NCBI RefSeq assembly: GCF_015040615.1 | Contig: NZ_CP060402.1 | Coordinates: forward strand, 682,001 to 746,000 | DNA length: 64,000 nt | Direction: 5' to 3' | From: Microbacterium sp. YJN-G | Lineage (GTDB): Bacteria > Actinomycetota > Actinomycetes > Actinomycetales > Microbacteriaceae | Part shown: positions 1 to 64,000 of the stretch, one piece after another | Layout: each line of letters opens with the position of its first letter | Position numbering within the stretch: the first letter of the stretch is position 1 | The notes under the pieces: generated by a model | The model's database searches: none | Seen by the model: the letters and a program-made list of their open reading frames with translations, nothing else | Told to the model about the DNA's origin: nothing | Position numbers and translations under genes: made by a program

Positions 1-663
1 GTCGCGCAGCGCGCGGGGGTCGGCTCCGCGGTCGGCACATCCGCGTACTCGGCCCTGCCGCTGGTGCTGATCTCTCTGGTGGCGCCCGGCATCCAGCCCG
101 CGTACGCGCTGGTCGACAAGCTGCAGCGCCAGCTCAGCGTGGCGCTGGGGCCGGTCGTCTCGGTTGTGCAGGGGTACGTGCCACGCAGGGATCCGGCGGT
201 GACCATCCGTCGCGCGACACGGGCGCTGTGGGCCGGCGCCGGGTTCTGCGCGGCGCTCGCCGCGGCGGTGCTGGTCGCCGCACCCTGGCTGTTCGCATGG
301 CTCGGTGCCGGGCAGGTGCAGCCGGAGTACGCCGTGATGGCGCTGATGGCGGCGTTCGTCGGGCTGAACGTCTGGGAGTCGATCCTGGCGCGGGCGGTGC
401 TGGCCTCGTTCGACCGGCTGGATGCCGCCGCACGCGGCACGATCATCAGCGCGGTGATCGGGCTGCCGCTGGTGATCGCCGGCGCACTGACGCTGGGGCT
501 GGTGGGGGCGTTCGCCGGACTGCTCGTCGGGCTGCTGGCGCGAACCGGGTACGAGCTGACCGTCGCGGTCGTGCACGTGCGCCGCGGTGGCCGCGATGCA
601 AGCGAATCAGAGGGAGCACGGGAGCCCGCAGAGGGCGCCCGGGAATCAGAGGAGAGGGACTGA
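1..663 (+). CDS. Polysaccharide flippase (Wzx/MATE-like), C-terminal part only
   Basis: This reading frame is open from the first base of the window, so the N-terminus lies upstream. About 220 residues are visible. They include several hydrophobic helices rich in Ala, Leu, Val and Gly (for example AALAAAVLVAAPWLFAWLGA and VIGLPLVIAGALTLGLVGAF), arranged like the last four or five helices of a lipid-linked oligosaccharide flippase. The tail is short, charged and rich in Glu, Ser and Arg. The stop codon overlaps the start of the next gene by one base (TGATG), so the two are probably translated together. The family call rests on membrane topology and on the polysaccharide-gene neighbourhood, not on a diagnostic motif. 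It could be another multidrug/oligosaccharidyl-lipid exporter family member. Confidence 0.7.
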   Translation, partial: VAQRAGVGSAVGTSAYSALPLVLISLVAPGIQPAYALVDKLQRQLSVALGPVVSVVQGYVPRRDPAVTIRRATRALWAGAGFCAALAAAVLVAAPWLFAWLGAGQVQPEYAVMALMAAFVGLNVWESILARAVLASFDRLDAAARGTIISAVIGLPLVIAGALTLGLVGAFAGLLVGLLARTGYELTVAVVHVRRGGRDASESEGAREPAEGARESEERD

Positions 664-1355
664 TGATGAGAGATGCGATCCTGCTGGTGCTGTGGCTGCT
701 GCCGGCATCCCGGATGAAGAACCGTCTGCTCACGGCGTGCGGTCATCGCATCGCGCCGCAGGCGACGGCGCGGCCGAACCTGGTCTGGAGGGTGCAGGCG
801 TTCGAGATGGAGCCGTATTCGCGCATCAGCATCGGCAACCTGATCAAGGGGATGCGCGCCGTACGACTGTCGGCGCATGCGACGATCGGCAAGCAGAACA
901 TCATCACCGCCAACGCCGCCTATCGGGGCCTGCGCGGCGGAGGCCGTCTCGAGCTCGGCGAGCACGCCTACCTCACCAGCCGGCACAGCGTCGACGCCTC
1001 GGGCTCGCTGATCCTCGGGCCGTTCTCGGCGTTCGCCGGCTTCGGTTCGCAGGTGCTGACCCACGCCATCGACCTCTCGCGAGACGCGCAGACCGCCTAT
1101 CCGGTCGTGATCGGCGAGCGGTCGTTCGTGGGAGCGAGGTGCCTGCTGCTCGGTGGCTCGCATCTGCCTTCGCGCTCGGTGCTCGCGGCCGGTTCGGTGC
1201 TGACGGACACCGAGCGTACCGAGCAGGGGCTGTGGGCGGGCGTTCCGGCGCGGTTCAAGACGAAGGTCGAGGGGAAGTGGTTCGATCGAGAGGTCGGGGC
1301 CACCCGTGATGTCTACCTTCCCGACGACGATCGCATCATCCCCGCCGGCTTCTGA
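663..1355 (+). CDS. Hexapeptide-repeat acyltransferase (left-handed beta-helix)
   Basis: A 230-residue protein with the loose isoleucine/valine-rich hexapeptide pattern of left-handed beta-helix acetyltransferases (ISIGNLIKG, ATIGKQNIITANA, LILGPFSAFAGFG, VVIGERSFVGARCLLLGG) and the typical closing GVPARF. Enzymes of this family O-acetylate sugars of surface polysaccharides using acetyl-CoA. The catalytic His of such enzymes is probably in the VLTHAID segment. The start at 663 was chosen because GGAGAGGG lies just upstream and the ATG overlaps the flippase stop. A second ATG follows at 666. Together with the flippase it forms a small operon. The acceptor sugar cannot be told from sequence. 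Confidence 0.82.
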   Translation: MMRDAILLVLWLLPASRMKNRLLTACGHRIAPQATARPNLVWRVQAFEMEPYSRISIGNLIKGMRAVRLSAHATIGKQNIITANAAYRGLRGGGRLELGEHAYLTSRHSVDASGSLILGPFSAFAGFGSQVLTHAIDLSRDAQTAYPVVIGERSFVGARCLLLGGSHLPSRSVLAAGSVLTDTERTEQGLWAGVPARFKTKVEGKWFDREVGATRDVYLPDDDRIIPAGF

Positions 1356-1417
1356 ATCATCCCCGCCGGCTTCTGAACCATCCCGCCGGCTTCCGGATCA
1401 TCCCGTCGGCCTCCGGA

Positions 1418-2170
1418 TCAGCCCGGCGCGATCGACAGACTGCGGAACCACTTGACGGACAACGCGGCGGCGATCAGCGTCGTCGCGACGAACAGCGCCG
1501 TGTAGACGACGAGGAACACGGGCTGCGCCCCCCACAGCACGAACGACGCAGCCAGCACGCCGTAGTCGGCGGGCAGCAGCCCGACCGCGCGCAGCGGTGA
1601 CGGCGCAGCGGCAGCAGCTCCCGCATCCCCGGACGGCGCTCCGGCATCCCCGGATGGCGGTCCGGCCGCGACGCGCTCGCCGCGCTGCAGCAGCGGATGC
1701 AGTGTCAGCGCCGCGAAGAACACCACCGAGACGAGCTGATAGGCGAGCACGACGCCCAGCCAGCCGGCATCCGCTCCGTTCCGCCACAGTGCGATGAGCA
1801 CGGCGGCGTGCAGGGCCGTCATCTTGCCGGCATCCACCACGTGATCCAGCCATTCACCCGCCGGCGAGCTGGTGCCGGTGAGCCGGGCGACCTGTCCGTC
1901 GGCCGAGTCGAGGGCGAAGCCGAGCACGAGCAGAACGGCGACGGCGATTCCAGTGCCGATGCTCACCGGCGCCACCGCGAGCGTCACCAGGCCGGCGGCC
2001 GTGACGACGGCCGAGATGACGGTGACCGTGTTCGGGCTCAGCCCGGCGGTCGCGGCTGCAGCGGCCAGAACCCTGCCCAGCGGACGGTTCACCCAGCGCG
2101 TGTACAGCGACACGCCCCTGCTGGTCTTCTGCGCCCGGCGCAGCGACTGCAGCGCATCTGTGAACGTCAT
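1418..2170 (-). CDS. CDP-alcohol phosphatidyltransferase family membrane enzyme
   Basis: A 250-residue integral membrane protein with the complete CDP-alcohol phosphotransferase signature: D88, D91-G92, A95-R96, G105, D109 and D113 (DSADGQVAR then GEWLDHVVD). These residues bind Mg2+ and the CDP moiety and transfer a phospho-alcohol from a CDP-activated donor to an acceptor alcohol. The remainder is five or six hydrophobic helices. The ATG at 2170 was preferred over the longer open frame because the signature then sits at the usual distance from the N-terminus and the extra upstream residues look non-coding. A TagD-like cytidylyltransferase gene lies 10 kb away. I infer that the pair may make and use a CDP-polyol for polysaccharide decoration, but phospholipid synthesis is equally possible. 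Confidence 0.85.
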   Translation of the reverse strand: MTFTDALQSLRRAQKTSRGVSLYTRWVNRPLGRVLAAAAATAGLSPNTVTVISAVVTAAGLVTLAVAPVSIGTGIAVAVLLVLGFALDSADGQVARLTGTSSPAGEWLDHVVDAGKMTALHAAVLIALWRNGADAGWLGVVLAYQLVSVVFFAALTLHPLLQRGERVAAGPPSGDAGAPSGDAGAAAAAPSPLRAVGLLPADYGVLAASFVLWGAQPVFLVVYTALFVATTLIAAALSVKWFRSLSIAPG

Positions 2171-2269
2171 GGTCCCGCTCCTTCGTGCTCTCCGGCTCGG
2201 GCGTCTGCCGAAGCAGCTATGGCGGTGACGGGTGCCGGGGGTGTATGTTGCGTGAGAGTCTAACGACGA

Positions 2270-2360
2270 GGCGCTCTTGGGGAGAGTGTCGCCCCGCGAA
2301 TCGCGGGTCAACTGGGGAAACGCCGCGAGACGGCGACTGAGCACTTTTGGGGAATCGTGC
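2270..2360 (+). promoter_or_regulatory. 5' leader with three TGGGGA motifs in and between hairpins
   Basis: Between a weak -10 candidate (TATGTT, 2243-2248) and the GTG start at 2357 the leader can fold into successive hairpins. One is at 2270-2293 (GGCG/CGCC and CTC/GAG stems, loop TTGGGGA). A second is at 2293-2307 (CCCGCG/CGCGGG). A third is at 2321-2335 (CGCCG/CGGCG), with ACTGGGGAAA unpaired just before it. A weak stem GCAC/GTGC (2341-2360) holds TTTTGGGGAATC in its loop and covers the start codon. The last GGGGA is also the only Shine-Dalgarno candidate. Multiple GGA-containing loops with one at the ribosome-binding site is the layout of CsrA targets. The assignment to CsrA is an inference. 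Confidence 0.5.
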
Positions 2361-5300
2361 GCACACGCAATCTGACGTCCGTTCTGGCGATCACTGCGGT
2401 GGTCATGGGTCTGCTCGTCGTACAGGCGCCGCCACCGGCGGCGGCACTGTCGGCCGGCATCGAGTTCAGCGCCGACGATCTGCCCACCTGGCAGACCAAC
2501 GGAACGGTCTGGGCGATAGATGCCGCGAAGGGCAAGGTCGTCGCGGGCGGCACCTTCTCGCAGGTGCGCCCGCCGACGGGGCAGGCCGGGACCGTTCGCT
2601 CACAGGACGCGCTCGTGATCCTCGACGGCGAGACCGGTGCCCCCGACCAGTGCCAGTTCAGCATGTCGCTGTCGGGGGGCACCCCGACGGTGCGCGCTGT
2701 GCAGACCAGCGATGACGGCTCGGTCGTCTACATCGGCGGCAACTTCTCCAACGTCGGCGGGGTGAACGTCGCCCGCATCGCCGCGCTCGACGTCGCCACG
2801 TGCCGGGTGCTGCCGTTCCGCGCTCCGCTGCCCGGTTCGACCGTGACCGCCCTCGACGTGCACGAGAACACCCTGTACGCGGGCGGGCTGTTCACCAGCG
2901 TCGGTTCGGCTCGGCGGCTGGCGTTCGCCGCGTTCGACGCCACGTCCGGCGCGCTGCTCGACTGGGTCGCGGATGCCGTCCGCACCCGCGACGACCTGCC
3001 CAGCGCGGTCGGTCAGGCACGGGCCGTTCAGGCATCACCGGACGGCACGAAGGTCGTCGTCGGCGGCGACCTCTTCGAGATCAACGGGGTCTACTCGCAT
3101 TCGATCGCGATGGTCACCGCTGCCACCGGCCCCAACGGCGCCGGCGGCGAGGTCGTCCGCACCTACCCCTCGGGCTTCATCCCGAACACCTCGGTCACCA
3201 AGACGATCGTCGACGGCGGTGACGGGCGTTTCTACATCGGCAACGAGGGCACCGGTGGCGGCGTCTTCGACGGCAAGGCCGCGTTCTCGTGGGAGACGGG
3301 CGACCAGATCTGGCGTGACACCTGCCTGGGCGCCGTGCAGGACCTGCTCGTGCGCGGCGGCACCGTCTACTCCGCCAGCCACCACCACAACTGCGCGGGG
3401 ATCAACGCGTTCCCCGACGGCATCCGCCGGTACTTCAACGCGCAGAGCACCGAGACGATGGAGTTCTTCGGATGGCTGCCGCTCGGCAACGACGGCATCG
3501 GCGAGGGGATCGGGCCGCGGGCGCTGACGGTCGTGACCGGCCGCACCACCGGCAAGGACTACCTGTGGTCGGGCGGCGAGTTCACCCGCATCAACGGCAG
3601 CGACCAGCAGGGTCTCACCCGCTTCGGCCCCGATGACGTCGGGGCTCCGCCGGTGCCGGTGACGACGGCGCAGGCGACCAGCGATGGGACCATCCAGGTG
3701 AGCTTCCGCACCGTGGTCGACCCTGACGACGACCGCCTCACCTACAGCGTGTACCGCACGGGCACGTCCGGCCCGATCTGGCAGGGCCCCGCGAAGTCGC
3801 TGTGGTGGGTGCGTCCGCAGGTCACCTTCGTCGACTCGAACGTGACTCCGGGCACCAGCTACACGTATCGGGTCACGGCATCCGACGGCACGAACACGTC
3901 CGGGCTGTCCGCCCCCGTCAGCGCCCGCGCCATCGCACCGGCCGACGACTACGGACGCGCGGTGCGAGCGCTCCAGCCGGAGGCGAACTGGTCGGGCCCC
4001 GTCGTCGGATCCTGGGTCGTCGACACCTCGGCCAAGACGAACAGAGCGGATGCCGTGAACGGCCTGCTCATGGACGGCGCGGCGAGCGTCGCCGGCGACA
4101 GCGCAGTCCCCACGGATGACAGCGCCTTCAGCTTCGACGGCAGCAACGACTACATCCGCACGGACCAGCTGCACCCCGGTCCGACGACCTACACGGTGTC
4201 GGCCTGGGTGAAGACGACGACGACCCGAGGCGGCAAGATCATCGGCTTCGGCAACGGGCAGCCCAACACCGGCACGAACGCCTCGAGGCTGAGCGTCAGC
4301 TATGACCGCCACCTGTACATGACCAACGCCGGTCGCGTGATCTTCGGCGTGTACACCGCCGGTGCGGTGACGCTGACGACGCCGCAGAGCCTCAACGACG
4401 GCGAGTGGCACTACGTGGTCGGCACGCAGGGCCCGGCGGGCATGACCCTGTACGTCGACGGTCTGCCGGTGGCCTCGAACGGCCAGACGAACGCGCAGAA
4501 CTACTGGGGAATCTGGCGCGTCGGCGGTGACCAGCTCAACGGCTGGCCCAGCCGCCCGACGAGCAACTTCCTGTCGGGGCTCATCGACGAGGCCACGGTG
4601 TACCCGTCGGCCCTCAGCCGCAACGATGTCGCGCGCGTCTACCTGGCCTCGGGCCGTTCGCTCGACACGAACCCCGCGCCGACCGATCAATACGGTGCGG
4701 CGGTGTTCGACGACGACCCCGACCTGTACTGGCGGTTCGACGAGAGCACCGGTCAGGCGAAGGACTCGTCGCTGCTCGGTCTGCGGCCCGGCACGTACGG
4801 CCTCGGCACGCAGCCCGGCGTCACGGGCGTGATCTCGGGCAACACGGCCGTTCGCACTCCGGGCACCCTCACCGGAATCGTGAGCACGACCGAGGCGCTC
4901 GCGCCGGCACGGGTCTTCACCGCTGAGGCGTGGTTCAAGACCACGACCACCTCGGGCGGCAAGATCTTCGGCTTCGAGAACATGCCGACCGGCAACGGCA
5001 CAGGGTACGACAAGCACCTCTACATGACCGACGACGGGCGGCTGATCTGGGGATCCTGGATCGGGTCGGCCGCAGTCGTCACCTCGCCCGCCGCGTACAA
5101 CGACGGAGCGTGGCACCATGTCGCCGGTGTGATCGACGACTTCGGCCGCAAGCTGTTCGTCGACGGCGAGCAGGTGGCGCAGAGCAACGTGGTGGGAGCC
5201 GAGACCGGCAACGGCTACTGGCGGGTCGGCGGAGGCAACCTGGGCGGCTGGCCCGACCAGCCCGCCAACGGCTACTTCGACGGCGTCATCGACGAGTTCG

Positions 5301-7870
5301 CGGTGTACCCGCAGTCGATGCCGCTCGCCACGGTCGCCGCGCACCATCTGCTCGGCGTCGGCGATGCCGCAGCGCCTTCGGCACCGACCGGCCTTCAGGC
5401 CAGCGCCGGCGACGACGGCATCACGCTCACCTGGACGGCTGCCGAGAGCGGCTTCGGCGTGGACGAGTACCGCATCCACCGCAGTGCGGAGGCGGGCTTC
5501 ACACCCTCGGCCGAGACGCTGATCGGCACCAGCGAGCAGCTCTCGTTCCTTGACGAGACCGCGGCACCGGGCGACGCCTACTACCGCGTCGTCGCCGTCG
5601 GGCCCGGCGAGAACGCGGGGCCGCCCTCGGATGAGGTGCACATCGTGGTGCCCGACACCACCCCGCCGAGCGCGCCTACCGGCCTGACGGCCGTGGTCGA
5701 CCAGGACTCGGTGAGCCTCTCGTGGACGGCGTCGACCGATGACGTCGGTGTGACCGGGTACCAGGTGCACCGCGGCGACGCCGCCGGGTTCACCCCGTCG
5801 AGCACCACCCTGCTCGGCACCACCGCCGAGACGAGCTACGTCGACGCGGATCGTCCGGCGTCGGCCGGCGACTTCTACCGGGTGATCGCCGTCGACGCCG
5901 CCGGCAACGCCAGTGACCCGTCAGAGGCGGCCGAGGCCACCGAACCCGACACGACGCCACCGTCTGCCGTGACCGGAGTTTCGGCGGAGCCGGGCGAGTC
6001 CGGGGTGAACGTCAGCTGGCAGGCAGCCGGTGACGACGTGGGGGTGGCGGCGTACCGCGTCTTCCGCGGCACCACGGCCGACTTCACCGTCTCCGCCTCG
6101 AACCAGATCGCCGAGGTGGCCGGGCTGTCGCACCTGGATGCGGCGCCGGCGGGCACCTGGTTCTACCGGGTCGTGGCCGTCGACGCGGCCGGCAACGCCG
6201 GCCTCGCCTCGGATGCCGCACAGGCGTCGGTCGCCGATGTGCAGGCTCCGTCGGTGCCGTCGGGTGTGGGGGCGTCGGTGGATGGGTCGAGTGTGATGGT
6301 GTCGTGGTCGGCGTCGTCGGATGATGTCGGGGTTGTGGGTTATCAGGTGCATCGGGGTTCGTCGGCGGGGTTCGTGGTGTCGGCGGGGTCGAAGGTGGCT
6401 GATGTGACGTCGACGTCGTTCACGGATGCGGGCCGGCCGGCGGGTACCTGGTATTACCGGGTGGTCGCGGTGGATGCTGCGGGGAATGAGAGTGCGGCGT
6501 CGGCGGAGGTGTCGGGCACGGTGGCGGGTTCTTCGGAGCCGGTGACGGTGTCGGTGCCTGTGGTCGAGGATGCGATGGTGTTCGGGGTGGCTGCGGGGTC
6601 GAACTACGGTTCGGATTCGCAGTTGTCGTCTCGTGGCGGGTCTTCGCCGATCGAGTCGTTCCTGTCGTTCGATCTGCCGTCGGCGCCGTCGGGCATGGTG
6701 CTGGCCGGGGCTGAGCTGCGGCTGCGGACGTCGACGGATCCGTCGGCGTCGTCGGGGGATGCGCATGCGGTGCATCTGATGTCGGGGGCGTGGTCGGAGT
6801 CGACGGTGACGTGGAGCACGCGGCCGACGGCCGCCGGCGCGGTGCTGGGGTCGCTGCCGGCGGCGCCGGCGACGAACACGGCGTATGCGGTGTCGTTGTC
6901 GGCGGGTGCGCTGGGCGGGGTGCTGGGATCGACGCAGACGCTGCGGATCTCGAGCACCGGTGCCGACAACGTGCGCCTGTGGTCCTCCGAAGCCAGCTAC
7001 GCCCCCTACCGACCCGAACTCGTCCTCACCTTCATCGAGGGCGCCGGCCCGGAGCCCGATGTGCAGGCGCCGTCGGTGCCGTCGGGTGTGGGGGCGTCGG
7101 TGGATGGGTCGAGTGTGATGGTGTCGTGGTCGGCGTCGTCGGATGATGTCGGGGTTGTGGGTTATCAGGTGCATCGGGGTTCGTCGGCGGGGTTCGTGGT
7201 GTCGGCGGGGTCGAAGGTGGCTGATGTGACGTCGACGTCGTTCACGGATGCGGGCCGGCCGGCGGGTACCTGGTATTACCGGGTGGTCGCGGTGGATGCT
7301 GCGGGGAATGAGAGTGCGGCGTCGGCGGAGGTGTCGGGCACGGTGGCGGGTTCTTCGGAGCCGGTGACGGTGTCGGTGCCTGTGGTCGAGGATGCGATGG
7401 TGTTCGGGGTGGCTGCGGGGTCGAACTACGGTTCGGATTCGCAGTTGTCGTCTCGTGGCGGGTCTTCGCCGATCGAGTCGTTCCTGTCGTTCGATCTGCC
7501 GTCGGCGCCGTCGGGCATGGTGCTGGCCGGGGCTGAGTTGCGGGTGCGGACGTCGACGGATCCGTCGTCGTCGTCGGGGGATGCGCATGCGGTGCATCTG
7601 ATGTCGGGGGCGTGGTCGGAGTCGACGGTGACGTGGAGCACGCGGCCGACGGCCGCCGGCGCGGTGCTGGGGTCGCTGCCGGCGGCGCCGGCGACGAACA
7701 CGGCGTATGCGGTGTCGTTGTCGGCGGGTGCGCTGGGCGGGGTGCTGGGATCGACGCAGACGCTGCGGATCTCGAGCACCGGCGCCGACAACGTGCGCCT
7801 GTGGTCCTCCGAAGCCAGCTACGCCCCCTACCGACCCGAACTCGTCCTCACCTTCACGCCCGCGATGTGA
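2357..7870 (+). CDS. Giant secreted multidomain surface protein (propeller, LamG, FN3, carbohydrate-binding)
   Basis: An 1837-residue exported protein starting with GTG and a clear signal peptide (hydrophobic VLAITAVVMGLLVV, cleavage expected near AAALSA, residues 28-33). Domains in rough order: residues 35-425 hold repeats of the type VYIGGNFSNVGG...RIAALD, like delta-60 or Rax2-type beta-propellers. An FN3 domain lies near 430-525. Two LamG/concanavalin-like domains follow near 530-770 and 775-1000 (each with WHYVVG or WHHVAGV, LYVDG or LFVDG, IDEATVYP or IDEFAVYP). FN3 domains start near 1005, 1102, 1199 and 1295. A DNRLRE/CBM96-like domain lies near 1394-1558, another FN3 near 1569 and a second CBM96-like domain near 1668-1835. 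There is no LPXTG or transmembrane anchor, so it is probably released or held by binding glycans. It sits among polysaccharide genes, which fits a matrix or adhesion role. Confidence 0.85.
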   Translation: MRTRNLTSVLAITAVVMGLLVVQAPPPAAALSAGIEFSADDLPTWQTNGTVWAIDAAKGKVVAGGTFSQVRPPTGQAGTVRSQDALVILDGETGAPDQCQFSMSLSGGTPTVRAVQTSDDGSVVYIGGNFSNVGGVNVARIAALDVATCRVLPFRAPLPGSTVTALDVHENTLYAGGLFTSVGSARRLAFAAFDATSGALLDWVADAVRTRDDLPSAVGQARAVQASPDGTKVVVGGDLFEINGVYSHSIAMVTAATGPNGAGGEVVRTYPSGFIPNTSVTKTIVDGGDGRFYIGNEGTGGGVFDGKAAFSWETGDQIWRDTCLGAVQDLLVRGGTVYSASHHHNCAGINAFPDGIRRYFNAQSTETMEFFGWLPLGNDGIGEGIGPRALTVVTGRTTGKDYLWSGGEFTRINGSDQQGLTRFGPDDVGAPPVPVTTAQATSDGTIQVSFRTVVDPDDDRLTYSVYRTGTSGPIWQGPAKSLWWVRPQVTFVDSNVTPGTSYTYRVTASDGTNTSGLSAPVSARAIAPADDYGRAVRALQPEANWSGPVVGSWVVDTSAKTNRADAVNGLLMDGAASVAGDSAVPTDDSAFSFDGSNDYIRTDQLHPGPTTYTVSAWVKTTTTRGGKIIGFGNGQPNTGTNASRLSVSYDRHLYMTNAGRVIFGVYTAGAVTLTTPQSLNDGEWHYVVGTQGPAGMTLYVDGLPVASNGQTNAQNYWGIWRVGGDQLNGWPSRPTSNFLSGLIDEATVYPSALSRNDVARVYLASGRSLDTNPAPTDQYGAAVFDDDPDLYWRFDESTGQAKDSSLLGLRPGTYGLGTQPGVTGVISGNTAVRTPGTLTGIVSTTEALAPARVFTAEAWFKTTTTSGGKIFGFENMPTGNGTGYDKHLYMTDDGRLIWGSWIGSAAVVTSPAAYNDGAWHHVAGVIDDFGRKLFVDGEQVAQSNVVGAETGNGYWRVGGGNLGGWPDQPANGYFDGVIDEFAVYPQSMPLATVAAHHLLGVGDAAAPSAPTGLQASAGDDGITLTWTAAESGFGVDEYRIHRSAEAGFTPSAETLIGTSEQLSFLDETAAPGDAYYRVVAVGPGENAGPPSDEVHIVVPDTTPPSAPTGLTAVVDQDSVSLSWTASTDDVGVTGYQVHRGDAAGFTPSSTTLLGTTAETSYVDADRPASAGDFYRVIAVDAAGNASDPSEAAEATEPDTTPPSAVTGVSAEPGESGVNVSWQAAGDDVGVAAYRVFRGTTADFTVSASNQIAEVAGLSHLDAAPAGTWFYRVVAVDAAGNAGLASDAAQASVADVQAPSVPSGVGASVDGSSVMVSWSASSDDVGVVGYQVHRGSSAGFVVSAGSKVADVTSTSFTDAGRPAGTWYYRVVAVDAAGNESAASAEVSGTVAGSSEPVTVSVPVVEDAMVFGVAAGSNYGSDSQLSSRGGSSPIESFLSFDLPSAPSGMVLAGAELRLRTSTDPSASSGDAHAVHLMSGAWSESTVTWSTRPTAAGAVLGSLPAAPATNTAYAVSLSAGALGGVLGSTQTLRISSTGADNVRLWSSEASYAPYRPELVLTFIEGAGPEPDVQAPSVPSGVGASVDGSSVMVSWSASSDDVGVVGYQVHRGSSAGFVVSAGSKVADVTSTSFTDAGRPAGTWYYRVVAVDAAGNESAASAEVSGTVAGSSEPVTVSVPVVEDAMVFGVAAGSNYGSDSQLSSRGGSSPIESFLSFDLPSAPSGMVLAGAELRVRTSTDPSSSSGDAHAVHLMSGAWSESTVTWSTRPTAAGAVLGSLPAAPATNTAYAVSLSAGALGGVLGSTQTLRISSTGADNVRLWSSEASYAPYRPELVLTFTPAM
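6236..7857 (+). repeat. Tandem duplication, 822-bp period, inside the giant surface protein
   Basis: Two near-identical in-frame copies (6236-7057 and 7058-7857, the second lacking the short linker) each encode one FN3 domain plus one CBM96-like domain, 274 residues per unit. By eye only a handful of bases differ, for example near 6247/7069, 6719/7541 and 6747/7569. Within each copy the first 600 or so bases use G- and T-ending codons (gtg, tcg, ggt, gat), unlike the C-ending codons of the rest of the gene. The last 90 bases of each copy return to C-ending codons. Confidence 0.95.
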
Positions 7871-7879
7871 GGAGTACAC

Positions 7880-9235
7880 ATGGACGTTCGCCGGTCGGTG
7901 TTCGATTTCAAGGTCGCAGCGGTCGGAGGCTCGGCATACCGCAGCTTCCTGGCCCGATCGCGACTCGCGGACAGGAGCGGACGGGAGGCTCTGCTCCAGC
8001 AGCAGCGGGCGGACGCCGCAGAACTCGCCCGCTGGGCCTCGGTCAAGTCGGTCTGGTACCGAGAGCGCATCGCACCCCTTCTGGCTGACGACCTGGCGGA
8101 CCCGCAGACGTTCGAGCGCATCCCGATTCTCGAGAAGGAGGATCTGCGCGACCACTACGACGAGATCATCGCAGTCGACAGCGGTGTGCGGCGCACGACC
8201 GTGGCCCGCACGGGCGGAAGCACCGGGCAGCCGCTGAAGGTGCTCAAGGACTTCTCCGTCCGCCCTGCCACCCTCACCTGGCGGTTGATGCATTGGTGGG
8301 GCGTCGACCCTTCCGACAACTCCGCGAGCGTCGAACGGCTGCCCTGGCATGGCATCAAGCAAGTGGCGAACACCGTGTTCTGGTGGCCGACGAAGAAGGT
8401 CAACGTCGACGCGGGGGCGATGGATGAGTCGGATCTCGCCTACTTCGCTCGCGCGATCCGCCGGATCGAGCCGACGATGATCTGGGGGTATGCCCACTCG
8501 CTCCACGAGTTCGCGCTCGCGGTCGAGCGCAACGGTTGGCAGCTGCCTTCGCCGCGCGCGATCTCCTCATCCGCCGCACCACTCACGGCGACACAGGCCG
8601 CCGACATCGAGCGGATACTCGGGGCACCGGTCTACGAGACCTACCGTGCCGCGGAGGTGTCACTCATCGCCGGTCAGTGCGAGCATCGGCGAGGCCTGCA
8701 CGTCCAAGCCGACCACAAACTCCTCGAGGTGGTCGACGATGATGGGCGGCGGGTGCCCGACGGTGAGCCGGGCGAGATCGTCGTGACCGACCTGCTCAAC
8801 CATGCACAGCCCATACTCCGCTACCGTCTCGGCGATGTCGGCGTGATCGATACGGAGCCATGCCCCTGCGGTCGGCCGTTCCCGCTGCTGAACGCGCTGC
8901 TGGGGCGCAGCAACGACGTGATCCGCACCAAGGAGGGCTTGGTGAGCATCTACAGCTTCGCCTCGGCCTTCTCGAAGCATCCGGCGATCCAGCAGTATCA
9001 GATTCACCAGCTCGAGGATTATTCGCTGTTGCTGAAAGTGGTGCCGAGTGGTCCGGCGGTCATGATCGAGGATCTCGGTGGCGCACTGGCGGACCTCTCA
9101 CGGGAGTTCCGCGGCGCGCTTCCTGTGTCGGCCGAGCTCGTCGAGCGATTGCCTCATATCCGTGGGAAGCAGAAGTCCGTGGTCAGTCATCTGAGCGATG
9201 CGCAGGGCACCGGCGATCCGCAGGGAACCGGGTGA
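7880..9235 (+). CDS. CapK/PaaK-like AMP-forming ligase family protein
   Basis: A 451-residue member of the phenylacetate-CoA ligase-like branch of the adenylate-forming enzymes. The phosphate-binding loop is ARTGGSTGQPLK (near residue 113). Other family marks are YRAAEVSLIAGQC, GEIVVTDL, ILRYRLGDVG and a CPCGRPFP cluster. Such proteins (CapK) recur in capsule and exopolysaccharide clusters, where their acid substrate is unknown. They may activate a small acid for attachment to sugar. A good ribosome-binding site (GAGGAG) precedes the ATG, only 9 bases after the giant protein gene, so the two are co-transcribed. The C-terminus ends in a short Gly/Thr-rich repeat (DAQGTGDPQGTG). I cannot name the substrate. 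Confidence 0.82.
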   Translation: MDVRRSVFDFKVAAVGGSAYRSFLARSRLADRSGREALLQQQRADAAELARWASVKSVWYRERIAPLLADDLADPQTFERIPILEKEDLRDHYDEIIAVDSGVRRTTVARTGGSTGQPLKVLKDFSVRPATLTWRLMHWWGVDPSDNSASVERLPWHGIKQVANTVFWWPTKKVNVDAGAMDESDLAYFARAIRRIEPTMIWGYAHSLHEFALAVERNGWQLPSPRAISSSAAPLTATQAADIERILGAPVYETYRAAEVSLIAGQCEHRRGLHVQADHKLLEVVDDDGRRVPDGEPGEIVVTDLLNHAQPILRYRLGDVGVIDTEPCPCGRPFPLLNALLGRSNDVIRTKEGLVSIYSFASAFSKHPAIQQYQIHQLEDYSLLLKVVPSGPAVMIEDLGGALADLSREFRGALPVSAELVERLPHIRGKQKSVVSHLSDAQGTGDPQGTG

Positions 9236-9272
9236 GACCGCAGCGGCGCGAGGGGCACCGCTGCGATGAAGT

Positions 9273-10490
9273 TCAGCGCGTCATCGCAACGGCTATGGTG
9301 CGCTCGAAGGCGTCCAGTGCGGCATCCGCTGTCAGATGCTCCGCCCGGTACGCACGTCCTGTCGCGCCGTACGCGGCGGCCGCCGACGGGTCGTCGGCGA
9401 GAGCCTCGATCGCGTCGACGAGAGCGACCGGATCGCCTGCGGGCACGACGGGGCCGGCGCCGGCCGCCAGGATCTCGTCGTGGGTCGTGCTCGACGCGTC
9501 GACGGCCGCGATGACCGGAAGGCCGGTCGCGAAGTAGGTGGTCAGCTTGCTCGGCACCGACATCTCGGTGAGGCCCGGCCGCTCGTTCGCGAGCAGCACG
9601 TCGGCTGCGGCGAGGGTCGCCAGGAACTGCTCGTCGGGCAGCGGATCCACGAACTGCAGCCGCGGGTCGCCGCCGAGCGATTCCAGGTGCTCGCGCTGGT
9701 TCCCGTCTCCGAGCAGCACGAAGCGCACCTTCGATGAACGCCGCGTCGCCTCGCGCGCCGCGTGCACGACATTCTCGAGCCCCTGCTTCGCGCCCATCGC
9801 GCCGGCGTGCAGCACGACGATCTCGTCGTCGGCCCAGCCCAGGCCGCGGCGCGTCTCGACGCGTCGGGCGTCGCTGACTTCGGGCACGTGCGACCAGTTG
9901 CGCACCACGTCGACGGGCGCCGTGGTGCCCACGTCTTCGACGAGCATCCGGCGGAAGCGTTCGTGGATCACGACGACGCGAGCGGCGCAGTCCGCGAGGT
10001 TCCGCTCGATGCGGCGGATGACGCGGCTGCCGGCGCCGTCGGATGCCTCAGAGATGCCGAGGGTGTAGATGTCCTGCACCCAGGTGATGACAGGGATGCG
10101 CTGCAGCCGGGCACGTGCTGTGACGAGGCGGGAGGCGAGCAGCGCGGGGGAGACCACGACGACGACGCCTGGTCGGCCCCAGCGGTTGAACAGCGCCCGG
10201 ATGCCGAAGGACAGCTCGAACAGCGCCCTGCGCAGATTGTCCGGACGCCGCGGGATGTAGTGTCGCAGCCGCCGCACGGCGACGCCGTTGATGTCGGCAT
10301 CCCGCGGCAGCCCGGCATGCTCTTCGGGCACCTGCCACCACGGATAGTGCGGGTACGAGGTCAGCACGCGCACGCGGTGGCCTCGTCGGGCGAGGCCCTC
10401 GGCCATGCCGGTGGTGTACGGACTGATGCCGGTGGGCTCGGGCGCGTAGTTGATGCCGACGAACAGGACGGCCCGATCAGAGGTGTCCAT
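9273..10490 (-). CDS. GT4-family glycosyltransferase (WcaI/WbuB-like)
   Basis: About 405 residues with a GT-B fold. The N-terminus reads VLFVGINYAPEPTGISPYT and contains the glycine-rich entry and the SYPHYPWW motif shared by WcaI/WbuB-type transferases. The C-terminal donor half has VVVIHERFR, VVRNWSHVPE, VVLHAGAMGAKQGLENVV, FVLLGDG and FATGLPVIAAVD. It is expected to add a sugar from a nucleotide-sugar donor to a lipid-linked intermediate at the cytoplasmic membrane. The ATG at 10490 lies 4 bases after the stop of the upstream sugar-phosphate transferase gene, so the two form an operon. A GTG at 10505 would overlap that gene and is the alternative start. Donor and acceptor are unknown. Confidence 0.87.
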   Translation of the reverse strand: MDTSDRAVLFVGINYAPEPTGISPYTTGMAEGLARRGHRVRVLTSYPHYPWWQVPEEHAGLPRDADINGVAVRRLRHYIPRRPDNLRRALFELSFGIRALFNRWGRPGVVVVVSPALLASRLVTARARLQRIPVITWVQDIYTLGISEASDGAGSRVIRRIERNLADCAARVVVIHERFRRMLVEDVGTTAPVDVVRNWSHVPEVSDARRVETRRGLGWADDEIVVLHAGAMGAKQGLENVVHAAREATRRSSKVRFVLLGDGNQREHLESLGGDPRLQFVDPLPDEQFLATLAAADVLLANERPGLTEMSVPSKLTTYFATGLPVIAAVDASSTTHDEILAAGAGPVVPAGDPVALVDAIEALADDPSAAAAYGATGRAYRAEHLTADAALDAFERTIAVAMTR

Positions 10491-10494
10491 GGCG

Positions 10495-12039
10495 TCAGTA
10501 CGCACCCGTCGGGCGGACCATGACCTTCGCGGTGCGCCACATGATCTGCAGGTCGCTGACGACCGACCAGTTCTCGACGTACCTCAGGTCGAGCCGCACG
10601 CTCTCGTCCCACGACAGGTCGCTGCGGCCCGACACCTGCCACAGCCCGGTGATGCCCGGCTTGATATAGAGCCGGCGGAAGACGCTGCCGTCGTAGGCGC
10701 CGACCTCGCTGGTCAGCGGCGGACGCGGGCCCACCACGCTCATGTCGCCCACGAGCACGTTCCAGAACTGCGGCAGCTCGTCGAGCGAGAGCTTGCGCAT
10801 CACGCGTCCGACCCGGGTGACGCGCGGGTCGTCCTTCATCTTGAACAGCAGCCCGGCGCCCTCGTTCTGCGCGCGCAGGGCGACGAGCTGCTGTTCGGCA
10901 TCCGTGTGCATCGAGCGGAACTTGACCATCTTGAACAGCCGGCCGTCCCGCCCGACCCGTTCTTGGAAGAAGAAGACCGGGCCGGGGGAGTCGAGCTTGA
11001 TCAGGATCGCCAGGAACGGCAGCGCGATGGCGATCGGGATCAGTGCGATGGCCGCGACGACGACGTCGAGCACGCGCTTGACGGCATGCTGTCCGCCGGA
11101 GTACGCCGGAATGCGCATGCGGATCAGCGGCAGCCCGTCGAGCGGCTCGAACGACAGCCGAGGGCCCGCGACGTCGGCGAGCCTGTTGCAGAGCACGAGC
11201 TCGGCGGCGGTGCCCTCGAGCTGCCAGCTCAGGCGCTTGACGTACTCGGGATCGCCCTGCGGGCGGCTGGCGACGATGATCGTGTCGGTGCCGAGATCGC
11301 GGGCGATGTCGCTGACGGTGTCGGCGTCGCCGAGCACCGGGTAGGCGCCGTCGCCGATCACCAGCTCGGCGGGCTGTGCGGAGGCGCGGCCGTCGAGCAG
11401 GGTGACACCGACGACCCGCAGCCCGGCTGAGGCGGCGTCGTCGAGGCTGCCGATGACGTAGTCGACGTCTTCACGGTTCCCGACGACGAGTGTGCGTGAG
11501 GCGAAGCCGCCTGTCGCGCGCTGCGCGAGCAGCCATCGACGCCAGGACCACCGGCTCAGCATCAGCATTCCCAGCCCGAGGGGGAGGGCGACGACCACAA
11601 GCAACTGCATTCCATGCAGGCTCATGAGCGCGTCACCGATGGCCAGGATGCCGAATGCCAAGCCGGTGGCGTGCGCTACCCCACGATATTCCGCCACGCT
11701 GGGGCGGAACAGCGCGGAGTCGCGCGTGTGGGTGCCGCTGAGCGTCGCCATCCACACCGCGCACAGGAGCCCGGCGCGGACGGCGGTGTCGAGGGGGGCG
11801 GCCCCCAGCTGGATCTGGATGCCGACGGTGAGACCGACCACGAGGACGATCATGCCGACATCCGTGACGTGCAGGAGCATCCGATAGTGCCGTTCCCAGC
11901 GGCGTCGTTGCTCCAGTACTGTGGTCGCGCGCGGTGCCACGACAGTGTCGGGCACCGCGCGCAATGCCCGCGGTGCCGGGACGGCGCGGAGCCCCGCGTC
12001 GCCTCGGCTGAGCTTCAGGACTTCCCCAACGGAAGTCAT
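10495..12039 (-). CDS. Polyprenyl-phosphate sugar-1-phosphate transferase (exopolysaccharide priming enzyme)
   Basis: A 514-residue membrane protein of the WbaP/WcaJ type. Four or five N-terminal helices are followed by a nucleotide-binding-like CoA_binding_3 region (TLVVGNREDVDYVIGSL). The C-terminal bacterial sugar transferase domain carries KRVLDVVVAAIALIPIAI, SPGPVFFFQERVGRDG, FKMVKFRSM, RKLSLDELPQFWNVL, GDMSVVGPRPPL and KPGITGLWQVSGRS. It starts polymer assembly by loading a sugar phosphate onto undecaprenyl phosphate. The start at 12039 was chosen because GGAG precedes it and the longer open frame upstream translates the structured leader. A second priming enzyme is encoded at 22978, so there are probably two polymers or alternative primers. 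Confidence 0.92.
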   Translation of the reverse strand: MTSVGEVLKLSRGDAGLRAVPAPRALRAVPDTVVAPRATTVLEQRRRWERHYRMLLHVTDVGMIVLVVGLTVGIQIQLGAAPLDTAVRAGLLCAVWMATLSGTHTRDSALFRPSVAEYRGVAHATGLAFGILAIGDALMSLHGMQLLVVVALPLGLGMLMLSRWSWRRWLLAQRATGGFASRTLVVGNREDVDYVIGSLDDAASAGLRVVGVTLLDGRASAQPAELVIGDGAYPVLGDADTVSDIARDLGTDTIIVASRPQGDPEYVKRLSWQLEGTAAELVLCNRLADVAGPRLSFEPLDGLPLIRMRIPAYSGGQHAVKRVLDVVVAAIALIPIAIALPFLAILIKLDSPGPVFFFQERVGRDGRLFKMVKFRSMHTDAEQQLVALRAQNEGAGLLFKMKDDPRVTRVGRVMRKLSLDELPQFWNVLVGDMSVVGPRPPLTSEVGAYDGSVFRRLYIKPGITGLWQVSGRSDLSWDESVRLDLRYVENWSVVSDLQIMWRTAKVMVRPTGAY

Positions 12040-12211
12040 GCTGAAGCTCCGCGGACCGTTGATGTACGCAAACCCCAGTGCGACATTCTTTCCCCAGTTT
12101 CCCCAGAACCTGACGTCTCGCGACGGCAGGCGTCTTGCATGCACCGACGCGGCGGTGCTGTCGATCGTGATCGGATCAAAGAGCGGATGCGGCTCCCCAG
12201 CCGCGTCCGCT
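12023..12211 (-). promoter_or_regulatory. 5' leader with repeated TGGGGA motifs, upstream of priming transferase
   Basis: Read on the minus strand, the 230 bases between the cytidylyltransferase stop and this gene hold a strong hairpin at 12211-12182. It has an outer AGCGGA/TCCGCT stem, one mismatch, an inner GCGGC/GCCGC stem and a hexaloop TGGGGA. Further down are TTCTGGGGAA (12107-12098), ACTGGGGAAA (12098-12089), a CGCA/TGCG hairpin with loop CTGGGGTT (near 12083-12068), and another TGGGGA inside codons 4-6 of the gene (12028-12023). The same TGGGGA-in-loop pattern occurs before the genes at 2357 and 12714. No obvious rho-independent terminator or known riboswitch core is visible. CsrA binding is an inference. 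Confidence 0.5.
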
Positions 12212-12270
12212 ATCGACGGAACAGATATTCGCTCAGGCGCAGGGCGGTGAGCGCGAGACGCTGCAGTGGC

Positions 12271-12714
12271 TCATCGTGACGCCGCCATCTCGGTGCGGGT
12301 GAGGGCATCGAGTGCGCGTCGCAGCACCGTGCTCGAGGTGTGGACGGTGTACGGGAAGTACACGACATCCACGCCGACCGTCGCGAGCTCGCGTTCGAGC
12401 CGCAGCCCCTTCTCGGTGCCGCGCCAGTCATCGCCCTTGAAGAAGCACGTGAAGTGCAGGTTGTGCCACGCATCCAGCTTCGACCCGGTGGTCTCGATGT
12501 AGATGTCGTCGACGTAGATGATGCTGCGCACGATCTCGGCGCGTTCGGCGGTCGGTATGACGGGCTCGACGCCTTTGACCGTGCGCAGCATCTCGTCACT
12601 GGCGACCCCCGCGATCAGATAATCGCAGTGCTCTCGGGCGTGCCGCAGAATGTTGAGGTGTCCGACATGGAACAAGTCGAACGCCCCAGTGGTATACCCG
12701 ATGCGAGTCCCCAT
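12271..12714 (-). CDS. TagD-like glycerol-3-phosphate / small-molecule cytidylyltransferase
   Basis: A 147-residue single-domain nucleotidyltransferase. It has the GAFDLFHVGHLNIL signature (HVGH at residues 16-19) that binds the CTP phosphates and the late TSST motif near residue 124. The spacing matches glycerol-3-phosphate cytidylyltransferases of teichoic acid synthesis. The residue set KGDDWRGTEKG fits CTP or ribitol/glycerol-phosphate type enzymes. It would make a CDP-alcohol in the cytoplasm. The CDP-alcohol phosphotransferase at 1418-2170 is a possible user. The gene has its own promoter and a structured leader with TGGGGA loops. The polyol is not determinable, and an ADP-heptose-like nucleotidyltransferase role is less likely at this length. 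Confidence 0.85.
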   Translation of the reverse strand: MGTRIGYTTGAFDLFHVGHLNILRHAREHCDYLIAGVASDEMLRTVKGVEPVIPTAERAEIVRSIIYVDDIYIETTGSKLDAWHNLHFTCFFKGDDWRGTEKGLRLERELATVGVDVVYFPYTVHTSSTVLRRALDALTRTEMAASR

Positions 12715-12777
12715 GATCTCCCCAGATCATTCCCCAGTGATGGCGGATCCCCATCCGCCACGGCTCCCACAGCCGTG
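12715..12777 (-). promoter_or_regulatory. 5' leader of four consecutive hairpins with TGGGA/TGGGGA loops
   Basis: On the minus strand, from the predicted transcription start to the ATG at 12714, four hairpins follow one another. They are 12777-12759 (CACGGC/GCCGTG, loop TGTGGGA), 12759-12742 (GGCGGA/TCCGCC, loop TGGGGA), 12741-12726 (ATCA/TGAT, loop CTGGGGAA) and 12728-12715 (GATC/GATC, loop TGGGGA). The last two share three bases, so they exclude each other. The final TGGGGA is also the Shine-Dalgarno element. A protein that binds GGA in loops, such as CsrA, could cover it. This is the clearest of the three related leaders. Confidence 0.6.
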
Positions 12778-12782
12778 CTGTC

Positions 12783-12812
12783 ACTCTACTCACGTTTACG
12801 CGAGTAACGCAA
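12783..12812 (-). promoter_or_regulatory. Sigma-70-type promoter of the cytidylyltransferase gene
   Basis: On the minus strand a -35 element TTGCGT (12812-12807) and a -10 element TAGAGT (12788-12783) are separated by 18 bases. The expected transcription start, about 7 bases on, falls at 12776-12777, exactly where the first leader hairpin begins. The agreement supports both calls. Confidence 0.55.
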
Positions 12813-12923
12813 TCACATTTCGGCGTGGCGCAACCGAGTTCCATGCATTCAAGGTCTGGACGTTCTGCATTGTGCGAGAGGTGAAAGAAGGCGACCGGTC
12901 AGGTCGACCGAAGCCCACCCGCA

Positions 12924-13286
12924 TCAACCCGCATCCCGGCCTGATCCGGCAGATACCCGATGCGTCGGCGTCGCCTGCGTCGCCGTCAGCTCGGGTTCGG
13001 ACTGACCGGCGACATGCGCGCTGCCGTACGCGTAGCTGCCGTACCCGTAGCTGTCGGGGCCCTTGGTCGGCAGCATCGTCACGACCGTTCCGAACAGCTC
13101 GACGCCGGCGGTCGACAGACCGCGCACGGCTCCCGCGAGCTCCTGCTTCTTCGTCTTTCCGGACGCGGCGACGAGGATCACCCCGCGCGTCTTGCTGCCC
13201 AGCACGGTGGCGTCGGTCACCAGCAGCAGGGGACGGCGCCTTCTCTCGGCGCGGCTCTCGGCTCGCGTCTCGGTCATGCGGGCCAT
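12924..13286 (-). pseudogene. C-terminal remnant of a bacterial tyrosine autokinase (Wzc/CpsD type)
   Basis: The 120-residue frame begins with an Arg-rich stretch and then matches only the end of polysaccharide-synthesis tyrosine autokinases: PLLLVTDATVLGSKTRGVIL, SGKTKKQELAGAVRGL, ELFGTVVTMLPTKGPDSYGY, and the Tyr cluster SYGYGSYAYG that is normally autophosphorylated. The membrane half and the Walker A, A' and B motifs, some 350-400 residues, are absent, and upstream sequence (13287-13374) does not contain them. It therefore cannot be an active kinase by itself. The companion phosphatase gene next door is intact. It could alternatively be expressed as a short Tyr-tail protein, but deletion of the front of the gene is simpler. 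Confidence 0.75.
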
Positions 13287-13374
13287 CGTAGGTGGTGGCA
13301 GCGACGAGGCCCAGGGGGATGCGCCGATTCCGGAATTCCGATAGATCGCCTCTGGCAGCCGCCTGCAGGGCGGT

Positions 13375-14121
13375 TCAGCTCAGCGCAGCGCGGATGACGC
13401 GACTGACCTCGGCAACGGCCGGGACCAGCTGCGAGGCGCACAGTTCGTAGGTCTGCTGAGAGCGGCGATACGGGTCGATGACGTCGTGTTCGTCCGGCTG
13501 CGCGTGCACCATTCCGCGCTGGGCCCCGGCCAGGCGGGCGAGGGCCTGCAGCCGCAGGCCGGCATCCGGTCCGGCGTCGGCGACGCCGCGGCGCACGTCG
13601 TCGTCGGTGAGGGGTTCGACCAGCCGTGCGAACTCACGCACTGTGAACGTGCGATGCAGCAGTGCCGGCACCAGCTGCACGACATGCGAACGGTGTTCGC
13701 GTGTCATCGTCAGGACAAGGTCGGTCTCGGCGAGCAGCGGCGGGCTGAGCAGCCGTGCGCGGTGCGCACGAGCCTGCTCGGCATCCGCTCCGTGCACGAT
13801 GGCGAGCTGCAGCGCGGGGTCGGTCATCGACTCGTCGACGAGCGCGTGCGTACCCGCGCTGTGCACCCGGATGCCGAGATCGGCGAGAGCGCTGCGCAGC
13901 AGCATCTCGCCCATCGGCGACCGGCAGATGTTTCCCGTGCAGACGGTGAGCACGGTGCCGCCCTGCTCGGCGGGGTCGGGCGCCGCACTCTGATCCGGGC
14001 TGGCCTGTGGTGGCGTCACCGCGGCCGAGAATCGGCTCTCCGTCTTCACCAGCGAGTCGCGCAGGTGGCGCAGGGCGGACCGCCGCAGACGCGGCCGACC
14101 GGTGGCGTCGGGGTCGGTCAT
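13375..14121 (-). CDS. Low-molecular-weight protein tyrosine phosphatase
   Basis: A 248-residue protein. After about 55 variable residues it has the LMW-PTP core with the P-loop VCTGNICRS (C61, then five residues, R67, S68), which forms the phosphocysteine intermediate. The acid-loop DPYRRS near residue 220 supplies the general acid Asp. In exopolysaccharide clusters this enzyme dephosphorylates the tyrosine autokinase and so tunes chain length. Here only a kinase fragment remains beside it, so its target must be encoded elsewhere or lost. It is longer than the usual 150-190 residues because of the N-terminal extension and an insert rich in Leu/Arg before the acid loop. The ATG at 14121 has only a weak ribosome-binding site. 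Confidence 0.9.
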   Translation of the reverse strand: MTDPDATGRPRLRRSALRHLRDSLVKTESRFSAAVTPPQASPDQSAAPDPAEQGGTVLTVCTGNICRSPMGEMLLRSALADLGIRVHSAGTHALVDESMTDPALQLAIVHGADAEQARAHRARLLSPPLLAETDLVLTMTREHRSHVVQLVPALLHRTFTVREFARLVEPLTDDDVRRGVADAGPDAGLRLQALARLAGAQRGMVHAQPDEHDVIDPYRRSQQTYELCASQLVPAVAEVSRVIRAALS

Positions 14122-14169
14122 CGCTTCAGACTACGACGTCGCATCGGGGAGCGGCCTGAGTCATCGATG

Positions 14170-15207
14170 TCACTGCCCGGTGTGCGTCGCCGCGTACTCG
14201 GGCACCTTGTCGTCCTTGAGCGCCTGTGAGAGCGCGGCCAGTCCGTCCCAGTCCGGGCGGACGATCGACTGGCTGCCGACTGTGCCCGTGCCGTGCGTCG
14301 GTGAGGTGAGGAAGAGGATCTCGCTCTTGTCGACGTCGCGCAGCGACAGGCCCAGTGCCGCGACGGTGCCGGCGTCGAGTCCCTCGTCCACGGCGAGGTA
14401 CGGTGCCAGCGCATCGACGGATGCCGCGATGCGGGCCGGGTCGGTCAGCGTCTCGCGGCTCACGAGCTTGTCGAGCATGCCTTTGATGAATGCCTGCTGA
14501 TTGCGTACCCGCTGGTAGTCGCCGTCGGGAAACGAGTAGCGCTCGCGCACGTATCCGAGTGCGGCGTCACCCTGCAGCTCGATCGGTCCCTGCTCGTACC
14601 GGTGCCCGCCCTTCGAGAACGCGACCTCGTTGTTCACGGTGACGCCGTCGAGTGCCGTGCTCAGGCCCTTGAAGCCCTCGAAGTCGGTGATGGCGACATG
14701 GTCGATCCGCACGTCGACGATGCTCTCGAGGGTCTGCACCAGCAGGGGAGTGCCACCGTACGCGAGGGCGGCGTTGAGCTTGGCCTCGCCGTGGCCCGGT
14801 ATCTCGACCCAGTTGTCGCGCATGAACGAGATGATCTGCACGCCCGAGCGATCGGCGGGGATGTGCACGAGCAGCATGGTGTCCGCGCGCTGGCCGCGGA
14901 TGTCCGACACGGAGCCGCCGAGGCCGCTGCGAGAATCCGACCCGAGCAGCAGGATGTTCACCGCTTTGGGGTTCGTCGCCGGAGGACGCGTCGTTGGGAA
15001 GACCTCGTTCGTGGGCATCGTCTCGGCCTGGTCGTATGACGAGGCGAGGGTCGCGAGGTAGGCGAACGCCGCGACCGCGACACCGAGCAGCAGCCCGACG
15101 ATCGTCAGGGCCGTCACCCACACCCAGCGGTGCTGGCGACGCGGGCGGGCGCCACGAGGGGCGTCGAGGACGGGGTCGGATGCTGTCACCGCGCGATCAT
15201 CTCTCAT
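14170..15207 (-). CDS. LytR-CpsA-Psr (LCP) family glycopolymer transferase
   Basis: A 345-residue membrane-anchored protein. It has a short cytoplasmic N-terminus, one helix at residues 28-52 (WVWVTALTIVGLLLGVAVAA), then an extracellular LCP domain. The domain carries NILLLGSDSR, RADTMLLVHI, ISFMRDNWVEIPGHGEAKLNAALAYGG (written here in family order, the conserved Asp and Arg residues bind the polyprenyl pyrophosphate) and the later YVRERYSFPDGDYQRVRNQQ segment. LCP enzymes transfer finished glycopolymers from the lipid carrier to peptidoglycan. The gene is followed by the phosphatase gene after 48 bases and faces away from the VanZ gene. An internal GTG at 15189 is a possible later start. Confidence 0.92.
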   Translation of the reverse strand: MRDDRAVTASDPVLDAPRGARPRRQHRWVWVTALTIVGLLLGVAVAAFAYLATLASSYDQAETMPTNEVFPTTRPPATNPKAVNILLLGSDSRSGLGGSVSDIRGQRADTMLLVHIPADRSGVQIISFMRDNWVEIPGHGEAKLNAALAYGGTPLLVQTLESIVDVRIDHVAITDFEGFKGLSTALDGVTVNNEVAFSKGGHRYEQGPIELQGDAALGYVRERYSFPDGDYQRVRNQQAFIKGMLDKLVSRETLTDPARIAASVDALAPYLAVDEGLDAGTVAALGLSLRDVDKSEILFLTSPTHGTGTVGSQSIVRPDWDGLAALSQALKDDKVPEYAATHTGQ

Positions 15208-15268
15208 CGACCTGGCAGGATGCCGGGGTGAGGGATGCGCGTTGACCGAGTAGCTCGGTTGTCACGGG

Positions 15269-15293
15269 TAGAGTAGTCGGATCTTATCCGGAC
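15269..15293 (+). promoter_or_regulatory. Promoter -10 plus shared dyad operator upstream of VanZ gene
   Basis: A -10 element TAGAGT (15269-15274) is followed at once by an inverted repeat, GTCGGAT (15276-15282) and ATCCGGAC (15286-15293). Nearly the same dyad lies in the promoter of the second priming transferase (22919-22935). Downstream, ATCCGG/CCGGAT can form a hairpin around a GGGGGAG loop, and the ribosome-binding region reads ACAGGGGATGACGTG. The shared dyad suggests one regulator for both genes. Confidence 0.45.
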
Positions 15294-15324
15294 GGGGGAG
15301 CGCCGGATCCAGACAGGGGATGAC

Positions 15325-15864
15325 GTGACCGACGAGATCACGCGGCTGCTCGATGCCGCGCCTACGGCGTTGCCTAAGCGACCCGCGAAGAGCCAGGCGC
15401 GCTTGGGCATCACGCTGACCTTGCTGCTCATCTATGTGGGCGTCGTCGTCGCAATGACGATGTCGCCGACGCCACTCGACCGCGGCTACGAGAGTTCGAT
15501 CGCGAAGGTGCTGGACGTCCTGCACCGCAACGGTGTTCCCGAATGGTTCGGCTACTCGAAGCTCGAGTTCACGGCGAACATCGCTATGTTCGTACCCCTC
15601 GGCTTTCTGGTCGGACTCGCCCTGCCCCAGGTGATCGCCTGGCTCGGCATCTTCCTGTTGCCGGCGTTCTCCGGCCTCATCGAGTTCACGCAGTCGTCGC
15701 TGCTGGCCGAGCGGTTCGCGACATTCGAGGACGTCATCGCGAACAGCGTCGGTGGGTGGATCGGATTGCTTACGGCCTTCGCCGTTCGGGCGATGGTGCA
15801 TTCACGAGACCAGAGAGTGATCGCGAGGGCGGTCTGGGACGCGAGGAACGGACAGTACAGATAG
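15325..15864 (+). CDS. VanZ-family membrane protein
   Basis: A 179-residue membrane protein starting with GTG. Four hydrophobic helices are visible (LGITLTLLLIYVGVVVAMT, IAMFVPLGFLVGLAL, VIAWLGIFLLPAFSGLIEF, IANSVGGWIGLLTAFAV). The conserved VanZ segment NIAMFVPLGF and the polar SGLIEFTQ...R.ATFEDVIANSVGG are present. VanZ proteins have no settled biochemical role. One member lowers teicoplanin binding, and others occur in polysaccharide clusters. The start is supported by AGGGGA seven bases upstream. Position at the edge of the AT-richer polysaccharide segment suggests it belongs to that cluster. A role in antibiotic resistance should not be assumed. Confidence 0.85.
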   Translation: MTDEITRLLDAAPTALPKRPAKSQARLGITLTLLLIYVGVVVAMTMSPTPLDRGYESSIAKVLDVLHRNGVPEWFGYSKLEFTANIAMFVPLGFLVGLALPQVIAWLGIFLLPAFSGLIEFTQSSLLAERFATFEDVIANSVGGWIGLLTAFAVRAMVHSRDQRVIARAVWDARNGQYR

Positions 15865-15983
15865 TGTCCGGTACGCACAGCACACCACCCATGCCCCGCA
15901 TTGCGCGGCTGACCGGCGAGGTAGGATCGGGTAACGCGGCCGACTCCCGGCGCATGACTGAACCACTGCAGAAGGGGGTAGCA

Positions 15984-17171
15984 ATGCCACGAACGATCGC
16001 CTTTTATCTGCCTCAGTTCCATGCGATACCGGAGAACGATGAGTGGTGGGGTGACGGTTTCACGGAGTGGGTGAATGTTCGTCGGGCTCGCCCGCAGTAT
16101 GAGGCTCACGTGCATCCTCGAGTCGCAGGCGCACTCGGCGAATATGACCTAACGGACGCTACTGTCTACGAGCGGCAAACCTTGCTCGCCAGGGAGGCGG
16201 GAGTCGATGGCTTCTGCATGTACTTCTACTGGTTCAACGGCAAGCGCCTTCTTGAAGCGCCTGTCGAGGCATGGCGGCAGGACTCGTCGTTGCTCCCGTA
16301 CTGCCTGAGTTGGGCGAACGAAAGCTGGACCCGACGATGGGATGGGAAATCCCGGAGTGTCCTCATCGCTCAAAGCTATGACGAGGCGTTCGAAGAGCGT
16401 CTGTTTGAAGACTTGCTACCCCATTTCCGCGCTCCTCACTACATCAAGCACGACGGCAAGCCTGTCCTCCTCGTACACCGAGCTCAGATCGTGCCGTCGA
16501 GTCGAGATTTCGCCGCCCGGTTGAACGAATTTGCGACTGCAGCAGGGTTTCCGGGCGTGCACCTGGTGGCATCGGAGACGACCCCCGGGCTGGTGCCGGA
16601 GTCACTTGGGTTCGACGCGGTGGCAGAGTTCCCGCCCGTCGGAGCCAACACGTTACGCTCGGCTCAGATAGCACCTGTCCGTGGTGTTCGCAGAGGGTTC
16701 CGCGGGAGGCTGATGTCCTATCCGCGAATGGCTCGGCGATTCGAGGAGAGACGGCCTGCGGCATATGTGCGATATCCAGGGGTCACACCCGGTTGGGACA
16801 ACACTGCACGTAGGCAAGAATCGGCAACCATCTATCTGGGTTCGTCGCCGGCCCGCTACGCAGCGTGGCTCGCGAGCGCCCGACGTCGAGAGGAATCGGC
16901 CCGGGGCGCGAACGGCTTCGTGTTCATCAATGCTTGGAATGAATGGGCCGAGGGCGCGTACCTCGAACCCGATGCTGAACACGATCACGAGTACGTCCGA
17001 GCCACTTCCGACCCCGAGCATTACACGCCACGACCGGGCACACCGCGACCGCGGTTTGGTCGCTTCTGGGCACTTGGGCACCTTCAATCCCTCGCGCTGA
17101 TCACCATTGGGACTGTCCTGGCAACGGGCAGACAAATAGTCAACCGATTGAGATCACGCACAAGGGTATAG
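15984..17171 (+). CDS. WbsX-family (GH99-like) polysaccharide protein
   Basis: A 395-residue protein of the glycosyltransferase WbsX family, whose fold resembles GH99. It starts with the hallmark IAFYLPQFHAIPENDEWWG and GFTEWVNVRRARP. It continues with GFCMYFYWFNGKRLLE, SWANESWTRRWDG and the late INAWNEWAEGAYLEPD. The conserved Glu residues in these motifs are the probable active site. WbsX proteins are found in O-antigen and capsule clusters, and whether they transfer or hydrolyse sugar is unsettled. The ATG at 15984 has GAAGGGGG before it. The longer frame upstream lacks coding character and overlaps the VanZ gene. The polymerase gene follows after one base, so they are co-translated. Confidence 0.87.
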   Translation: MPRTIAFYLPQFHAIPENDEWWGDGFTEWVNVRRARPQYEAHVHPRVAGALGEYDLTDATVYERQTLLAREAGVDGFCMYFYWFNGKRLLEAPVEAWRQDSSLLPYCLSWANESWTRRWDGKSRSVLIAQSYDEAFEERLFEDLLPHFRAPHYIKHDGKPVLLVHRAQIVPSSRDFAARLNEFATAAGFPGVHLVASETTPGLVPESLGFDAVAEFPPVGANTLRSAQIAPVRGVRRGFRGRLMSYPRMARRFEERRPAAYVRYPGVTPGWDNTARRQESATIYLGSSPARYAAWLASARRREESARGANGFVFINAWNEWAEGAYLEPDAEHDHEYVRATSDPEHYTPRPGTPRPRFGRFWALGHLQSLALITIGTVLATGRQIVNRLRSRTRV

Positions 17172-17172
17172 C

Positions 17173-18432
17173 ATGGCAGAATTTCCGAGCCTCACTCAGA
17201 AGCGTGACGCGCGCGCCCCTGTGCTTTGGTCACCATTCATGCTCATGTCCTACTGGCTCGTCGGGGCGAGCCTACTGTACCTTCTTGGCTGGTCGGACCT
17301 TTTCGTGGCGTTGCGAAGCGACACGATTGGGTTCATGGTGATCGTCGCGCTGATCTTTGTTGTGCTAGCAGTCCGCCACCCCGTGCCCACCATTCGTCAG
17401 GCGGCTGACCCGCTACGACTCGGCGTCCCCTTATTGTTCACTGCATATTTCGTCGGTGCGTTCGTGAAGAATAATGGTGTGCCTATCATCCAGATCCTGC
17501 AGGGCGTAGAGTACGATATCTACGGGTTCGGACTGGATGGATTGCATGTATTCATGCTATGTCTGAGCGGATATTACGGCGTACGTGCTTTTCGGCATTT
17601 TTTGGAGTCCGGGAGATGGGGCTCGCTGGCGGTGACAATATGGGTTTTTGTCCTCTTCATCGCGATTGTTAACCGAAGCGCTCCGTCTTTTCTTGCATTC
17701 GCCTGTGCCCTTGTGTACCTGTATGTCAGGGGGATAACCCTGACTGGCTTCGCTGTAATCGTCCTGTTGGGTCTGTGTTTCGCATACTTGTTCGGAGTGG
17801 TCGGCGATTTCCGGCTCAGCCATCAGATCGAAGCGGCAACCGGCGTTCCGGGGAGGTCGGACGCGGTCGTCCAGTTGGCGCGCGCGACTCCGGCTTTCCT
17901 AGATTCAGGGCTATCCACGTCCTGGCTATGGGCCTACATGTATTTCGTCTCCCCGATTGCCAACCTGAATGCCGCGTTCGCGGCAGCCGGTGGGCGGATT
18001 TGCGGCATCTCGTGCAACATCGATTCTGTTGTAGTGCACGAACTTATGCCGGATTCCATAGGGTCGAGAATCGGTGCCGCGTTTGACATCGGTGACGTCG
18101 ATAAGGCCTCATTCCTGATCGCTCCGGACATCACCGCGTCAACCACCTTTGGTTCACCGGTCGGTGGTGCCGGAATGATAGGTGGCACCGTAATGCTGCT
18201 CGTGCTCGTGGTCGTGAGCGTGATGGCAGTCCGCCTCCTGGCTGGGACCGCGGTCGAGATAGAGGGACTCGCCTTGCTTGGAACGCTGGTCTTCTTCAGC
18301 TTCTTCGAGAATATGATCTCGTATACGTCTCTATCGGGCCAGCTCATCATTGCGCTGGTTTGCTCTCAGTCCGCGAGAATACGCACCGTTCTGGTGAGCC
18401 TGTCTAGCCGGTCAAAAGCTGTCGTCGCGTGA
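17173..18432 (+). CDS. Wzy-like oligosaccharide repeat-unit polymerase
   Basis: A 419-residue protein with about ten transmembrane helices and a large polar loop near residues 215-330 (SHQIEAATGVPGRSDAV through the cysteine pair ICGISC and SFLIAPDITASTTFGSPVGG). This is the topology of Wzy polymerases, which join lipid-linked repeat units on the outer face of the membrane. Sequence conservation in this family is too low for a motif-based call, so the assignment depends on topology and on the flippase and glycosyltransferase genes around it. Base composition is clearly more AT-rich than the flanking housekeeping genes. It starts one base after the WbsX gene stop, and its last 29 bases overlap the converging flippase gene. 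Confidence 0.72.
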   Translation: MAEFPSLTQKRDARAPVLWSPFMLMSYWLVGASLLYLLGWSDLFVALRSDTIGFMVIVALIFVVLAVRHPVPTIRQAADPLRLGVPLLFTAYFVGAFVKNNGVPIIQILQGVEYDIYGFGLDGLHVFMLCLSGYYGVRAFRHFLESGRWGSLAVTIWVFVLFIAIVNRSAPSFLAFACALVYLYVRGITLTGFAVIVLLGLCFAYLFGVVGDFRLSHQIEAATGVPGRSDAVVQLARATPAFLDSGLSTSWLWAYMYFVSPIANLNAAFAAAGGRICGISCNIDSVVVHELMPDSIGSRIGAAFDIGDVDKASFLIAPDITASTTFGSPVGGAGMIGGTVMLLVLVVVSVMAVRLLAGTAVEIEGLALLGTLVFFSFFENMISYTSLSGQLIIALVCSQSARIRTVLVSLSSRSKAVVA

Positions 18433-19630
18433 CGTAGTGGAGGATCATAGAAAGGGCGAGGATCCGAGCGAACGCGACGATGGCTATGCCGACGCCCCCC
18501 AAGATAGCGCCTCCAACTGTGAGGCCGATGAGGAATGGAAGAACAAGGGTCAACTGGTGCAAGGCAACGATTTTTTGTGCGTGCAGGGCCTGTAGCACTG
18601 CGATGTACAGTTGCGATGTCCAATTGACCACAGTCGCCGCAATCAGCAAGAACGCGATGGTTCGTGTGTCATCCTTGGCGATGGCATTGCTCAGGAAGCT
18701 GAGTACGGACGGCGGAGCTAGGTAACATACGGCGCCGGCGAGTCCTACGATAACAAGCGCAAGCAGTGGAATTCTCACCGTCGTCCAGGCGCGGAGTCGT
18801 TCGACGTGTTCGGTGATGTTTGCCGCTAGCCAAGGAAATGCGACCGACAGCACTGCGCTCGGGATGATGTAGGACTTCATCAATAGTTCTGAGAGCGTGG
18901 AGTAGAAGATCCACATCTCCGTGGGAACCCCAACCAGCGCAAGCGCAAGGCGGTCGGCGTATAGGAAAGCGGGGCCGAGGATACTCGACAGTGCAACCCA
19001 AAAAACAACTCCTTGGCCTGCGTCGAATCTTTTGGAGATGAGGTGCTGAAAGACATCGCGCGGCCCGATGCGCAACTTATGCGTCAGCATCACGACGATG
19101 ATGAGTCGTGTCGCGACCAACGCCGCAAACGCCAGTGGGAGACCGGCTTCTGTGTCGAGGAGAAGCACGAGGGCGGGAGGGAGGATGTAGACGCTAACGG
19201 CGTTGGCGACGCGCTGGCCAGCGAGCAAGTCGAACGCTCCACGCGCTTCCAGAGCGCCGACCACTGGAAACTGTACTGAGAGAAGAAGAGGCGCGGGCGC
19301 GACAACGAGCAGGATCGGATCGATCATGAGCGCGAGCGCGGCCGTTGCAGCGGCAAGAACGAGTCCGAGAGGTATCGCGGTGCGCCACAGTGTCCCGATA
19401 ACGGCTCCGGTGCTGCTACCGCTTGCCACGAGTTTGGCGGCCGACCGCGTAAGCCCCAGGTCTGTAAGCGTCATGTAACCGAGGACGCTCCAAGCGGCAA
19501 GGATCAAAACGGACGCCGATGACGGTAACGAGACAAGCAAGATCGTTCCGGATGCGCCGATCGCAGCGGGGAGGAAACTCCCGGTCAGAGCTATCACCAC
19601 GTTGTGGCCAAACCTGCGCATGCGGCTCAT
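18404..19630 (-). CDS. Wzx-type polysaccharide flippase
   Basis: A 408-residue protein with about twelve hydrophobic helices, beginning HNVVIALTGSFLPAAIGASG and GYMTLTDLGLTRSAAKLVASG. The latter resembles the first cytoplasmic loop of Wzx/RfbX proteins. It would move undecaprenyl-linked repeat units across the membrane for the Wzy polymerase. The gene points toward the polymerase gene and their 3' ends overlap by 29 bases (18404-18432), which is unusual for partners in one pathway and implies separate transcripts. It is AT-richer than the genome around it. A second flippase is cut by the window start, so the region probably serves two repeat units. Confidence 0.82.
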   Translation of the reverse strand: MSRMRRFGHNVVIALTGSFLPAAIGASGTILLVSLPSSASVLILAAWSVLGYMTLTDLGLTRSAAKLVASGSSTGAVIGTLWRTAIPLGLVLAAATAALALMIDPILLVVAPAPLLLSVQFPVVGALEARGAFDLLAGQRVANAVSVYILPPALVLLLDTEAGLPLAFAALVATRLIIVVMLTHKLRIGPRDVFQHLISKRFDAGQGVVFWVALSSILGPAFLYADRLALALVGVPTEMWIFYSTLSELLMKSYIIPSAVLSVAFPWLAANITEHVERLRAWTTVRIPLLALVIVGLAGAVCYLAPPSVLSFLSNAIAKDDTRTIAFLLIAATVVNWTSQLYIAVLQALHAQKIVALHQLTLVLPFLIGLTVGGAILGGVGIAIVAFARILALSMILHYVTRRQLLTG

Positions 19631-19751
19631 CTGATCTCCAAGTCATCGTGGACGTGAGTCGTCACCGCACGCGTCGGCGGAGATCTCTCGATACGGTATC
19701 GTAAGAAGTCGGTGTGTGCCAGACGCGACAGGGCACCGGGAAAGCGAGTTC

Positions 19752-20945
19752 ATGACCGATCCAGTGAATATCGTGATCGTTAATCAGCACACCAACAACT
19801 ATGGCGACGATGCGGCTGGTATCGCGCTTGTCGAGCGGTGTTTCTCGGAACTGTCGGCTGGCCGTGTTGATGTTTTCTATATCTGGGACCGCGGGCAGGG
19901 TGGTTTGCCGATCAACGACGATCGAGTCCACCACCATTTTGTGCCGGTGTTGAGCGGGAAGGACGACCAACGGGCGAATCTTTTCAAGGCTGCCCTCTGG
20001 CAGTTGATTCAATCTCGACACGCACACGACCAACTCCGACCGTTGGTCGCGGCGGCTCGCGCGGCGGATTTTGTGCTCGTATCTCCCGCTGGTTCCAACA
20101 TCGGCATATACAAGGACTGGATGTATTTGTTTGTGCTGCTCGCGATGGTGCGATGCGGGGTGCGGCCAATCTTCTTCCAGAACACGGTGGGCCAAAGTAA
20201 CTCGAAGATATTTGACCGCGTGGCTAAATATGTTCTGGCTAGATCTGAACTGTTTGTGCGAGAGCAGTCTTCAAAAGAATGGTTAGCGCGCCAGCACCTT
20301 CATTCATACCTCGGTGTTGATACTGCGCTCCTGCTCGATCCTGTTGCTAATGCAGTAACACGCGACGTTATCGCGGTCGTGCCCACCGCGCTGGGAAATT
20401 GGCATCGTGATTTCCGAGGTGCGGATGAGCGTGGGCTCTGGCGCGACGTGGTCGCAAATTCAGTTGCGAAGGCTGCGGTTAGCGAGGGATTGAGGGTCAG
20501 GGTCGTGCCTCACCTTTATGGTCCGCAGGCCGAACCTGAACAGCTGCAACAGTTGGCGGACGCGCTAGCTGGTCAAGGTTGTGTGGTGGAAATTGCGCCG
20601 GTTGCGTCGCTGTCCGATTACGTCGCCGAGCTGGCGAAGTCGCACATTGTTGTGTCGATGCGCTACCACGGACTGATTCTTGCGGCACTGAATGGCGTGC
20701 CATGCGTGTCCCTCGCGTACGAGAACAAGATGCTCGAGGCCGCCCGCTATCTCGATCAGCAACAACTATCGATTAGCGTTAAGGACCTTTCGGTCGAGAG
20801 GCTCGACTCATTGCTCGACCTCGCGTTGCGTTCGCGCGATGCTGTCGCGCAGCGCACTGCAGACGCGGTGCAGGCGGTTCGAACCGTCGCGCTCGGGCCG
20901 TTGCTCTCCATGCAGGCTCATCTTCGGCGTCGCAGCGGACGGTGA
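19752..20945 (+). CDS. Polysaccharide pyruvyltransferase family protein
   Basis: A 397-residue protein of the CsaB/WcaK/EpsI superfamily. Marks are the N-terminal NIVIVNQHTNNYGDDAAGIAL (cut here to the NYGDDAAG core, which contacts the donor), the SPAGSNIGIYKDW segment, and the late motif HIVVSMRYHGLILAALNGVPCVSLAYENK. The Arg-Tyr-His and Gly residues of that motif are typical of ketal pyruvyl transfer from phosphoenolpyruvate. It would add an acidic pyruvate ketal to a repeat-unit sugar. ATG at 19752 was preferred over the upstream ATG at 19716 because the conserved core begins at once and AAAGCGAG precedes it. The divergent flippase gene lies 120 bases upstream. Confidence 0.85.
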   Translation: MTDPVNIVIVNQHTNNYGDDAAGIALVERCFSELSAGRVDVFYIWDRGQGGLPINDDRVHHHFVPVLSGKDDQRANLFKAALWQLIQSRHAHDQLRPLVAAARAADFVLVSPAGSNIGIYKDWMYLFVLLAMVRCGVRPIFFQNTVGQSNSKIFDRVAKYVLARSELFVREQSSKEWLARQHLHSYLGVDTALLLDPVANAVTRDVIAVVPTALGNWHRDFRGADERGLWRDVVANSVAKAAVSEGLRVRVVPHLYGPQAEPEQLQQLADALAGQGCVVEIAPVASLSDYVAELAKSHIVVSMRYHGLILAALNGVPCVSLAYENKMLEAARYLDQQQLSISVKDLSVERLDSLLDLALRSRDAVAQRTADAVQAVRTVALGPLLSMQAHLRRRSGR

Positions 20946-20951
20946 TCGCAA

Positions 20952-21947
20952 TTGCGTGAGGCGCAGTCAGATAACATTCGAGGCAACCTCGCAGGCACAG
21001 GGACTGGGTTTATTGGTCTGGCCGTCTACCGGCCATCCTACGAGCTTCTCGCGCGCCAGATCGCATCAATCCAGAAGCAAACTGTCTGCAGTTGGACCTG
21101 CCTCATCGGGATCGACGGCGCGGACATGGAAACGCGTGGGATTGTCGATGATCTGGTTGGCGGTGATGCCCGCTTCTTCGTTCGCGAGTATGAGACGAAC
21201 GTGGGCTTCTACCGAAATTTCGAACGGCTCCTCGAAGGTGCTCCTGAGGGCGTCAGTTGGGTTGCTCTGTCGGACCAGGACGACGAGTGGGATCCGGAAA
21301 AGCTCGAGAGGCTGTTGCCAGGCCTAGCGCATGCCGACCTTGTTCTCGGTCAGGTGCGTGTAGTGGATGAGTCACGGCAGGATGTCGGTGGAGTTAGCGC
21401 CCGACGTTCGGTGTCGTTAGCGTCCGAGTTCTTCGATAACCAGGTGACAGGTAGTGCGTGCGCGTTTCGTGCGCAGTTACTGCGGATCGCGCTGCCGTTC
21501 CCAGAAGCCACCGATCTTGCGTTTCACGACCATTGGTTAGGCGTGTGCGCCGCGTCAGGCGCGGGCTTCGCAGTGGTCGATTTGCCTCTCCAGATGTATG
21601 TGCAACACCAACATAATGTGATTGGCGAAGAACGGCGCGCAGGGCTCATGGATAGGGTGGCGCGCACTCGTGGACGTGGTCGGGCTACATCGACAGGTCC
21701 ATGGAGATACATCAGCCAGCATCGATGGGGGTGGAGGGTCAACATGGCTCGCCGGCTGCTGCAGGCGCCTGTCGAACTAGGACGGGGAAACCTAGAGTTT
21801 GTCTCGGCCGTGGCAGAGGGGCGATTCAGTGCGGTTCTGCTCCGTGACATGACGACCGCAGTCGCGAGCCGGCAAGCCCCACTACTCAGAACGCTCAGCC
21901 TTGCAATCGGTTCGCTTCATCCTTCCAGGTTCCGGCGCAAGCGATAG
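20952..21947 (+). CDS. GT2-family glycosyltransferase (GT-A fold)
   Basis: A 331-residue family 2 glycosyltransferase. Visible motifs are IGLAVYRPSYELLARQIASI, DDLVGGDARFFVREYETNVG, and the metal-binding ALSDQDDEWDPEKLERL, where SDQDDEW is the variant DXD typical of rhamnosyl- and dTDP-sugar-type GT2 enzymes. A later LAFHDHWLGVCAASG holds the acceptor-side HDHW. The gene begins with TTG at 20952, six bases after the pyruvyltransferase stop, and has only a weak ribosome-binding site, so translation probably depends on the upstream gene. No transmembrane helix is present, so it acts on the inner membrane face. The sugar is unknown. Confidence 0.87.
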   Translation: MREAQSDNIRGNLAGTGTGFIGLAVYRPSYELLARQIASIQKQTVCSWTCLIGIDGADMETRGIVDDLVGGDARFFVREYETNVGFYRNFERLLEGAPEGVSWVALSDQDDEWDPEKLERLLPGLAHADLVLGQVRVVDESRQDVGGVSARRSVSLASEFFDNQVTGSACAFRAQLLRIALPFPEATDLAFHDHWLGVCAASGAGFAVVDLPLQMYVQHQHNVIGEERRAGLMDRVARTRGRGRATSTGPWRYISQHRWGWRVNMARRLLQAPVELGRGNLEFVSAVAEGRFSAVLLRDMTTAVASRQAPLLRTLSLAIGSLHPSRFRRKR

Positions 21948-21955
21948 AGATCTGT

Positions 21956-22777
21956 TTATGTATCGAACACCGCTCCGGTAACTCTCGGATGCGCTCGCTT
22001 CGCGTAGTTCCTATTGGTGAGGAGACGTGGATACCTCCAGTAGAACTTGATCATGGAAGGGATCTCGCGCAACCACGGTGTAAGGCGGAACTTGCCGGCA
22101 GTCTCGCGCGCCCATCCATGCAACATGCGAGCGCGAGGGATCAGCATGACCGGCACTCCAGCTCGCCAGCTCCGCAACCCCAGATCGGAGTCTTCGTAGT
22201 AAAGGAAGAAGCGTGGATCCCATGCCCCGAACTGATCGAATTGGGCTCGATACCCGAGTACGGCTGCACCCATGAGCCACACAACGTTACGAGGAGCGTC
22301 GCCGCTTGCGTACAGAAGATACTGCGAGTCATCCGCTCGCAGCCGGTTGCGGATCTTCACGGCAAGCGTGGGGAACCCCCGCCCGTTGGGCTGTCGAGTT
22401 CCATCAGAATTGTAAAGCTGCGGGCCGACTATCGCGTCGTTCTCGTTTGCCGCTCGCTCAAGTATGCGTAACGCGTTCTGATCCGGGCGGACGTCGGGAT
22501 TAAGGAAGGCGATGAAGTCGGACTCTGCCACGGAGTAGCCAACGTTGTTCGCGTAAGAGAAACCATGGTTCTTCTCAAGCTGGACGACGCGCGCACCGAG
22601 TTCGCGGGCGACAAGGACGGTGTCGTCCGTGGACGCATTGTCGACGACGACCCATTCAACTCCGCTGGTCAGATCGACCTGAGACCAGAAGTGCCGCAAC
22701 GTTCGAGCACTGTTGAAGGTTACGGTGATGATCGAGCACCAGGGGGCCTGAGAGTTGTGGAGGTCTGCGGAAGTCAT
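21956..22777 (-). CDS. GT2-family glycosyltransferase (WbbL rhamnosyltransferase-like)
   Basis: A 273-residue GT-A glycosyltransferase with CSIITVTFNSARTLRHF, VEWVVVDNASTDDTV, HGFSYANNVGYSVAESDF and the DXD-type FLNPDVRP. It also has the WLMGAAVLGYRAQFDQFGAWDP acceptor segment with DPRFFLYYEDSDLGLR, characteristic of WbbL-like enzymes. It probably adds a deoxyhexose such as rhamnose, which is inference from subfamily resemblance. A TTG at 22783 is an alternative start two codons upstream. The gene converges on the preceding glycosyltransferase gene with an 8-base gap and is divergent from the second priming transferase gene, with 200 bases between for control signals. Confidence 0.87.
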   Translation of the reverse strand: MTSADLHNSQAPWCSIITVTFNSARTLRHFWSQVDLTSGVEWVVVDNASTDDTVLVARELGARVVQLEKNHGFSYANNVGYSVAESDFIAFLNPDVRPDQNALRILERAANENDAIVGPQLYNSDGTRQPNGRGFPTLAVKIRNRLRADDSQYLLYASGDAPRNVVWLMGAAVLGYRAQFDQFGAWDPRFFLYYEDSDLGLRSWRAGVPVMLIPRARMLHGWARETAGKFRLTPWLREIPSMIKFYWRYPRLLTNRNYAKRAHPRVTGAVFDT

Positions 22778-22912
22778 CTTCAATCGGTGGCGGATTCCAG
22801 AGGCCTCCGCGAGGTTGTCAGCTTGTACGATTACCGAGGCGCTCAGCGCCTTGGACCCACCTCAGCATACTGACCCGTGCCCGGGTGAGCGCGGAGTGTC
22901 CCTGCGTCTACT

Positions 22913-22942
22913 TTGACTGTCGGATCTATCCGGACGGATAAT
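22913..22942 (+). promoter_or_regulatory. Strong promoter with dyad operator in its spacer
   Basis: A -35 TTGACT (22913-22918) and -10 GATAAT (22937-22942) are 18 bases apart, near the sigma-70 ideal. The spacer consists almost entirely of an inverted repeat, GTCGGAT (22919-22925) and ATCCGGAC (22928-22935), closely matching the one at 15276-15293. A repressor bound there would block the polymerase, so the gene downstream is probably strongly repressible. No regulator gene of this kind is visible nearby. Confidence 0.6.
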
Positions 22943-22977
22943 GTTACGCGGGTTGATTTGAGTCAGATGGGAGTGAC

Positions 22978-24450
22978 GTGCCGGACGCAAGACCGCGAGC
23001 CAACGGTGCGGCGCACCGTCGCGCTGTACGACGTTGGCCTCGACGATACGCGGTCAGGGTACGCGCGACGGACGGCGTAGTGATCGCAGTCGTACTGGGG
23101 CTGTACTTCTGGATCTCGCGTGCCGCGGGCGCAGAACTCGATGTCGTCGCATGGCCGGCCGGGCCCGCAGTGCCCTACTGGGTCGCACTCGTGATCATCT
23201 GGGTGATTTGGATGCTTGTGCTCGATGCTGCAGACAGCCGGGACGAGCACGTCGTCGGGCACGGAATTACGGAGTACGACCGCGTCTTCCGTGGCACGCT
23301 GTCGGCGTTCGCTGTGACGTTGGCTGCCGCTTTCTTCCTTCGGATCGACCTGGCCAGAACCATCTTCCTCGTGGCCTTTCCCGTGGGTCTCATTCTCCTT
23401 ATGGTCGTCCGGTGGATGTGGCGGCAGTGGCTGCGTCGCCAGCAACGCGTCGAGCGGTTCGTGCATCGGGCGGTCGTGATCGGCGAGCTCCGCAAGTCGG
23501 CGCACATCATCAAGACCCTGCACCGCACGGAAGACACCGGTGTGAAGATCTTGGGTCTGCTTACTGAGCACAGCGACGGGATGATGGTGGAAGGCGTGCC
23601 GGTGCTCGGCAAGTTTCGTGATCTGGAGCGCGTCGTCGAACAACTCAGTATCGATACTGTCGTGCTTTCGGGCGCCGATGAGATCTCACCCAAGGTCATG
23701 CGGCGTATCGGCTGGAACATGGCCAACCAGGACGTGGACTGGATCGTTGCGCCGTCGCTTACGGACGTTGCTGGACCACGCATCCATTCGCGTCCTATGG
23801 CTGGGTTGCCGCTCGTGCACGTCGACTTCCCTCGACTCGATGGCGCTCGGCGATTCCTCAAGCGCACCTTCGACATCGTCGGGTCGTCGCTGCTCATCCT
23901 GCTGCTCTCGCCGGTGCTCATCATCACCGCAATCGCCGTGAAGGCATCCAGCCCGGGACCCGTGTTCTACAAGCAGGAGCGGGTGGGGCGCAACCGCACG
24001 CACTTTGACATGCTCAAGTTCCGCTCGATGGTGACTGACGCGGACGCGCAGTTGGCTGCGCTGCTCGAAGAACAGGGTCGTGCAGACCAGCCGCTCTTCA
24101 AGGTGGAGAACGATCCGCGTATCACCCCGGTAGGAAGGTTCATCCGCAAGTACTCCCTCGACGAGCTACCGCAGCTGTTCAACGTGTTGCGCGGCCAGAT
24201 GAGCCTCGTGGGGCCGCGTCCGCAGCGCGACGCCGAGGTCGCTCTCTATGATGATGCCGCGCACCGACGATTGTTGGTGAAGCCCGGCATGAGCGGTCTG
24301 TGGCAGGTCAGCGGACGATCGTCGCTCTCGTGGGAAGACACGATCCGTCTCGACCTGTACTACGTGGAGAACTGGTCGTTCATGCAGGACATCGTCATTC
24401 TCTTCCGCACTTTCAAGGCAGTGGTCGCTCCGGGCGCCAGCGCCCACTGA
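22978..24450 (+). CDS. Second polyprenyl-phosphate sugar-1-phosphate transferase
   Basis: A 490-residue priming enzyme with four or five N-terminal helices and a middle Rossmann-like segment (VVIGELRKSAHIIKTLHR). The C-terminal sugar transferase domain has KRTFDIVGSSLLILLLSPVL, SPGPVFYKQERVGRNR, FDMLKFRSMV, RKYSLDELPQLFNVL, GQMSLVGPRPQR and KPGMSGLWQVSGRSS. It starts with GTG preceded by GGGAG. Compared with the enzyme at 10495-12039, the conserved blocks agree but the N-terminal half diverges, so they are paralogues that may use different sugars or serve different polymers. It has its own promoter with a dyad in the spacer. It is the last gene of the AT-richer segment. Confidence 0.92.
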   Translation: MPDARPRANGAAHRRAVRRWPRRYAVRVRATDGVVIAVVLGLYFWISRAAGAELDVVAWPAGPAVPYWVALVIIWVIWMLVLDAADSRDEHVVGHGITEYDRVFRGTLSAFAVTLAAAFFLRIDLARTIFLVAFPVGLILLMVVRWMWRQWLRRQQRVERFVHRAVVIGELRKSAHIIKTLHRTEDTGVKILGLLTEHSDGMMVEGVPVLGKFRDLERVVEQLSIDTVVLSGADEISPKVMRRIGWNMANQDVDWIVAPSLTDVAGPRIHSRPMAGLPLVHVDFPRLDGARRFLKRTFDIVGSSLLILLLSPVLIITAIAVKASSPGPVFYKQERVGRNRTHFDMLKFRSMVTDADAQLAALLEEQGRADQPLFKVENDPRITPVGRFIRKYSLDELPQLFNVLRGQMSLVGPRPQRDAEVALYDDAAHRRLLVKPGMSGLWQVSGRSSLSWEDTIRLDLYYVENWSFMQDIVILFRTFKAVVAPGASAH

Positions 24451-24504
24451 TCGGTCGTTCCACAGGAACGGCTCGGTAGGATCACGGCGACCCAAGGAGC
24501 AACC

Positions 24505-26616
24505 ATCAGCAACCCGACACCCCCGCGCACTCGGCGCGAGGCCCGTCTCGCACGCCTCACCGCCGAGGATGCACTGCGCCCTGCAGACGCACCGTCCGAT
24601 GCTGCCCAAACGGCCCCCGTTGATCTCGTCGAGTTCGTCTCGGCCCGCGCTGTGGCGCCGCACGCAACGGTAACCGATAGTTCGCCGCGGATCGACGACC
24701 CGATGCTGCTGCTCCAGCAGGCCTACGAGCAGATGCATACTGAGCGATCGCTGTCGGCCGCTGAGGACGCTGAGTCCGACACGGGGGACGGAGACGGAGT
24801 GAACGACGCTACTTCAACTCGTAAGCGCCGACGCCGGCGGTGGCCCTGGATCGTGCTCTCCATCCTTGTAGTCCTGATTCTGCTCGCTGGCGTCGGGCTG
24901 GTGTTCCTTCTGCAGGCGATGCAGGTTCGAGACGACCTTCAAGACGCGAAGGCCAGAATCACCGAGGTCGTGCCCCTCGTCAAGGCCGGCCAGACGGATG
25001 CCGTCGCGGCGACTGCATCCGATGTGCTCGAACTCACCCAGAATGCCGATGAGATCGTCGACGGTCCACTATGGCAGATCGCCGCAGCTGTTCCTTTCGT
25101 CGGTCAGAACGTCGCCGCTGTCAGTGAGACGACCAAGGCCACACACGTACTTGTCCGCGACGCAATGCCGATCGCCCTGGAACTGTTGGCGACGCTTGAC
25201 GTCGAGAAGCTACGTGTCGAAGGTGGTGGCATCAACCTGCAGCCATTCCGTGACATCCAGCCGAAGCTCCCTCCTATCAAGGCGGCCTTCGGCGAGGCGA
25301 AGGCACATGTCGACACCATCGACCGCGATGCCATCCTGCCCTTCGTAGACGAGAACATCGGGCAGCTGATTGACATTATCGACCAGACCACGCCGCTCTT
25401 GACGACCGTCGAGAAGTACCTGCCCGATATCCTCTCGATCCTCGGTGATGGAGGTGAACGCACATACGCGTTGCTGTTCCAGAACAACGCGGAGAGCCGA
25501 GCGACGGGCGGCAACCCCGGAGCGGGTGCGATCATGACGATCACCGACGGCAAGGTGGAGATGCGCGAAGACCGTGAGGTGCTGCGCTACTACATGGCGG
25601 GTCAGAAGGGCTACTCTCCGCAGGAGATCGAAGCTGAAGAGAAGCAAAACCTCTTCGAACCCGACACTGGACGCTACTCGCAGAACTTCACGCGTCTACC
25701 GCATTTTCCCGATGCGGCAAGCATGTTCACTGGGCTTTGGACAGATAGGACGGATGGCCACCTCGATGGCGTCATCTCGCTCGATCCCGTGGTGCTGTCG
25801 TACATGCTGAGCGTCGCGGGCCCCGTGCAGATCGAGGGCGAGCGCGAAGCAGTCACTGCGGAGAACGCCGTGTCGCTACTCCTGTTCGATACCTACGAGC
25901 GCTTTGGCACCGATGGCCTCGCGTCAGACGAGTACTTCGCCAAGGTATCGTCCGCAGTCTTCAAGCACGTGATGGGTGGCGGCTGGGACCCCGTCGCCAT
26001 GCTCGAGCAGCTGCAGAAGAGCGCCGAGGAGCAGCGACTGTATCTCTGGTTCACGAACGAGAGTGAGCAGGCCATGTCGATCGACCTCGGCCTGGACGGC
26101 GCAGTCGACGCGACCAACGAGGACTCCACGCAGTTGGGCATCTATCTCAACGACGCGTCGTACTCCAAGCTCGAGTACTTCCTCAGCACGTCGATGGCGG
26201 TCACATGCTCGGCCGAGAACCGCACCGTCACCACCAGCATCACCTTGAACAACGCCGTGCCGAGTGCGGATCTCAACGGATACACGCTGAACTGGCGTGG
26301 CAACAAGCTTGGCGTTCCGCGGACCACCATGGTCTTCGACGTGCTCTCGATGGCGCTTCCAGGCGGTCAGTTCGTCGCGACCGAGCCGGCCAAGGGCGAC
26401 AAGAACGGCTGGGATCGCGAAGGCGTCTACAACGGCCGGGCGGCGAAGAGCCTCTTCATCACCGTGCCGATGGGGGAGTCGCGCACGGTGTCGTTCACAT
26501 CGACGGTGCCTGAGGACGCGACGCCGCCATTGTCGGTGCGGTACACGCCTACCGTGACGCAGACGCCTGTGACGATCGATGCGTCGTGCGGGGAGATGTT
26601 CCCGGCGGGCGAGTGA
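24505..26616 (+). CDS. DUF4012 membrane-anchored protein, probable AUC start
   Basis: About 703 residues. A cytoplasmic acidic/basic N-terminus (SNPTPPRTRREARLARLTAE) and KRRRRRWPW precede one transmembrane helix (IVLSILVVLILLAGVGLVFL), then a long extracellular DUF4012 domain with LLFQNNAESRATGGNPGAG and VVLSYMLSVAGPVQIEGE. DUF4012 proteins recur in actinobacterial exopolysaccharide loci, with no assigned activity. The start is odd. The only good ribosome-binding site (AAGGAG, 24494-24499) lies five bases before ATC at 24505, not before any ATG, GTG or TTG. The reading frame from ATC is clean and gives a family-like N-terminus. The next conventional start is GTG at 24652, which would remove 49 residues and has no ribosome-binding site. 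Confidence 0.8.
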   Translation: MSNPTPPRTRREARLARLTAEDALRPADAPSDAAQTAPVDLVEFVSARAVAPHATVTDSSPRIDDPMLLLQQAYEQMHTERSLSAAEDAESDTGDGDGVNDATSTRKRRRRRWPWIVLSILVVLILLAGVGLVFLLQAMQVRDDLQDAKARITEVVPLVKAGQTDAVAATASDVLELTQNADEIVDGPLWQIAAAVPFVGQNVAAVSETTKATHVLVRDAMPIALELLATLDVEKLRVEGGGINLQPFRDIQPKLPPIKAAFGEAKAHVDTIDRDAILPFVDENIGQLIDIIDQTTPLLTTVEKYLPDILSILGDGGERTYALLFQNNAESRATGGNPGAGAIMTITDGKVEMREDREVLRYYMAGQKGYSPQEIEAEEKQNLFEPDTGRYSQNFTRLPHFPDAASMFTGLWTDRTDGHLDGVISLDPVVLSYMLSVAGPVQIEGEREAVTAENAVSLLLFDTYERFGTDGLASDEYFAKVSSAVFKHVMGGGWDPVAMLEQLQKSAEEQRLYLWFTNESEQAMSIDLGLDGAVDATNEDSTQLGIYLNDASYSKLEYFLSTSMAVTCSAENRTVTTSITLNNAVPSADLNGYTLNWRGNKLGVPRTTMVFDVLSMALPGGQFVATEPAKGDKNGWDREGVYNGRAAKSLFITVPMGESRTVSFTSTVPEDATPPLSVRYTPTVTQTPVTIDASCGEMFPAGE

Positions 26617-26631
26617 GGTTGTAGGGCGGGG

Positions 26632-26797
26632 CGGCCCCTCGACAGGCTCAGGGACCCAGCGGGTTGTGGACGCTGGGGCCCTTCGATCCCCACGCCCACT
26701 CCACCCATCGCTTCGCGCTGCGCGGAGCCTCGAGGGCGCGTGGGCCCGGCTCAGGACCCGAGCGGCTCCGGCCCTTCGACGGGCTCAGGGACCCAGA
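26632..26797. repeat. Intergenic copies of the CCCTTCGACAGGCTCAGGGACC repeat
   Basis: The 200 bases between the two converging DUF4012 genes hold at least two copies of a short element built on CTTCGACAGGCTCAGGGACC (26632-26662 and 26771-26797, the second reading GACGGGCTC), with a degenerate partial copy between them. The same element recurs at 28673-28778. Each copy has CCCT and AGGG arms that could form a short hairpin. The element sits only between genes here. Confidence 0.75.
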
Positions 26798-26816
26798 GGG
26801 AGGGGTCAGGGACCAG

Positions 26817-28643
26817 TCAGTCGCAGGTGAGGGTGACGGAGGTCGGGCGCACCATAGGTGTGTGGCGCACCTCGACCGGGCCGTACTCGCCCGCGGCTCC
26901 GGTGAACGTCGCGACGACCACGTGGGTCTTGCCGGGACGGTTCTGAATCGGCACCTTCACGGCCGGGCGGCCCAGATGCGGCATCCCCTTGGCGCCTGAC
27001 GGTGCACCGTCGACCGTCACACCGCTGAATGTCGCACCGACCGGACCGTACAGCACCAGATCCGTGCCGACGGTGCCCTTCGGGAAGAAGCGCGCCGGAG
27101 ACACGTAGTGGGCGAGCCCGTCGGCCTGATCCGGCGCGAGGGTGTTCGTCAGCGTGGCTGTTGTGGTGAACACCGGTGACTCGGGCGCGGAGCACTGTGT
27201 CGACTGCGCGGCGATGTCGAGCTGCATGTAGTAGTCGAGCTTGCCTTCGGTGACATCGTTCACGTACACGCCGAGCATCGTCGACTCGGTGTTGTCGACC
27301 GGCAGCCGACCCGACAGCCGGCTCGTGGCGAGCAGCGCCGCCTCGGCCTCGTCCGACGGCGCATACAGCAGCCGCCCTTCGCCGACCGCCTTGGTCAGGC
27401 TGTCCAGCAGCGCGCGCGGCTGCACATCACCGGACGTGAGCGCATCGAACACTGACGCCGCGGCAGCGGCGAAGAACGCATCCTGCCGCTCAGGATCGGG
27501 CAGCAGCGAGTACACCTGGCTCAGCAGCAGCAGCACCACATTCTCGGCGTTGATCACGACGGGTTGGCCGCGGATCAGCAGTGGCTGTCCGTCGACCTGG
27601 ACCTGTGTCGGACCGGTCGCCGCAAGAAGGTAGCTCAGCGCCACCGGGTCGAACGAGACCACGGCATCCACCGGCGTGCCGAACGATTCCGCCCAGAACG
27701 CCTTCACGATCGCGGCGGTCTCGGTGAAGTCGGGCGTCAGCGTCGTGTCCTGGATGTACCGGCCGATCTTCGTGCCATACAGCGCCGCCGTCTCGGCGGA
27801 CAGCGGGATGACCGGTTGCGCTCGGCCGTTCTTGAAGTCCGTGCTCGACGCCTGCTGCCCGATGCTGATCCGGCCCTGATCGACATCGATCATCACGAGC
27901 GCGGCCGGGTTGCCACCCGTGCCCCGCGACTCGGCGTTGTTCTGGAACATCATCAGGTAGTGCCGGGGAGCCTCGGCGCCCAGCGCCTTGGGCAGCACCC
28001 CGAGGATCTCGGATGCCGGAGCCAGCATCGGCTGCAGCTCGTCGATCGCGCCGGTGAGCTGACCCAGCGCGCTGTCGACCTGGTCGATCAGCTCGTCGCG
28101 GTCGATCGACTCCAGATCCTCGGATGCGGTGTTCAGCGCCTTCGTGGCACGGTCGACGACGTCCTGCATGGCGGCGATGCCGGCCAGATCGATCGCGCCG
28201 TCGCGGGGCTTGAGCGCATCCAGCGACAGGCTGGTCGCGGGGACGAGTGCGTCGCGGACGAGATCGTCGGTCACCGCGGCCGCCGTGCGCACGGCGTACA
28301 GGTTGGGTCCGGCGACGGGAACCCACTCCAGGCTCTTCCACACGTCGTCGTCGGTCTGCTCGCGGGCATCGGCCGTGAGCCGGGCGAGCTGCGCCGCCGT
28401 GGCCTTCGCCGCATCGCCGTTGCCCGCGAGTACCTGGTCGGCTGCTGTGGAGGCGAGCGGCATCGCCTGCTCGAGCGAGCTCTTCGCCGCCATCGCCCGG
28501 TCGTACACGTGCTTGCCCAGCAGCGCAGCGACCCCGGCAGCGATCAGCAGCAGAACGAGGATGCCGATGGGAACCCACAGCCGGAAACGGCGTCGAAGCG
28601 GACGACGAGCGCGCTCGACGTGACCTTCCCCTCTGGTCGTCAT
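26817..28643 (-). CDS. DUF4012 membrane-anchored protein, second copy
   Basis: A 608-residue paralogue of the protein at 24505-26616. A basic N-terminus (RARRPLRRRFRLW) precedes one helix (VPIGILVLLLIAAGVAALLG) and a large extracellular part with VPVAGPNLYAVRTAAAVTDD, LMMFQNNAESRGTGGNPAAL and VVSFDPVALSYLLAATGP. The conserved QNNAESR.TGGNP block is shared by both copies. Function of the family is unknown. Occurrence in surface-polysaccharide regions points to envelope glycan handling. The two genes converge with 200 bases of repeats between them. The start ATG at 28643 has GAAGG upstream. Its codon use is the usual GC-rich type, unlike the more mixed use in its partner, so the two copies may have different histories. 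Confidence 0.85.
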   Translation of the reverse strand: MTTRGEGHVERARRPLRRRFRLWVPIGILVLLLIAAGVAALLGKHVYDRAMAAKSSLEQAMPLASTAADQVLAGNGDAAKATAAQLARLTADAREQTDDDVWKSLEWVPVAGPNLYAVRTAAAVTDDLVRDALVPATSLSLDALKPRDGAIDLAGIAAMQDVVDRATKALNTASEDLESIDRDELIDQVDSALGQLTGAIDELQPMLAPASEILGVLPKALGAEAPRHYLMMFQNNAESRGTGGNPAALVMIDVDQGRISIGQQASSTDFKNGRAQPVIPLSAETAALYGTKIGRYIQDTTLTPDFTETAAIVKAFWAESFGTPVDAVVSFDPVALSYLLAATGPTQVQVDGQPLLIRGQPVVINAENVVLLLLSQVYSLLPDPERQDAFFAAAAASVFDALTSGDVQPRALLDSLTKAVGEGRLLYAPSDEAEAALLATSRLSGRLPVDNTESTMLGVYVNDVTEGKLDYYMQLDIAAQSTQCSAPESPVFTTTATLTNTLAPDQADGLAHYVSPARFFPKGTVGTDLVLYGPVGATFSGVTVDGAPSGAKGMPHLGRPAVKVPIQNRPGKTHVVVATFTGAAGEYGPVEVRHTPMVRPTSVTLTCD

Positions 28644-28672
28644 CTGTTCATCGTATGAGGCGGCGGGTGTCT

Positions 28673-28778
28673 GGGCCCTTCGACAGGCTCAGGGACCGAG
28701 CAGTTGAGTGGGGCTGGGGCCCTTCGAGAGCCTCAGGGACCCAGCGGGGCGGGGCCCTTCGACAGACTCAGGGACCCA
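28673..28778. repeat. Three more copies of the CTTCGACAGGCTCAGGGACC repeat
   Basis: The 302 bases between the divergent DUF4012 and glycosyltransferase genes contain copies at 28673-28700, 28717-28746 (variant GAGAGCCTC) and 28751-28778 (variant GACAGACTC), followed by partial copies up to about 28825. They are head to tail in the same direction. No gene is visible in this gap. The control region for both flanking genes must overlap these repeats. Confidence 0.75.
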
Positions 28779-28945
28779 ACAAGGCGGCAGGGTCAGGGAT
28801 CCAGCACCCTCAGGGGGCCAGCGGGGGACGGATCTTGCGGAGATCTTGCGGTTGCGTCGCGGCGGCCTCGCGGTTACGCGGATGTCCATGGCGCAGGATC
28901 GAGCGTGCCGGGGCGGATCCGAACGCCCCGCAAGAAGGACTGGTC

Positions 28946-30373
28946 ATGTCGTCTCCGTACCCGGGATCGAACCGCGCCGCCGAGGCCGGGCCCCTCGATG
29001 CCGCCGACATGCTCGACTGCTTCCCCGGCCCCTGCCTGACGATCGGCTGCGTCGTCGCGGCGAGCAACGACGAAGCCACCATCGCCGCGGTGATCAGCGC
29101 GCTGCTCTCGCAGACGCGGGTGCCCGATGTCATCCACGTGGTCGTCACCGGATCGTCCGACCGCACCGTGCCCACGGCATCCGCCTTCGCCGGCCCGCAC
29201 GAGACCGTCACCGACCTCGGTGAGCAGTTCACCGAGGTCTTCGTGCACGACATCGGCCTCACGCCCGACGGGCGGGCAGGCGCCCTGAACTACGGCTTCG
29301 CCCTCGTCGAGGGCTACGACTACCTGCTCAGCGTCGACGGCGACACCGTCGCCGACCCGCACGCCCTCGAGCACCTCGTCACCGAGGCCCGCGCCGACTC
29401 GCGCATCGGCGGCATCTCGGCGATCCACACGATCACCCCGGCCCGGCGCACCGGGCAGCTGCGGCGGATGCTGCACACCGGCCAGCGCGCGCAGCTCGCC
29501 GACCGCACCCTGGGCAGCCTGCTGCGCGGCCGTGACGCGCCGGTGCTCGGCGGCGAGTTCTCACTGTTCGCCACCTCGGCGCTGCGCACGGTGATGGAGG
29601 CGACGCACCAGAGCACGCCGTGGCTGCGCGACGGCGACCTCGAAGACGCGCGGCTCACCCTGCAGCTGAAGACCGCCGGCTACTTCACCCGGATCAGCGC
29701 GCTCGCCCGCGCCGGCGTTCCCGCCCCGGCGACGCTGCGCGAGTACGACGCGCAGCAGGTCGCCGCGGCGTCCGGAGCCATCGAGCTGATGTGGCCAGGG
29801 CAGCGCGGCGACATCACCGGGCAGCCGCGGCATCCGAATCTGCGGCAGCGCTGGTCCGAGAACCTCGGCCTGCTCGCCGACCTCACCCTGCGCATCGGAT
29901 TCGTGACGCTGGCGGTCGCCTCGCTGTCGGTCGGCGCGCTGCGCCTCTCACCGCTCTGGCTGATCCCGGTGGCGGTCGCGGTGCTGCTGAATCTGCGGAT
30001 CGCGCTGTCGCTCGGCGACCGCCGGCCCGCCGACGTGCTGTTCGCGGCGCTGGTGTTCCCCGCCGAGCTCTTCCTGTGGGTGCGGCTGGGGCACTTCCTG
30101 CGGTCGTGGTCGCGGTTCTCGACCCGCGACCGCACCGACGGCTGGGTGCAGCGCACCGAGACCGGCGGACGCCGCGACAGCCGCTACTGGATGCCGTGGG
30201 TCGCGGTGACCGCCCTGATCGCCGTGCTCGTCGGCCTCTGGCTGCTGCTGCCGCCGGTCGTCCGCACCGGGGTGCTGGCCGTGGGGTGGCCGGCACTCGG
30301 CATCCTCGCCGCGGTGCGCACCGCCTTCATGATCTTCAAGCTGCTTCGACGGCATCGGGGGTATGCCGTATGA
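28946..30373 (+). CDS. Membrane GT2-family glycosyltransferase
   Basis: A 475-residue membrane glycosyltransferase. The N-terminal GT-A domain carries LTIGCVVAASNDEATIAAVI, LNYGFALVEGYDYLLSVDGD (metal-binding DGD near residue 130), VLGGEFSLFATSALR and the acceptor-side WLRDGDLEDARLTLQLKTAGY. Three to four C-terminal helices follow (FVTLAVASLSVGALRLSPLW, VAVLLNLRIALSL, WVAVTALIAVLVGLWLLLPP). This layout resembles processive or polyprenyl-linked GT2 enzymes such as N-acetylglucosaminyltransferases. ATG 28946 was preferred because AAGAAGGA precedes it and the upstream part of the frame is made of intergenic repeats. It stands alone between repeats and the two-component system. Confidence 0.85.
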   Translation: MSSPYPGSNRAAEAGPLDAADMLDCFPGPCLTIGCVVAASNDEATIAAVISALLSQTRVPDVIHVVVTGSSDRTVPTASAFAGPHETVTDLGEQFTEVFVHDIGLTPDGRAGALNYGFALVEGYDYLLSVDGDTVADPHALEHLVTEARADSRIGGISAIHTITPARRTGQLRRMLHTGQRAQLADRTLGSLLRGRDAPVLGGEFSLFATSALRTVMEATHQSTPWLRDGDLEDARLTLQLKTAGYFTRISALARAGVPAPATLREYDAQQVAAASGAIELMWPGQRGDITGQPRHPNLRQRWSENLGLLADLTLRIGFVTLAVASLSVGALRLSPLWLIPVAVAVLLNLRIALSLGDRRPADVLFAALVFPAELFLWVRLGHFLRSWSRFSTRDRTDGWVQRTETGGRRDSRYWMPWVAVTALIAVLVGLWLLLPPVVRTGVLAVGWPALGILAAVRTAFMIFKLLRRHRGYAV

Positions 30374-30589
30374 CAGTGGCTTGAAACTGGGGAGGACTGG
30401 GGTCGCCGGGGAGGGGATGAACTCGGCGGAATCCGGGACGCGAGGGGCGGCCCGGGCAGACTCTGGGGCGACAGCCGCCAAGGGGACGGCTGACTGAATA
30501 GGGGATGGGGAGAGAGGCGTCTCGCCCCGCTCGCAGGCCACGGGGAGGGCAGGTGAGCGGGACGGGGCGCCTCGGCCCGTTCCGGGCCG

Positions 30590-30722
30590 GTGCGGTTCGG
30601 GCCGGATGCCGTCGGTCGGCCGTCGGGCGGATGTTGTTCCGGGCGGATGCTGTTCTGGGCCGATGCCGTTCCGGGCGGATGCCGTTCCCGGGCGGACGCG
30701 CTCAGGCGGACGCGATCAGGCG
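30590..30722. repeat. Degenerate 16-bp tandem repeat in the gap before the response regulator gene
   Basis: The 342-base gap 30374-30715 contains no supported gene. Its right half is an imperfect tandem repeat with a 16-base period, GGGCGGATGCCGTTCC and variants, four clear units from 30625, then shortened 14-17 base units that run into the 3' end of the response regulator gene. The left half is a G-rich stretch with scattered GGGGA but no hairpin I could support. Confidence 0.65.
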
Positions 30723-31561
30723 GATGCCTCGGAGGTGAGGCGGTAGCCCACTCCGCGCACCGTCTCGATGTACCGCGGCTGCGCCGGGTTGTCGCCGAGC
30801 TTGCGTCGCAGGTTGGTCATGTGCGCCTCGATCGCCCGCTTGTCGGCATCGCCGACGTAGTAGCTCGTGACATACGACTCACCGCGCAGCGCGAGGGCCA
30901 GATCGGTCTTGCTGCGCACCCGGCGCTTGGTCTCCATCAGCGCGCACAGCAGGTCGAACTCGGTGCGGGTCAGTTCGACCTCGCGTCCCTCGACGATCAC
31001 GATGCGGGTGTCGGGGTTGAGCTGCAGGTCGCGGTGCCGGATCCACGGTCCGTCCGCCGGGTGGCCGGCGGCGGCGCCGACGGCATCCGTTCCGTGCCCG
31101 GCCGGCACCACGTCGACCACGCGCGCGGCGCCTTCGGCCATCGCGCCGAGCAGCGACGGGCCGACCGGCGCGGCGCCGATGCGCGGGCGGCGCAGCAGCG
31201 CCTCGATCCGCGCCCGCAGCTCGCGCGGACGGAACGGCTTGTTCAGGTACTCGTCGGCGCCCGCCGAGAGTCCGAGCACGACGTCGGCCTCCTCATCGTG
31301 CGCGGTGAGCATGACGATGTACGTGTCGCTCTGGGCCCGGATGCGGCGGGCCGCCTCGAAGCCGTCGATGCCGGGCATCGTGACATCGAGCGTCGTGATC
31401 AGCGGCTGGTGGTCGAGTACCGCCTGCACCCCGTCGAGCCCGTTGTCGACCGAGACCGTCGAGAACCCCGCCGACTCGAGCACGCCCGCCAGCAGGTGGC
31501 GCACGTCGGGATCGTCTTCGACGATCACCGCGGTCTTGGGGGCAGCGGACTCTTCGGACAT
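30716..31561 (-). CDS. OmpR-family response regulator
   Basis: A 281-residue two-domain regulator. The receiver domain has the acidic pair EDD (residues 15-17), the phosphoacceptor D59 in TTLDVTMPGIDGF, the Thr in MLTAHDE and the Lys in NKPFRPREL. A linker of about 50 residues follows, then a winged-helix DNA-binding domain with VELTRTEFDLLCALMETKRR, and the recognition region EAHMTNLRRKLGDN, VRGVGYRL. The start at 31561 gives the normal receiver N-terminus, and an in-frame ATG 25 codons upstream lacks support. The kinase operon ends 123 bases upstream on the same strand. The two probably form a two-component pair. The long linker is unusual, and the target genes are not evident. Confidence 0.92.
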   Translation of the reverse strand: MSEESAAPKTAVIVEDDPDVRHLLAGVLESAGFSTVSVDNGLDGVQAVLDHQPLITTLDVTMPGIDGFEAARRIRAQSDTYIVMLTAHDEEADVVLGLSAGADEYLNKPFRPRELRARIEALLRRPRIGAAPVGPSLLGAMAEGAARVVDVVPAGHGTDAVGAAAGHPADGPWIRHRDLQLNPDTRIVIVEGREVELTRTEFDLLCALMETKRRVRSKTDLALALRGESYVTSYYVGDADKRAIEAHMTNLRRKLGDNPAQPRYIETVRGVGYRLTSEASA

Positions 31562-31684
31562 CACAGGCGATCCTTCATCGGGGCGGTGCGGATGCGACAA
31601 CATCGTCATGCTACAGGCGCGATGACGCCGATCCACGCGCGTAACCGCTCGCGCACGGTGGGCCGGATGACGGCATCCGGGTCG

Positions 31685-32809
31685 TCACTCGCCGGAGCCG
31701 CGGATGCGCTCCCACCGGTCGCCGCCCTTGGCGGATGCCGTCAGCGCGGCCTGGGCGGCCGAGTTCACGAGTTCGTCGAAGCCGTAGCCCGCCACCGACA
31801 CCGGCGCCCAGCCGATGCTCGCCGACAGGCGCAGCTGCATCGGCTGCGCCCCGAGCGGGGCCGAGACCCGCTCGAGCAGCTCGGTCACCAGGTCGCGCAC
31901 GCCGCCCTGCGGACGCGGCACGAGCACGAGGAAGCGTGAGGCGTTCATCCGCTCGATATCGGCATCAGCGGGGAAGACGCTGTCGATGTCGCGGGCAAAT
32001 TTCTCTGACACGGCGTTGAAGGCCGAGGCGCTCGTGGCCAGGCGGATCTCATCCGGGTCGTCGAGCCGGATGTCGAGCAGCGCCCACCACTGGTCCTCCG
32101 CAGCCTGGGCGCGGTTCAGGCGGTTGCGCACGATGCGCTCGAAGTCGCGGTGCGGTGAGGGGTTCACCCCCGAGCGCGTGGTCAGCAGCAGCAGGGTGAT
32201 CAGCGCGCAAGTGATGTAGACGTTCACGCCGATCAGGTTCAGCGTGCGGATGAACTGCAGGCTGTCGGCCGGCTGGATCTCACCGGACGCCTGGAACGCG
32301 GCGTTGATGATCGTGATCGCCGAGAAGACGACATAGGCGGCCGAGACGCCGATCAGCGGCAGAGCCTCGTCACGCAGCTGCGGCCCGAGCTTCATGAGGT
32401 CGAGGAAGATCAGCACGGCGAACACCGCGAGCGACGCGAACGCGATGCGGAACGAGATCGGGTAGATCCCCAGCGCAACGGCCGTGAGCAGGAATGCGGG
32501 CAGGATCACGACGACTGCGACCGACAGCGCCACGTACTGGCGGCGCAGCCCGCGGTAGGCGCGCAGACCCGACCAGATCAGTGGCATCGGCGCGATGGTC
32601 AGTGCCGAGCCGAGCGCGCGCAGCTGCTGCGGGAAGGGGGTGAACCCCTGGGCCAGCCACACGTACGACCCGACCATCGCCACCGCAAACGCGGCCGACC
32701 ACAGTGCGGTCGCGCGGGACGGGCGGGGCAGGAATCCCAGGCCGATGAAGATGATCGTCGCGAGGGTGGAGAGCGCGATCAGCGGCATCGCGAGAGTCGA
32801 CGTGATCAT
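31685..32809 (-). CDS. Membrane protein with degenerate GGDEF-like domain
   Basis: A 374-residue protein. About seven transmembrane helices fill residues 1-205 (from LAMPLIALSTLATIIFIGLGF to VYITCALITLLLLTT). The C-terminal domain has the outline of a diguanylate cyclase: the final SASIGWAPVSVAGYGFDELV and ALTASAKGGDRWERI match the SIG...DAAL..AK..GRDR end of GGDEF domains. At the place of the catalytic GGDEF hairpin, however, the sequence reads NASRFLVLVP instead of GGDEFAVLLP, so cyclase activity is very unlikely. It overlaps the kinase stop by four bases (ATGA), so the products are coupled. I infer a sensory or scaffold role for the kinase. Confidence 0.75.
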   Translation of the reverse strand: MITSTLAMPLIALSTLATIIFIGLGFLPRPSRATALWSAAFAVAMVGSYVWLAQGFTPFPQQLRALGSALTIAPMPLIWSGLRAYRGLRRQYVALSVAVVVILPAFLLTAVALGIYPISFRIAFASLAVFAVLIFLDLMKLGPQLRDEALPLIGVSAAYVVFSAITIINAAFQASGEIQPADSLQFIRTLNLIGVNVYITCALITLLLLTTRSGVNPSPHRDFERIVRNRLNRAQAAEDQWWALLDIRLDDPDEIRLATSASAFNAVSEKFARDIDSVFPADADIERMNASRFLVLVPRPQGGVRDLVTELLERVSAPLGAQPMQLRLSASIGWAPVSVAGYGFDELVNSAAQAALTASAKGGDRWERIRGSGE

Positions 32810-34488
32810 GCGGTCTTCCCTTGTGCGTTCGGGGTGGAGTCGTGGTCTTGCGTGGTCTCGGGGCCTGCGGGGAGCACGACGGTCACCTCGGTGCCCTGTC
32901 CGAGTTCGCTGCGCACCTCGAACCGGCCGTCGGCGGCCACGACGATCTCGCGCGAGATGCTCAACCCCAGCCCGGTGCCGGGGATGCCGCGCTCGCGGGC
33001 GAGCTCGGTGCGGAACTCGCGCTCGAAGATGCGCGGCAGATCCTGCTCCGAGATGCCGATGCCGGTGTCGGCGATGACCAGGGCGACCTCGCCCGGGGCC
33101 GGCCGGAACCCGCGCACCGAGATGCGCCCGCCGCGCTGGGCGTACTTGATGCCGTTGCCGACCACGTTGTCGACGACCTGACGCATGCGGAAGGCGTCGC
33201 CCGACACAGGCAGGCGCTCGTCGAGGTCGGCGTCGACAGCGATGCCGGCGGACTCGGCGGCCGGGGCGAAGCCCTCGAGCGATGCCCGGGCGAGGTCGGC
33301 GAGGTCGAAGTCGATCCCCGCTTCGTCGCGGCGCTGCGCCGGCGTGAGCAGGGCGTCGTCGATCAGCCGCTGCATCCGCCCTCCCGCTCGCTCGACCACC
33401 GTGAGCTGGTCCCGTGCCGACTCGGGCAGGTCCTCCCGCTCGAGCAGCAGGTCGATGTGACCGAGGATCGCGGTGAGCGGATTGCGCAGCTCGTGCGAGA
33501 TCGTGCGCCGCTTGGCGTTCTCGCTCGCGCTGGGGTCGGCGGTCTGCGTGACATCCTCGACGACCAGCAGCAGGCCGTCGCCGGTGACGACACCGTGGTC
33601 GATCATCTTCGTCGACACCTTCACCGCCCGCCATTCGCCGTCCAGGCCGAACAGCCAGACGATCTCGTCGCTGAACTGCTCGCCGCGCGAGGCGCGGGCG
33701 ATCGAGGTCTGATCGGACGGGATCGGCTCGCCGCGGCGGGCGCGGTACTCGACCGGGCGCACCGGGTGCTGCTGCGCCGCGCCGCCGAGGGCGTAGATCG
33801 TGCGGAACGTGTCGTTCGGCTCGTCGATCAGGCCGCCGTTGAGCACACGGGCGACGCCGATGTCGAGCGAGTTCATCAGCCGGCTGGTGCGCGCCTTCTG
33901 GTCGTTCACGCGCTGCAGGGCGTGCACGAGGCGATCCGACTGGGCGCGCAGCAGCCCGCGGATGGAGCGGTTGCGCCGCGAACCCACCGACGAGACCAGG
34001 CCTGCGAAGCCGAGGGTGATCATGAGCGTGACACCGTAGATGGTCGTCTCGGGCGTGAGCCCGCCCGCCAGCAGCCCGGCGATGTCGATCACGGCGATCA
34101 GCGAGAGCACGCCGATCAGCACGCCCATCGAGAAGTAGGTGCCGGTCCACACGACGGGGAACACCCACAGCACGGTCGCCACCGGCGCGCCTCCGGCAGC
34201 GACCACGCCGATGAACAGCACGTTCAGCACCGGCAGCGTGACCACGCCCGCCGAGCCGATGCGATGCCACGGAATCGCCAGCGAGATCACGGTGGTGAGG
34301 ATGATCAGCACCAGGCCGATGCTGAAGAGCGGGTCCAGGAAGCGCTCCGGGGTAAGCAGGGCGACACCCACGCTGATCGTCACCACCGCGAACGCGATCA
34401 CCAGCTGCCATTGCCAGATCGACCGGCACCGGCTGTCGCCGAAATACTGGGCCGCCGATGACGGGGGCACGGTGAACCCAGTCAGCAT
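32806..34488 (-). CDS. Membrane sensor histidine kinase
   Basis: A 560-residue kinase. Five or six helices cover residues 28-165 and are followed by a coiled segment ([20 protein letters not shown]). A PAS-like region covers about 200-315. The dimerisation domain has H332 in [20 protein letters not shown]. The ATPase domain has the N box [15 protein letters not shown], the G1 box [20 protein letters not shown] and the G2 box [13 protein letters not shown]. It would autophosphorylate H332 and pass phosphate to the regulator encoded at 30716-31561. The first ATG gives the full set of helices. The signal sensed is unknown. It is divergent from the pantothenate kinase gene with 72 bases between. 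Confidence 0.92.
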
Positions 34489-34560
34489 GGCGTCAGTCTA
34501 TCGACGGGCGTGTCGCCGCCCGCGGCATCCGGCGCATTCGCGCCGTGGCGCGCCATTACG

Positions 34561-35511
34561 ATGGATGCCGTGACCGCTGACGCCTCGCTGACTCTCTCGC
34601 CGTACCGCGAGATCGGACGTGCGGAATGGGCGCGCCTCGCCGCAGACCTCGATCAGCCGCTGAGCGAGACCGAGGTCGTCGGCATCCGGGGCATCGGCGA
34701 CCGGCTGAACCTCACCGAGGTGCGCGAGGTGTACATGCCGCTGAGCCGCCTGCTCAGCCTGTACGCCAGCTCGATCCGCAAGCTCGGTGCGGCGACCAGC
34801 GACTTCCTGCACGAAGAGGACTCGACCACCCCGTTCGTGGTCGGCATCGCGGGATCCGTCGCCGTCGGCAAGTCGACCATCGCGCGCCTGCTGCGCGAGC
34901 TGATGAGCCGCTGGCCCGGCACCCCGCGCGTGGAGCTGGTCACCACCGACGGCTTCCTCTACCCGAACGCCGAGCTCGAGAGGCGCGGGCTGATGGACCG
35001 CAAGGGCTTCCCCGAGTCGTACGACCGTCGCGCGCTGATCTCGTTCCTCACCGAGGTCAAGAGCGGTGCCGCCGAGGTGCGGGCGCCGTTCTATTCGCAC
35101 ATGCGGTACGACATCGTCCCCGACGCGCACGTCGTCGTGCGCCGGCCCGACGTCGTCATCGTCGAGGGGCTGAACGTGCTGCAGCCGCCGCCCGCCCCCA
35201 ACGACGTCGCCGTGAGCGACCTGTTCGACTTCTCGATCTACGTGGATGCCGAGACCGAGCACATCGAGCGCTGGTACACCGACCGGTTCCTGGCGCTGCG
35301 CAAGGGCGCGTTCAGCAACCCCTCGTCGTACTTCAACGTGTTCGCGCACCTCACCGACGACGAGGCCGTGACGACCGCGCTGGGCTACTGGCGCGAGATC
35401 AACATGCCGAACCTCGTCGAGAACGTGCTGCCGACGAAGCACCGCGCGACGCTCGTGCTGCGCAAGGGCGCCGACCACGCCGTCGAGACGGTGCAGCTCC
35501 GCAAGGTGTGA
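34561..35511 (+). CDS. coaA: Type I pantothenate kinase
   Basis: A 316-residue P-loop kinase phosphorylating pantothenate, the first step of coenzyme A synthesis. It matches the family from end to end: [29 protein letters not shown], the Walker [10 protein letters not shown] (near residue 102), [62 protein letters not shown] and [23 protein letters not shown] at 34561 was chosen over upstream GTG codons because it gives the usual N-terminus. A GTG at 34570 is also possible. The gene lies divergent from the histidine kinase and is followed by three palindromic repeats before glmS. Confidence 0.96.
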
Positions 35512-35554
35512 GGTCGGGGCGGGTCGGGTCGGCGTTCTTCTCGTTCTCTTCCTT

Positions 35555-35803
35555 GAGGTGGCGCAACACGCGGCATCCGGTGGGCGTGAGGCCACCATCT
35601 GTGACACCTGAACCGGGGGAGGGGTCGCCAGTCTTCCGCTCTTCCTCGTCAAGGTGGCGCAACACGCGGCATCCGGTGTGCGTGACGCCACCATCTGCGA
35701 CACCTGAGCGGGGGGGGAGGGGTCGCTCGTCTTCCGCTCTTCCTCCTCGAGGTGGCGCAACACGCGGCATCCGGTGGGCGTGACGCCACCACCTGCGACA
35801 CCT
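35555..35803. repeat. Three palindromic repeats (family A) between coaA and glmS
   Basis: The 361-base gap 35512-35872 holds three copies of a 55-56 bp element (35555-35609, 35651-35706, 35749-35803). Each runs GAGGTGGCGCAACACGCGGC to a closing GCGACACCT or GTGACACCT, with the arms GGTGKCGCA and TGYGACACC in inverted order. Here the asymmetric centre is in the opposite orientation to the copies at 37795-37946 and 62855-63253. They are separated by 40-45 bases of G-rich filler including a run of eight G. Apart from the glmS ribosome-binding region nothing else is recognisable in the gap. Confidence 0.85.
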
Positions 35804-35872
35804 GAACCGGGGGAGCCAGGCCCTGGAGTTCGTTCGGCTCCCTTGCAAATTGCGCCGCTTATCCTTGAATCC

Positions 35873-37717
<1,845 letters not shown>

Positions 37718-37729
37718 TCTGACTCAGCG

Positions 37730-37763
37730 AACCGCCTCGGAGCCGCGTGCCCCGGGGCGGTTT
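37730..37763 (+). terminator. Possible intrinsic terminator after glmS
   Basis: Twelve bases after the glmS stop, AACCGCC (37730-37736) pairs with GGCGGTT (37756-37762), followed by TTCG. There is no long U-tract, as is common in high-GC actinobacteria, so confidence is moderate. Confidence 0.5.
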
Positions 37764-37794
37764 CGCATTGTGGGGCCGTCCTGACGTCCGTTCG

Positions 37795-37946
37795 GGTGTC
37801 GCAAATGGTGGCGTCGGGTGGGGAGGATGCCGCGTGTTGCGACACCTCGAGAGGGAAGGGCTGGGGCGTCGGCGTGGCCGACCTCGGTTCGGGTGTCGCA
37901 CATGGTGGCGTCGGGTCGGGAGGAAGCCGCGTGTTGCGACACCTCG
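37795..37946. repeat. Two palindromic repeats (family A) after glmS
   Basis: The 406-base gap 37718-38123 holds two copies of the family A element (37795-37849 and 37891-37946). The left arm is GGGTGTCGCAAATGG or GGGTGTCGCACATGG, and the right arm is GCCGCGTGTTGCGACACC. After them comes about 150 bases with no recognisable gene or repeat, then the ROK promoter. The two copies are separated by a GC-rich spacer, not by conserved CRISPR-like repeats. Confidence 0.85.
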
Positions 37947-38105
37947 AGAGGGAAGGGGTGACGCTCGAGGTAAATCCTCGGCTCGATCCTGCCTTGGCGG
38001 TGGGGCCGAGACGCCACGGAGACGTCCATCGCGTGGAGCGCTGAATGAGAAGCATCCCAGATGTATGCAGCATCGCTCACGTACGCTGGCCAGCGGGGCC
38101 GTCGG

Positions 38106-38126
38106 TAAGGTTTACTAACAAATATG
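38106..38126 (+). promoter_or_regulatory. Promoter and operator-like site at the ROK gene start
   Basis: A -10 element TAAGGT (38106-38111) lies 12 bases before the ATG at 38124, so the mRNA would have almost no leader. GGTTTACTAACAAA (38109-38122) overlaps it. This AT-rich word is strikingly out of place in the GC-rich surroundings and resembles sites bound by ROK/NagC-type regulators. Auto-regulation is therefore likely. No -35 stands out. Confidence 0.5.
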
Positions 38127-39305
38127 CTGCAGTCAGACGGCCCCCAGGACGCGCAGGGACGCACCGCTGCATCCGCGCGCGCCTTCGGGCCGTCGCGGCG
38201 GCTCCGCTCGCGCGCGAAGCTGCTGCCCGAGCACGCACGCGGACACAATCGCGCCCTCGTACTGCAGACGCTCTACCACTCCGGGGCGATGAGCCGCGCC
38301 GACCTCGCCCGCGAGACCGGGCTCACCCGCGTGACCATCTCCGACCTCGTCTCAGAGCTCATCGCCGACGGCGTCGTCAAGGAGAAGGGGCTGCGCGAGG
38401 TATCGGGCCCCGGCAAGCCCGCGACCCTGATCGACATCGACCGCACCGGGCACCAGGTCATCGGCATCGACCTGTCGGGCTCGACCCGCTTCGAGGGTGC
38501 CGTCATGTCGCTCGACGGCGAGGTGATCACCCGCGATGCCATCGAGCGCCCGGAGGGGCGCGACGGCGACGCCACGCTCGCGGTGATGCTGCAGCTGGCC
38601 AGGCGGCTGGTGGACGCCGCCGATCAGCCGATCCTCGGCGTCGGCATCGGCACGCAGGGCGTGGTCAGCGCCGACGGCGTGGTGCTCAGCTCGCCCAACC
38701 TCGGCTGGCACGGCCTGCCGCTGCAGGCGCGCACGAGCCTCGAGCTCGGCCTGCCCGTGATCGTGCGCAACGACGCCAACGCCGCCGTGCTCGCGGAGTA
38801 CACGTTCGGCGCGGAGCGCAGCGACTTCATCCTCATCAAGATCGGCCGCGGTGTCGGTGCCGGACTCATCTCGGGAAGCCAGCCGCTGGTCGGCAGCCGG
38901 TTCGCCGCGGGTGAGATCGGGCACGTCGTGGTCGGCACCGACGGCGGGCCGCGCTGCGTTTGCGGCCGGGACGGGTGCCTGGAGGCATGGCTGAACGTCG
39001 GTCGGCTCACGGCGGCGATCGAGGCGGACCCCGAATCCCGCGACAGCGTGCTGCACGACGCCGGGGCGCGCATGGCGATCGGCATCGCGCCGATCGTCGC
39101 CGCCCTCGACCTGTCGGACATCGTGCTGTCGGGGCCGACCGAGCTGCTCTCGGACGTCTTCATCCGCGCGGCGATCGACACGCTCCGCGAGCGCACCCTC
39201 GCCGAGGTCTTCGACGACGTCGTGATCCGCGTCACCGCACAGCAGGACATCGTGCTGCGCGGCGCGGCGGTCATGGTGCTCTCGGATCAGCTGGGGATCT
39301 CGTAG
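38124..39305 (+). CDS. ROK-family transcriptional regulator
   Basis: A 393-residue protein. The N-terminal helix-turn-helix spans residues 38-85 (HNRALVLQTLYHSGAMSRAD, ETGLTRVTISDLVSELI). The ROK sugar-kinase-like domain has GIDLSGSTRF, a GIGTQGVV loop, VRNDANAAVLAEYTFG, GRGVGAGLISG and the zinc-binding signature CVCGRDGCLEAW. Such proteins sense sugars or sugar phosphates and repress uptake and catabolic genes. The hexosaminidase gene converges on it 54 bases downstream, and glmS lies upstream, so an amino sugar ligand is plausible but not shown. An operator-like AT-rich site overlaps its own promoter. The DNA-binding domain argues against a pure sugar kinase. Confidence 0.9.
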   Translation: MLQSDGPQDAQGRTAASARAFGPSRRLRSRAKLLPEHARGHNRALVLQTLYHSGAMSRADLARETGLTRVTISDLVSELIADGVVKEKGLREVSGPGKPATLIDIDRTGHQVIGIDLSGSTRFEGAVMSLDGEVITRDAIERPEGRDGDATLAVMLQLARRLVDAADQPILGVGIGTQGVVSADGVVLSSPNLGWHGLPLQARTSLELGLPVIVRNDANAAVLAEYTFGAERSDFILIKIGRGVGAGLISGSQPLVGSRFAAGEIGHVVVGTDGGPRCVCGRDGCLEAWLNVGRLTAAIEADPESRDSVLHDAGARMAIGIAPIVAALDLSDIVLSGPTELLSDVFIRAAIDTLRERTLAEVFDDVVIRVTAQQDIVLRGAAVMVLSDQLGIS

Positions 39306-39359
39306 GCCTGCCGCCGGGCCGGGCTGACGGGGTCAGTCCGCCGGGCCGGGCTGCCGGTG

Positions 39360-40886
39360 TCAGTCCGCCGGCAGCGTGACCTGCACGCCCGACTCGCGCA
39401 GCACGGGAGCCAGGTGCTCGAGGCGGCTGCGGTAGGACTCCCACGTGCGGCCCTCGGCATCCCGCGGCGACCAGGCGACCTCGGCGTGCGCGGTCACCCG
39501 CGGGTACACCAGGGCGTCGGACTGGCCGAACGTCTCGATCGTCTCCGACCACAGCGGCGCCTCGACGCCCAGGATCGCCGACTCGGGTACGTCGACCACG
39601 TCGGCCGGCTCCCAGTCGTACGCCAGGCGCAGCGGAACGATGCCCGCCCACGACAGCCCCAGCAGGAAGTCGGCGTGCGGCTTCATGTCGAGGTACGTGC
39701 GATCCGACGGCGACATGATCAGCGCGCCGCCGCGCTCGACGAAGTGGATCGCCTCCTTGGCGTGCGAGCCCTTCGGCTCGACGCTGCCCCAGTACTGGCC
39801 GATCGTGCCCTCGGCGATGTCCTGCACGGCGCCGGCCTCGTGCCAGGCGACCGGGGTCTTGCCGGTGCCGGCGGCGATGCGCGTGACGCGCTCGAAGAAC
39901 GCCGCGAAGTCCGCCGCCGGGGTGCCCAGGCATTCATCGCCGCCCACGTGCAGGTATGGGCCGGGGGTCATCTCGGCGACCTCGGTGAGCACGTCGGTGA
40001 CGAACCCGTAGGTGCGCTCGTCGTGGATGCGCACCGAGGAGTGCCCGACCGCCCAGCCGGCGTAGTGCTCGCCGTGCACGGGGTCGGGCTGGCCCAGCCG
40101 CTTGGCATCGGCCCGTGACTGCTCGGTCAGCCAGGGCTGCTCGACCAGGTCGGGGTAGGCGACGCCGACGGCGTGCGTGTGGCCGGGCAGGTCGATCTCG
40201 GGCACGACCGTGATGTGCCGGCGGGTCGCGTAGTCGACGATCCCGGCGTAGTCGGCCTTGGTGAAGAACCCGCCGGCGCCGCCGGTGGAGTCACCCGACG
40301 CGGCACGCTCGGTCAGCAACGGCCACGAGTCGATCTGGATGCGCCAGCCCTGGTCGTCGGTCAGATGCAGGTGCAGGTGGTTGAACTTCAGCGCCGCGGC
40401 GCGATCGATGAAGGTCTTCACGTCGTCGACGCCGAAGAAGTGCCGGGCGACGTCGAGCATCACGCCGCGGTAGGCGAAGCGGGGTGCGTCCTCGATGAGC
40501 AGGCGGGGGAGGGCCCAACCCGTGTCTGCGCGGTGGAGCAGCTGCAGCAGGGTGCGGGTTCCGTAGAACAGGCCCGCGGCATCCGGTGCGGTGATGCGGA
40601 CGCTCTCACCGCGGCTGTCGATGGTGTGGCTCTCAGGGGCGCCCTCGCCCTCGAGGGCGAGGATGATCGCCGCGCCCGCGGCATCCGACTCCGCGGCATC
40701 CGACTCCGCGGCATCCGACTCTGCGGCATCCGCGCCGAAGCGGTCGGCGAGGTCGCGCCGCAGCAGTGCGGCGGTCTCGGGGTGGCCCTCGACGCCGAGG
40801 GACACGAGCTCGAGCACGCCGTCGCCTGCACTGACGCGGGCAGGCAGGGGGATGAGCGGCAGCGAATCAGTAAAGGGCATGAACAA
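39360..40886 (-). CDS. GH20 beta-N-acetylhexosaminidase
   Basis: A 508-residue glycoside hydrolase family 20 enzyme. The catalytic pair lies in YLHVGGDECLGTP, where the Asp positions the substrate N-acetyl group and the Glu is the acid. Other family marks are RFAYRGVMLDVARHFF, LKFNHLHLHLTDDQGWRIQI, ITVVPEIDLPGHTHA and GQYWGSVEPKG. No signal peptide is visible, so it probably acts in the cytoplasm on chitobiose or muropeptide fragments. Residues near 53-68 hold a short DAAES repeat encoded by tandem 15-base units (40680-40730), likely variable in length. The start could be ATG 40886 or ATG 40880. It converges on the ROK gene. Confidence 0.93.
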   Translation of the reverse strand: MFMPFTDSLPLIPLPARVSAGDGVLELVSLGVEGHPETAALLRRDLADRFGADAAESDAAESDAAESDAAGAAIILALEGEGAPESHTIDSRGESVRITAPDAAGLFYGTRTLLQLLHRADTGWALPRLLIEDAPRFAYRGVMLDVARHFFGVDDVKTFIDRAAALKFNHLHLHLTDDQGWRIQIDSWPLLTERAASGDSTGGAGGFFTKADYAGIVDYATRRHITVVPEIDLPGHTHAVGVAYPDLVEQPWLTEQSRADAKRLGQPDPVHGEHYAGWAVGHSSVRIHDERTYGFVTDVLTEVAEMTPGPYLHVGGDECLGTPAADFAAFFERVTRIAAGTGKTPVAWHEAGAVQDIAEGTIGQYWGSVEPKGSHAKEAIHFVERGGALIMSPSDRTYLDMKPHADFLLGLSWAGIVPLRLAYDWEPADVVDVPESAILGVEAPLWSETIETFGQSDALVYPRVTAHAEVAWSPRDAEGRTWESYRSRLEHLAPVLRESGVQVTLPAD

Positions 40887-40983
40887 AACCTAGCCTGACC
40901 GGATGCCGTACGCCAGAACCCGGATCGTGCCGCAGACGCGGGCGCGCCACGGCCTGACGGACGCCGCCGAGTAGGCTGGGCGG

Positions 40984-41346
40984 GTGATCATCGGCACCGG
41001 TATCGACCTCGTGGACATGGCGCGGTTCGAGCGTTCGGTGACCCGCACGCCCCGGCTGCTGGAGCGCCTGTTCACCCCGGCCGAGCAGACCCTGCGGCTG
41101 CGTTCGCTGGCCGCGCGGTACGCCGCGAAAGAGGCGCTGATCAAGGCGCTCGGCGGCAGCGACGGGGTGTACTGGACCGAGATCGAGATCGCCTCCGAGC
41201 CCTCGGGGCGTCCGCACTTCGTGCTCAGCGGCTCGACCGCCCAGGTCGTGTCCGAGCGCGGCATCACCGCGCTGCACCTGAGCATGACCCACGACGCCGG
41301 CCTCGCCGCGGCCTACGTGATCGCCGAACGAGTGGATCTGCCATGA
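40984..41346 (+). CDS. acpS: Holo-[acyl-carrier-protein] synthase
   Basis: A 120-residue phosphopantetheinyl transferase. It moves the 4'-phosphopantetheine arm from coenzyme A to acyl carrier protein. Motifs are the N-terminal GTGIDLVDMARFE with its Mg-binding Asp, FTPAEQTLRL, RYAAKEALIKALGG with the catalytic Glu and Lys, and LSMTHDAGLAAAYVIAE. Length and start (GTG, 40984) are normal for the family. It is the first gene of the housekeeping group acpS-alr-tsaE, separated from alr by 200 bases that hold a palindromic element. Confidence 0.95.
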   Translation: MIIGTGIDLVDMARFERSVTRTPRLLERLFTPAEQTLRLRSLAARYAAKEALIKALGGSDGVYWTEIEIASEPSGRPHFVLSGSTAQVVSERGITALHLSMTHDAGLAAAYVIAERVDLP

Positions 41347-41390
41347 CGACAAACTCCGCGTCCCCCGCCCGCGACCTCCCCCTCATCGCC

Positions 41391-41468
41391 GAAACCCCTC
41401 GTGGTCGTCGAGACCCCCGCGTATTCGCGTCAGCAGGGAGGGGTCTCGGCGCTCAGGAGGGGTTTCGA
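41391..41468. repeat. Nested palindrome between acpS and alr
   Basis: GAAACCCCTC (from 41391) is matched by GAGGGGTTTC (to 41468), and inside them GAGACCCC by GGGGTCTC, around a CGCG-TATT-CGCG centre. This 78-bp nested inverted repeat sits in the 200-base gap after acpS. It could be a terminator or a mobile repeat. I saw only this one copy in the window. Confidence 0.65.
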
Positions 41469-41545
41469 CGGGTGGGGACGGAGGCCGCGCACGAACGTCG
41501 CGTCGCGCGCGCGAGACGTGTGACCCGCGACAGAGGGGATGTCGC

Positions 41546-42643
41546 ATGACCACGCCGTTCCGTGAGGCAACGATCGACCTCGGTGCGGTCGCCGACAACG
41601 TCCGCCACCTGCGCAAGCTGACCGGTGTCGAGGTGATCGGCGTCGTCAAGGCCAACGGCTACGGTCATGGTGCGCCCGCCGTCGCGACCGCCGCGCTCGC
41701 CGGAGGCGCCACGCGCATCGGCACCGCCACGCTCGAGGAGTCGTTCGCGCTGCGCCGCGCCGGCATCACCGCGCCGCTCATGGCCTGGCTGCACGAACCG
41801 GGCCGGCGCTTCCACGACGCGGTCGAGGCGAACATCGAGATCGGCGTCTCCTCGCTCGAGCAGCTCACCGCGACGGCGGAGTCGGCACCGGCATCCGTCC
41901 ATCTCAAGGTCGACACCGGCCTCTCGCGCAATGGCATCGCCGCGCACGACCTCGACCGGGTGCTCGCGGAGGCGGCGCGGCTCGACCGCATCGGCCGCAT
42001 CCGGATCGTCGGGATCTTCAGTCACCTCTCCGGGGCCAGCCCCGATGACGACCGTGCGCAGCTGGCACGGTTCGAGCAGATCCTCGCGCAGGCCGAATCC
42101 TTCGGCATCCGTCCCGAGATCCGTCACCTCGCCGCGACCGCCGGCGCGATCTCGCTGCCCGAGGCGCGCCTCGACGCCGTGCGGGTCGGGCTCGGTCTGT
42201 ACGGGCTCTCGCCGTTCGCCGGACGCAGCTCGGCAGATCTCGGACTGCAGCCGGCGATGACGCTGCGGGCGTCGGTCGCGGCCGTGCGCCGCGTGCCCAT
42301 CAGCACCGGTGTCTCGTACGACTACGCGTACCGCACCGACCGTGAGACCACCCTCGCACTCGTGCCCCTCGGCTACGCCGACGGCGTGCCCAGGCAGGCA
42401 TCCGGACGCGGCCCCGTGCTCATCGGCGGACGGCAGTACCGTGTCGCCGGCCGCATCGCGATGGACCAGTTCGTCGTCGACGTGGGCGACGCCCCCGTCG
42501 CCGTGGGCGACGAAGTGGTGCTGTTCGGCGACCCGACGCTGGGTCAGCCGTCGGCGACCGACTGGGCGGATGCCGCGGGCACCATCAACTACGAGATCGT
42601 GACGCGCATCGGCGACCGCGTGCCGCGCCGGACCGTGTCGTGA
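41546..42643 (+). CDS. alr: Alanine racemase
   Basis: A 365-residue pyridoxal-phosphate enzyme interconverting L- and D-alanine for peptidoglycan. K35 in IGVVKANGYGHGA carries the cofactor, and the second catalytic residue is the Tyr of GVSYDYAYRTDRETTLALV. Other marks are HLKVDTGLSRNG, GIFSHLSGA, RVGLGLYGL and GRIAMDQFVVDVG. The start ATG at 41546 has AGAGGGGA upstream. The stop overlaps the tsaE start by four bases (GTGA). The order alr-tsaE is usual in actinobacteria. Confidence 0.96.
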   Translation: MTTPFREATIDLGAVADNVRHLRKLTGVEVIGVVKANGYGHGAPAVATAALAGGATRIGTATLEESFALRRAGITAPLMAWLHEPGRRFHDAVEANIEIGVSSLEQLTATAESAPASVHLKVDTGLSRNGIAAHDLDRVLAEAARLDRIGRIRIVGIFSHLSGASPDDDRAQLARFEQILAQAESFGIRPEIRHLAATAGAISLPEARLDAVRVGLGLYGLSPFAGRSSADLGLQPAMTLRASVAAVRRVPISTGVSYDYAYRTDRETTLALVPLGYADGVPRQASGRGPVLIGGRQYRVAGRIAMDQFVVDVGDAPVAVGDEVVLFGDPTLGQPSATDWADAAGTINYEIVTRIGDRVPRRTVS

Positions 42644-43122
42644 GCGTCGACGCGGCGCTGATCGGCCGGCACGAGATCACCACCTCGGATGCCATGGAGC
42701 GCCTCGGTCTGCGCATCGGCGAGCAGCTGCAGGCCGGCGACGTGCTCGTGCTGACCGGACCGCTCGGCGCGGGCAAGACGACCTTCACGCGGGGTCTCGC
42801 CGAGGGGCTGGGCGTGCGCGGACCCGTGCAGAGCCCGACGTTCGTCATCGCCCGCACGCATCCGTCGCTGGTCGGTCGCGCGCCGCTCGTGCACGTCGAC
42901 GCCTACCGGCTCGGATCGGCGGCGGAACTTGACGACCTCGACATCGACTTCGCGCGATCGGTGGTCGTCATCGAGTGGGGCCGGCCGATGGCATCCGCCG
43001 TCGCGGACTCGTGGTGGGACATCGAGATCGAGCGTCCGGTCGGCGGCGTGGGAGACCTCGCCGACGAGGACCTGGATGCCGACGCCCCGCGCTTCGTGAC
43101 CATCGCCCGCGTCGCCGCGTAG
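42640..43122 (+). CDS. tsaE: tRNA threonylcarbamoyladenosine biosynthesis ATPase
   Basis: A 160-residue P-loop ATPase that assists TsaD/TsaB in making t6A37 of ANN-decoding tRNAs. Visible are the Walker A LTGPLGAGKTTFTRGLAEGL, VQSPTFVIARTH, LVHVDAYRL and the Walker B-like VVVIEWGRP. GTG start overlaps the alr stop. In many actinobacteria tsaB, rimI and tsaD follow, but here the next gene is the end of the flagellar cluster in the opposite direction, separated by four repeats. The C-terminus has an acidic insert (GVGDLADEDLDADAPR). Confidence 0.95.
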   Translation: MSVDAALIGRHEITTSDAMERLGLRIGEQLQAGDVLVLTGPLGAGKTTFTRGLAEGLGVRGPVQSPTFVIARTHPSLVGRAPLVHVDAYRLGSAAELDDLDIDFARSVVVIEWGRPMASAVADSWWDIEIERPVGGVGDLADEDLDADAPRFVTIARVAA

Positions 43123-43173
43123 CCCGTCGCGGCTGCGGCGGCTCCCGTTCGCTCGCGCCCCCTGCACTCGCTC

Positions 43174-43574
43174 GCGGGTCCCGAATGGCTGCATCCGTTG
43201 GCGCGAGGTCACCATGTGGGACCCGCGAACTGGGGGTGGGGGTCTGTGACGCGCGGGGGGCGGTGCTGCGCGCTGGCCCTGTTCGCTCGCGGGTCCCGAA
43301 TGGCTGCATTCGTTGGCGTGAGGCCACCATGTGGGACCCGCGAATCTGGGGGTGGGGTCTGCGTCGAGAGGGGGGCGGTGCTGCGCGCTGGCCCCCTGCA
43401 CTCGCGGGTCCCGAATGGCGGCATCCGTTGGCGCGAGGTCACCATGTGGGACCCGCGAACCTGGGGGTGGGGTCGGCGACGAGAGGGCGGGGCGGTGCTG
43501 CGCGCCGGGCCTGCTCGCTCGCGGGTCCCGAATGGCTGCATCTGAGGGCCCGAGGCCGCCATTCGGGACCCGCG
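43174..43574. repeat. Four palindromic repeats (family B) between tsaE and csrA
   Basis: The 467-base gap between the converging tsaE and csrA genes is filled by four copies of a 54-56 bp element at 43174-43227, 43288-43342, 43404-43457 and 43519-43574. Each begins GCGGGTCCCGAATGG and ends with CCATGTGGGACCCGC or CCATTCGGGACCCGC, with TGCATCCGTTGGCGCGAGG between. In the last copy the arms are complementary over 16 bases, which could stop transcription from both sides. A fifth copy lies at 53265-53320. The filler between copies is G-rich and itself semi-repeated (GCGGTGCTGCGCGCTGG). Confidence 0.9.
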
Positions 43575-43589
43575 AACCCGGCGTGCGGG

Positions 43590-43841
43590 TCAGGGCTGGG
43601 CGTCGCGGCGGCGGGCGAGCGCGGCGACGATGGCATCCGCGGCGTCCGCTCCGGCGCCGGTGTCGGCGGCGGCGGTGTTCTCGGCCACGACGGCGTTCAC
43701 GATCTCGGAGCGCTGGATGCGGGTCTCACGGGGGGCGTTCACCCCGATGCGGATGCTGTCGCCCTTGATGTCGAGCAGCGTGACCTCGATCTCGCCGCCG
43801 ATCAGAACGCTCTCACCGATCTTCCTCGTCAACACCAGCAT
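43590..43841 (-). CDS. csrA: Carbon storage regulator, RNA-binding protein
   Basis: An 83-residue CsrA. The core is canonical: MLVLTRKIGESVLIGGEIEV, LLDIKGDSIRIGVNAPRE, IQRSEIV, with R6 and the Arg of IQRSEI at the RNA-contact positions. It binds GGA motifs in mRNA leaders and usually blocks ribosomes. Here it is the last gene of the flagellar cluster, 9 bases after flhA. The usual protein antagonist gene fliW is not recognisable in this window. Three surface-polysaccharide leaders in the window carry multiple GGGGA loops and are candidate targets. The C-terminal 25 residues are an Ala/Asp-rich tail longer than in E. coli. Confidence 0.94.
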   Translation of the reverse strand: MLVLTRKIGESVLIGGEIEVTLLDIKGDSIRIGVNAPRETRIQRSEIVNAVVAENTAAADTGAGADAADAIVAALARRRDAQP

Positions 43842-43850
43842 CGTTTCAGC

Positions 43851-45926
43851 CTACTGGTCTGCCGGCACGAGACCGCTGACCGCCTGCTGCGCGCCGTCGC
43901 GGACGACTCCGACGGTCTCGATCCCGAACGCCCCGGTGGCCTCGGTGTACGACAGCACGGGCAGCCCGTCGGTCTGCGCCGACACCATGCGTCGCACGGC
44001 CGAGCGCAGCGACGGCGCGCACACGAGCACCGGCTCGCCTCCGTCACCGGCGGATGCCGCGGCAACGGCCTGGCGCACCGACTCGACGACCGCCTCCATG
44101 CGGTGCGGGTCGAAGACGATCTGCGGGCCATCGTCGCCCATCCGCAGGCTCTCGAGCATCGCCTGCTCGAGCAGCGGGTTGATCATGATCACGCGCAGCG
44201 TGCCGCCCTCGGCGAACCGCGCCGCGATGGCGGGGCCGAGCGCGGCACGGGCGGCCTCGATGAGCCCCTCGGGGTCGGTCGACGTCTTCGCGCGCAGCGC
44301 GAGCGCCTCGTAGATGCGGCTGAGGTCGTTGATCGGCACCCGCTCGGCCAGCAGCCCCTGCAGCACCCGCTGGATCTCGGCCAGCGACAGCAGTGCTGGC
44401 GTGAGCTCCTCCACCGCCGAGGGCGAGACCTGCTTGAGCGCGTCGGTGAGCTGACGCACATCCTCGCGGCTGAGCAGCCGTGCGGCGCCCGCGTGGATCA
44501 CGCTCGACAGGTGCGTGATGACCACGCTCGCCCGGTCGACGGTGGTCGCCCCGGCGAGTTCGGCGCTGTGCCGCATCTCCACCGGGATCCACTTGCCCTC
44601 CAGACCGAAGACCGGGTCGTGCACGGCGGCTCCCGGCAGCGAGTCCAGGCCCGAGCCGAGGGCCAGCATCCTTCCCGGCGGCACGACGCCGCGTGCGGCC
44701 TCGACGCCGGCGATGCGGATGACATAGGTCGAGGGCGGCAGCTCCACGCTGTCGCGGGTGCGCACGGGCGGCACGATCAGGCCGAGGTCCAGCGCGATGC
44801 GGCGGCGCAGCGACCGCACCCGGGCGAGCAGGTCGTCGGGCCCGCCGGTGACGAGGTCGACGACGTCGGAGGCGAGCAAGATCTCCAGCGAGTGCACCCG
44901 CATCCGCTCCATGAGATCTTCGTTGCTGTCGCCCGACGGGGCGTCGGGCGATGCGGCCTCGGCGGCGGCGGCCTCCGCCGCGGCATCCTTCTGGTTCGCC
45001 TTGATCCGCTGGGCGGCGAGGATCAGCAGCCCGCCGATGGCGATGAAGGTGAGCATCGGCATGCCGGGGATGAACGACATGACGATCGCCGCGCAGCCGG
45101 CGATGTTCAGCGCCGTCACCGACTGGCCCAGCTGCGCGAACGACTCGCTGCCCATCTCGGTCTCGGCGTTCGAGCGGGTGACGATCATGCCCGTCGACAC
45201 GGCCATCAGCAGCGCCGGGATCTGGGTGACCAGGCCGTCGCCGATCGTCAGCAGGCTGTAGGTGCTGACCGCCTCGTCGATGGCCATCTCGTGCTGCACC
45301 ATGCCGATGGCGATGCCGCCGATGACGTTGATGATGATGATCACCAGGCCCGCGATCGCGTCGCCCTTGACGAACTTCGAGGCACCGTCCATGGCGCCGT
45401 AGAAGTCGGCCTCGGCGGCCACCTCCGCACGGCGCTCGCGCGCCTGCGCGTCGGTGATGAGGCCGGCGTTGAGGTCTGCGTCGATGGCCATCTGCTTGCC
45501 GGGCATGGCGTCGAGGGTGAAGCGCGCGCCGACCTCGGCGACGCGCTCGGCGCCCTTGGTGACCACGACGAACTGGATCACCACGAGGATGAGGAATACC
45601 ACCGCGCCGATGATGAGCGACCCGCCGACGGCGATGTGGCCGAACGCCTCGATCACCTGACCGGCGTACGCCTCACCCAGCACGAGACGGGTGGATGCGA
45701 CGTTCAAGCCGAGCCGGAACAGCGTCGCCACGAGCAGCAGCGACGGGAAGACCGAGAAGTCCAGCGGCTTGCGGATGAACATCGTCGTCAGCAGGATGAC
45801 CAGCGCGAACAGGATGTTCAGGATGATCAGCACGTCCAGCAGCAGCGGCGGCACCGGCACCACGAGCAGCATGATGATGCCCACCACGGCGATCGGCACC
45901 GCGATCCTGTTCAGCATTCCGCGCAT
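43851..45926 (-). CDS. flhA: Flagellar export gate protein FlhA
   Basis: A 691-residue core component of the flagellar type III export apparatus. Eight N-terminal helices (residues 8-320) begin VPIAVVGIIMLLVVPVPPLL and include FPSLLLVATLFRLGLNVAST and the FHIPEP-type region VKGDAIAGLVIIIINVIGG. The cytoplasmic FlhA-C domain follows, with LPPSTYVIRIAGVEAARG, TVVDRASVVITHLSSVI, REDVRQLTDALKQ and a conserved VNPLLEQ-like MINPLLEQAML. It binds export substrates and chaperones at the membrane base. The start is preceded by GAGGAGGA. Upstream lie 40 bases of GATGACG repeats that separate it from flhB. csrA follows 9 bases later. Confidence 0.96.
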   Translation of the reverse strand: MRGMLNRIAVPIAVVGIIMLLVVPVPPLLLDVLIILNILFALVILLTTMFIRKPLDFSVFPSLLLVATLFRLGLNVASTRLVLGEAYAGQVIEAFGHIAVGGSLIIGAVVFLILVVIQFVVVTKGAERVAEVGARFTLDAMPGKQMAIDADLNAGLITDAQARERRAEVAAEADFYGAMDGASKFVKGDAIAGLVIIIINVIGGIAIGMVQHEMAIDEAVSTYSLLTIGDGLVTQIPALLMAVSTGMIVTRSNAETEMGSESFAQLGQSVTALNIAGCAAIVMSFIPGMPMLTFIAIGGLLILAAQRIKANQKDAAAEAAAAEAASPDAPSGDSNEDLMERMRVHSLEILLASDVVDLVTGGPDDLLARVRSLRRRIALDLGLIVPPVRTRDSVELPPSTYVIRIAGVEAARGVVPPGRMLALGSGLDSLPGAAVHDPVFGLEGKWIPVEMRHSAELAGATTVDRASVVITHLSSVIHAGAARLLSREDVRQLTDALKQVSPSAVEELTPALLSLAEIQRVLQGLLAERVPINDLSRIYEALALRAKTSTDPEGLIEAARAALGPAIAARFAEGGTLRVIMINPLLEQAMLESLRMGDDGPQIVFDPHRMEAVVESVRQAVAAASAGDGGEPVLVCAPSLRSAVRRMVSAQTDGLPVLSYTEATGAFGIETVGVVRDGAQQAVSGLVPADQ

Positions 45927-45929
45927 GCG

Positions 45930-45975
45930 GTCCTCCTCGTCATCATCCTCGTCATCGTCATCGTCGTCATCCGGC
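45930..45975 (-). repeat. Simple GATGACG repeat between flhB and flhA
   Basis: On the minus strand the end of flhB and the 40-base gap consist of imperfect GATGACGA units ending in GAGGAGGA, the flhA ribosome-binding site. Slippage here would change the flhB-flhA spacing. Confidence 0.6.
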
Positions 45976-47067
45976 CGCCGCCCCCGCTGCGCTCGGCACG
46001 GGCAGGGAATGGATGCCGCGCGCGGACCCGCGCCGGCGCAGCATGTCGACGAACACCAGCACCCGGGCGACGGCGGTGTACAGCTCTTCGGGGATCTCCT
46101 GCCCCAGCTCGCAGGCGGCGTGCAGCGCGCGGGCGAGCGGGATGTCGCGCACCATCGGCACCCCGGCCTCCTTGGCGCGGTCGCGGATGCGCTCGGCGAT
46201 GACGCCCTTGCCCTTCGCGACGACCTTCGGGGCCGACCGGCCGACGTCGTAGCGCAGAGCCACCGCGACGTGGGTGGGGTTCACGAGCACGACGTCCGAT
46301 CCCGAGACCGCCGCGATCATGCGGTTGCGGCTCATCGCCAGCTGCCGCGAGCGACGCTGCTGGCGGATGAGCGGGTCGCCCTCGGAGTTCTTGTTCTCGT
46401 CGCGCACCTCGCGCTTGGTCATGCGGGTGTGCTTGGTGTTGCGGCGCATCACGACGAAGACGTCGATGGCCGCCAGCCCCAGTCCCACCGCGATCGCGAC
46501 CTGCAGCAGGGCGGCCGTGCCGTCGGCGGCGATGGTCAGCAGCCGCGAGACCGAGTGCGCCCCGGCGACCGAGAGCACGGGAACCAGGGTGGCGATCACG
46601 GCCCACAGCGCCAGGGCGATCGCCCCCGTCTTCAGCAGTGCCTTCGCGCCCTCCCACAGCGCCTGCAGCCCGAAGATGCGCTTCATGCCCGAGACGAGAT
46701 TGAACTGCTCGTAGCGGCCCGACAGCTTGCGCATCCGCACGCCGCCCTGCACGACCGCGCCGACCAGGGTGACCACGACGACGGCTGTCAGCAGCGTGCC
46801 CAGGGTCGGCATGATCGAGCCGAGTCCCAGGCCGAGCACGCCGAGCGCGGCGGCCGGCGACGGGTCGCGCATCACCGACGAGAGCGTGATCAGCTGCTCG
46901 GTGCCGGCCGAGGCGCCGGCCGAGACCGCCGCGGGCATGGTGATCGCCGCGGCCATGATCCCCAGCCACGCGGTGAGGTCCTGGCTGCGCGAGAGCCGGC
47001 CCTTCTGCCGCGCTTCGCGCAGGTGCTTCTCGGTGGCTTTCTCGCTGCGCTCACCGCTGTCGCTCAT
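45967..47067 (-). CDS. flhB: Flagellar export switch protein FlhB
   Basis: A 366-residue export apparatus protein. The N-terminus SGERSEKATEKHLREARQKG is the classical FlhB start. Four helices follow, then the self-cleaving site NPTH at residues 263-266 in VVLVNPTHVAVALRY. Cleavage between Asn and Pro switches export from rod/hook to filament subunits. The C-terminal FlhB-C domain ends with a flexible Ala/Gly tail. ATG at 47067 overlaps the fliR stop by four bases, and longer frames upstream are antisense-like extensions. It follows fliR directly, unlike fliR-flhB fusions in some bacteria. Confidence 0.96.
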   Translation of the reverse strand: MSDSGERSEKATEKHLREARQKGRLSRSQDLTAWLGIMAAAITMPAAVSAGASAGTEQLITLSSVMRDPSPAAALGVLGLGLGSIMPTLGTLLTAVVVVTLVGAVVQGGVRMRKLSGRYEQFNLVSGMKRIFGLQALWEGAKALLKTGAIALALWAVIATLVPVLSVAGAHSVSRLLTIAADGTAALLQVAIAVGLGLAAIDVFVVMRRNTKHTRMTKREVRDENKNSEGDPLIRQQRRSRQLAMSRNRMIAAVSGSDVVLVNPTHVAVALRYDVGRSAPKVVAKGKGVIAERIRDRAKEAGVPMVRDIPLARALHAACELGQEIPEELYTAVARVLVFVDMLRRRGSARGIHSLPVPSAAGAAAG

Positions 47068-47825
47068 CGCCCCACCCCCTGCATCATCCTCAGGGCCTGC
47101 GAGGTGAGGGCGTCGACGATGCCCGGCAGGGCGATGAACGTGAAGCCGACGAGCACCAGGGTGAGCAGGATCTTGATCGGGAAGCCCATCGCGAAGGCGT
47201 TCAGCGCCGGGGCGACGCGGGTGATCAGACCGAGTCCGGCGTCGGCGAGGAACAGCACGAGCAGCAGGGGACCGGCGATCTGCACGGTCGCGAGGAACAT
47301 CTGCACCAGGCCGTCGACCAGCAGCTGCGCCGGCGACGACAGGTCGAACACGCCGTCGATCGGCACGACGTCGAAGCTGCGCGCCAGCCCGCCCAGCACC
47401 ACCTGATAGCCGCCCGAGGCGAACAGCAGGGCGAGCGCGGTGAGGTGGAACAGCCGGGTGAACTGGGCGCCGTTGATCTGCGAGTGCGGGTCGAAGGCCT
47501 GCGCGAGCTGGAACCCGCCGAACACGTCGATCAGGCTTCCCGCGCCCTGCACCGCCGAGAAGCACAGCATCACGAGAAAGCCGAGCAGCGCGCCGGTGAG
47601 CACCTGCAGCGTGAGCGCGCCGAAGAATGCCGCCGTGCCCAGGCTCTCGTAGCCGGGGGTGACCGTCCCCGACAGGGCGAGGGCGACCGCCACGGCGAGC
47701 ATCGCCTTGATCCGCACCGGGATCGCGCCGTATGAGAACGGCGGCGCGATCATCACGAACGCGGTGACGCGGACCCCGGCGAGCATGGTCGCCTCGATCC
47801 AGGCGAAGTCGATCGGGATGAACAC
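47064..47825 (-). CDS. fliR: Flagellar export apparatus protein FliR
   Basis: A 253-residue membrane protein of the export channel. About six helices are visible, with FVMIAPPFSYGAIPVRIKAM, GFLVMLCFSAVQGAGSLIDV (the conserved polar face), FSYFGGFQ-like DVFGGFQLAQAFDPHSQ, and NAFAMGFPIKILLTLVLVGF near the end. FliP5-FliQ4-FliR1 form the spiral channel through which axial proteins pass. It starts one base after the fliQ stop and overlaps flhB by four bases. Confidence 0.94.
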   Translation of the reverse strand: MFIPIDFAWIEATMLAGVRVTAFVMIAPPFSYGAIPVRIKAMLAVAVALALSGTVTPGYESLGTAAFFGALTLQVLTGALLGFLVMLCFSAVQGAGSLIDVFGGFQLAQAFDPHSQINGAQFTRLFHLTALALLFASGGYQVVLGGLARSFDVVPIDGVFDLSSPAQLLVDGLVQMFLATVQIAGPLLLVLFLADAGLGLITRVAPALNAFAMGFPIKILLTLVLVGFTFIALPGIVDALTSQALRMMQGVGR

Positions 47826-47826
47826 C

Positions 47827-48102
47827 TCAGCCGCCGCTCAGCAGCATCGGGATGCGGTCGAACATCATCTCGGTGAACTGCACGATCTCTGAGATCATCC
47901 AGTTGCCGGCGATCAGCAGCGCGATGCCGACCGCGACGATCTTCGGGACGAACGACAGCGTCACCTCCTGCACCTGGGTGATCGACTGCAGCAGTGAGAT
48001 GGCGAACCCGACCACGAGCGCGGTCACCAGCAGGGGAGCAGCCAGCTTCGCGGCGATGATCAGGCCCTGCGTCCCGATGTCGAGTACGGCTTCGGGACTC
48101 AT
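47827..48102 (-). CDS. fliQ: Flagellar export apparatus protein FliQ
   Basis: A 91-residue hairpin membrane protein with two helices, LIIAAKLAAPLLVTALVVGF and FVPKIVAVGIALLIAGNWM, and the conserved linker ISLLQSITQVQEVTLSFVPK. It is part of the FliPQR channel. ATG at 48102 overlaps the fliP stop by four bases, and this start was chosen because it gives the normal family length. Much longer open frames through it are not real. Confidence 0.93.
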   Translation of the reverse strand: MSPEAVLDIGTQGLIIAAKLAAPLLVTALVVGFAISLLQSITQVQEVTLSFVPKIVAVGIALLIAGNWMISEIVQFTEMMFDRIPMLLSGG

Positions 48103-49016
48103 CCGACACCTCCATAACTCTCCAGCAGGGTGCGCACGATGAGCCCCCAGCCGTCGACGAGGATGAACAGCAGGATCTTGAACGGCAGCGAGATCATCAC
48201 GGGCGGAAGCATCATCATGCCCATCGACATCAGCGCCGCGGCGACCACGAGGTCGATCACGAGGAACGGCACGAAGATGACGAACCCGATGATGAACGCG
48301 GCCCGCAGCTCCGAGATCATGAACGCCGGGATGAGCGTGTGCATCGGCACGCTCTGCGGGTCGTCGGGGTTCGGCAGAGACGCGATGCGCGTCATCAGCG
48401 CGAGGTCCTCTTCGCGGGTGTAGCGCAGCATCCAGTCCCGCAGCGGCGGCTGGCCGAGATCGAACGCCTGCGCGAACGTGATCGACCCGTCGATGTACGG
48501 CTGCACCGCGACCTCGTTGATGTCGGTGAGCACCGGCCACATGATGAACAGCGACAGGAACAGGGCGAGCCCGGCGAGCACCTGGTTCGGCGGGATGGTC
48601 GGCAGCGACAGCGCGTTGCGGGTCATCGCCAGCACCACGAAGATCTTCGTGAACGACGACATCATCAGCAGCAGCGCGGGTGCGATCGAGAGCACCGTGA
48701 TGCCCAGCAGCGTGAGGATCGACGTCGACGGCGTCCCGTCGACGCCATTGATGTCGATCGTGATCCCCTCGCCCTCCGGCTCGGTCGGAGGGATCGGAGC
48801 CTCGGGGTCCTCGGGGTCGGTGACGGCGGCGGGGATGGTCAGATCTGCGGATGCCGTGGCGGCGGATGCTGTTGTCGCGGCCGCCTGCGCGCCGGCCACA
48901 CCGGCCCCTGCCGCCTGTGCGCTCGCACCGGAGCCGAGCGCTGCGGCGCCGGCGAGCAGCAGACCGCAGATGAACAGGAGGATGCCGCGCGCCCCCCGCG
49001 CTGCCGGCCGGATCAT
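48099..49016 (-). CDS. fliP: Flagellar export apparatus protein FliP
   Basis: A 305-residue protein. A cleavable signal-like segment (LLFICGLLLAGAAALGSGAS) and an Ala/Pro-rich linker of 70 residues precede the FliP core: LLMMSSFTKIFVVLAMTRNA, LPTIPPNQVLAGLALFLSLF, RDWMLRYTREEDLALM, TLIPAFMISELRAAFIIGF and SMGMMMLPPVMISLPFKILL. FliP forms most of the export channel. The periplasmic-type linker is longer than in E. coli (245 residues total there). It overlaps fliO and fliQ by four bases each. Confidence 0.96.
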   Translation of the reverse strand: MIRPAARGARGILLFICGLLLAGAAALGSGASAQAAGAGVAGAQAAATTASAATASADLTIPAAVTDPEDPEAPIPPTEPEGEGITIDINGVDGTPSTSILTLLGITVLSIAPALLLMMSSFTKIFVVLAMTRNALSLPTIPPNQVLAGLALFLSLFIMWPVLTDINEVAVQPYIDGSITFAQAFDLGQPPLRDWMLRYTREEDLALMTRIASLPNPDDPQSVPMHTLIPAFMISELRAAFIIGFVIFVPFLVIDLVVAAALMSMGMMMLPPVMISLPFKILLFILVDGWGLIVRTLLESYGGVG

Positions 49017-49546
49017 CGCGTGCGTCGCAGGAACTCGGCGGTCTGCCGCCAGGTCTCGGGGGAGAGGATCGACCCGCGCAGCGGGTCGGCTCGACGGGTG
49101 CGGCGGTGGCGTCGCAGCGACGGCTGGTCCGCGGATGCCGCAGCCTCGGCCGCGAGCAGCCGCTCGAACTCGCCGCGCGACGACGGGGCCGCCTGGCCCG
49201 CGGCATCCGCGTCGCGTGCGACGGCATCCGATCCCGCCGGAACGATCTCGGGGGCGGCGGATGCCGGCGTCGAGTGCAGCACGGGGTGCGTGACGTGTCC
49301 GGCGGGCAGGCTGTCGAGCAGGTTCACGCCGTGCTCGGTGACGCCGAGCACGTACCGGCGGTCGTCGGTCTCGACGATCACGAGCTGCGCCTTGGCACCC
49401 AGCGAGCGACGGCTCACGACCGTGACCTCGGCCTCGTCGCGGCGCTGCGTCATCCGTTTGCCGACCCGGCGCTGTACATACCAGAGCAGCCCGAGCACCG
49501 CCGCCAGCGAGAGGGCGACGCGCAGCAGCAGGAGCAGCTCGTCCAG
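49013..49546 (-). CDS. fliO: Flagellar biosynthesis protein FliO, probable CUG start
   Basis: A FliO-family protein of about 177 residues, a chaperone for FliP assembly. It has one N-terminal helix and a conserved cytoplasmic block TVVSRRSLGAKAQLVIVETD with RYVLGVTEHGVNLL. The first conventional start is GTG at 49498, but that cuts the membrane helix in half (leaving LGLLWYVQ). Reading from CTG at 49546, one base after the fliN stop and six bases after GAGG, restores a full helix, ELLLLLRVALSLAAVLGLLW. I therefore favour CTG and treat 49498 as the alternative. The C-terminal half is low-complexity, Ala/Pro/Arg-rich. Confidence 0.78.
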   Translation of the reverse strand: MDELLLLLRVALSLAAVLGLLWYVQRRVGKRMTQRRDEAEVTVVSRRSLGAKAQLVIVETDDRRYVLGVTEHGVNLLDSLPAGHVTHPVLHSTPASAAPEIVPAGSDAVARDADAAGQAAPSSRGEFERLLAAEAAASADQPSLRRHRRTRRADPLRGSILSPETWRQTAEFLRRTR

Positions 49547-49547
49547 G

Positions 49548-50207
49548 TCAGACCTCGGCGTTCTCGAGGATCCGGGTGATGCGCACCGCGTAGTCCTGGT
49601 CGACCACGACGATCTCGCCGTGCGCGATGACCCGGCCGTTCAGCAGCACGTCGGCCGGTGCGCCGGCCGAGCGGTCGAGCTCGACGATGCGGCCGGGCTC
49701 GAGGTCGAGCACGTCACGCACGGCCATGCGAGTGCGGCCGATCTCGACCGTCAGGTCCATCTCGACGCCGGCGATGCGCTGCAGGCGACGCGAGGCGGCA
49801 GGTGCCGACTGCGGGCTGTGCGTGATGCGCACGGCGATCCGGCCGATCGTGCGTCCGGTGTCGTCCTGCAGATCGAACAGCTGCGTCGCCGGGTGCGAGA
49901 ACACCGCCGAGGCGTCGCCCGCGGTCACGGCGTCCAGCCGTCCGGCGCCCAGGGCGCCTGCCGCCGACTCCAGCGGACCCTGCAGGCGGTCGGTGAGAGC
50001 GGCATCCGCCAGCCCGTCGATGAGCGCGTCGGGCTCGAGGATCTGCACGGCGATCTGGGCGCTGGCCTCGCCGACGTATGTGACGATCACGGCATCCCCG
50101 GTGTCGCCCGACGCCTGCGACGCGACGGCCGTGGTCGGCGCGGCGGTGGGCAGCCGTGCCGCGAAGGCGGCGGCCACGGCGGATTCGAAGGCGATGGTGG
50201 TGGTCAC
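49548..50207 (-). CDS. fliN: Flagellar switch protein FliN, with N-terminal extension
   Basis: A 219-residue protein whose last 80 residues are the FliN/SpoA domain: EMDLTVEIGRTRMAVRDVLD, LEPGRIVELDRSAGAPADVL and the closing VVVDQDYAVRITRIL. It forms the lower C-ring that contacts the export ATPase complex and switches motor direction. The first 130 residues form an extra Ala-rich region not present in E. coli FliN (137 residues). It may be an additional switch or FliY-like domain, but I see no complete CheC phosphatase signature. GTG start at 50207 overlaps the fliM stop by four bases. Confidence 0.92.
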   Translation of the reverse strand: MTTTIAFESAVAAAFAARLPTAAPTTAVASQASGDTGDAVIVTYVGEASAQIAVQILEPDALIDGLADAALTDRLQGPLESAAGALGAGRLDAVTAGDASAVFSHPATQLFDLQDDTGRTIGRIAVRITHSPQSAPAASRRLQRIAGVEMDLTVEIGRTRMAVRDVLDLEPGRIVELDRSAGAPADVLLNGRVIAHGEIVVVDQDYAVRITRILENAEV

Positions 50208-51124
50208 GGAGTCTCCTGAGCGGGGGCGGTGGCGGCGTTCGTCGAGGTGACGATGCAGGCGAGGCGGGCGCCGCTGGCGCCGACCGCGGCGGTCGCGACC
50301 GAGTGGTCGCCGACCATCAGATCCAGCGGGCGGTCCGCGGCATGCGGGAAGGTGAGCAGATCGCCGACGGCGAGGTCGAGCACCTCGTGCGGGCGCACGG
50401 TGCGCGGCGCCAGCCGCAGCGCCAGCTCGATCGGCGTGTACTCGACGTGACGGTCGATCACACCGGCCTCGGCGCCGTCGGCGGGGCCGGTGGCGCCGGC
50501 GGTGAACGACTGCAGGATCACCGTCGCGGGCAGCATGATGCTCGCCTCCAGCGGGCGCCCGCCGGAGAGGATCGAGAAGTGCGCGACGATCACCGGCTCG
50601 TTCGCGGCGGCCACCTGGGTGAACTGCGAGCTGTGCTGGATGCCGGCGATCGTGATGCCCTCGGGCAGCAGACCGTCCAATGAATGGGTGAGATGCTCCA
50701 CGGCATCCGTCATCACCGAGCGCACCAGCGCCTGCTCGATGTGGGTGAGCGGGCGGCCCTCCGTGGTGTCGACCGCCCGGCCACCGACCATCTGCACGAC
50801 CCAGGCGGTCGCCAGCGACGCGGGGAACTGGATGACCGCGCGCGCGTCGGTGCCGGGGATCGCGCACACCACGAGCGTCGTGGCCGGGGGGAGCGTGCGA
50901 CCGTACTCGTCGTAGGTCTGCATCGCCACCGACTCGACGGCCACATGCGCGCGGCCGTGCGTGCGGGCGGACAGCTGCGAACCCCACTGGCGCGAGAACG
51001 TCTCGAACGACATCTCCAGCACGCGGGCGTGCTCGCGCGACAGGGTCGTCGAACGGCCGAAATCGTACAGTTCGACTTCGGCTCCGCCGCGCACGTCTGA
51101 ACGCGCGCTGTCCTCGATCACCAC
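50204..51124 (-). CDS. fliM: Flagellar switch protein FliM, lacking the CheY-binding N-peptide
   Basis: A 306-residue FliM. The middle domain starts LYDFGRSTTLSREHARVLEM and includes VQMVGGRAVDTTEGRPLTHI and GLLPEGITIAGIQHSSQFTQ. A C-terminal SpoA-like domain (RTVRPHEVLDLAVGDLLTF) pairs with FliN. The usual N-terminal peptide of the LSQxEIDALL type, which binds phosphorylated CheY, is missing. Only 17 residues precede LYDFGR, and upstream codons reach a stop without any start codon. Motor switching by CheY may therefore use another protein such as the extended FliN. GTG start at 51124. No fliL gene lies between motB and fliM. Confidence 0.93.
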   Translation of the reverse strand: MVIEDSARSDVRGGAEVELYDFGRSTTLSREHARVLEMSFETFSRQWGSQLSARTHGRAHVAVESVAMQTYDEYGRTLPPATTLVVCAIPGTDARAVIQFPASLATAWVVQMVGGRAVDTTEGRPLTHIEQALVRSVMTDAVEHLTHSLDGLLPEGITIAGIQHSSQFTQVAAANEPVIVAHFSILSGGRPLEASIMLPATVILQSFTAGATGPADGAEAGVIDRHVEYTPIELALRLAPRTVRPHEVLDLAVGDLLTFPHAADRPLDLMVGDHSVATAAVGASGARLACIVTSTNAATAPAQETP

Positions 51125-51169
51125 GACCCCGACTATCGGGCGGTGATCCGCGCGCGTAAGCAGTCTGTG

Positions 51170-51979
51170 TCAGCGAACCGGTGAGCTCGCCTGCAGACCC
51201 GGAAGCAGCTGGCGCACCTCCTCCTCGGCATCCGAGAGGATGACGACGTCGACGCGGCGGTTCTTCGCGAGCGCCTCCTTCGAGCGGCCCTCCGCGATGG
51301 GCCTGGCGTCGCCGAATCCGACCGATTTGATCGCGGCCGGGTTGATGCCGTCCGCCTCGACCAGACGCCGCAGCACCTGGGTCGCGCGGGCGGACGAGAG
51401 CTCCCAGTTCGTCGCGAACGGGGCGGCCGACTGGCGGTTGTCGGCGTGCCCTTCGACGGAGATCTCATTCGGCACCGTCACGAGCACGGCTCCGAGCGCA
51501 TCGATGATGCGCACCGCGACGTCGCTGAGCGCGGTGCTGTTCGTGGCGAAGAAGGTCTCGGCGCTGACCAGGCTGACCGTCAGCCCGCGCGCGTCGATCG
51601 TGAACGTCGCCTTGTCGCCCAAGCCGTTCTGCTCGAGCGCGGTGCGCAGGCGCTCGCGCAGGGCCGAGAGGTTGTCGAACTCCTTCTGCGCGGCGCTCAG
51701 CTCGACGTCGGCGAAGGCCTCGCCGTCCTCGTCGACCAGCTCGGCGGGCACGATCACGCCCTCGGAGACGTCGATGCGCTCGCTCTCCTCCTGACCGAAG
51801 CCGGTCGCCAGCGACGAACGCAGCGCGTCGAACTTCTGCTGGTCGACGGATGACATGGCGAACAGCACGATGAACATGCACATGAGCACCGTGACCATGT
51901 CGAGGTACGATGCCATCCACCGCTCGTCGGGGCCGCTGTGCCCCTCGGGTTCGACGCGACGGCGCCGGCGGATGCTCAT
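51170..51979 (-). CDS. motB: Flagellar stator protein MotB
   Basis: A 269-residue stator subunit. A basic N-terminus precedes one helix, YLDMVTVLMCMFIVLFAMSS, whose Asp27 is the ion-carrying residue. Then come a plug/linker region and a C-terminal OmpA-like peptidoglycan-binding domain with EISVEGHADNRQSA, NWELSSARATQVLRRLVE and GFGDARPIAEGRSKEALAKN. It anchors the stator to the cell wall. It overlaps motA by four bases. Whether the motor uses protons or sodium cannot be decided from this sequence. A 45-base gap without fliL follows, then fliM. Confidence 0.95.
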   Translation of the reverse strand: MSIRRRRRVEPEGHSGPDERWMASYLDMVTVLMCMFIVLFAMSSVDQQKFDALRSSLATGFGQEESERIDVSEGVIVPAELVDEDGEAFADVELSAAQKEFDNLSALRERLRTALEQNGLGDKATFTIDARGLTVSLVSAETFFATNSTALSDVAVRIIDALGAVLVTVPNEISVEGHADNRQSAAPFATNWELSSARATQVLRRLVEADGINPAAIKSVGFGDARPIAEGRSKEALAKNRRVDVVILSDAEEEVRQLLPGLQASSPVR

Positions 51980-52812
51980 GATCCGAACCCGGCCAGTGGC
52001 GGCGTACCGTCACGGGTGCTGCCGACCTTGTCGGTCTTGTTCTTGCTCTTGCCCTTGCCCGGCTTCGCGGCATCCGAGACGAGGGCGCTGAGCCGCTCCT
52101 CGACGAACGTGGGCGCGGCGCCGGCCTGCACGGCCAGCATCCCCTCCATCAGCACGGTCATGCGCTCGAGTTCGAGCTCGCCCAGACGCTGCAGACGCCC
52201 GCCGATCGGCAGCCAGATGAAGTTCGCCGACAGCAGCCCCCACAGCGTGGCGACGAAGGCGGCGGCGATCAGGGGTCCGAGGGTGTCCGGTTTGTCGAGC
52301 TTCTCGAGCACGTGGGTGAGCGACACGACGGTGCCGATGATGCCCACGGTGGGTGCGAACCCGCCGAGAGTCATGAAGAAACGCGAGGCCGTGCGGTTGC
52401 GGGCGGCGGCCGAGGCGATCTCGTCTTCGAGCAGCACGCGCAGGTCTTCGGCGTCGATGCCGTCGGCGATGCTCTGCAGTGCCTGGCGCAGGAACGGGTC
52501 CTTCTCGTCCGAGACGCCCTGCTCGAGCGACAGCAGGCCCTCGGTGCGCGCCTTCTCGGCGTAGCCGACGACGGTGGCGATCACGCTGCGGGGCGAGCGG
52601 CGGTCGCCGCGGAACGCACGGCCGAGCGACTTGACCGCCTGCATGGCGTCGCGCAGCGTGCCGCTGGCGATGCCGACCGCGATCGTGCCGCCGAAGACCA
52701 GCACCATGGGGGCGGGCAGCAGCAGCGCCGAGATCGAGGCACCCTCCATGCTGATCATCGCCAGCAGGGCGCCGAACGCGAGGGCGAGTCCGACGATGAG
52801 TCCGAGATCCAT
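51976..52812 (-). CDS. motA: Flagellar stator protein MotA
   Basis: A 278-residue stator subunit with four helices: LIVGLALAFGALLAMISMEG, ALLLPAPMVLVFGGTIAVGI, FFMTLGGFAPTVGIIGTVVS and AFVATLWGLLSANFIWLPIG. The cytoplasmic loop contains KDPFLRQALQSIADGIDAED and the charged residues that contact FliG. The conserved Pro in APTVGIIGTV is present. A Lys/Ser-rich C-terminal tail (GKGKSKNKTDKV) is longer than usual. The start overlaps the flbD stop by one base, giving flbD-motA-motB as a coupled set. Confidence 0.96.
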   Translation of the reverse strand: MDLGLIVGLALAFGALLAMISMEGASISALLLPAPMVLVFGGTIAVGIASGTLRDAMQAVKSLGRAFRGDRRSPRSVIATVVGYAEKARTEGLLSLEQGVSDEKDPFLRQALQSIADGIDAEDLRVLLEDEIASAAARNRTASRFFMTLGGFAPTVGIIGTVVSLTHVLEKLDKPDTLGPLIAAAFVATLWGLLSANFIWLPIGGRLQRLGELELERMTVLMEGMLAVQAGAAPTFVEERLSALVSDAAKPGKGKSKNKTDKVGSTRDGTPPLAGFGS

Positions 52813-53042
52813 CAGCTGTTCTCCGTCCAGCGCGGGGTGGAGGAGGAGAGGCGCGTCGCCTGCGCGAGCACGCGGGCGCGGAAGTCGGCGATCTGCGAGA
52901 TCAGCTCGTCCATGGTCTCGCGCACGACGAAACGGGCCCCGTCGACCATGATGATCGTCGTGTCGGGTGACTCCTGCACGCGTTCGATCAGGTCAGGGTT
53001 CACCGCGAACCGGCTGCGGTTCAGGCGCGTGACGACGATCAT
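52812..53042 (-). CDS. FlbD-family flagellar protein
   Basis: A 76-residue small protein of the FlbD family found with motA in many bacteria: MIVVTRLNRSRFAVNPDLIE, QESPDTTIIMVDGARFVVRE, DELISQIADFRARVL. Its role is not established. In Borrelia and Bacillus-type clusters it is encoded between flgE and motA, exactly as here. The ATG at 53042 was chosen because the conserved IVVTRLN begins there and GGAG precedes it. An ATG at 53051 adds three residues. A sigma-28-like promoter lies 75 bases upstream. Confidence 0.85.
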   Translation of the reverse strand: MIVVTRLNRSRFAVNPDLIERVQESPDTTIIMVDGARFVVRETMDELISQIADFRARVLAQATRLSSSTPRWTENS

Positions 53043-53116
53043 GGGCTCCATCCTGGAAGATCGGCTCCGGCGCGGGGTCGGAGCGGCGACGGCCCATCCT
53101 GGTCCGTCGGCGAGGA

Positions 53117-53143
53117 CTGTCGGCAGCTTCCCGCCGTGCGTAA
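53117..53143 (-). promoter_or_regulatory. Sigma-28-like promoter upstream of flbD-motA-motB
   Basis: On the minus strand, TTACGCAC (53143-53136), 11 bases, then GCCGACAG (53124-53117). This matches the flagellar sigma-28 layout (TAAA-N15-GCCGATAA) at the strongly conserved GCCGA core and spacing, and is nearly identical to the element before flgB. The start of transcription would be near 53110, 70 bases before flbD. Confidence 0.6.
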
Positions 53144-53182
53144 GCGGGCGGGGTTCCCTGTTCGCGGGTCATCCCATCCCTC

Positions 53183-53404
53183 GAGGTGTCGCAACACGCG
53201 GTGTCGGGGGTGGGGGATGCCGCGTGTTGCGCCACCTCGAGCAGGGTGCATCCCCTCTTCCTTGGCGGGTCCGACATGGCTGCCTCGGGGCGGGGGATGC
53301 CGCCATTCGGGACTCGCGAGCGTGAAGAGGGCGCCCCACCCTGCCCATTGAGGTGTCGCAACACGCGGTGTCGGGGGTGGGGGATGCCGCGTGTTGCGCC
53401 ACCT
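53183..53404. repeat. Two family A and one family B palindromic repeats between flbD and flgE
   Basis: The 468-base gap between flbD and flgE holds family A copies at 53183-53239 and 53349-53404 and a family B copy at 53265-53320. Here the A copies are almost perfect palindromes: GAGGTGTCGCAACACGCGGT pairs with GCCGCGTGTTGCGCCACCTC around a G-rich centre. The order A-B-A shows both families coexist and insert in the same kind of place. The remainder holds the flbD promoter and the flgE terminator. Confidence 0.88.
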
Positions 53405-53443
53405 GAAGCAGGGTGCGCGGGGTGGGGCAAGGACGAGAACGGC

Positions 53444-53480
53444 GCGAGCGCCGGATGCCGAGGAGGCATCCGGCGCTCGC
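53444..53480 (-). terminator. Intrinsic terminator after flgE
   Basis: GCGAGCGCCGGATGCC (53444-53459) is perfectly complementary to GGCATCCGGCGCTCGC (53465-53480), a 16-bp stem with a five-base loop, 30 bases past the flgE stop. It lacks a U-tract but such stems commonly end transcripts in high-GC actinobacteria. It would separate the hook operon from flbD-motAB. Confidence 0.75.
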
Positions 53481-53510
53481 GAGAAGAATGCAGCAGCGAA
53501 GAGCGCGCGG

Positions 53511-54674
53511 TCAGCGCTTGAGGTTGGTCAGCTCCTGCAGCACCTCGTCGCTGGTCGTGATGATGCGGGCGTTGGCCTGGAAGCCGCGCTGCGCGACGAT
53601 CAGGTTCGTGAACTCCTGCGACAGGTCGACGTTCGACATCTCCAGCACGCCGCTGATGATGCCACCCAGGCCCTCGTCGCCGGCCTGGCCGATGGTGGCC
53701 TGACCCGAGTTCGCGGTCGGCCGGAACTGCGACGAGCCGGCCTTCTCGAGTCCGCCGGGGTTGGTGAACCCGGCCAGCGAGATGCGGGCCAGCACCTGCG
53801 TGTCGCCGTTGCTGAACGTGCCCATCAGGCTGCCGTCCTCGGTGAGCGCGTACGAGCTGAGGGTGCCGGCCTGGCGTCCGTCCTGCCCGGTCAGGGCGAC
53901 CGAGCTGATGTCGGCGTACCCGGTGATCGCCGACAGATCGACGGTGATCCCCGTGGTCGTCGTCAGCGAGCTCGGGCCGGCCTGCACGCCGTTGACGAAC
54001 GCCAGCGAGGTGGGCGTGCCGCCCTCGTGGGAGACATCCCAGCCGGTGCCGGTGCGCTCGAAGGTGAGGCGCAGGGTGGATGCCGTGCCATCGGCCGAGT
54101 ACACCTGGATGTCGCGCACGAGCTGGTCGCCGACAGCGGCATCCGAGGGCAGGTTGCCGCTCGCGGTCGCGCCGGTGGTGGCGACGGCTGGCACGACCGC
54201 GCCGACCGGCAGTGTGATGTCGCCGACGGCCTGGCCGGCGGTGATCACGCCGTCCTGCGCAGTCCAGCCCTGCACGAGCGCGCCGTCGACCGTGGTCAGG
54301 CGGCCCGCCGCGTCGAACGAGAACCCGCCGTTGCGGGTGTAGAGCGTCTCGCCGCCGGCGCGGACCATGAAGAAGCCGTCGCCGGCGATCATCAGGTCGG
54401 TGGGCACACCGGTCGGCTGGGGTGCGCCGGTGGTGAAGTTGGTGCGGATGCCGGCGAGCTGCACGCCCAGGCCGACCTGCGCGGGGTTCGAGCCGCCGGC
54501 GTCGTTGCGGGGGCCGGTGGAGTTCTGCACGAGCTGCGAGAGCGAGTCCTGGAACTGCGCTGCCGACGACTTGAAGCCGACGGTGTTGACGTTGGCGATG
54601 TTGTTGCCGGTGACGTCGAGCATGGTCTGGTGCGTGCGCAGGCCCGAGATGCCGGCGAAGAGCGAACGGAGCAT
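53511..54674 (-). CDS. flgE: Flagellar hook protein FlgE
   Basis: A 387-residue axial protein. The N-terminal rod-type motif LRSLFAGISGLRTHQTMLDV with GNNIANVNTVGFKSS and the C-terminal NVDLSQEFTNLIVAQRGFQANARIITTSD (shown as one family block) bracket the hook core. GTTLYTRNGGF-like ETLYTRNGGFSFDAAG and MIAGDGFFMV are also present. It polymerises into the hook outside the cell. No signal peptide is expected, because it leaves by the flagellar exporter. It lies 64 bases downstream of flgD and ends the hook operon at a strong terminator hairpin. Confidence 0.96.
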   Translation of the reverse strand: MLRSLFAGISGLRTHQTMLDVTGNNIANVNTVGFKSSAAQFQDSLSQLVQNSTGPRNDAGGSNPAQVGLGVQLAGIRTNFTTGAPQPTGVPTDLMIAGDGFFMVRAGGETLYTRNGGFSFDAAGRLTTVDGALVQGWTAQDGVITAGQAVGDITLPVGAVVPAVATTGATASGNLPSDAAVGDQLVRDIQVYSADGTASTLRLTFERTGTGWDVSHEGGTPTSLAFVNGVQAGPSSLTTTTGITVDLSAITGYADISSVALTGQDGRQAGTLSSYALTEDGSLMGTFSNGDTQVLARISLAGFTNPGGLEKAGSSQFRPTANSGQATIGQAGDEGLGGIISGVLEMSNVDLSQEFTNLIVAQRGFQANARIITTSDEVLQELTNLKR

Positions 54675-54738
54675 GGTGTGCCTTTCAGGGGGAAGGTCTG
54701 GGGGAGAAGGTCAGAGGGGAGAATCAGGGGGGGGGAGA

Positions 54739-55170
54739 TCAGGATGCTGAGGAGGAGCCGGCCCGCAGCCCCGAGACGGCGTCGAGCGGGATGCTCTTGT
54801 CGCCGATCGTGACCATCGGAACGCTGCCGGCGAACGAGACCGAGCTGACGATGCCGGTCTGCGTGACACCGTCGGCGTCGACGTACTCGGCCTGGGTGCC
54901 GATGAGCGCCGCGGCGGTCTGACGCATGCTCAGCGCGAAGCTCTCGGACGTCATCGTCGTCAGCTGCGTGAGCTGCTCCATCGAGGCGAGCTGCGTGGTC
55001 TGCGCGATCATCTCGTTGGTGTTCATCGGCGAGCTCGGGTCCTGATTCGACAGCTGGGCGACCAGCAGCTTCAGGAACACCTCGGAGTCGAGCGTCTTCT
55101 TCTGGGTGGTCGGGGCGACGGTGCTGCCGGTGTGCAGCCCCGGCGCGGTGACCGGTTCGACGGAGGTCAT
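54739..55170 (-). CDS. flgD: Flagellar hook-cap scaffold protein FlgD
   Basis: A 143-residue FlgD. The conserved N-terminal block LDSEVFLKLLVAQLSNQDPS, MNTNEMIAQTTQLASMEQL directs export and caps the growing hook. The C-terminal half is reduced to a short beta-rich segment (VDADGVTQTGIVSSVSFAGS), as in other short actinobacterial FlgD. The gene follows fliK after 15 bases. A run of nine G lies just past its stop, in the gap before flgE. Confidence 0.92.
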   Translation of the reverse strand: MTSVEPVTAPGLHTGSTVAPTTQKKTLDSEVFLKLLVAQLSNQDPSSPMNTNEMIAQTTQLASMEQLTQLTTMTSESFALSMRQTAAALIGTQAEYVDADGVTQTGIVSSVSFAGSVPMVTIGDKSIPLDAVSGLRAGSSSAS

Positions 55171-55185
55171 CGTTCTCCTTTCGGA

Positions 55186-56715
55186 TCAGGCGTAGACGTC
55201 GATGCGAGAGCGCGACGACGGGTCGGTCGGGACAGATGGGGAGGTGCGCGGGCTCTCGCGGGTGGCCGGAGCCACCGGACCACCACCGGATGCCGGCTGC
55301 GCGGCGGACTGCGAGCCCGAGCCCGCCCCCGAGCCCTCGCCGAGCTGCGACTCCGCCCGAGCGTGCGCGTTCTGGCGTCCGGCATCCGAACCCGTGGGGG
55401 AGTCCTGCGTCGAGACGGCGACCGAGGCGCCGGGGGCGGCGATCGAGAGGTCGCGGCGCAGGTCGGCGATGATTGCGCGCAGCGCCTCGCGTCCGGCATC
55501 CGAGGGGGCGTGAAGCTCGACCCTGATGCCGGATGCCGTGACAAGAGCGCGGACCGTGACCGGCCCCAGCGACTCCGGCGACACGGTGAGCGTGATGCTG
55601 TGCTCGCCCTCACCGGCGCGCGCGAGCGCGACGAGCGGAACGCTGACCTGCGGCAGCAGCGCCGGCCGTGGCGCGGCGGCGGGCTCGGCCACACCGGCCG
55701 GCACCGGCGCCGACAGCCGCGCGGCGACGGGTGCGGCCGTCGACGTCGGAGCGACGGTCTGCTCGGCCTCCGTCGCACGGCCGCCGCGGGCGGCGACAGG
55801 TGCGGCGACGGATGCCGCCGGGGAAGCGGATGCCGTCGGCGCAGCGGCGTCGCCGGGCTGGCCGGGCAGAGAGCCCGCGGCACCGGTGGTTGCGGATGCC
55901 GACGGAGAAGCGGATGTCGTGGCCTGGGCCGCGCCATCCGGCGTGACCGACAGGGCCTGTGGAGCGGTCGCTGTGGCGGTGCCACCGGCGGCGGTGCCGG
56001 CGGGAACGGTTCCGCTCGAAGCAGTACTGGCTGGGGCGGTGCTGCCCGGAACGGCCCCGCTCGACGCAGCGCCTGCGCCGACGGCGGAGGCGGTCGGCAT
56101 CCGACCCTCGGCGCCCGCAGCTGCCGCGCTCGCCGCGGCCGTCGTCGTCGCTGCGACCGCAGCCGTGTTCGCAGCGCCAGCGGCGTCCGCCGCAGCAGCA
56201 CCGGCGACGGACACGGAAGCGGATGGCGTCGCGGAAGCAACGATCGTGGTCGACCCGGCCACCGTGGCTCCGGCCTGCGCACGTCCGGTGACGGTACCGC
56301 CCTCCGCCTCACCGGAAGCCACAGCATCCGCGGTCACAGCGGACTCGACGGCAGCGGCGAGTTCAACAGGAACCACGCCGGCGACCGCCGCAGCACCGTC
56401 GACCCCCGCGATGGACTCGCCACTGGTGCCTGGCAGCATGTCCTTGCCGCTCGGCTGCGCGGCATCCTGACCAGGCGCACCAGCATCGGCGGCAGCGCCG
56501 CTCGTCGCACCAGCACCTGCGCCCGCAGCCGCGGCATCCTGCGCTACGGCGCCGCCAGCAGCACCAGCACCAGGTCCGCCCCGCCCCGCCTCCTCAGCAG
56601 CCACCTGACGAACGGCATCCGCGAATCCCGTCGCCGCGGCGCTCGACCCGCCCGACCGCGCACTCGCGACAGGGCGCGGTTCAGCCGCCGCCCCGAGCAC
56701 GATCTGCAGGCTCAT
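55186..56715 (-). CDS. fliK: Flagellar hook-length control protein FliK
   Basis: A 509-residue protein. Residues 1-360 are low-complexity Ala/Gly/Ser/Thr/Pro-rich, as expected of a molecular ruler. The C-terminal Flg_hook domain (residues 365-450) reads ERGEHSITLTVSPESLGPVT in family order (here EGEHSITLTVSPESLGPVTV), then ALVTASGIRVELHAPSDAGR and ALRAIIADLRRDLSIAAPGA. It tells FlhB to switch specificity when the hook is complete. It overlaps fliJ by four bases. The low-complexity part makes the exact N-terminus hard to judge. Confidence 0.9.
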   Translation of the reverse strand: MSLQIVLGAAAEPRPVASARSGGSSAAATGFADAVRQVAAEEAGRGGPGAGAAGGAVAQDAAAAGAGAGATSGAAADAGAPGQDAAQPSGKDMLPGTSGESIAGVDGAAAVAGVVPVELAAAVESAVTADAVASGEAEGGTVTGRAQAGATVAGSTTIVASATPSASVSVAGAAAADAAGAANTAAVAATTTAAASAAAAGAEGRMPTASAVGAGAASSGAVPGSTAPASTASSGTVPAGTAAGGTATATAPQALSVTPDGAAQATTSASPSASATTGAAGSLPGQPGDAAAPTASASPAASVAAPVAARGGRATEAEQTVAPTSTAAPVAARLSAPVPAGVAEPAAAPRPALLPQVSVPLVALARAGEGEHSITLTVSPESLGPVTVRALVTASGIRVELHAPSDAGREALRAIIADLRRDLSIAAPGASVAVSTQDSPTGSDAGRQNAHARAESQLGEGSGAGSGSQSAAQPASGGGPVAPATRESPRTSPSVPTDPSSRSRIDVYA

Positions 56716-57131
56716 GCGGATCCCGCCCCTCGCCGCAGCGCGATCTCGTCGAGTTCATGCTGCTCGACGCGCAGCTGCTCGGCGCGCACGCGCATCCGGT
56801 GCGCGGTCGCGAGCCGGTCGAGCCCGCGCAGCTCGCGTCGCACCGACTCGTGCGCGGTCTGCGCCGATTCGACCTCCGCCTGCTGCAACTCGGCCAGCGT
56901 CTGCAGGTCGGCGAGCATGCTGCGCCCGGCCACTCGTGCGGCGGCCAGCGCCGCCAGCGAGCGAACATCCGTGGCATCCGATTCGTCCGCCGCGAGCGCC
57001 GCGCGCAGGTGGCGGTCGCGGGTGGCGGTCTGGTTGGCCTCGATGGTGGCGCGCGACAGCTCCTGCGCGGCGGCGCGCTCCTGGATCGATCGCACGCGCA
57101 GCAGGCCGGCGAGGGAGAACGGACGTGTCAT
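56712..57131 (-). CDS. fliJ: Flagellar export protein FliJ
   Basis: A 139-residue, almost wholly helical coiled-coil protein (FSLAGLLRVRSIQERAAAQE, RATIEANQTATRDRHLRAAL, LQTLAELQQAEVESAQTAHE, RMRVRAEQLRVEQHELDEIA). It has the size, composition and position (between fliI and fliK) of FliJ, which forms the stalk of the export ATPase and recycles chaperones. FliJ sequences are poorly conserved, so position is a main argument. Four-base overlaps join it to both neighbours. Confidence 0.88.
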   Translation of the reverse strand: MTRPFSLAGLLRVRSIQERAAAQELSRATIEANQTATRDRHLRAALAADESDATDVRSLAALAAARVAGRSMLADLQTLAELQQAEVESAQTAHESVRRELRGLDRLATAHRMRVRAEQLRVEQHELDEIALRRGAGSA

Positions 57132-58423
57132 GACGTGCCTCCGAGATCGGTGACGAGCCGCGCCAGACGCTGCCAGGAATCGGCGGCGGCGCTGGGCTCA
57201 TCGAGGGACTGGGTGAGGAACTGCGAGATCCCGCGCTCGTTGGCGAGCGCAGCATCCACGCGCGGGTTCGCACCGGGCTGGTAGGCGCCGATGTCGATCA
57301 GGTCGTTGGCGGACCGGCGCGCGGCCAGCACCGCACGCAGCGTCGTGGTCTGCGCGCGCTGCTCGGCAGTGGTGATCTTCCCGGCGACGCGCGAGGCCGA
57401 GGCCAGCACGTCGACCGCCGGATGGTGCCCCGAGATGGCGAGCGAGCGGTCGAGCACCACGTGTCCGTCGAGGATCGAGCGCACCGCATCCGCGATCGGC
57501 TCGTTGTGGTCGTCGCCGTCGACGAGCACCGTGTAGATGCCGGTGACCGAACCGCCCCGGTCGGTGCCGGCACGCTCGAGCAGGCCGGCGAGGATCGAGA
57601 ACGTCGACGGCGGATAGCCGCGGGTGGCGGGCGGTTCGCCCGCAGACAGGCCGATCTCGCGCTGCGCCATCGCGACTCGGGTGAGCGAGTCCATCATGAG
57701 GATCGCATGGGCGCCCTCGTCGCGGAACGCCTCGGCGATGCGGGTGGCGGTGAAGGCGGCGCGGATGCGGGCCATCGCCGGCTGATCAGAGGTCGACACG
57801 ACCACCACCGAGCGGGCAAGGCCCTCCGGGCCCAGGTCGTCCTCGAGGAACTCGCGCACCTCGCGGCCGCGCTCGCCGACGAGGGCGATCACGGTGGCAT
57901 CCGCCTCGGTGCCGCGGGCGATCATCGACAGCAGCGACGACTTGCCGACGCCCGAGCCGGCGAACAGGCCCATGCGCTGCCCGCGTCCCACCGGCAGCAG
58001 CGTGTCGAGCACGCGCACGCCCAGCGGCAGCTGCGCGGTGATCCGGTCGCGCCCGAGGATCGACGGCGGCTCGTGGTCCAGGCTCACCAGCGGGGTGCCC
58101 AGCGGTCCCTTCCCGTCGATCGGGCGTCCCAGCCCGTCGAGCACCCGGCCCAGCAGCCCGCGCCCGGCGGGCACGCGTAGCGGACCGCCGCGGCCGCGCA
58201 CCGGCACGCCGATGGTGAGTCCTGTGGTCGGGGCGAGCGGCATGCAGCTCAGGCCCTCGGGCCCGGTGGCGACGACCTCGGCGTCGATGTCCTCGCCGAT
58301 CTCGACCAGGTCGCCGACGGCGCAGTCGAGTCCGCGCACCTCCACGCCCAGGCCACGCACGCGCGAGACCCGCCCGCGGCGCTCGGGGCGTGCGGCGTCG
58401 AGCACGGCGCCCCAGGCGGTCAC
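57128..58423 (-). CDS. fliI: Flagellum-specific ATPase FliI
   Basis: A 431-residue ATPase related to the F1 beta subunit. It has the Walker A GSGVGKSS (residues 156-163), GERGREVREFLEDDLG, the Walker B HAILMMDSLTRVAMAQREIG (cut here at twenty residues), and TRGYPPSTFSILAGLLERAG, the FliI signature. It energises unfolding and delivery of substrates to the export gate together with FliH and FliJ. Start ATG/GTG at 58423 overlaps the fliH stop by four bases. Confidence 0.97.
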   Translation of the reverse strand: MTAWGAVLDAARPERRGRVSRVRGLGVEVRGLDCAVGDLVEIGEDIDAEVVATGPEGLSCMPLAPTTGLTIGVPVRGRGGPLRVPAGRGLLGRVLDGLGRPIDGKGPLGTPLVSLDHEPPSILGRDRITAQLPLGVRVLDTLLPVGRGQRMGLFAGSGVGKSSLLSMIARGTEADATVIALVGERGREVREFLEDDLGPEGLARSVVVVSTSDQPAMARIRAAFTATRIAEAFRDEGAHAILMMDSLTRVAMAQREIGLSAGEPPATRGYPPSTFSILAGLLERAGTDRGGSVTGIYTVLVDGDDHNEPIADAVRSILDGHVVLDRSLAISGHHPAVDVLASASRVAGKITTAEQRAQTTTLRAVLAARRSANDLIDIGAYQPGANPRVDAALANERGISQFLTQSLDEPSAAADSWQRLARLVTDLGGTS

Positions 58424-59025
58424 GGCGACACCTCGTCCAGGGCCCGGCGAGCCCGCTGCACGGCCGCGCCGACACGGGCGTCGACGATGCCCTCGGCGAC
58501 CTCGGCGGTCGCGTCACCCGGTGCGAGGGTGTCGTCGGCGACGATGAGGATGCCGGCGGGCACGGCATCCTTCTCCTCGAGCGTGCGCAGGTCGGCAGGG
58601 CTCAGGCGCACCTCGGCCGGCGGCTGCGAGCTGTGGGCGGCCAGCGCACGACGCAGCGCCGAGGTGGCCGCGAACTCGCGGTCGGAGAGTACCTCGGCGA
58701 GGATCGCCTCGGCCAGCTCGATCGCCCGTTCCGAGACCTGACGCTCGGTCGCGTCGACGAGGGTTCCGGTGCGAGCGGTCAGGGCGGCTGCGGCGGCGTG
58801 CAGCGACGACAGAGCGGATGCCAGCTGGGCCCGCGCCTCGGCATCCTCGACGCCCCGCCGCTCCGCGGCGAGAGCCGCGGCGGCATCCGCCTCTGCTTTC
58901 CCGACCCGGAAGCCCTCGGCGTGGCCCTCGGCGTATCCGCGCAGCCGCGACTGCCGGTGCTCGGCTTCGGAATCCCTGCCCAGCAGGCGGGGGAAGGCGG
59001 CGGGGGCGAAAGCGTCAGAAGACAT
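58420..59025 (-). CDS. fliH: Flagellar assembly protein FliH
   Basis: A 201-residue FliH. The N-terminal region contains the Gly/Glu-rich stretch QSRLRGYAEGHAEGFRVGKA typical of the GxxxG repeats of FliH. The C-terminal domain reads RQVSERAIELAEAILAEVLS and VRLSPADLRTLEEKDAV. It is the peripheral stator of the FliI ATPase and links it to FliN. The ATG at 59025 was chosen because it gives the usual N-terminus. It overlaps fliG by 11 bases. A longer frame upstream reads antisense-like sequence inside fliG. Confidence 0.9.
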   Translation of the reverse strand: MSSDAFAPAAFPRLLGRDSEAEHRQSRLRGYAEGHAEGFRVGKAEADAAAALAAERRGVEDAEARAQLASALSSLHAAAAALTARTGTLVDATERQVSERAIELAEAILAEVLSDREFAATSALRRALAAHSSQPPAEVRLSPADLRTLEEKDAVPAGILIVADDTLAPGDATAEVAEGIVDARVGAAVQRARRALDEVSP

Positions 59026-60013
59026 ATTCGTCCTCGTCGGCGCGCTGCACCGAGATCTCGCCGGCGGCTTCCATGCCGCGCAGCAGGTGCACGATGGCGG
59101 CGCGCGCCTCCTCGACCTGCGAGATGCGCACTGGTCCGATACTGCGCGATTCGAGGTCAAGATTCTCGCGGTTGCGCTCGGAGACGTTGCGGCGGATGAC
59201 CTCGGCGATGCCGTCGTTCGCGCCTTTCAACGCCAGCGCGAGGGTGCGCAGGTCGACGCCGCGCAGCACGCGCTGGGCGTCGCGGTCGTCCAGGCGCACC
59301 AGATCGGCGAAGGTGAACATGCGCGAGCGGATGTCGTCGGCGAGTGCCTGGTCTCGGTCTTCGATGCTCTCCAGCAGGGCCTTCTCAATCGACGCGTCGG
59401 AGCGGTTGATGATCTCCACCAGCGGCTGCACGCCGCCCAGGCGTTCCGGGTTGTCCCGGAGCGCGAGCATACCCGTGCGGGCCTGCAGCGACTCCGCGAC
59501 GATTCCGATCGCATCCTGGGTCGCGGTGCCCATGGTCGCGATGGACTGCGCGACATCGGCGCGGATCGACTCGGGCAGCGCTGCGAGTACTGCTGCTGCC
59601 TGATCAGTCGCGAGATGCGCGAGCACCAACGCGATCGTCTGGGGCAGTTCGCCGTCAAGTTGCCCGGCGATATGCACGGGGTCGGCGGCGCTTAGGAAGT
59701 CGAAGGCGGAGTTGGACGATCCCACCCGACCGAGCACGGCCGCTGCACGTTCGGAGCCGAAAGACGCCTGCAGTAGGGTCGCCGCGAGGTCGCGTCCGCC
59801 TCGAACGGGTGGGAGGTTTCCGGCAGCGAGATGCTGGAACCGTCCGAGTGCGTATGCGGCGGTCGCGGCGTCGACGTTCTGCAGTCCGATGATCTCCGCG
59901 GTGATGGCTTCCGCCTCAGCTTCGGACATGTGCTTCATGACGTCGATCGCCGCCGATCGGTCGATGTTCATGATCACCAGGGCTGCGGTCTGCCGTCCGG
60001 TCAGTGCCTTCAT
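59015..60013 (-). CDS. fliG: Flagellar motor switch protein FliG
   Basis: A 332-residue FliG. N-terminal LTGRQTAALVIMNIDRSAAI and MSEAEAEAITAEIIGLQNVD contact FliF. The middle domain reads PQTIALVLAHLATDQAAAVL. The C-terminal motor domain has FTFADLVRLDDRDAQRVLRG, TLALALKGANDGIAEVIRRN, SERNRENLDL and SIGPVRISQVEEARAAIVHL. The charged residues that interact with MotA lie in these last blocks. It overlaps fliF by four bases. Length and domain order are standard. Confidence 0.96.
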   Translation of the reverse strand: MKALTGRQTAALVIMNIDRSAAIDVMKHMSEAEAEAITAEIIGLQNVDAATAAYALGRFQHLAAGNLPPVRGGRDLAATLLQASFGSERAAAVLGRVGSSNSAFDFLSAADPVHIAGQLDGELPQTIALVLAHLATDQAAAVLAALPESIRADVAQSIATMGTATQDAIGIVAESLQARTGMLALRDNPERLGGVQPLVEIINRSDASIEKALLESIEDRDQALADDIRSRMFTFADLVRLDDRDAQRVLRGVDLRTLALALKGANDGIAEVIRRNVSERNRENLDLESRSIGPVRISQVEEARAAIVHLLRGMEAAGEISVQRADEDEYVF

Positions 60014-61650
60014 ACGCCGGCCCGGTCTGTGAGGAGTGTGCGCAGCAGCTCTGCCGTACGCTGCGGGTCGCGGCGACTGAGTGCCTCGACCTCCGCCCGC
60101 CGGCGCTGGAGGCTGATCTGCGCCGGCTCGGTCTCGATCTCGAGTTCCACGACCGTGTCGGCGGTCGCCGTGTCGGCGGGCGGCTCAGGCGCGGGGGCGA
60201 GCGGCATAGGCACCGTGGCCGGCTGCTCCAGCGGCAGGGCGCCCGCGTAGGCGGCCACCGACGGGGCGCGCTCGCCGAACATGAGGTCGAACTCGTCGGG
60301 CTCGCGGGCCTTGCGGCGGGAGCGCACGATGAAGAAGATCACGACCGCCAGCAGCGGCAGCGCGACGGCGGCGACGATCAGGGCCGTGGTCAGCAGGGCG
60401 GTGCGCTGCTCGGCCTCGGCGGCTTCCTTCGCGGCATCCAGTGCGGCCTGCGCGGCCTGCGCGTCGAGGTCGCTGAACTCGACGCGCTCGACCGAGAGCA
60501 CGTCCCCGCGCTCGGTGTCGATGCCCGCCGCCGCGGCGATCAGGTCGCTGAGCTGCCCGGTGTCGATGGCGGCCGCGGCCTCGGCATCCACCGCGACCGA
60601 GACGGATTGGCGGGTGATCGAGCCGGCCGGGGTCCGCGTGGTCTGGGTGGACTTGTTGACCACGTTGTTGCGGGTCTCCTCGGTCACCTCGTAGCTGCCG
60701 CCGGCGCCGTTCGAGGGGACCGCGATGTTATCGGGACCCAGCACGCCGGCACCCGACTGCCCGCCCGTGCCGGTCTCGGTGCGGATCTGCTCCGACGAGG
60801 CACCGCCTTCGACGGGCGTGTAGGTCTCATCGAGACGCTCGTTGACTGAGCGGTCGATCTCGGCGGCGACGGTGACCGTTGCGTTGCCTGCGCCGACGAC
60901 CCGGTCGAGCAGCTGCTGCACGCTCGTCGCGATCCGCGCCTCGTAGTCGCCGGCCTGCCGGTCGACGCCGCCGGTGGCGCCGACGCCGACGGATGACAGT
61001 GTGCGGCCGCTCTGATCGACGACCGCGACGTTCTCGGGCTTCAGGCCGCTGACCGCGGCCGAAGTCAGGTGGATGATCGCCTCGATCTGCGGCGGCGTCA
61101 GCGACGAGCGCCCGGTCTCGACGAACACCGAGGCGGTGGGGTCGACCTGCTCCGAGACGAAGACGCTCTCCTCGGGGATCGCCAGGCGCACGGATGCGGC
61201 GGAAACCCCGTTGAGCGACGAGATGGTCGCCGCCAGCTCGCCCTCGATGGCGCGCTTGTAGGCGACGGACTGCTGGAATTCCGAGGTGGTCACGCCCAGG
61301 TCGTCGAGCAGCGAGTAGCCGTCCGAGCTCGCGCTGGGAAGACCCGCGGATGCTGCGGTGAGCCGCTGGTCGTACACGTCGGACTCGGGCACGAGCACGG
61401 TGGTGCCGCCGTCGGTCAGCTCGTACGGCACCGACGAGGCGCGCAGCTGCTCGACCACGGCGTTGGCGTCGCTAGCGCTCAGCCCCGTGAACAGCGGGGT
61501 CATCACCGGACGCGCGGCCCAGCTCGCGAGCGCGGCGATACCCAGGGCAAGCACGGCCAAGCCGATGAGCGCGATCGTGCGCTGCGCGACCGTGAACCCG
61601 GCGATCGCGCGCCGCATGCGCTGGAAGATGCTGGTGACGGCAGCGGGCAT
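60010..61650 (-). CDS. fliF: Flagellar MS-ring protein FliF
   Basis: A 546-residue membrane ring protein. One helix near residues 20-45 (TIALIGLAVLALGIAALASW) is followed by the ring-building motifs with PLFTGLSASDANAVVEQLRA, GYSLLDDLGVTTSEFQQSVA, YKRAIEGELAATISSLNGVS and RLAIPEESVFV. A second helix lies near 440-470 (LIVAAVALPLLAVVIFFIV), and a cytoplasmic tail ends in RRAEVEALSRRDPQRTAELL for FliG binding. It nucleates the basal body. It overlaps fliE and fliG. Confidence 0.97.
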   Translation of the reverse strand: MPAAVTSIFQRMRRAIAGFTVAQRTIALIGLAVLALGIAALASWAARPVMTPLFTGLSASDANAVVEQLRASSVPYELTDGGTTVLVPESDVYDQRLTAASAGLPSASSDGYSLLDDLGVTTSEFQQSVAYKRAIEGELAATISSLNGVSAASVRLAIPEESVFVSEQVDPTASVFVETGRSSLTPPQIEAIIHLTSAAVSGLKPENVAVVDQSGRTLSSVGVGATGGVDRQAGDYEARIATSVQQLLDRVVGAGNATVTVAAEIDRSVNERLDETYTPVEGGASSEQIRTETGTGGQSGAGVLGPDNIAVPSNGAGGSYEVTEETRNNVVNKSTQTTRTPAGSITRQSVSVAVDAEAAAAIDTGQLSDLIAAAAGIDTERGDVLSVERVEFSDLDAQAAQAALDAAKEAAEAEQRTALLTTALIVAAVALPLLAVVIFFIVRSRRKAREPDEFDLMFGERAPSVAAYAGALPLEQPATVPMPLAPAPEPPADTATADTVVELEIETEPAQISLQRRRAEVEALSRRDPQRTAELLRTLLTDRAGV

Positions 61651-61949
61651 CAGGCCTGCATCCGCATGATCTCGTTGAACGCGTCGACGCCCTTGTTGCG
61701 CACGGCGGCCACGAGCTCGAGGGTCACCGCAGCGCGCGACGAGGCGATCATGGCGGCGTGGATGTCGTCGAGGTCACCGGTCACGGCGGCGACCTTGAGA
61801 GCATCCGACTGTGACTGCAGCGCACGCAGGTCGTCGATGGCGCCGGTGAGGCTCGACGCGAACGCCGAGTCGTCGCCGCGCGCCGACGAGGCGGCGAGCG
61901 GCGAGGGAAGAGAGGCGGCGATCCCGTCGATGCCGGAGATCGGGTCCAT
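61650..61949 (-). CDS. fliE: Flagellar hook-basal body protein FliE
   Basis: A 99-residue FliE joining the MS ring to the rod. Its conserved C-terminal half reads LRALQSQSDALKVAAVTGDL, DDIHAAMIASSRAAVTLELV and the final NKGVDAFNEIMRMQA. The N-terminal half is short and Ser/Ala-rich. The start shares one base with the flgC stop (61949), and its stop shares one with fliF, so flgC-fliE-fliF are tightly coupled. Confidence 0.95.
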   Translation of the reverse strand: MDPISGIDGIAASLPSPLAASSARGDDSAFASSLTGAIDDLRALQSQSDALKVAAVTGDLDDIHAAMIASSRAAVTLELVAAVRNKGVDAFNEIMRMQA

Positions 61950-62341
61950 CAGCCGCGTCCGATCTGCAGGGCGGCCTCATAGGCGTTGCGCACCCGGTCG
62001 ACGGTGCCGGCGCTGGCCTGGTAGCCGCGCTGGGCCATGATCAGCTGGCTCATCTGCGCGCCGAGGTCGATGTCGGGGTAGCGCACGTAGCCGTCGGCAT
62101 CGGCCAGCGGGTGATCGGGCTGGTGCACGAGGCGCCCCTCGTCGTCGCCGAGTTCGACGCCGGCGACGTACACGCCGGGGGAGGAGGCGCTGTTCTCGAC
62201 CAGCACGTAGCGCTCCTGGAACGCGGGCGCCGCCGGCGAGACAGCGGTGTTGATGTTCGTGATGTTGTCGCTGATGGCGTCGAGCCACTTGCGGTGCACG
62301 GTCAGTCCGGTGCCGGCGATGCCGATCGAGTCGAAGGTCAT
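61949..62341 (-). CDS. flgC: Flagellar proximal rod protein FlgC
   Basis: A 130-residue rod protein. It starts MTFDSIGIAGTGLTVHRKWL with DAISDNITNINTA, the rod N-terminal motif. The C-terminal block is YVRYPDIDLGAQMSQLIMAQ, RGYQASAGTVDRVRNAYEAA. The ATG at 62341 overlaps the flgB stop by four bases and yields normal length. The longer frame upstream is not real. Confidence 0.95.
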   Translation of the reverse strand: MTFDSIGIAGTGLTVHRKWLDAISDNITNINTAVSPAAPAFQERYVLVENSASSPGVYVAGVELGDDEGRLVHQPDHPLADADGYVRYPDIDLGAQMSQLIMAQRGYQASAGTVDRVRNAYEAALQIGRG

Positions 62342-62682
62342 GATGTGGTCCTCAGAGCCGTGCGCACCGACGAGAACGAGCCGTTGATCGCCTGCGTGGC
62401 GAACTGGTAGCGCAGCATCGTGTCGATGCTCGAGAGCGTCTCGGTGTCGAGATTGACGTTGTTCCCGTTGAGTCGGGTCGGCTCCAGGGACTCGCCGACC
62501 GTCGCCGTGACCGTGCCCCGGCCCGCCTTGACGGCGTCGGAGAGGGCCTGCTCGAACTGCACGCGCTTGGCGTGGTAGTCGGGGGTGTTGACGTTGGCGA
62601 TGTTGTCGGCGATGGCGCGCTGGCGGAGCGAGAGCCCGTCGAGCGCGCTCGAGAGCGCAGAGAAGGTCACTGAGTCGAACAC
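62338..62682 (-). CDS. flgB: Flagellar proximal rod protein FlgB
   Basis: A 114-residue rod protein. FDSVTFSALSSALDGLSLRQ, RAIADNIANVNTPDYHAKRV and the C-terminal DTMLRYQFATQAINGSFSSV, RTALR are the family blocks. GTG at 62682 is preferred because the protein then starts VFDSVTF like its relatives and GGAAAGCGG lies upstream. An ATG at 62721 would add 13 residues of little similarity. It is the first gene after the repeat-filled gap and follows a sigma-28-like promoter. Confidence 0.93.
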   Translation of the reverse strand: MFDSVTFSALSSALDGLSLRQRAIADNIANVNTPDYHAKRVQFEQALSDAVKAGRGTVTATVGESLEPTRLNGNNVNLDTETLSSIDTMLRYQFATQAINGSFSSVRTALRTTS

Positions 62683-62757
62683 GAACCGCTTTCCGTCCGT
62701 CGGGGGATGTGGCCTGTCCATGGCCGTTCTCGGCGAGCGTTCCCTGCTCAGCGGCTT

Positions 62758-62784
62758 CTATCGGCAGATTCTCGGAATGCGTTA
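62758..62784 (-). promoter_or_regulatory. Sigma-28-like promoter upstream of flgB
   Basis: On the minus strand, TAACGCAT (62784-62777), 11 bases, then GCCGATAG (62765-62758), seven of eight bases of the GCCGATAA consensus. Transcription would begin near 62751, about 70 bases before flgB. It would drive the whole flgB-flgE set. Confidence 0.68.
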
Positions 62785-62854
62785 GCCGAGACCTCGGATG
62801 TCGCCACCCGTCTCGTCTCGTCGCTCGCTCATCCCTCCTCTCATTCCCCCGCGT

Positions 62855-63253
62855 GAGGTGTCGCAATTGGTGGGGTCGGCGGGGTGGGATGCCGCGTGTT
62901 GCGACACCTCGAAGGAAGGAGGAAGGAGGAAGCGAGGGGCGGGATGCCGTCGGCCGAGGTCGTCGATCTTCTCTCGTCGCATCGCGGCCGCGGTCATCCC
63001 TCCGCGTGAGGTGTCGCGAATGGTGGGGTCGGCGGGGTTGGATGCGGCGTGTTGTGACGCCTCGAAGGAGGGGAGGGGCCGGATGCCGTCATCCCTCGGC
63101 TTGAGGTGTCGCAAGTGGTGGGGTCGGCGGGGTTGGATGCGGCGTGTTGTGACACCTCGAAGGAGGGGAGGGGCCGGATGCCGTCATCCCTCGGCGTGAG
63201 GTGTCGCAAGTGGTGGGGTTGGCGGGGTGGGATGCCGCGTGTTGCGACACCTC
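62855..63253. repeat. Four palindromic repeats (family A) between fliT-like gene and flgB
   Basis: The 593-base gap 62683-63275 contains four family A copies in the same orientation, 62855-62910, 63007-63063, 63102-63159 and 63197-63253. The consensus begins GAGGTGTCGCAANTGGTGGG and ends GCGTGTTGYGACACCTCGAA, with TCGGCGGGGTNGGATGC between. The last three are spaced about 95 bases apart, joined by nearly identical linkers (GGGAGGGGCCGGATGCCGTC), so this array grew by tandem duplication. The right part of the gap holds the flgB promoter. Confidence 0.9.
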
Positions 63254-63275
63254 GAAGGGAATGGGCGGGATGCCG

Positions 63276-63542
63276 TCAGCCGGCGACGTCGAGGTACGCG
63301 GGGGTGTCGACGGCTGCATCCGGGACGCGGCGCAGCGCGACCAGCTGGTTGACGATAGCGTCCTGCTGCTCGCGGATGCGGGCGATGCGCTCCTGCTGGC
63401 GCAGCAGCACGTCGCGGGCGCGGTCGGCGAGCTCCTCGGGCATCGGGCCGGCCGGACGCTGCCACTCCGACAGCGGCATCCCAGGGTCGTCGATCTCGCG
63501 TTCGAACAGCGTGAACAGCTCGTCCCAGTCAGGCGCTGTCAT
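63276..63542 (-). CDS. Small FliT-like flagellar chaperone candidate
   Basis: An 88-residue helical, acidic protein directly after fliS, with the overlap ATGA. It contains WDELFTLFEREIDDPGMPLS and ARDVLLRQQERIARIREQQD. Size, helical content and position after fliD-fliS match FliT-type chaperones of the filament cap protein, but such proteins share little sequence, so the name is inferred from context. ATG at 63542 overlaps the fliS stop. The open frame upstream is antisense-like. Confidence 0.65.
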   Translation of the reverse strand: MTAPDWDELFTLFEREIDDPGMPLSEWQRPAGPMPEELADRARDVLLRQQERIARIREQQDAIVNQLVALRRVPDAAVDTPAYLDVAG

Positions 63543-63937
63543 GCCCGTGCCGCCGCGGGCTCGGCGGAGAGGGAGTCTGCGGCCGCATGCCACGCCTCGC
63601 GCAGCGGCGCGACGAGTTCGGCACACGCGCGGGTGCGCTCGGGGTCGCGGCCGATGTTCGCCCCGATGAGCGTCTCGGTGAGGAAGACGTACACCGAGCG
63701 CAGCTGCGCGCTGCCATCCCAGGCGTCCGTGAGCGACGACTGCAGCTCGGCGATGATGGCCTGCGCGTGCTGCAGCTGGCTGTTCGCCTCGGTCCAGTCA
63801 CCGCGACGCTGCGCCGCCTCACCGCGCTCGATGTCGATCAGCATCCGGTCGTACAGCATCGTCAGCAGCCGCTCGGGGCCGGCCGAGAGGATCGCCTGCT
63901 CCTTGTAGCGCTGCTGCGCCTTCATCGCCGCGTTCAT
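63539..63937 (-). CDS. fliS: Flagellin chaperone FliS
   Basis: A 132-residue FliS. The hallmark N-terminus KAQQRYKEQAILSAGPERLL, TMLYDRMLIDIERGEAAQRR is followed by LQHAQAIIAELQSSLTD and a helix LRSVYVFLTETLIGANIGRD. It binds the C-terminus of flagellin in the cytoplasm and prevents early polymerisation. Its start lies two bases before the fliD stop on the coding strand order, so the genes are adjacent. Length is normal. Confidence 0.95.
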   Translation of the reverse strand: MNAAMKAQQRYKEQAILSAGPERLLTMLYDRMLIDIERGEAAQRRGDWTEANSQLQHAQAIIAELQSSLTDAWDGSAQLRSVYVFLTETLIGANIGRDPERTRACAELVAPLREAWHAAADSLSAEPAAARA

Positions 63938-63939
63938 GA

Positions 63940-64000
63940 TCAGGAGTCCTTCTGCACGGGTGCCAGCGCTGCCAGCTGTGAGGAGAGGTACGACGACTGC
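63940..64000 (-). CDS. fliD: Filament cap protein FliD, C-terminal end only
   Basis: Only the last 19 codons and stop are inside the window. They read QSSYLSSQLAALAPVQKDS. The QSSYLSSQLAAL block is the conserved end of FliD proteins, where it helps form the cap ring. The gene continues beyond position 64000. Stop at 63940-63942, two bases before fliS. Confidence 0.85.
   Translation of the reverse strand, partial: QSSYLSSQLAALAPVQKDS

Follow-up and report, generated by a model that had tools for sequence, protein, structure and literature searches.

Control of a translational regulator by decoy RNAs is described mainly for proteobacteria and for CsrA. In the Csr/Rsm systems (CsrA/RsmA, with the RNAs CsrB/CsrC and RsmX/Y/Z), leaders carry several hairpin loops with GGA, one of them at the ribosome site, stand-alone RNAs carry multiple copies of the loop, and surface polysaccharide is among the targets. 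The loops of known CsrA sites follow the consensus ANGGAN. In Gram-positives, FliW-CsrA controls flagellin, and decoy RNAs are not known to take part. Leaders with hexaloop hairpins in tandem also occur as the dual-hairpin targets of ANTAR proteins, whose hexaloops need A1 and G4. Finally, according to the accessible parts of two papers, the C-loops of the mycobacterial 6C/B11 RNA (RF01066) repress through G-tracts near the ribosome site, also in lipooligosaccharide genes (PMC10470900, PMC12395582).

Here, a window of 64,000 nt from Microbacterium sp. YJN-G was analysed, in which the word UGGGGA is repeated in the leader of a cytidylyltransferase-like gene (Table 1). The system found here shares with Csr/Rsm the several GGA hairpin loops per leader with one at the ribosome site, the predicted stand-alone RNAs with multiple loop copies (here s1 and s2, for which flanking genes and loops were read) and the surface polysaccharide genes among the targets. 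It differs in the word itself, in the absence of csrA from a part of the leader-bearing genomes and in its actinobacterial host. The anatomy is thus that of a Csr/Rsm circuit, whereas the protein and the loop consensus place it outside Csr. In the case of 6C/B11, the resemblance lies in the action on G-tracts near the ribosome site and in the cell-envelope genes concerned, as far as the accessible parts of the sources go, and a C-loop RNA co-occurs here. The UGGGGA arrays, in contrast, are the G-rich side, with fixed U and A, and the co-occurring C-loop RNA scores below the 6C cut-off, and its locus is not that of the 6C copies read. The likeness to FliW-CsrA is a csrA gene that adjoins an flhA-like gene in the window (by eye); the targets here are polysaccharide genes. 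ANTAR targets share the tandem hexaloop hairpins, whereas the loop of the last hairpin begins with U in 54/54 leaders. Altogether, UGGGGA hairpins before surface-sugar genes and decoy-like RNAs point to an undescribed RNA-level control circuit of the cell surface. Searches among open-licence papers brought up no account of leaders or decoys of this kind for Microbacterium and no description of decoy RNAs in actinobacteria; in the accessible part of one of them csrA is only annotated (PMC10384088).

Table 1. Features of the UGGGGA arrays and their genes (positions in the window, or on C1 of the same genome where so marked).
Feature	Position	Strand	Remark
Main leader	12777..12715	-	5' of ATG 12714 of the cytidylyltransferase-like gene
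TAGAGT, predicted -10 element of the promoter of this leader	12783..12788	-	by eye
Hairpin 1 (H1), loop UGUGGGA, ACGGCU-GUGGG-AGCCGU	12759..12777	-	predicted fold
Hairpin 2 (H2), loop UGGGGA, GGCGGAU-GGGG-AUCCGCC	12740..12761	-	predicted fold
Linker copy of UGGGGA (third hairpin of the original prediction)	12731..12736	-	linker in the predicted fold
Last hairpin, loop UGGGGA, AUGAUCU-GGGG-AGAUCAU	12713..12730	-	ribosome-binding position
Fifth UGGGGA, overlapping the start codon (AUGGGGAC)	12708..12713	-	sequence
Cytidylyltransferase-like gene, PF01467, first target	12271..12714	-	Pfam scan
Second leader, hairpin GCGGC-TGGGGA-GCCGC at 12204..12189; TGGGGA also at 12105, 12096 and 12028	12028..12204	-	
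Priming sugar transferase, PF02397	10495..12039	-	start MTSV at 12039
Third leader, TGGGGA at 2278, 2313 and 2348	2270..2356	+	
Large surface-type protein, 1837 residues, laminin-G, fn3, CBM96; third target	2357..7870	+	
csrA	43590..43841	-	disfavoured as reader of the motif
s1	C1:670142-670276		
s2	near C1:2783823		

The original prediction had described four successive hairpins in the main leader. H1, H2 and the last hairpin are real and conserved. The third, ATCA-CTGGGGAA-TGAT, can be drawn but does not appear in the predicted fold, and its stem reaches at least 4 pairs in only 2 of the 15 aligned species; elsewhere this copy is a linker. The proposed mutual exclusion of the two hairpins nearest the ATG holds in so far as they would compete if the third formed. 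The claim of a regulatory array over the ribosome-binding region is supported. The last UGGGGA loop lies about 4 nt 5' of the ATG, and the 3' arm of its hairpin takes in the A and U of the start codon. The main leader folds with an MFE of -30.5 (z -2.54), 4 of 200 shuffles being equally good, and the G-runs of H1, H2 and the last hairpin have a predicted probability of being paired of 0.00-0.01.

The promoter of this leader was judged by eye. Its -10 element has an actinobacterial look, with a predicted start about 6-7 nt 5' of H1; TAGACT or a similar element occupies this position in many relatives, and a sigma-70 scan of the leader promoter gave no match. A dyad-like GTTAC..GTAAC is visible 5' of the -10 element in the window (12791-12810) and in two relatives (G059 and G099; loci L082 and L133), while several others (within L080-L093) have a different dyad-like type, GGGTTCC..GGAAACCC, in this place (by eye).

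An alignment of the leader from 15 species shows fixed loops on varying stems. Both sides have changed in 4 of 15 pairs, two of them in H1 and two in H2, a number reached by 0/500 shuffles; the last helix is nearly invariant and is thus uninformative on covariation. The prediction therefore survives the check on covarying stems and conserved loops within Microbacterium. Among 54 distinct leaders, the last hairpin loop is TGGGGA in all, H1 reads CTGTGGGAG in 50 and the fifth copy reads ATGGGGAC in 45, with one more in another register. The H2 loop is TGGGGA in 50/51 matched sites and the linker copy keeps its U and A in 51/51, with 3/54 leaders unmatched in each case.

Regarding distribution, 80 loci of the cytidylyltransferase gene were kept, and 42 of them have at least three UGGGGA within 100 nt upstream (our own count). 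These 42 are titled Microbacterium, except for two titled at family or order level only, while the Agrococcus, Leifsonia, Naasia and Leucobacter loci among the 80 have no such array. Order-wide, the strict triple pattern was found in 31/248 genomes, including 3 of 10 Microbacterium, and was absent in 8 family members from two other genera; the matches listed outside the genus mostly have the look of tandem repeats. One triple-pattern set common to three genomes of one genus (L189-L191) is not tandem-repeat-like. In other Microbacterium lineages (L247, L264, L269 and L278) the same gene is preceded, by eye, by hairpins with runs of G5-G6 and by a CTGGGGGG ribosome site, as if the word had shifted there. 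A Planococcus-titled contig (L258) also carries a Microbacterium-like cytidylyltransferase gene and is possibly a mislabelled or contaminated assembly. The suggestion that the leader could be an undescribed element agrees with the Rfam searches: Rfam 15, run on the whole window, gave no match at gathering score, and no match at E<=1 overlapped the elements in one locus each of the leader (L080), s1 (L060) and s2 (L369) or in window positions 12000-12900.

The clustering of the word was compared with chance. A stretch of 80 nt before the cytidylyltransferase gene holds five copies of UGGGGA or UGUGGGA, against a maximum of 3 in 300 simulated windows (fourth-order Markov), and chance G-runs were therefore rejected as the source of this cluster. 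The window has only three hairpins that combine a TGGGGA hexaloop with a stem of 5 pairs or more, two in the main leader and one at 12204..12189. Genome-wide counts of the pair pattern show no enrichment relative to the reversed control (25 vs 82), so the significance rests on clustering, structure and conservation. Twelve of these 25 matches fall within C1:670-695 kb, around polysaccharide genes. Across the genus, the triple pattern is present in 171/295 Microbacterium genomes and its reversed control in about 66/295 (the control being counted by eye).

These 25 kb around polysaccharide genes hold s1 and six further UGGGGA clusters. One marks the beginning of a hexapeptide-transferase gene (670752), a second is the array at 672558, a third lies at a gene at 681143-681188, and the other three are the leaders of the window, which belong to the cytidylyltransferase, the priming transferase and the surface-type protein. 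In several of the clusters of this genome, the word is fused to the start codon (AUGGGGA). In the case of the priming transferase, for which the Pfam scan began at 12042, the start given in Table 1 was preferred over a longer ORF because a relative (L043) has MTSV too; the copy at 12028 lies inside the gene start. The repetition of the element in three leaders of the window was borne out for the word, with copies in all three, and not for the fold: compared with shuffles, the whole second leader (4 copies, z +0.96) and the whole third leader (3 copies, z +0.39) fold no better.

Other species have UGGGGA arrays in front of priming sugar transferases (L042, L043, L047, L050 and L407), a nucleotidyltransferase with the look of RmlA (L030), glycosyltransferases (L036 and L049), a VWA protein (L034) and an AMP-binding enzyme (L403). 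The last copy lies 77-99 nt 5' of the first possible start of the transferase in L042, L050 and L407, so the word is not always on the ribosome site of the transferase. At these three loci, the array ends with an AUGGGGA that is out of frame with the following sugar transferase, and a short upstream ORF may be involved. Additionally, predicted folds pair the G-runs (0.4-0.8) in L042, in L050, in the leader at 12204..12028 and in 2/3 s2 copies; loop exposure is thus seen in the predicted folds of the main leader and s1 only.

Besides the leaders, the word is found in stand-alone arrays. s1 is a conserved intergenic array of three UGGGGA hairpins with no gene on the same strand after it. In L064 a divergent gene precedes it and a convergent gene follows, and s2 lies likewise between divergent and convergent genes in L022 and L150, so that neither is a leader at those loci. 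Both fold well (z -3.13 for s1 and -2.85 for s2), and both sides have changed in 9 of 19 pairs of s1. Swapping the arms of s1 between species gave weak support for hairpin 1 (4.38 vs 3.78 pairs) and hairpin 2 (4.00 vs 3.52), and better support for hairpin 3 (4.50 vs 2.98). With covariance models, the leader was found in 57 and s1 in 61 of 295 Microbacterium genomes; 53 have both and 12 only one of them (p 8e-45). The thresholds of 1e-5 and 1e-9 were chosen after inspecting the match lists; at 0.01 the numbers are 59 for the leader and 73 for s1, a part of these 73 being s2. In our analysis, these multi-loop RNAs, which the original prediction did not include, make the case for a Csr/Rsm-like architecture much stronger.

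Further intergenic arrays adjoin response-regulator genes (genes read in L076 and L078; L077 and L079 judged by their sequence ends). In the window, a G-rich stretch with several TGGGG(A) at 30374-30716 (+), with a glycosyltransferase-like ORF on one side and a convergent response-regulator-like ORF on the other, is possibly the local counterpart of the arrays in L078 and L079. An array with the hairpin GCGATGT-CTGGGGA-CATCGC between two minus-strand ORFs (L368, G000:C1:852100-852500) is a possible third stand-alone RNA.

We propose that UGGGGA or UGUGGGA, in loops or linkers, would be the binding word of a putative trans-acting, sequence-specific RNA-binding protein other than CsrA. On surface-polysaccharide mRNAs, this protein would cover the ribosome site together with the start codon and most likely block translation. 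s1 and s2, which we infer to be transcribed, would titrate it as decoys with their at least three copies of the word each, as CsrB and CsrC do for CsrA. UGGGGA and the hairpin loop UGUGGGA recur together in other leaders of a genome without csrA (G013). For this explanation in its entirety, we put the chances at just under even.

The reader named in the original prediction was CsrA, and csrA is indeed encoded where it had been placed (43841..43590, minus strand). If CsrA read the loops, s1 and s2 would be CsrB-like decoys, which would suit the overall Csr-like architecture. The gene is present in 76/295 Microbacterium genomes (family model) and is enriched with the leader (42/57 leader genomes vs 34/238 others, p 6e-18), and in three genomes an extra UGGGGA array lies about 3 kb from it (G029 and G209, loci read; G063, by position). 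However, csrA is missing from 15/57 leader genomes, 14 of these 15 being at least 96% complete, and from 20/61 s1 genomes (present in 41/61). The leader is kept where csrA is missing, with the last loop intact in 15/15 and the H2 loop in 13/15 (by eye), so that CsrA seems dispensable for keeping the element. When csrA was mapped on the tree of the target gene (34 rows, of which 14 lack csrA), its absence took 9 changes, at least 4 of them forced by well-supported branches; the tree is that of a single gene, has some long branches and shows no clear clustering of absence (68/500 shuffles as low). Moreover, 33 csrA genomes carry neither leader nor s1, and the loops are UGGGGA or UGUGGGA instead of ANGGAN. 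CsrA is thus probably not the reader of UGGGGA, and a circuit of CsrA with CsrB-like decoys is highly unlikely. A more serious rival is a C-loop small RNA of the 6C/B11 kind, whose UCCCC would pair with GGGGA at the ribosome site and for which s1 and s2 would be sponges. Such an RNA of 61 nt and two hairpins, with a 5' loop CUCC and a terminator-like hairpin with the loop UCCCCCC, lies within C1:3374884-3374959. Strong matches to it (E <1e-15, a threshold placed where the match list has a gap) were found in 94/295 genomes and in 64 of the 65 with leader or s1, the missing one being 79% complete; this co-occurrence is closer than that of csrA. Among 39 named genomes, they were found in 8/8 with a window-type leader and in 0/31 others, and outside the 65 the triple pattern occurs in 25/30 genomes with the C-loop RNA vs 83/200 without. 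UGGGGA also ranks 14th of 4096 hexamers for pairing with UCCCCCC. Nevertheless, the word hardly departs from U1, four Gs and A6, although a change to GGGGGA would improve the pairing by 3.3 kcal/mol and one to AGGGGA or CGGGGA would leave it about as good, and the variant UGUGGGA pairs worse (-8.0 vs -11.3). One genome (G542, locus L254) has four UGGGGA in its leader and no match to the C-loop RNA (E<=0.05) or to 6C (E<=10), and G013 has several UGGGGA leaders and 6C, but no match to the C-loop RNA. A second class of this RNA, which has CCCCCC as well, was read in six of the sampled Microbacterium genomes, none of them with the triple pattern, and the co-occurrence with the leader may reflect shared ancestry. 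Despite the 64/65, the fixed U, UGUGGGA, G542 and G013 led us away from the C-loop RNA, which we regard as an unlikely reader.

Two further readings dispense with one part of the circuit each. If s1 and s2 were independent regulators or unexpressed repeats, the leaders would be a separate G-rich feature of ribosome sites, and high-GC genomes are indeed rich in G-runs, as the reversed control of 82 illustrates. The 53 genomes common to leader and s1, the stem covariation of s1 and the shared loop word argue against this, and we consider it somewhat less probable than a C-loop reader. The trans partner could also be absent altogether, with hairpins that shape or sequester the ribosome site in cis as a thermometer or translation-rate device. 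This would fit the last loop at the ribosome site and the stem that enters the start codon, but the G-runs in three hairpins of the main leader are exposed (P paired about 0.0), and the fixed loops on varying stems, the upstream copies and the same loops in stand-alone RNAs are left unexplained. Of all the readings considered, purely cis-acting hairpins appear the least probable.

With a UGGGGA-binding protein other than CsrA as the preferred reading, the leaders, at least two decoy RNAs and surface polysaccharide targets would amount to the Csr/Rsm principle having been invented a second time without CsrA, for which we see a real prospect, though one clearly short of even. If true, this actinobacterial counterpart would mean that the same circuit arose twice. 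Furthermore, the leader, s1 and s2 would be ready-made baits for finding an RNA-binding protein in a group that is not known to have Hfq, and whose surface polysaccharides bear on biofilms.

Some additional features of these loci were observed. The C-loop RNA reaches 29.3 bits against 6C (RF01066), below the family cut-off of 47 bits. Canonical 6C was considered as the RNA of the UGGGGA clade and set aside: in each of the three loci read (L104, L109 and L281) its neighbour is a gene that looks acs-like by eye, and the clade carries its different C-loop RNA at another place. Directly 5' of the C-loop RNA, a strongly conserved palindrome, TTTGTCCCCC(N3)TGGGGGACAAA or near to it, is present in this genome (L372, G000:C1:3374700-3375100) and in relatives (L340-L359), and looks like an operator for a transcription factor. 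Finally, the window holds tandem arrays of 95-115-nt units in 2.7 to 3.6 copies at 35556-35815, 62993-63258 and 43168-43577, the last of these being flanked by csrA and by a gene that looks tsaE-like by eye.
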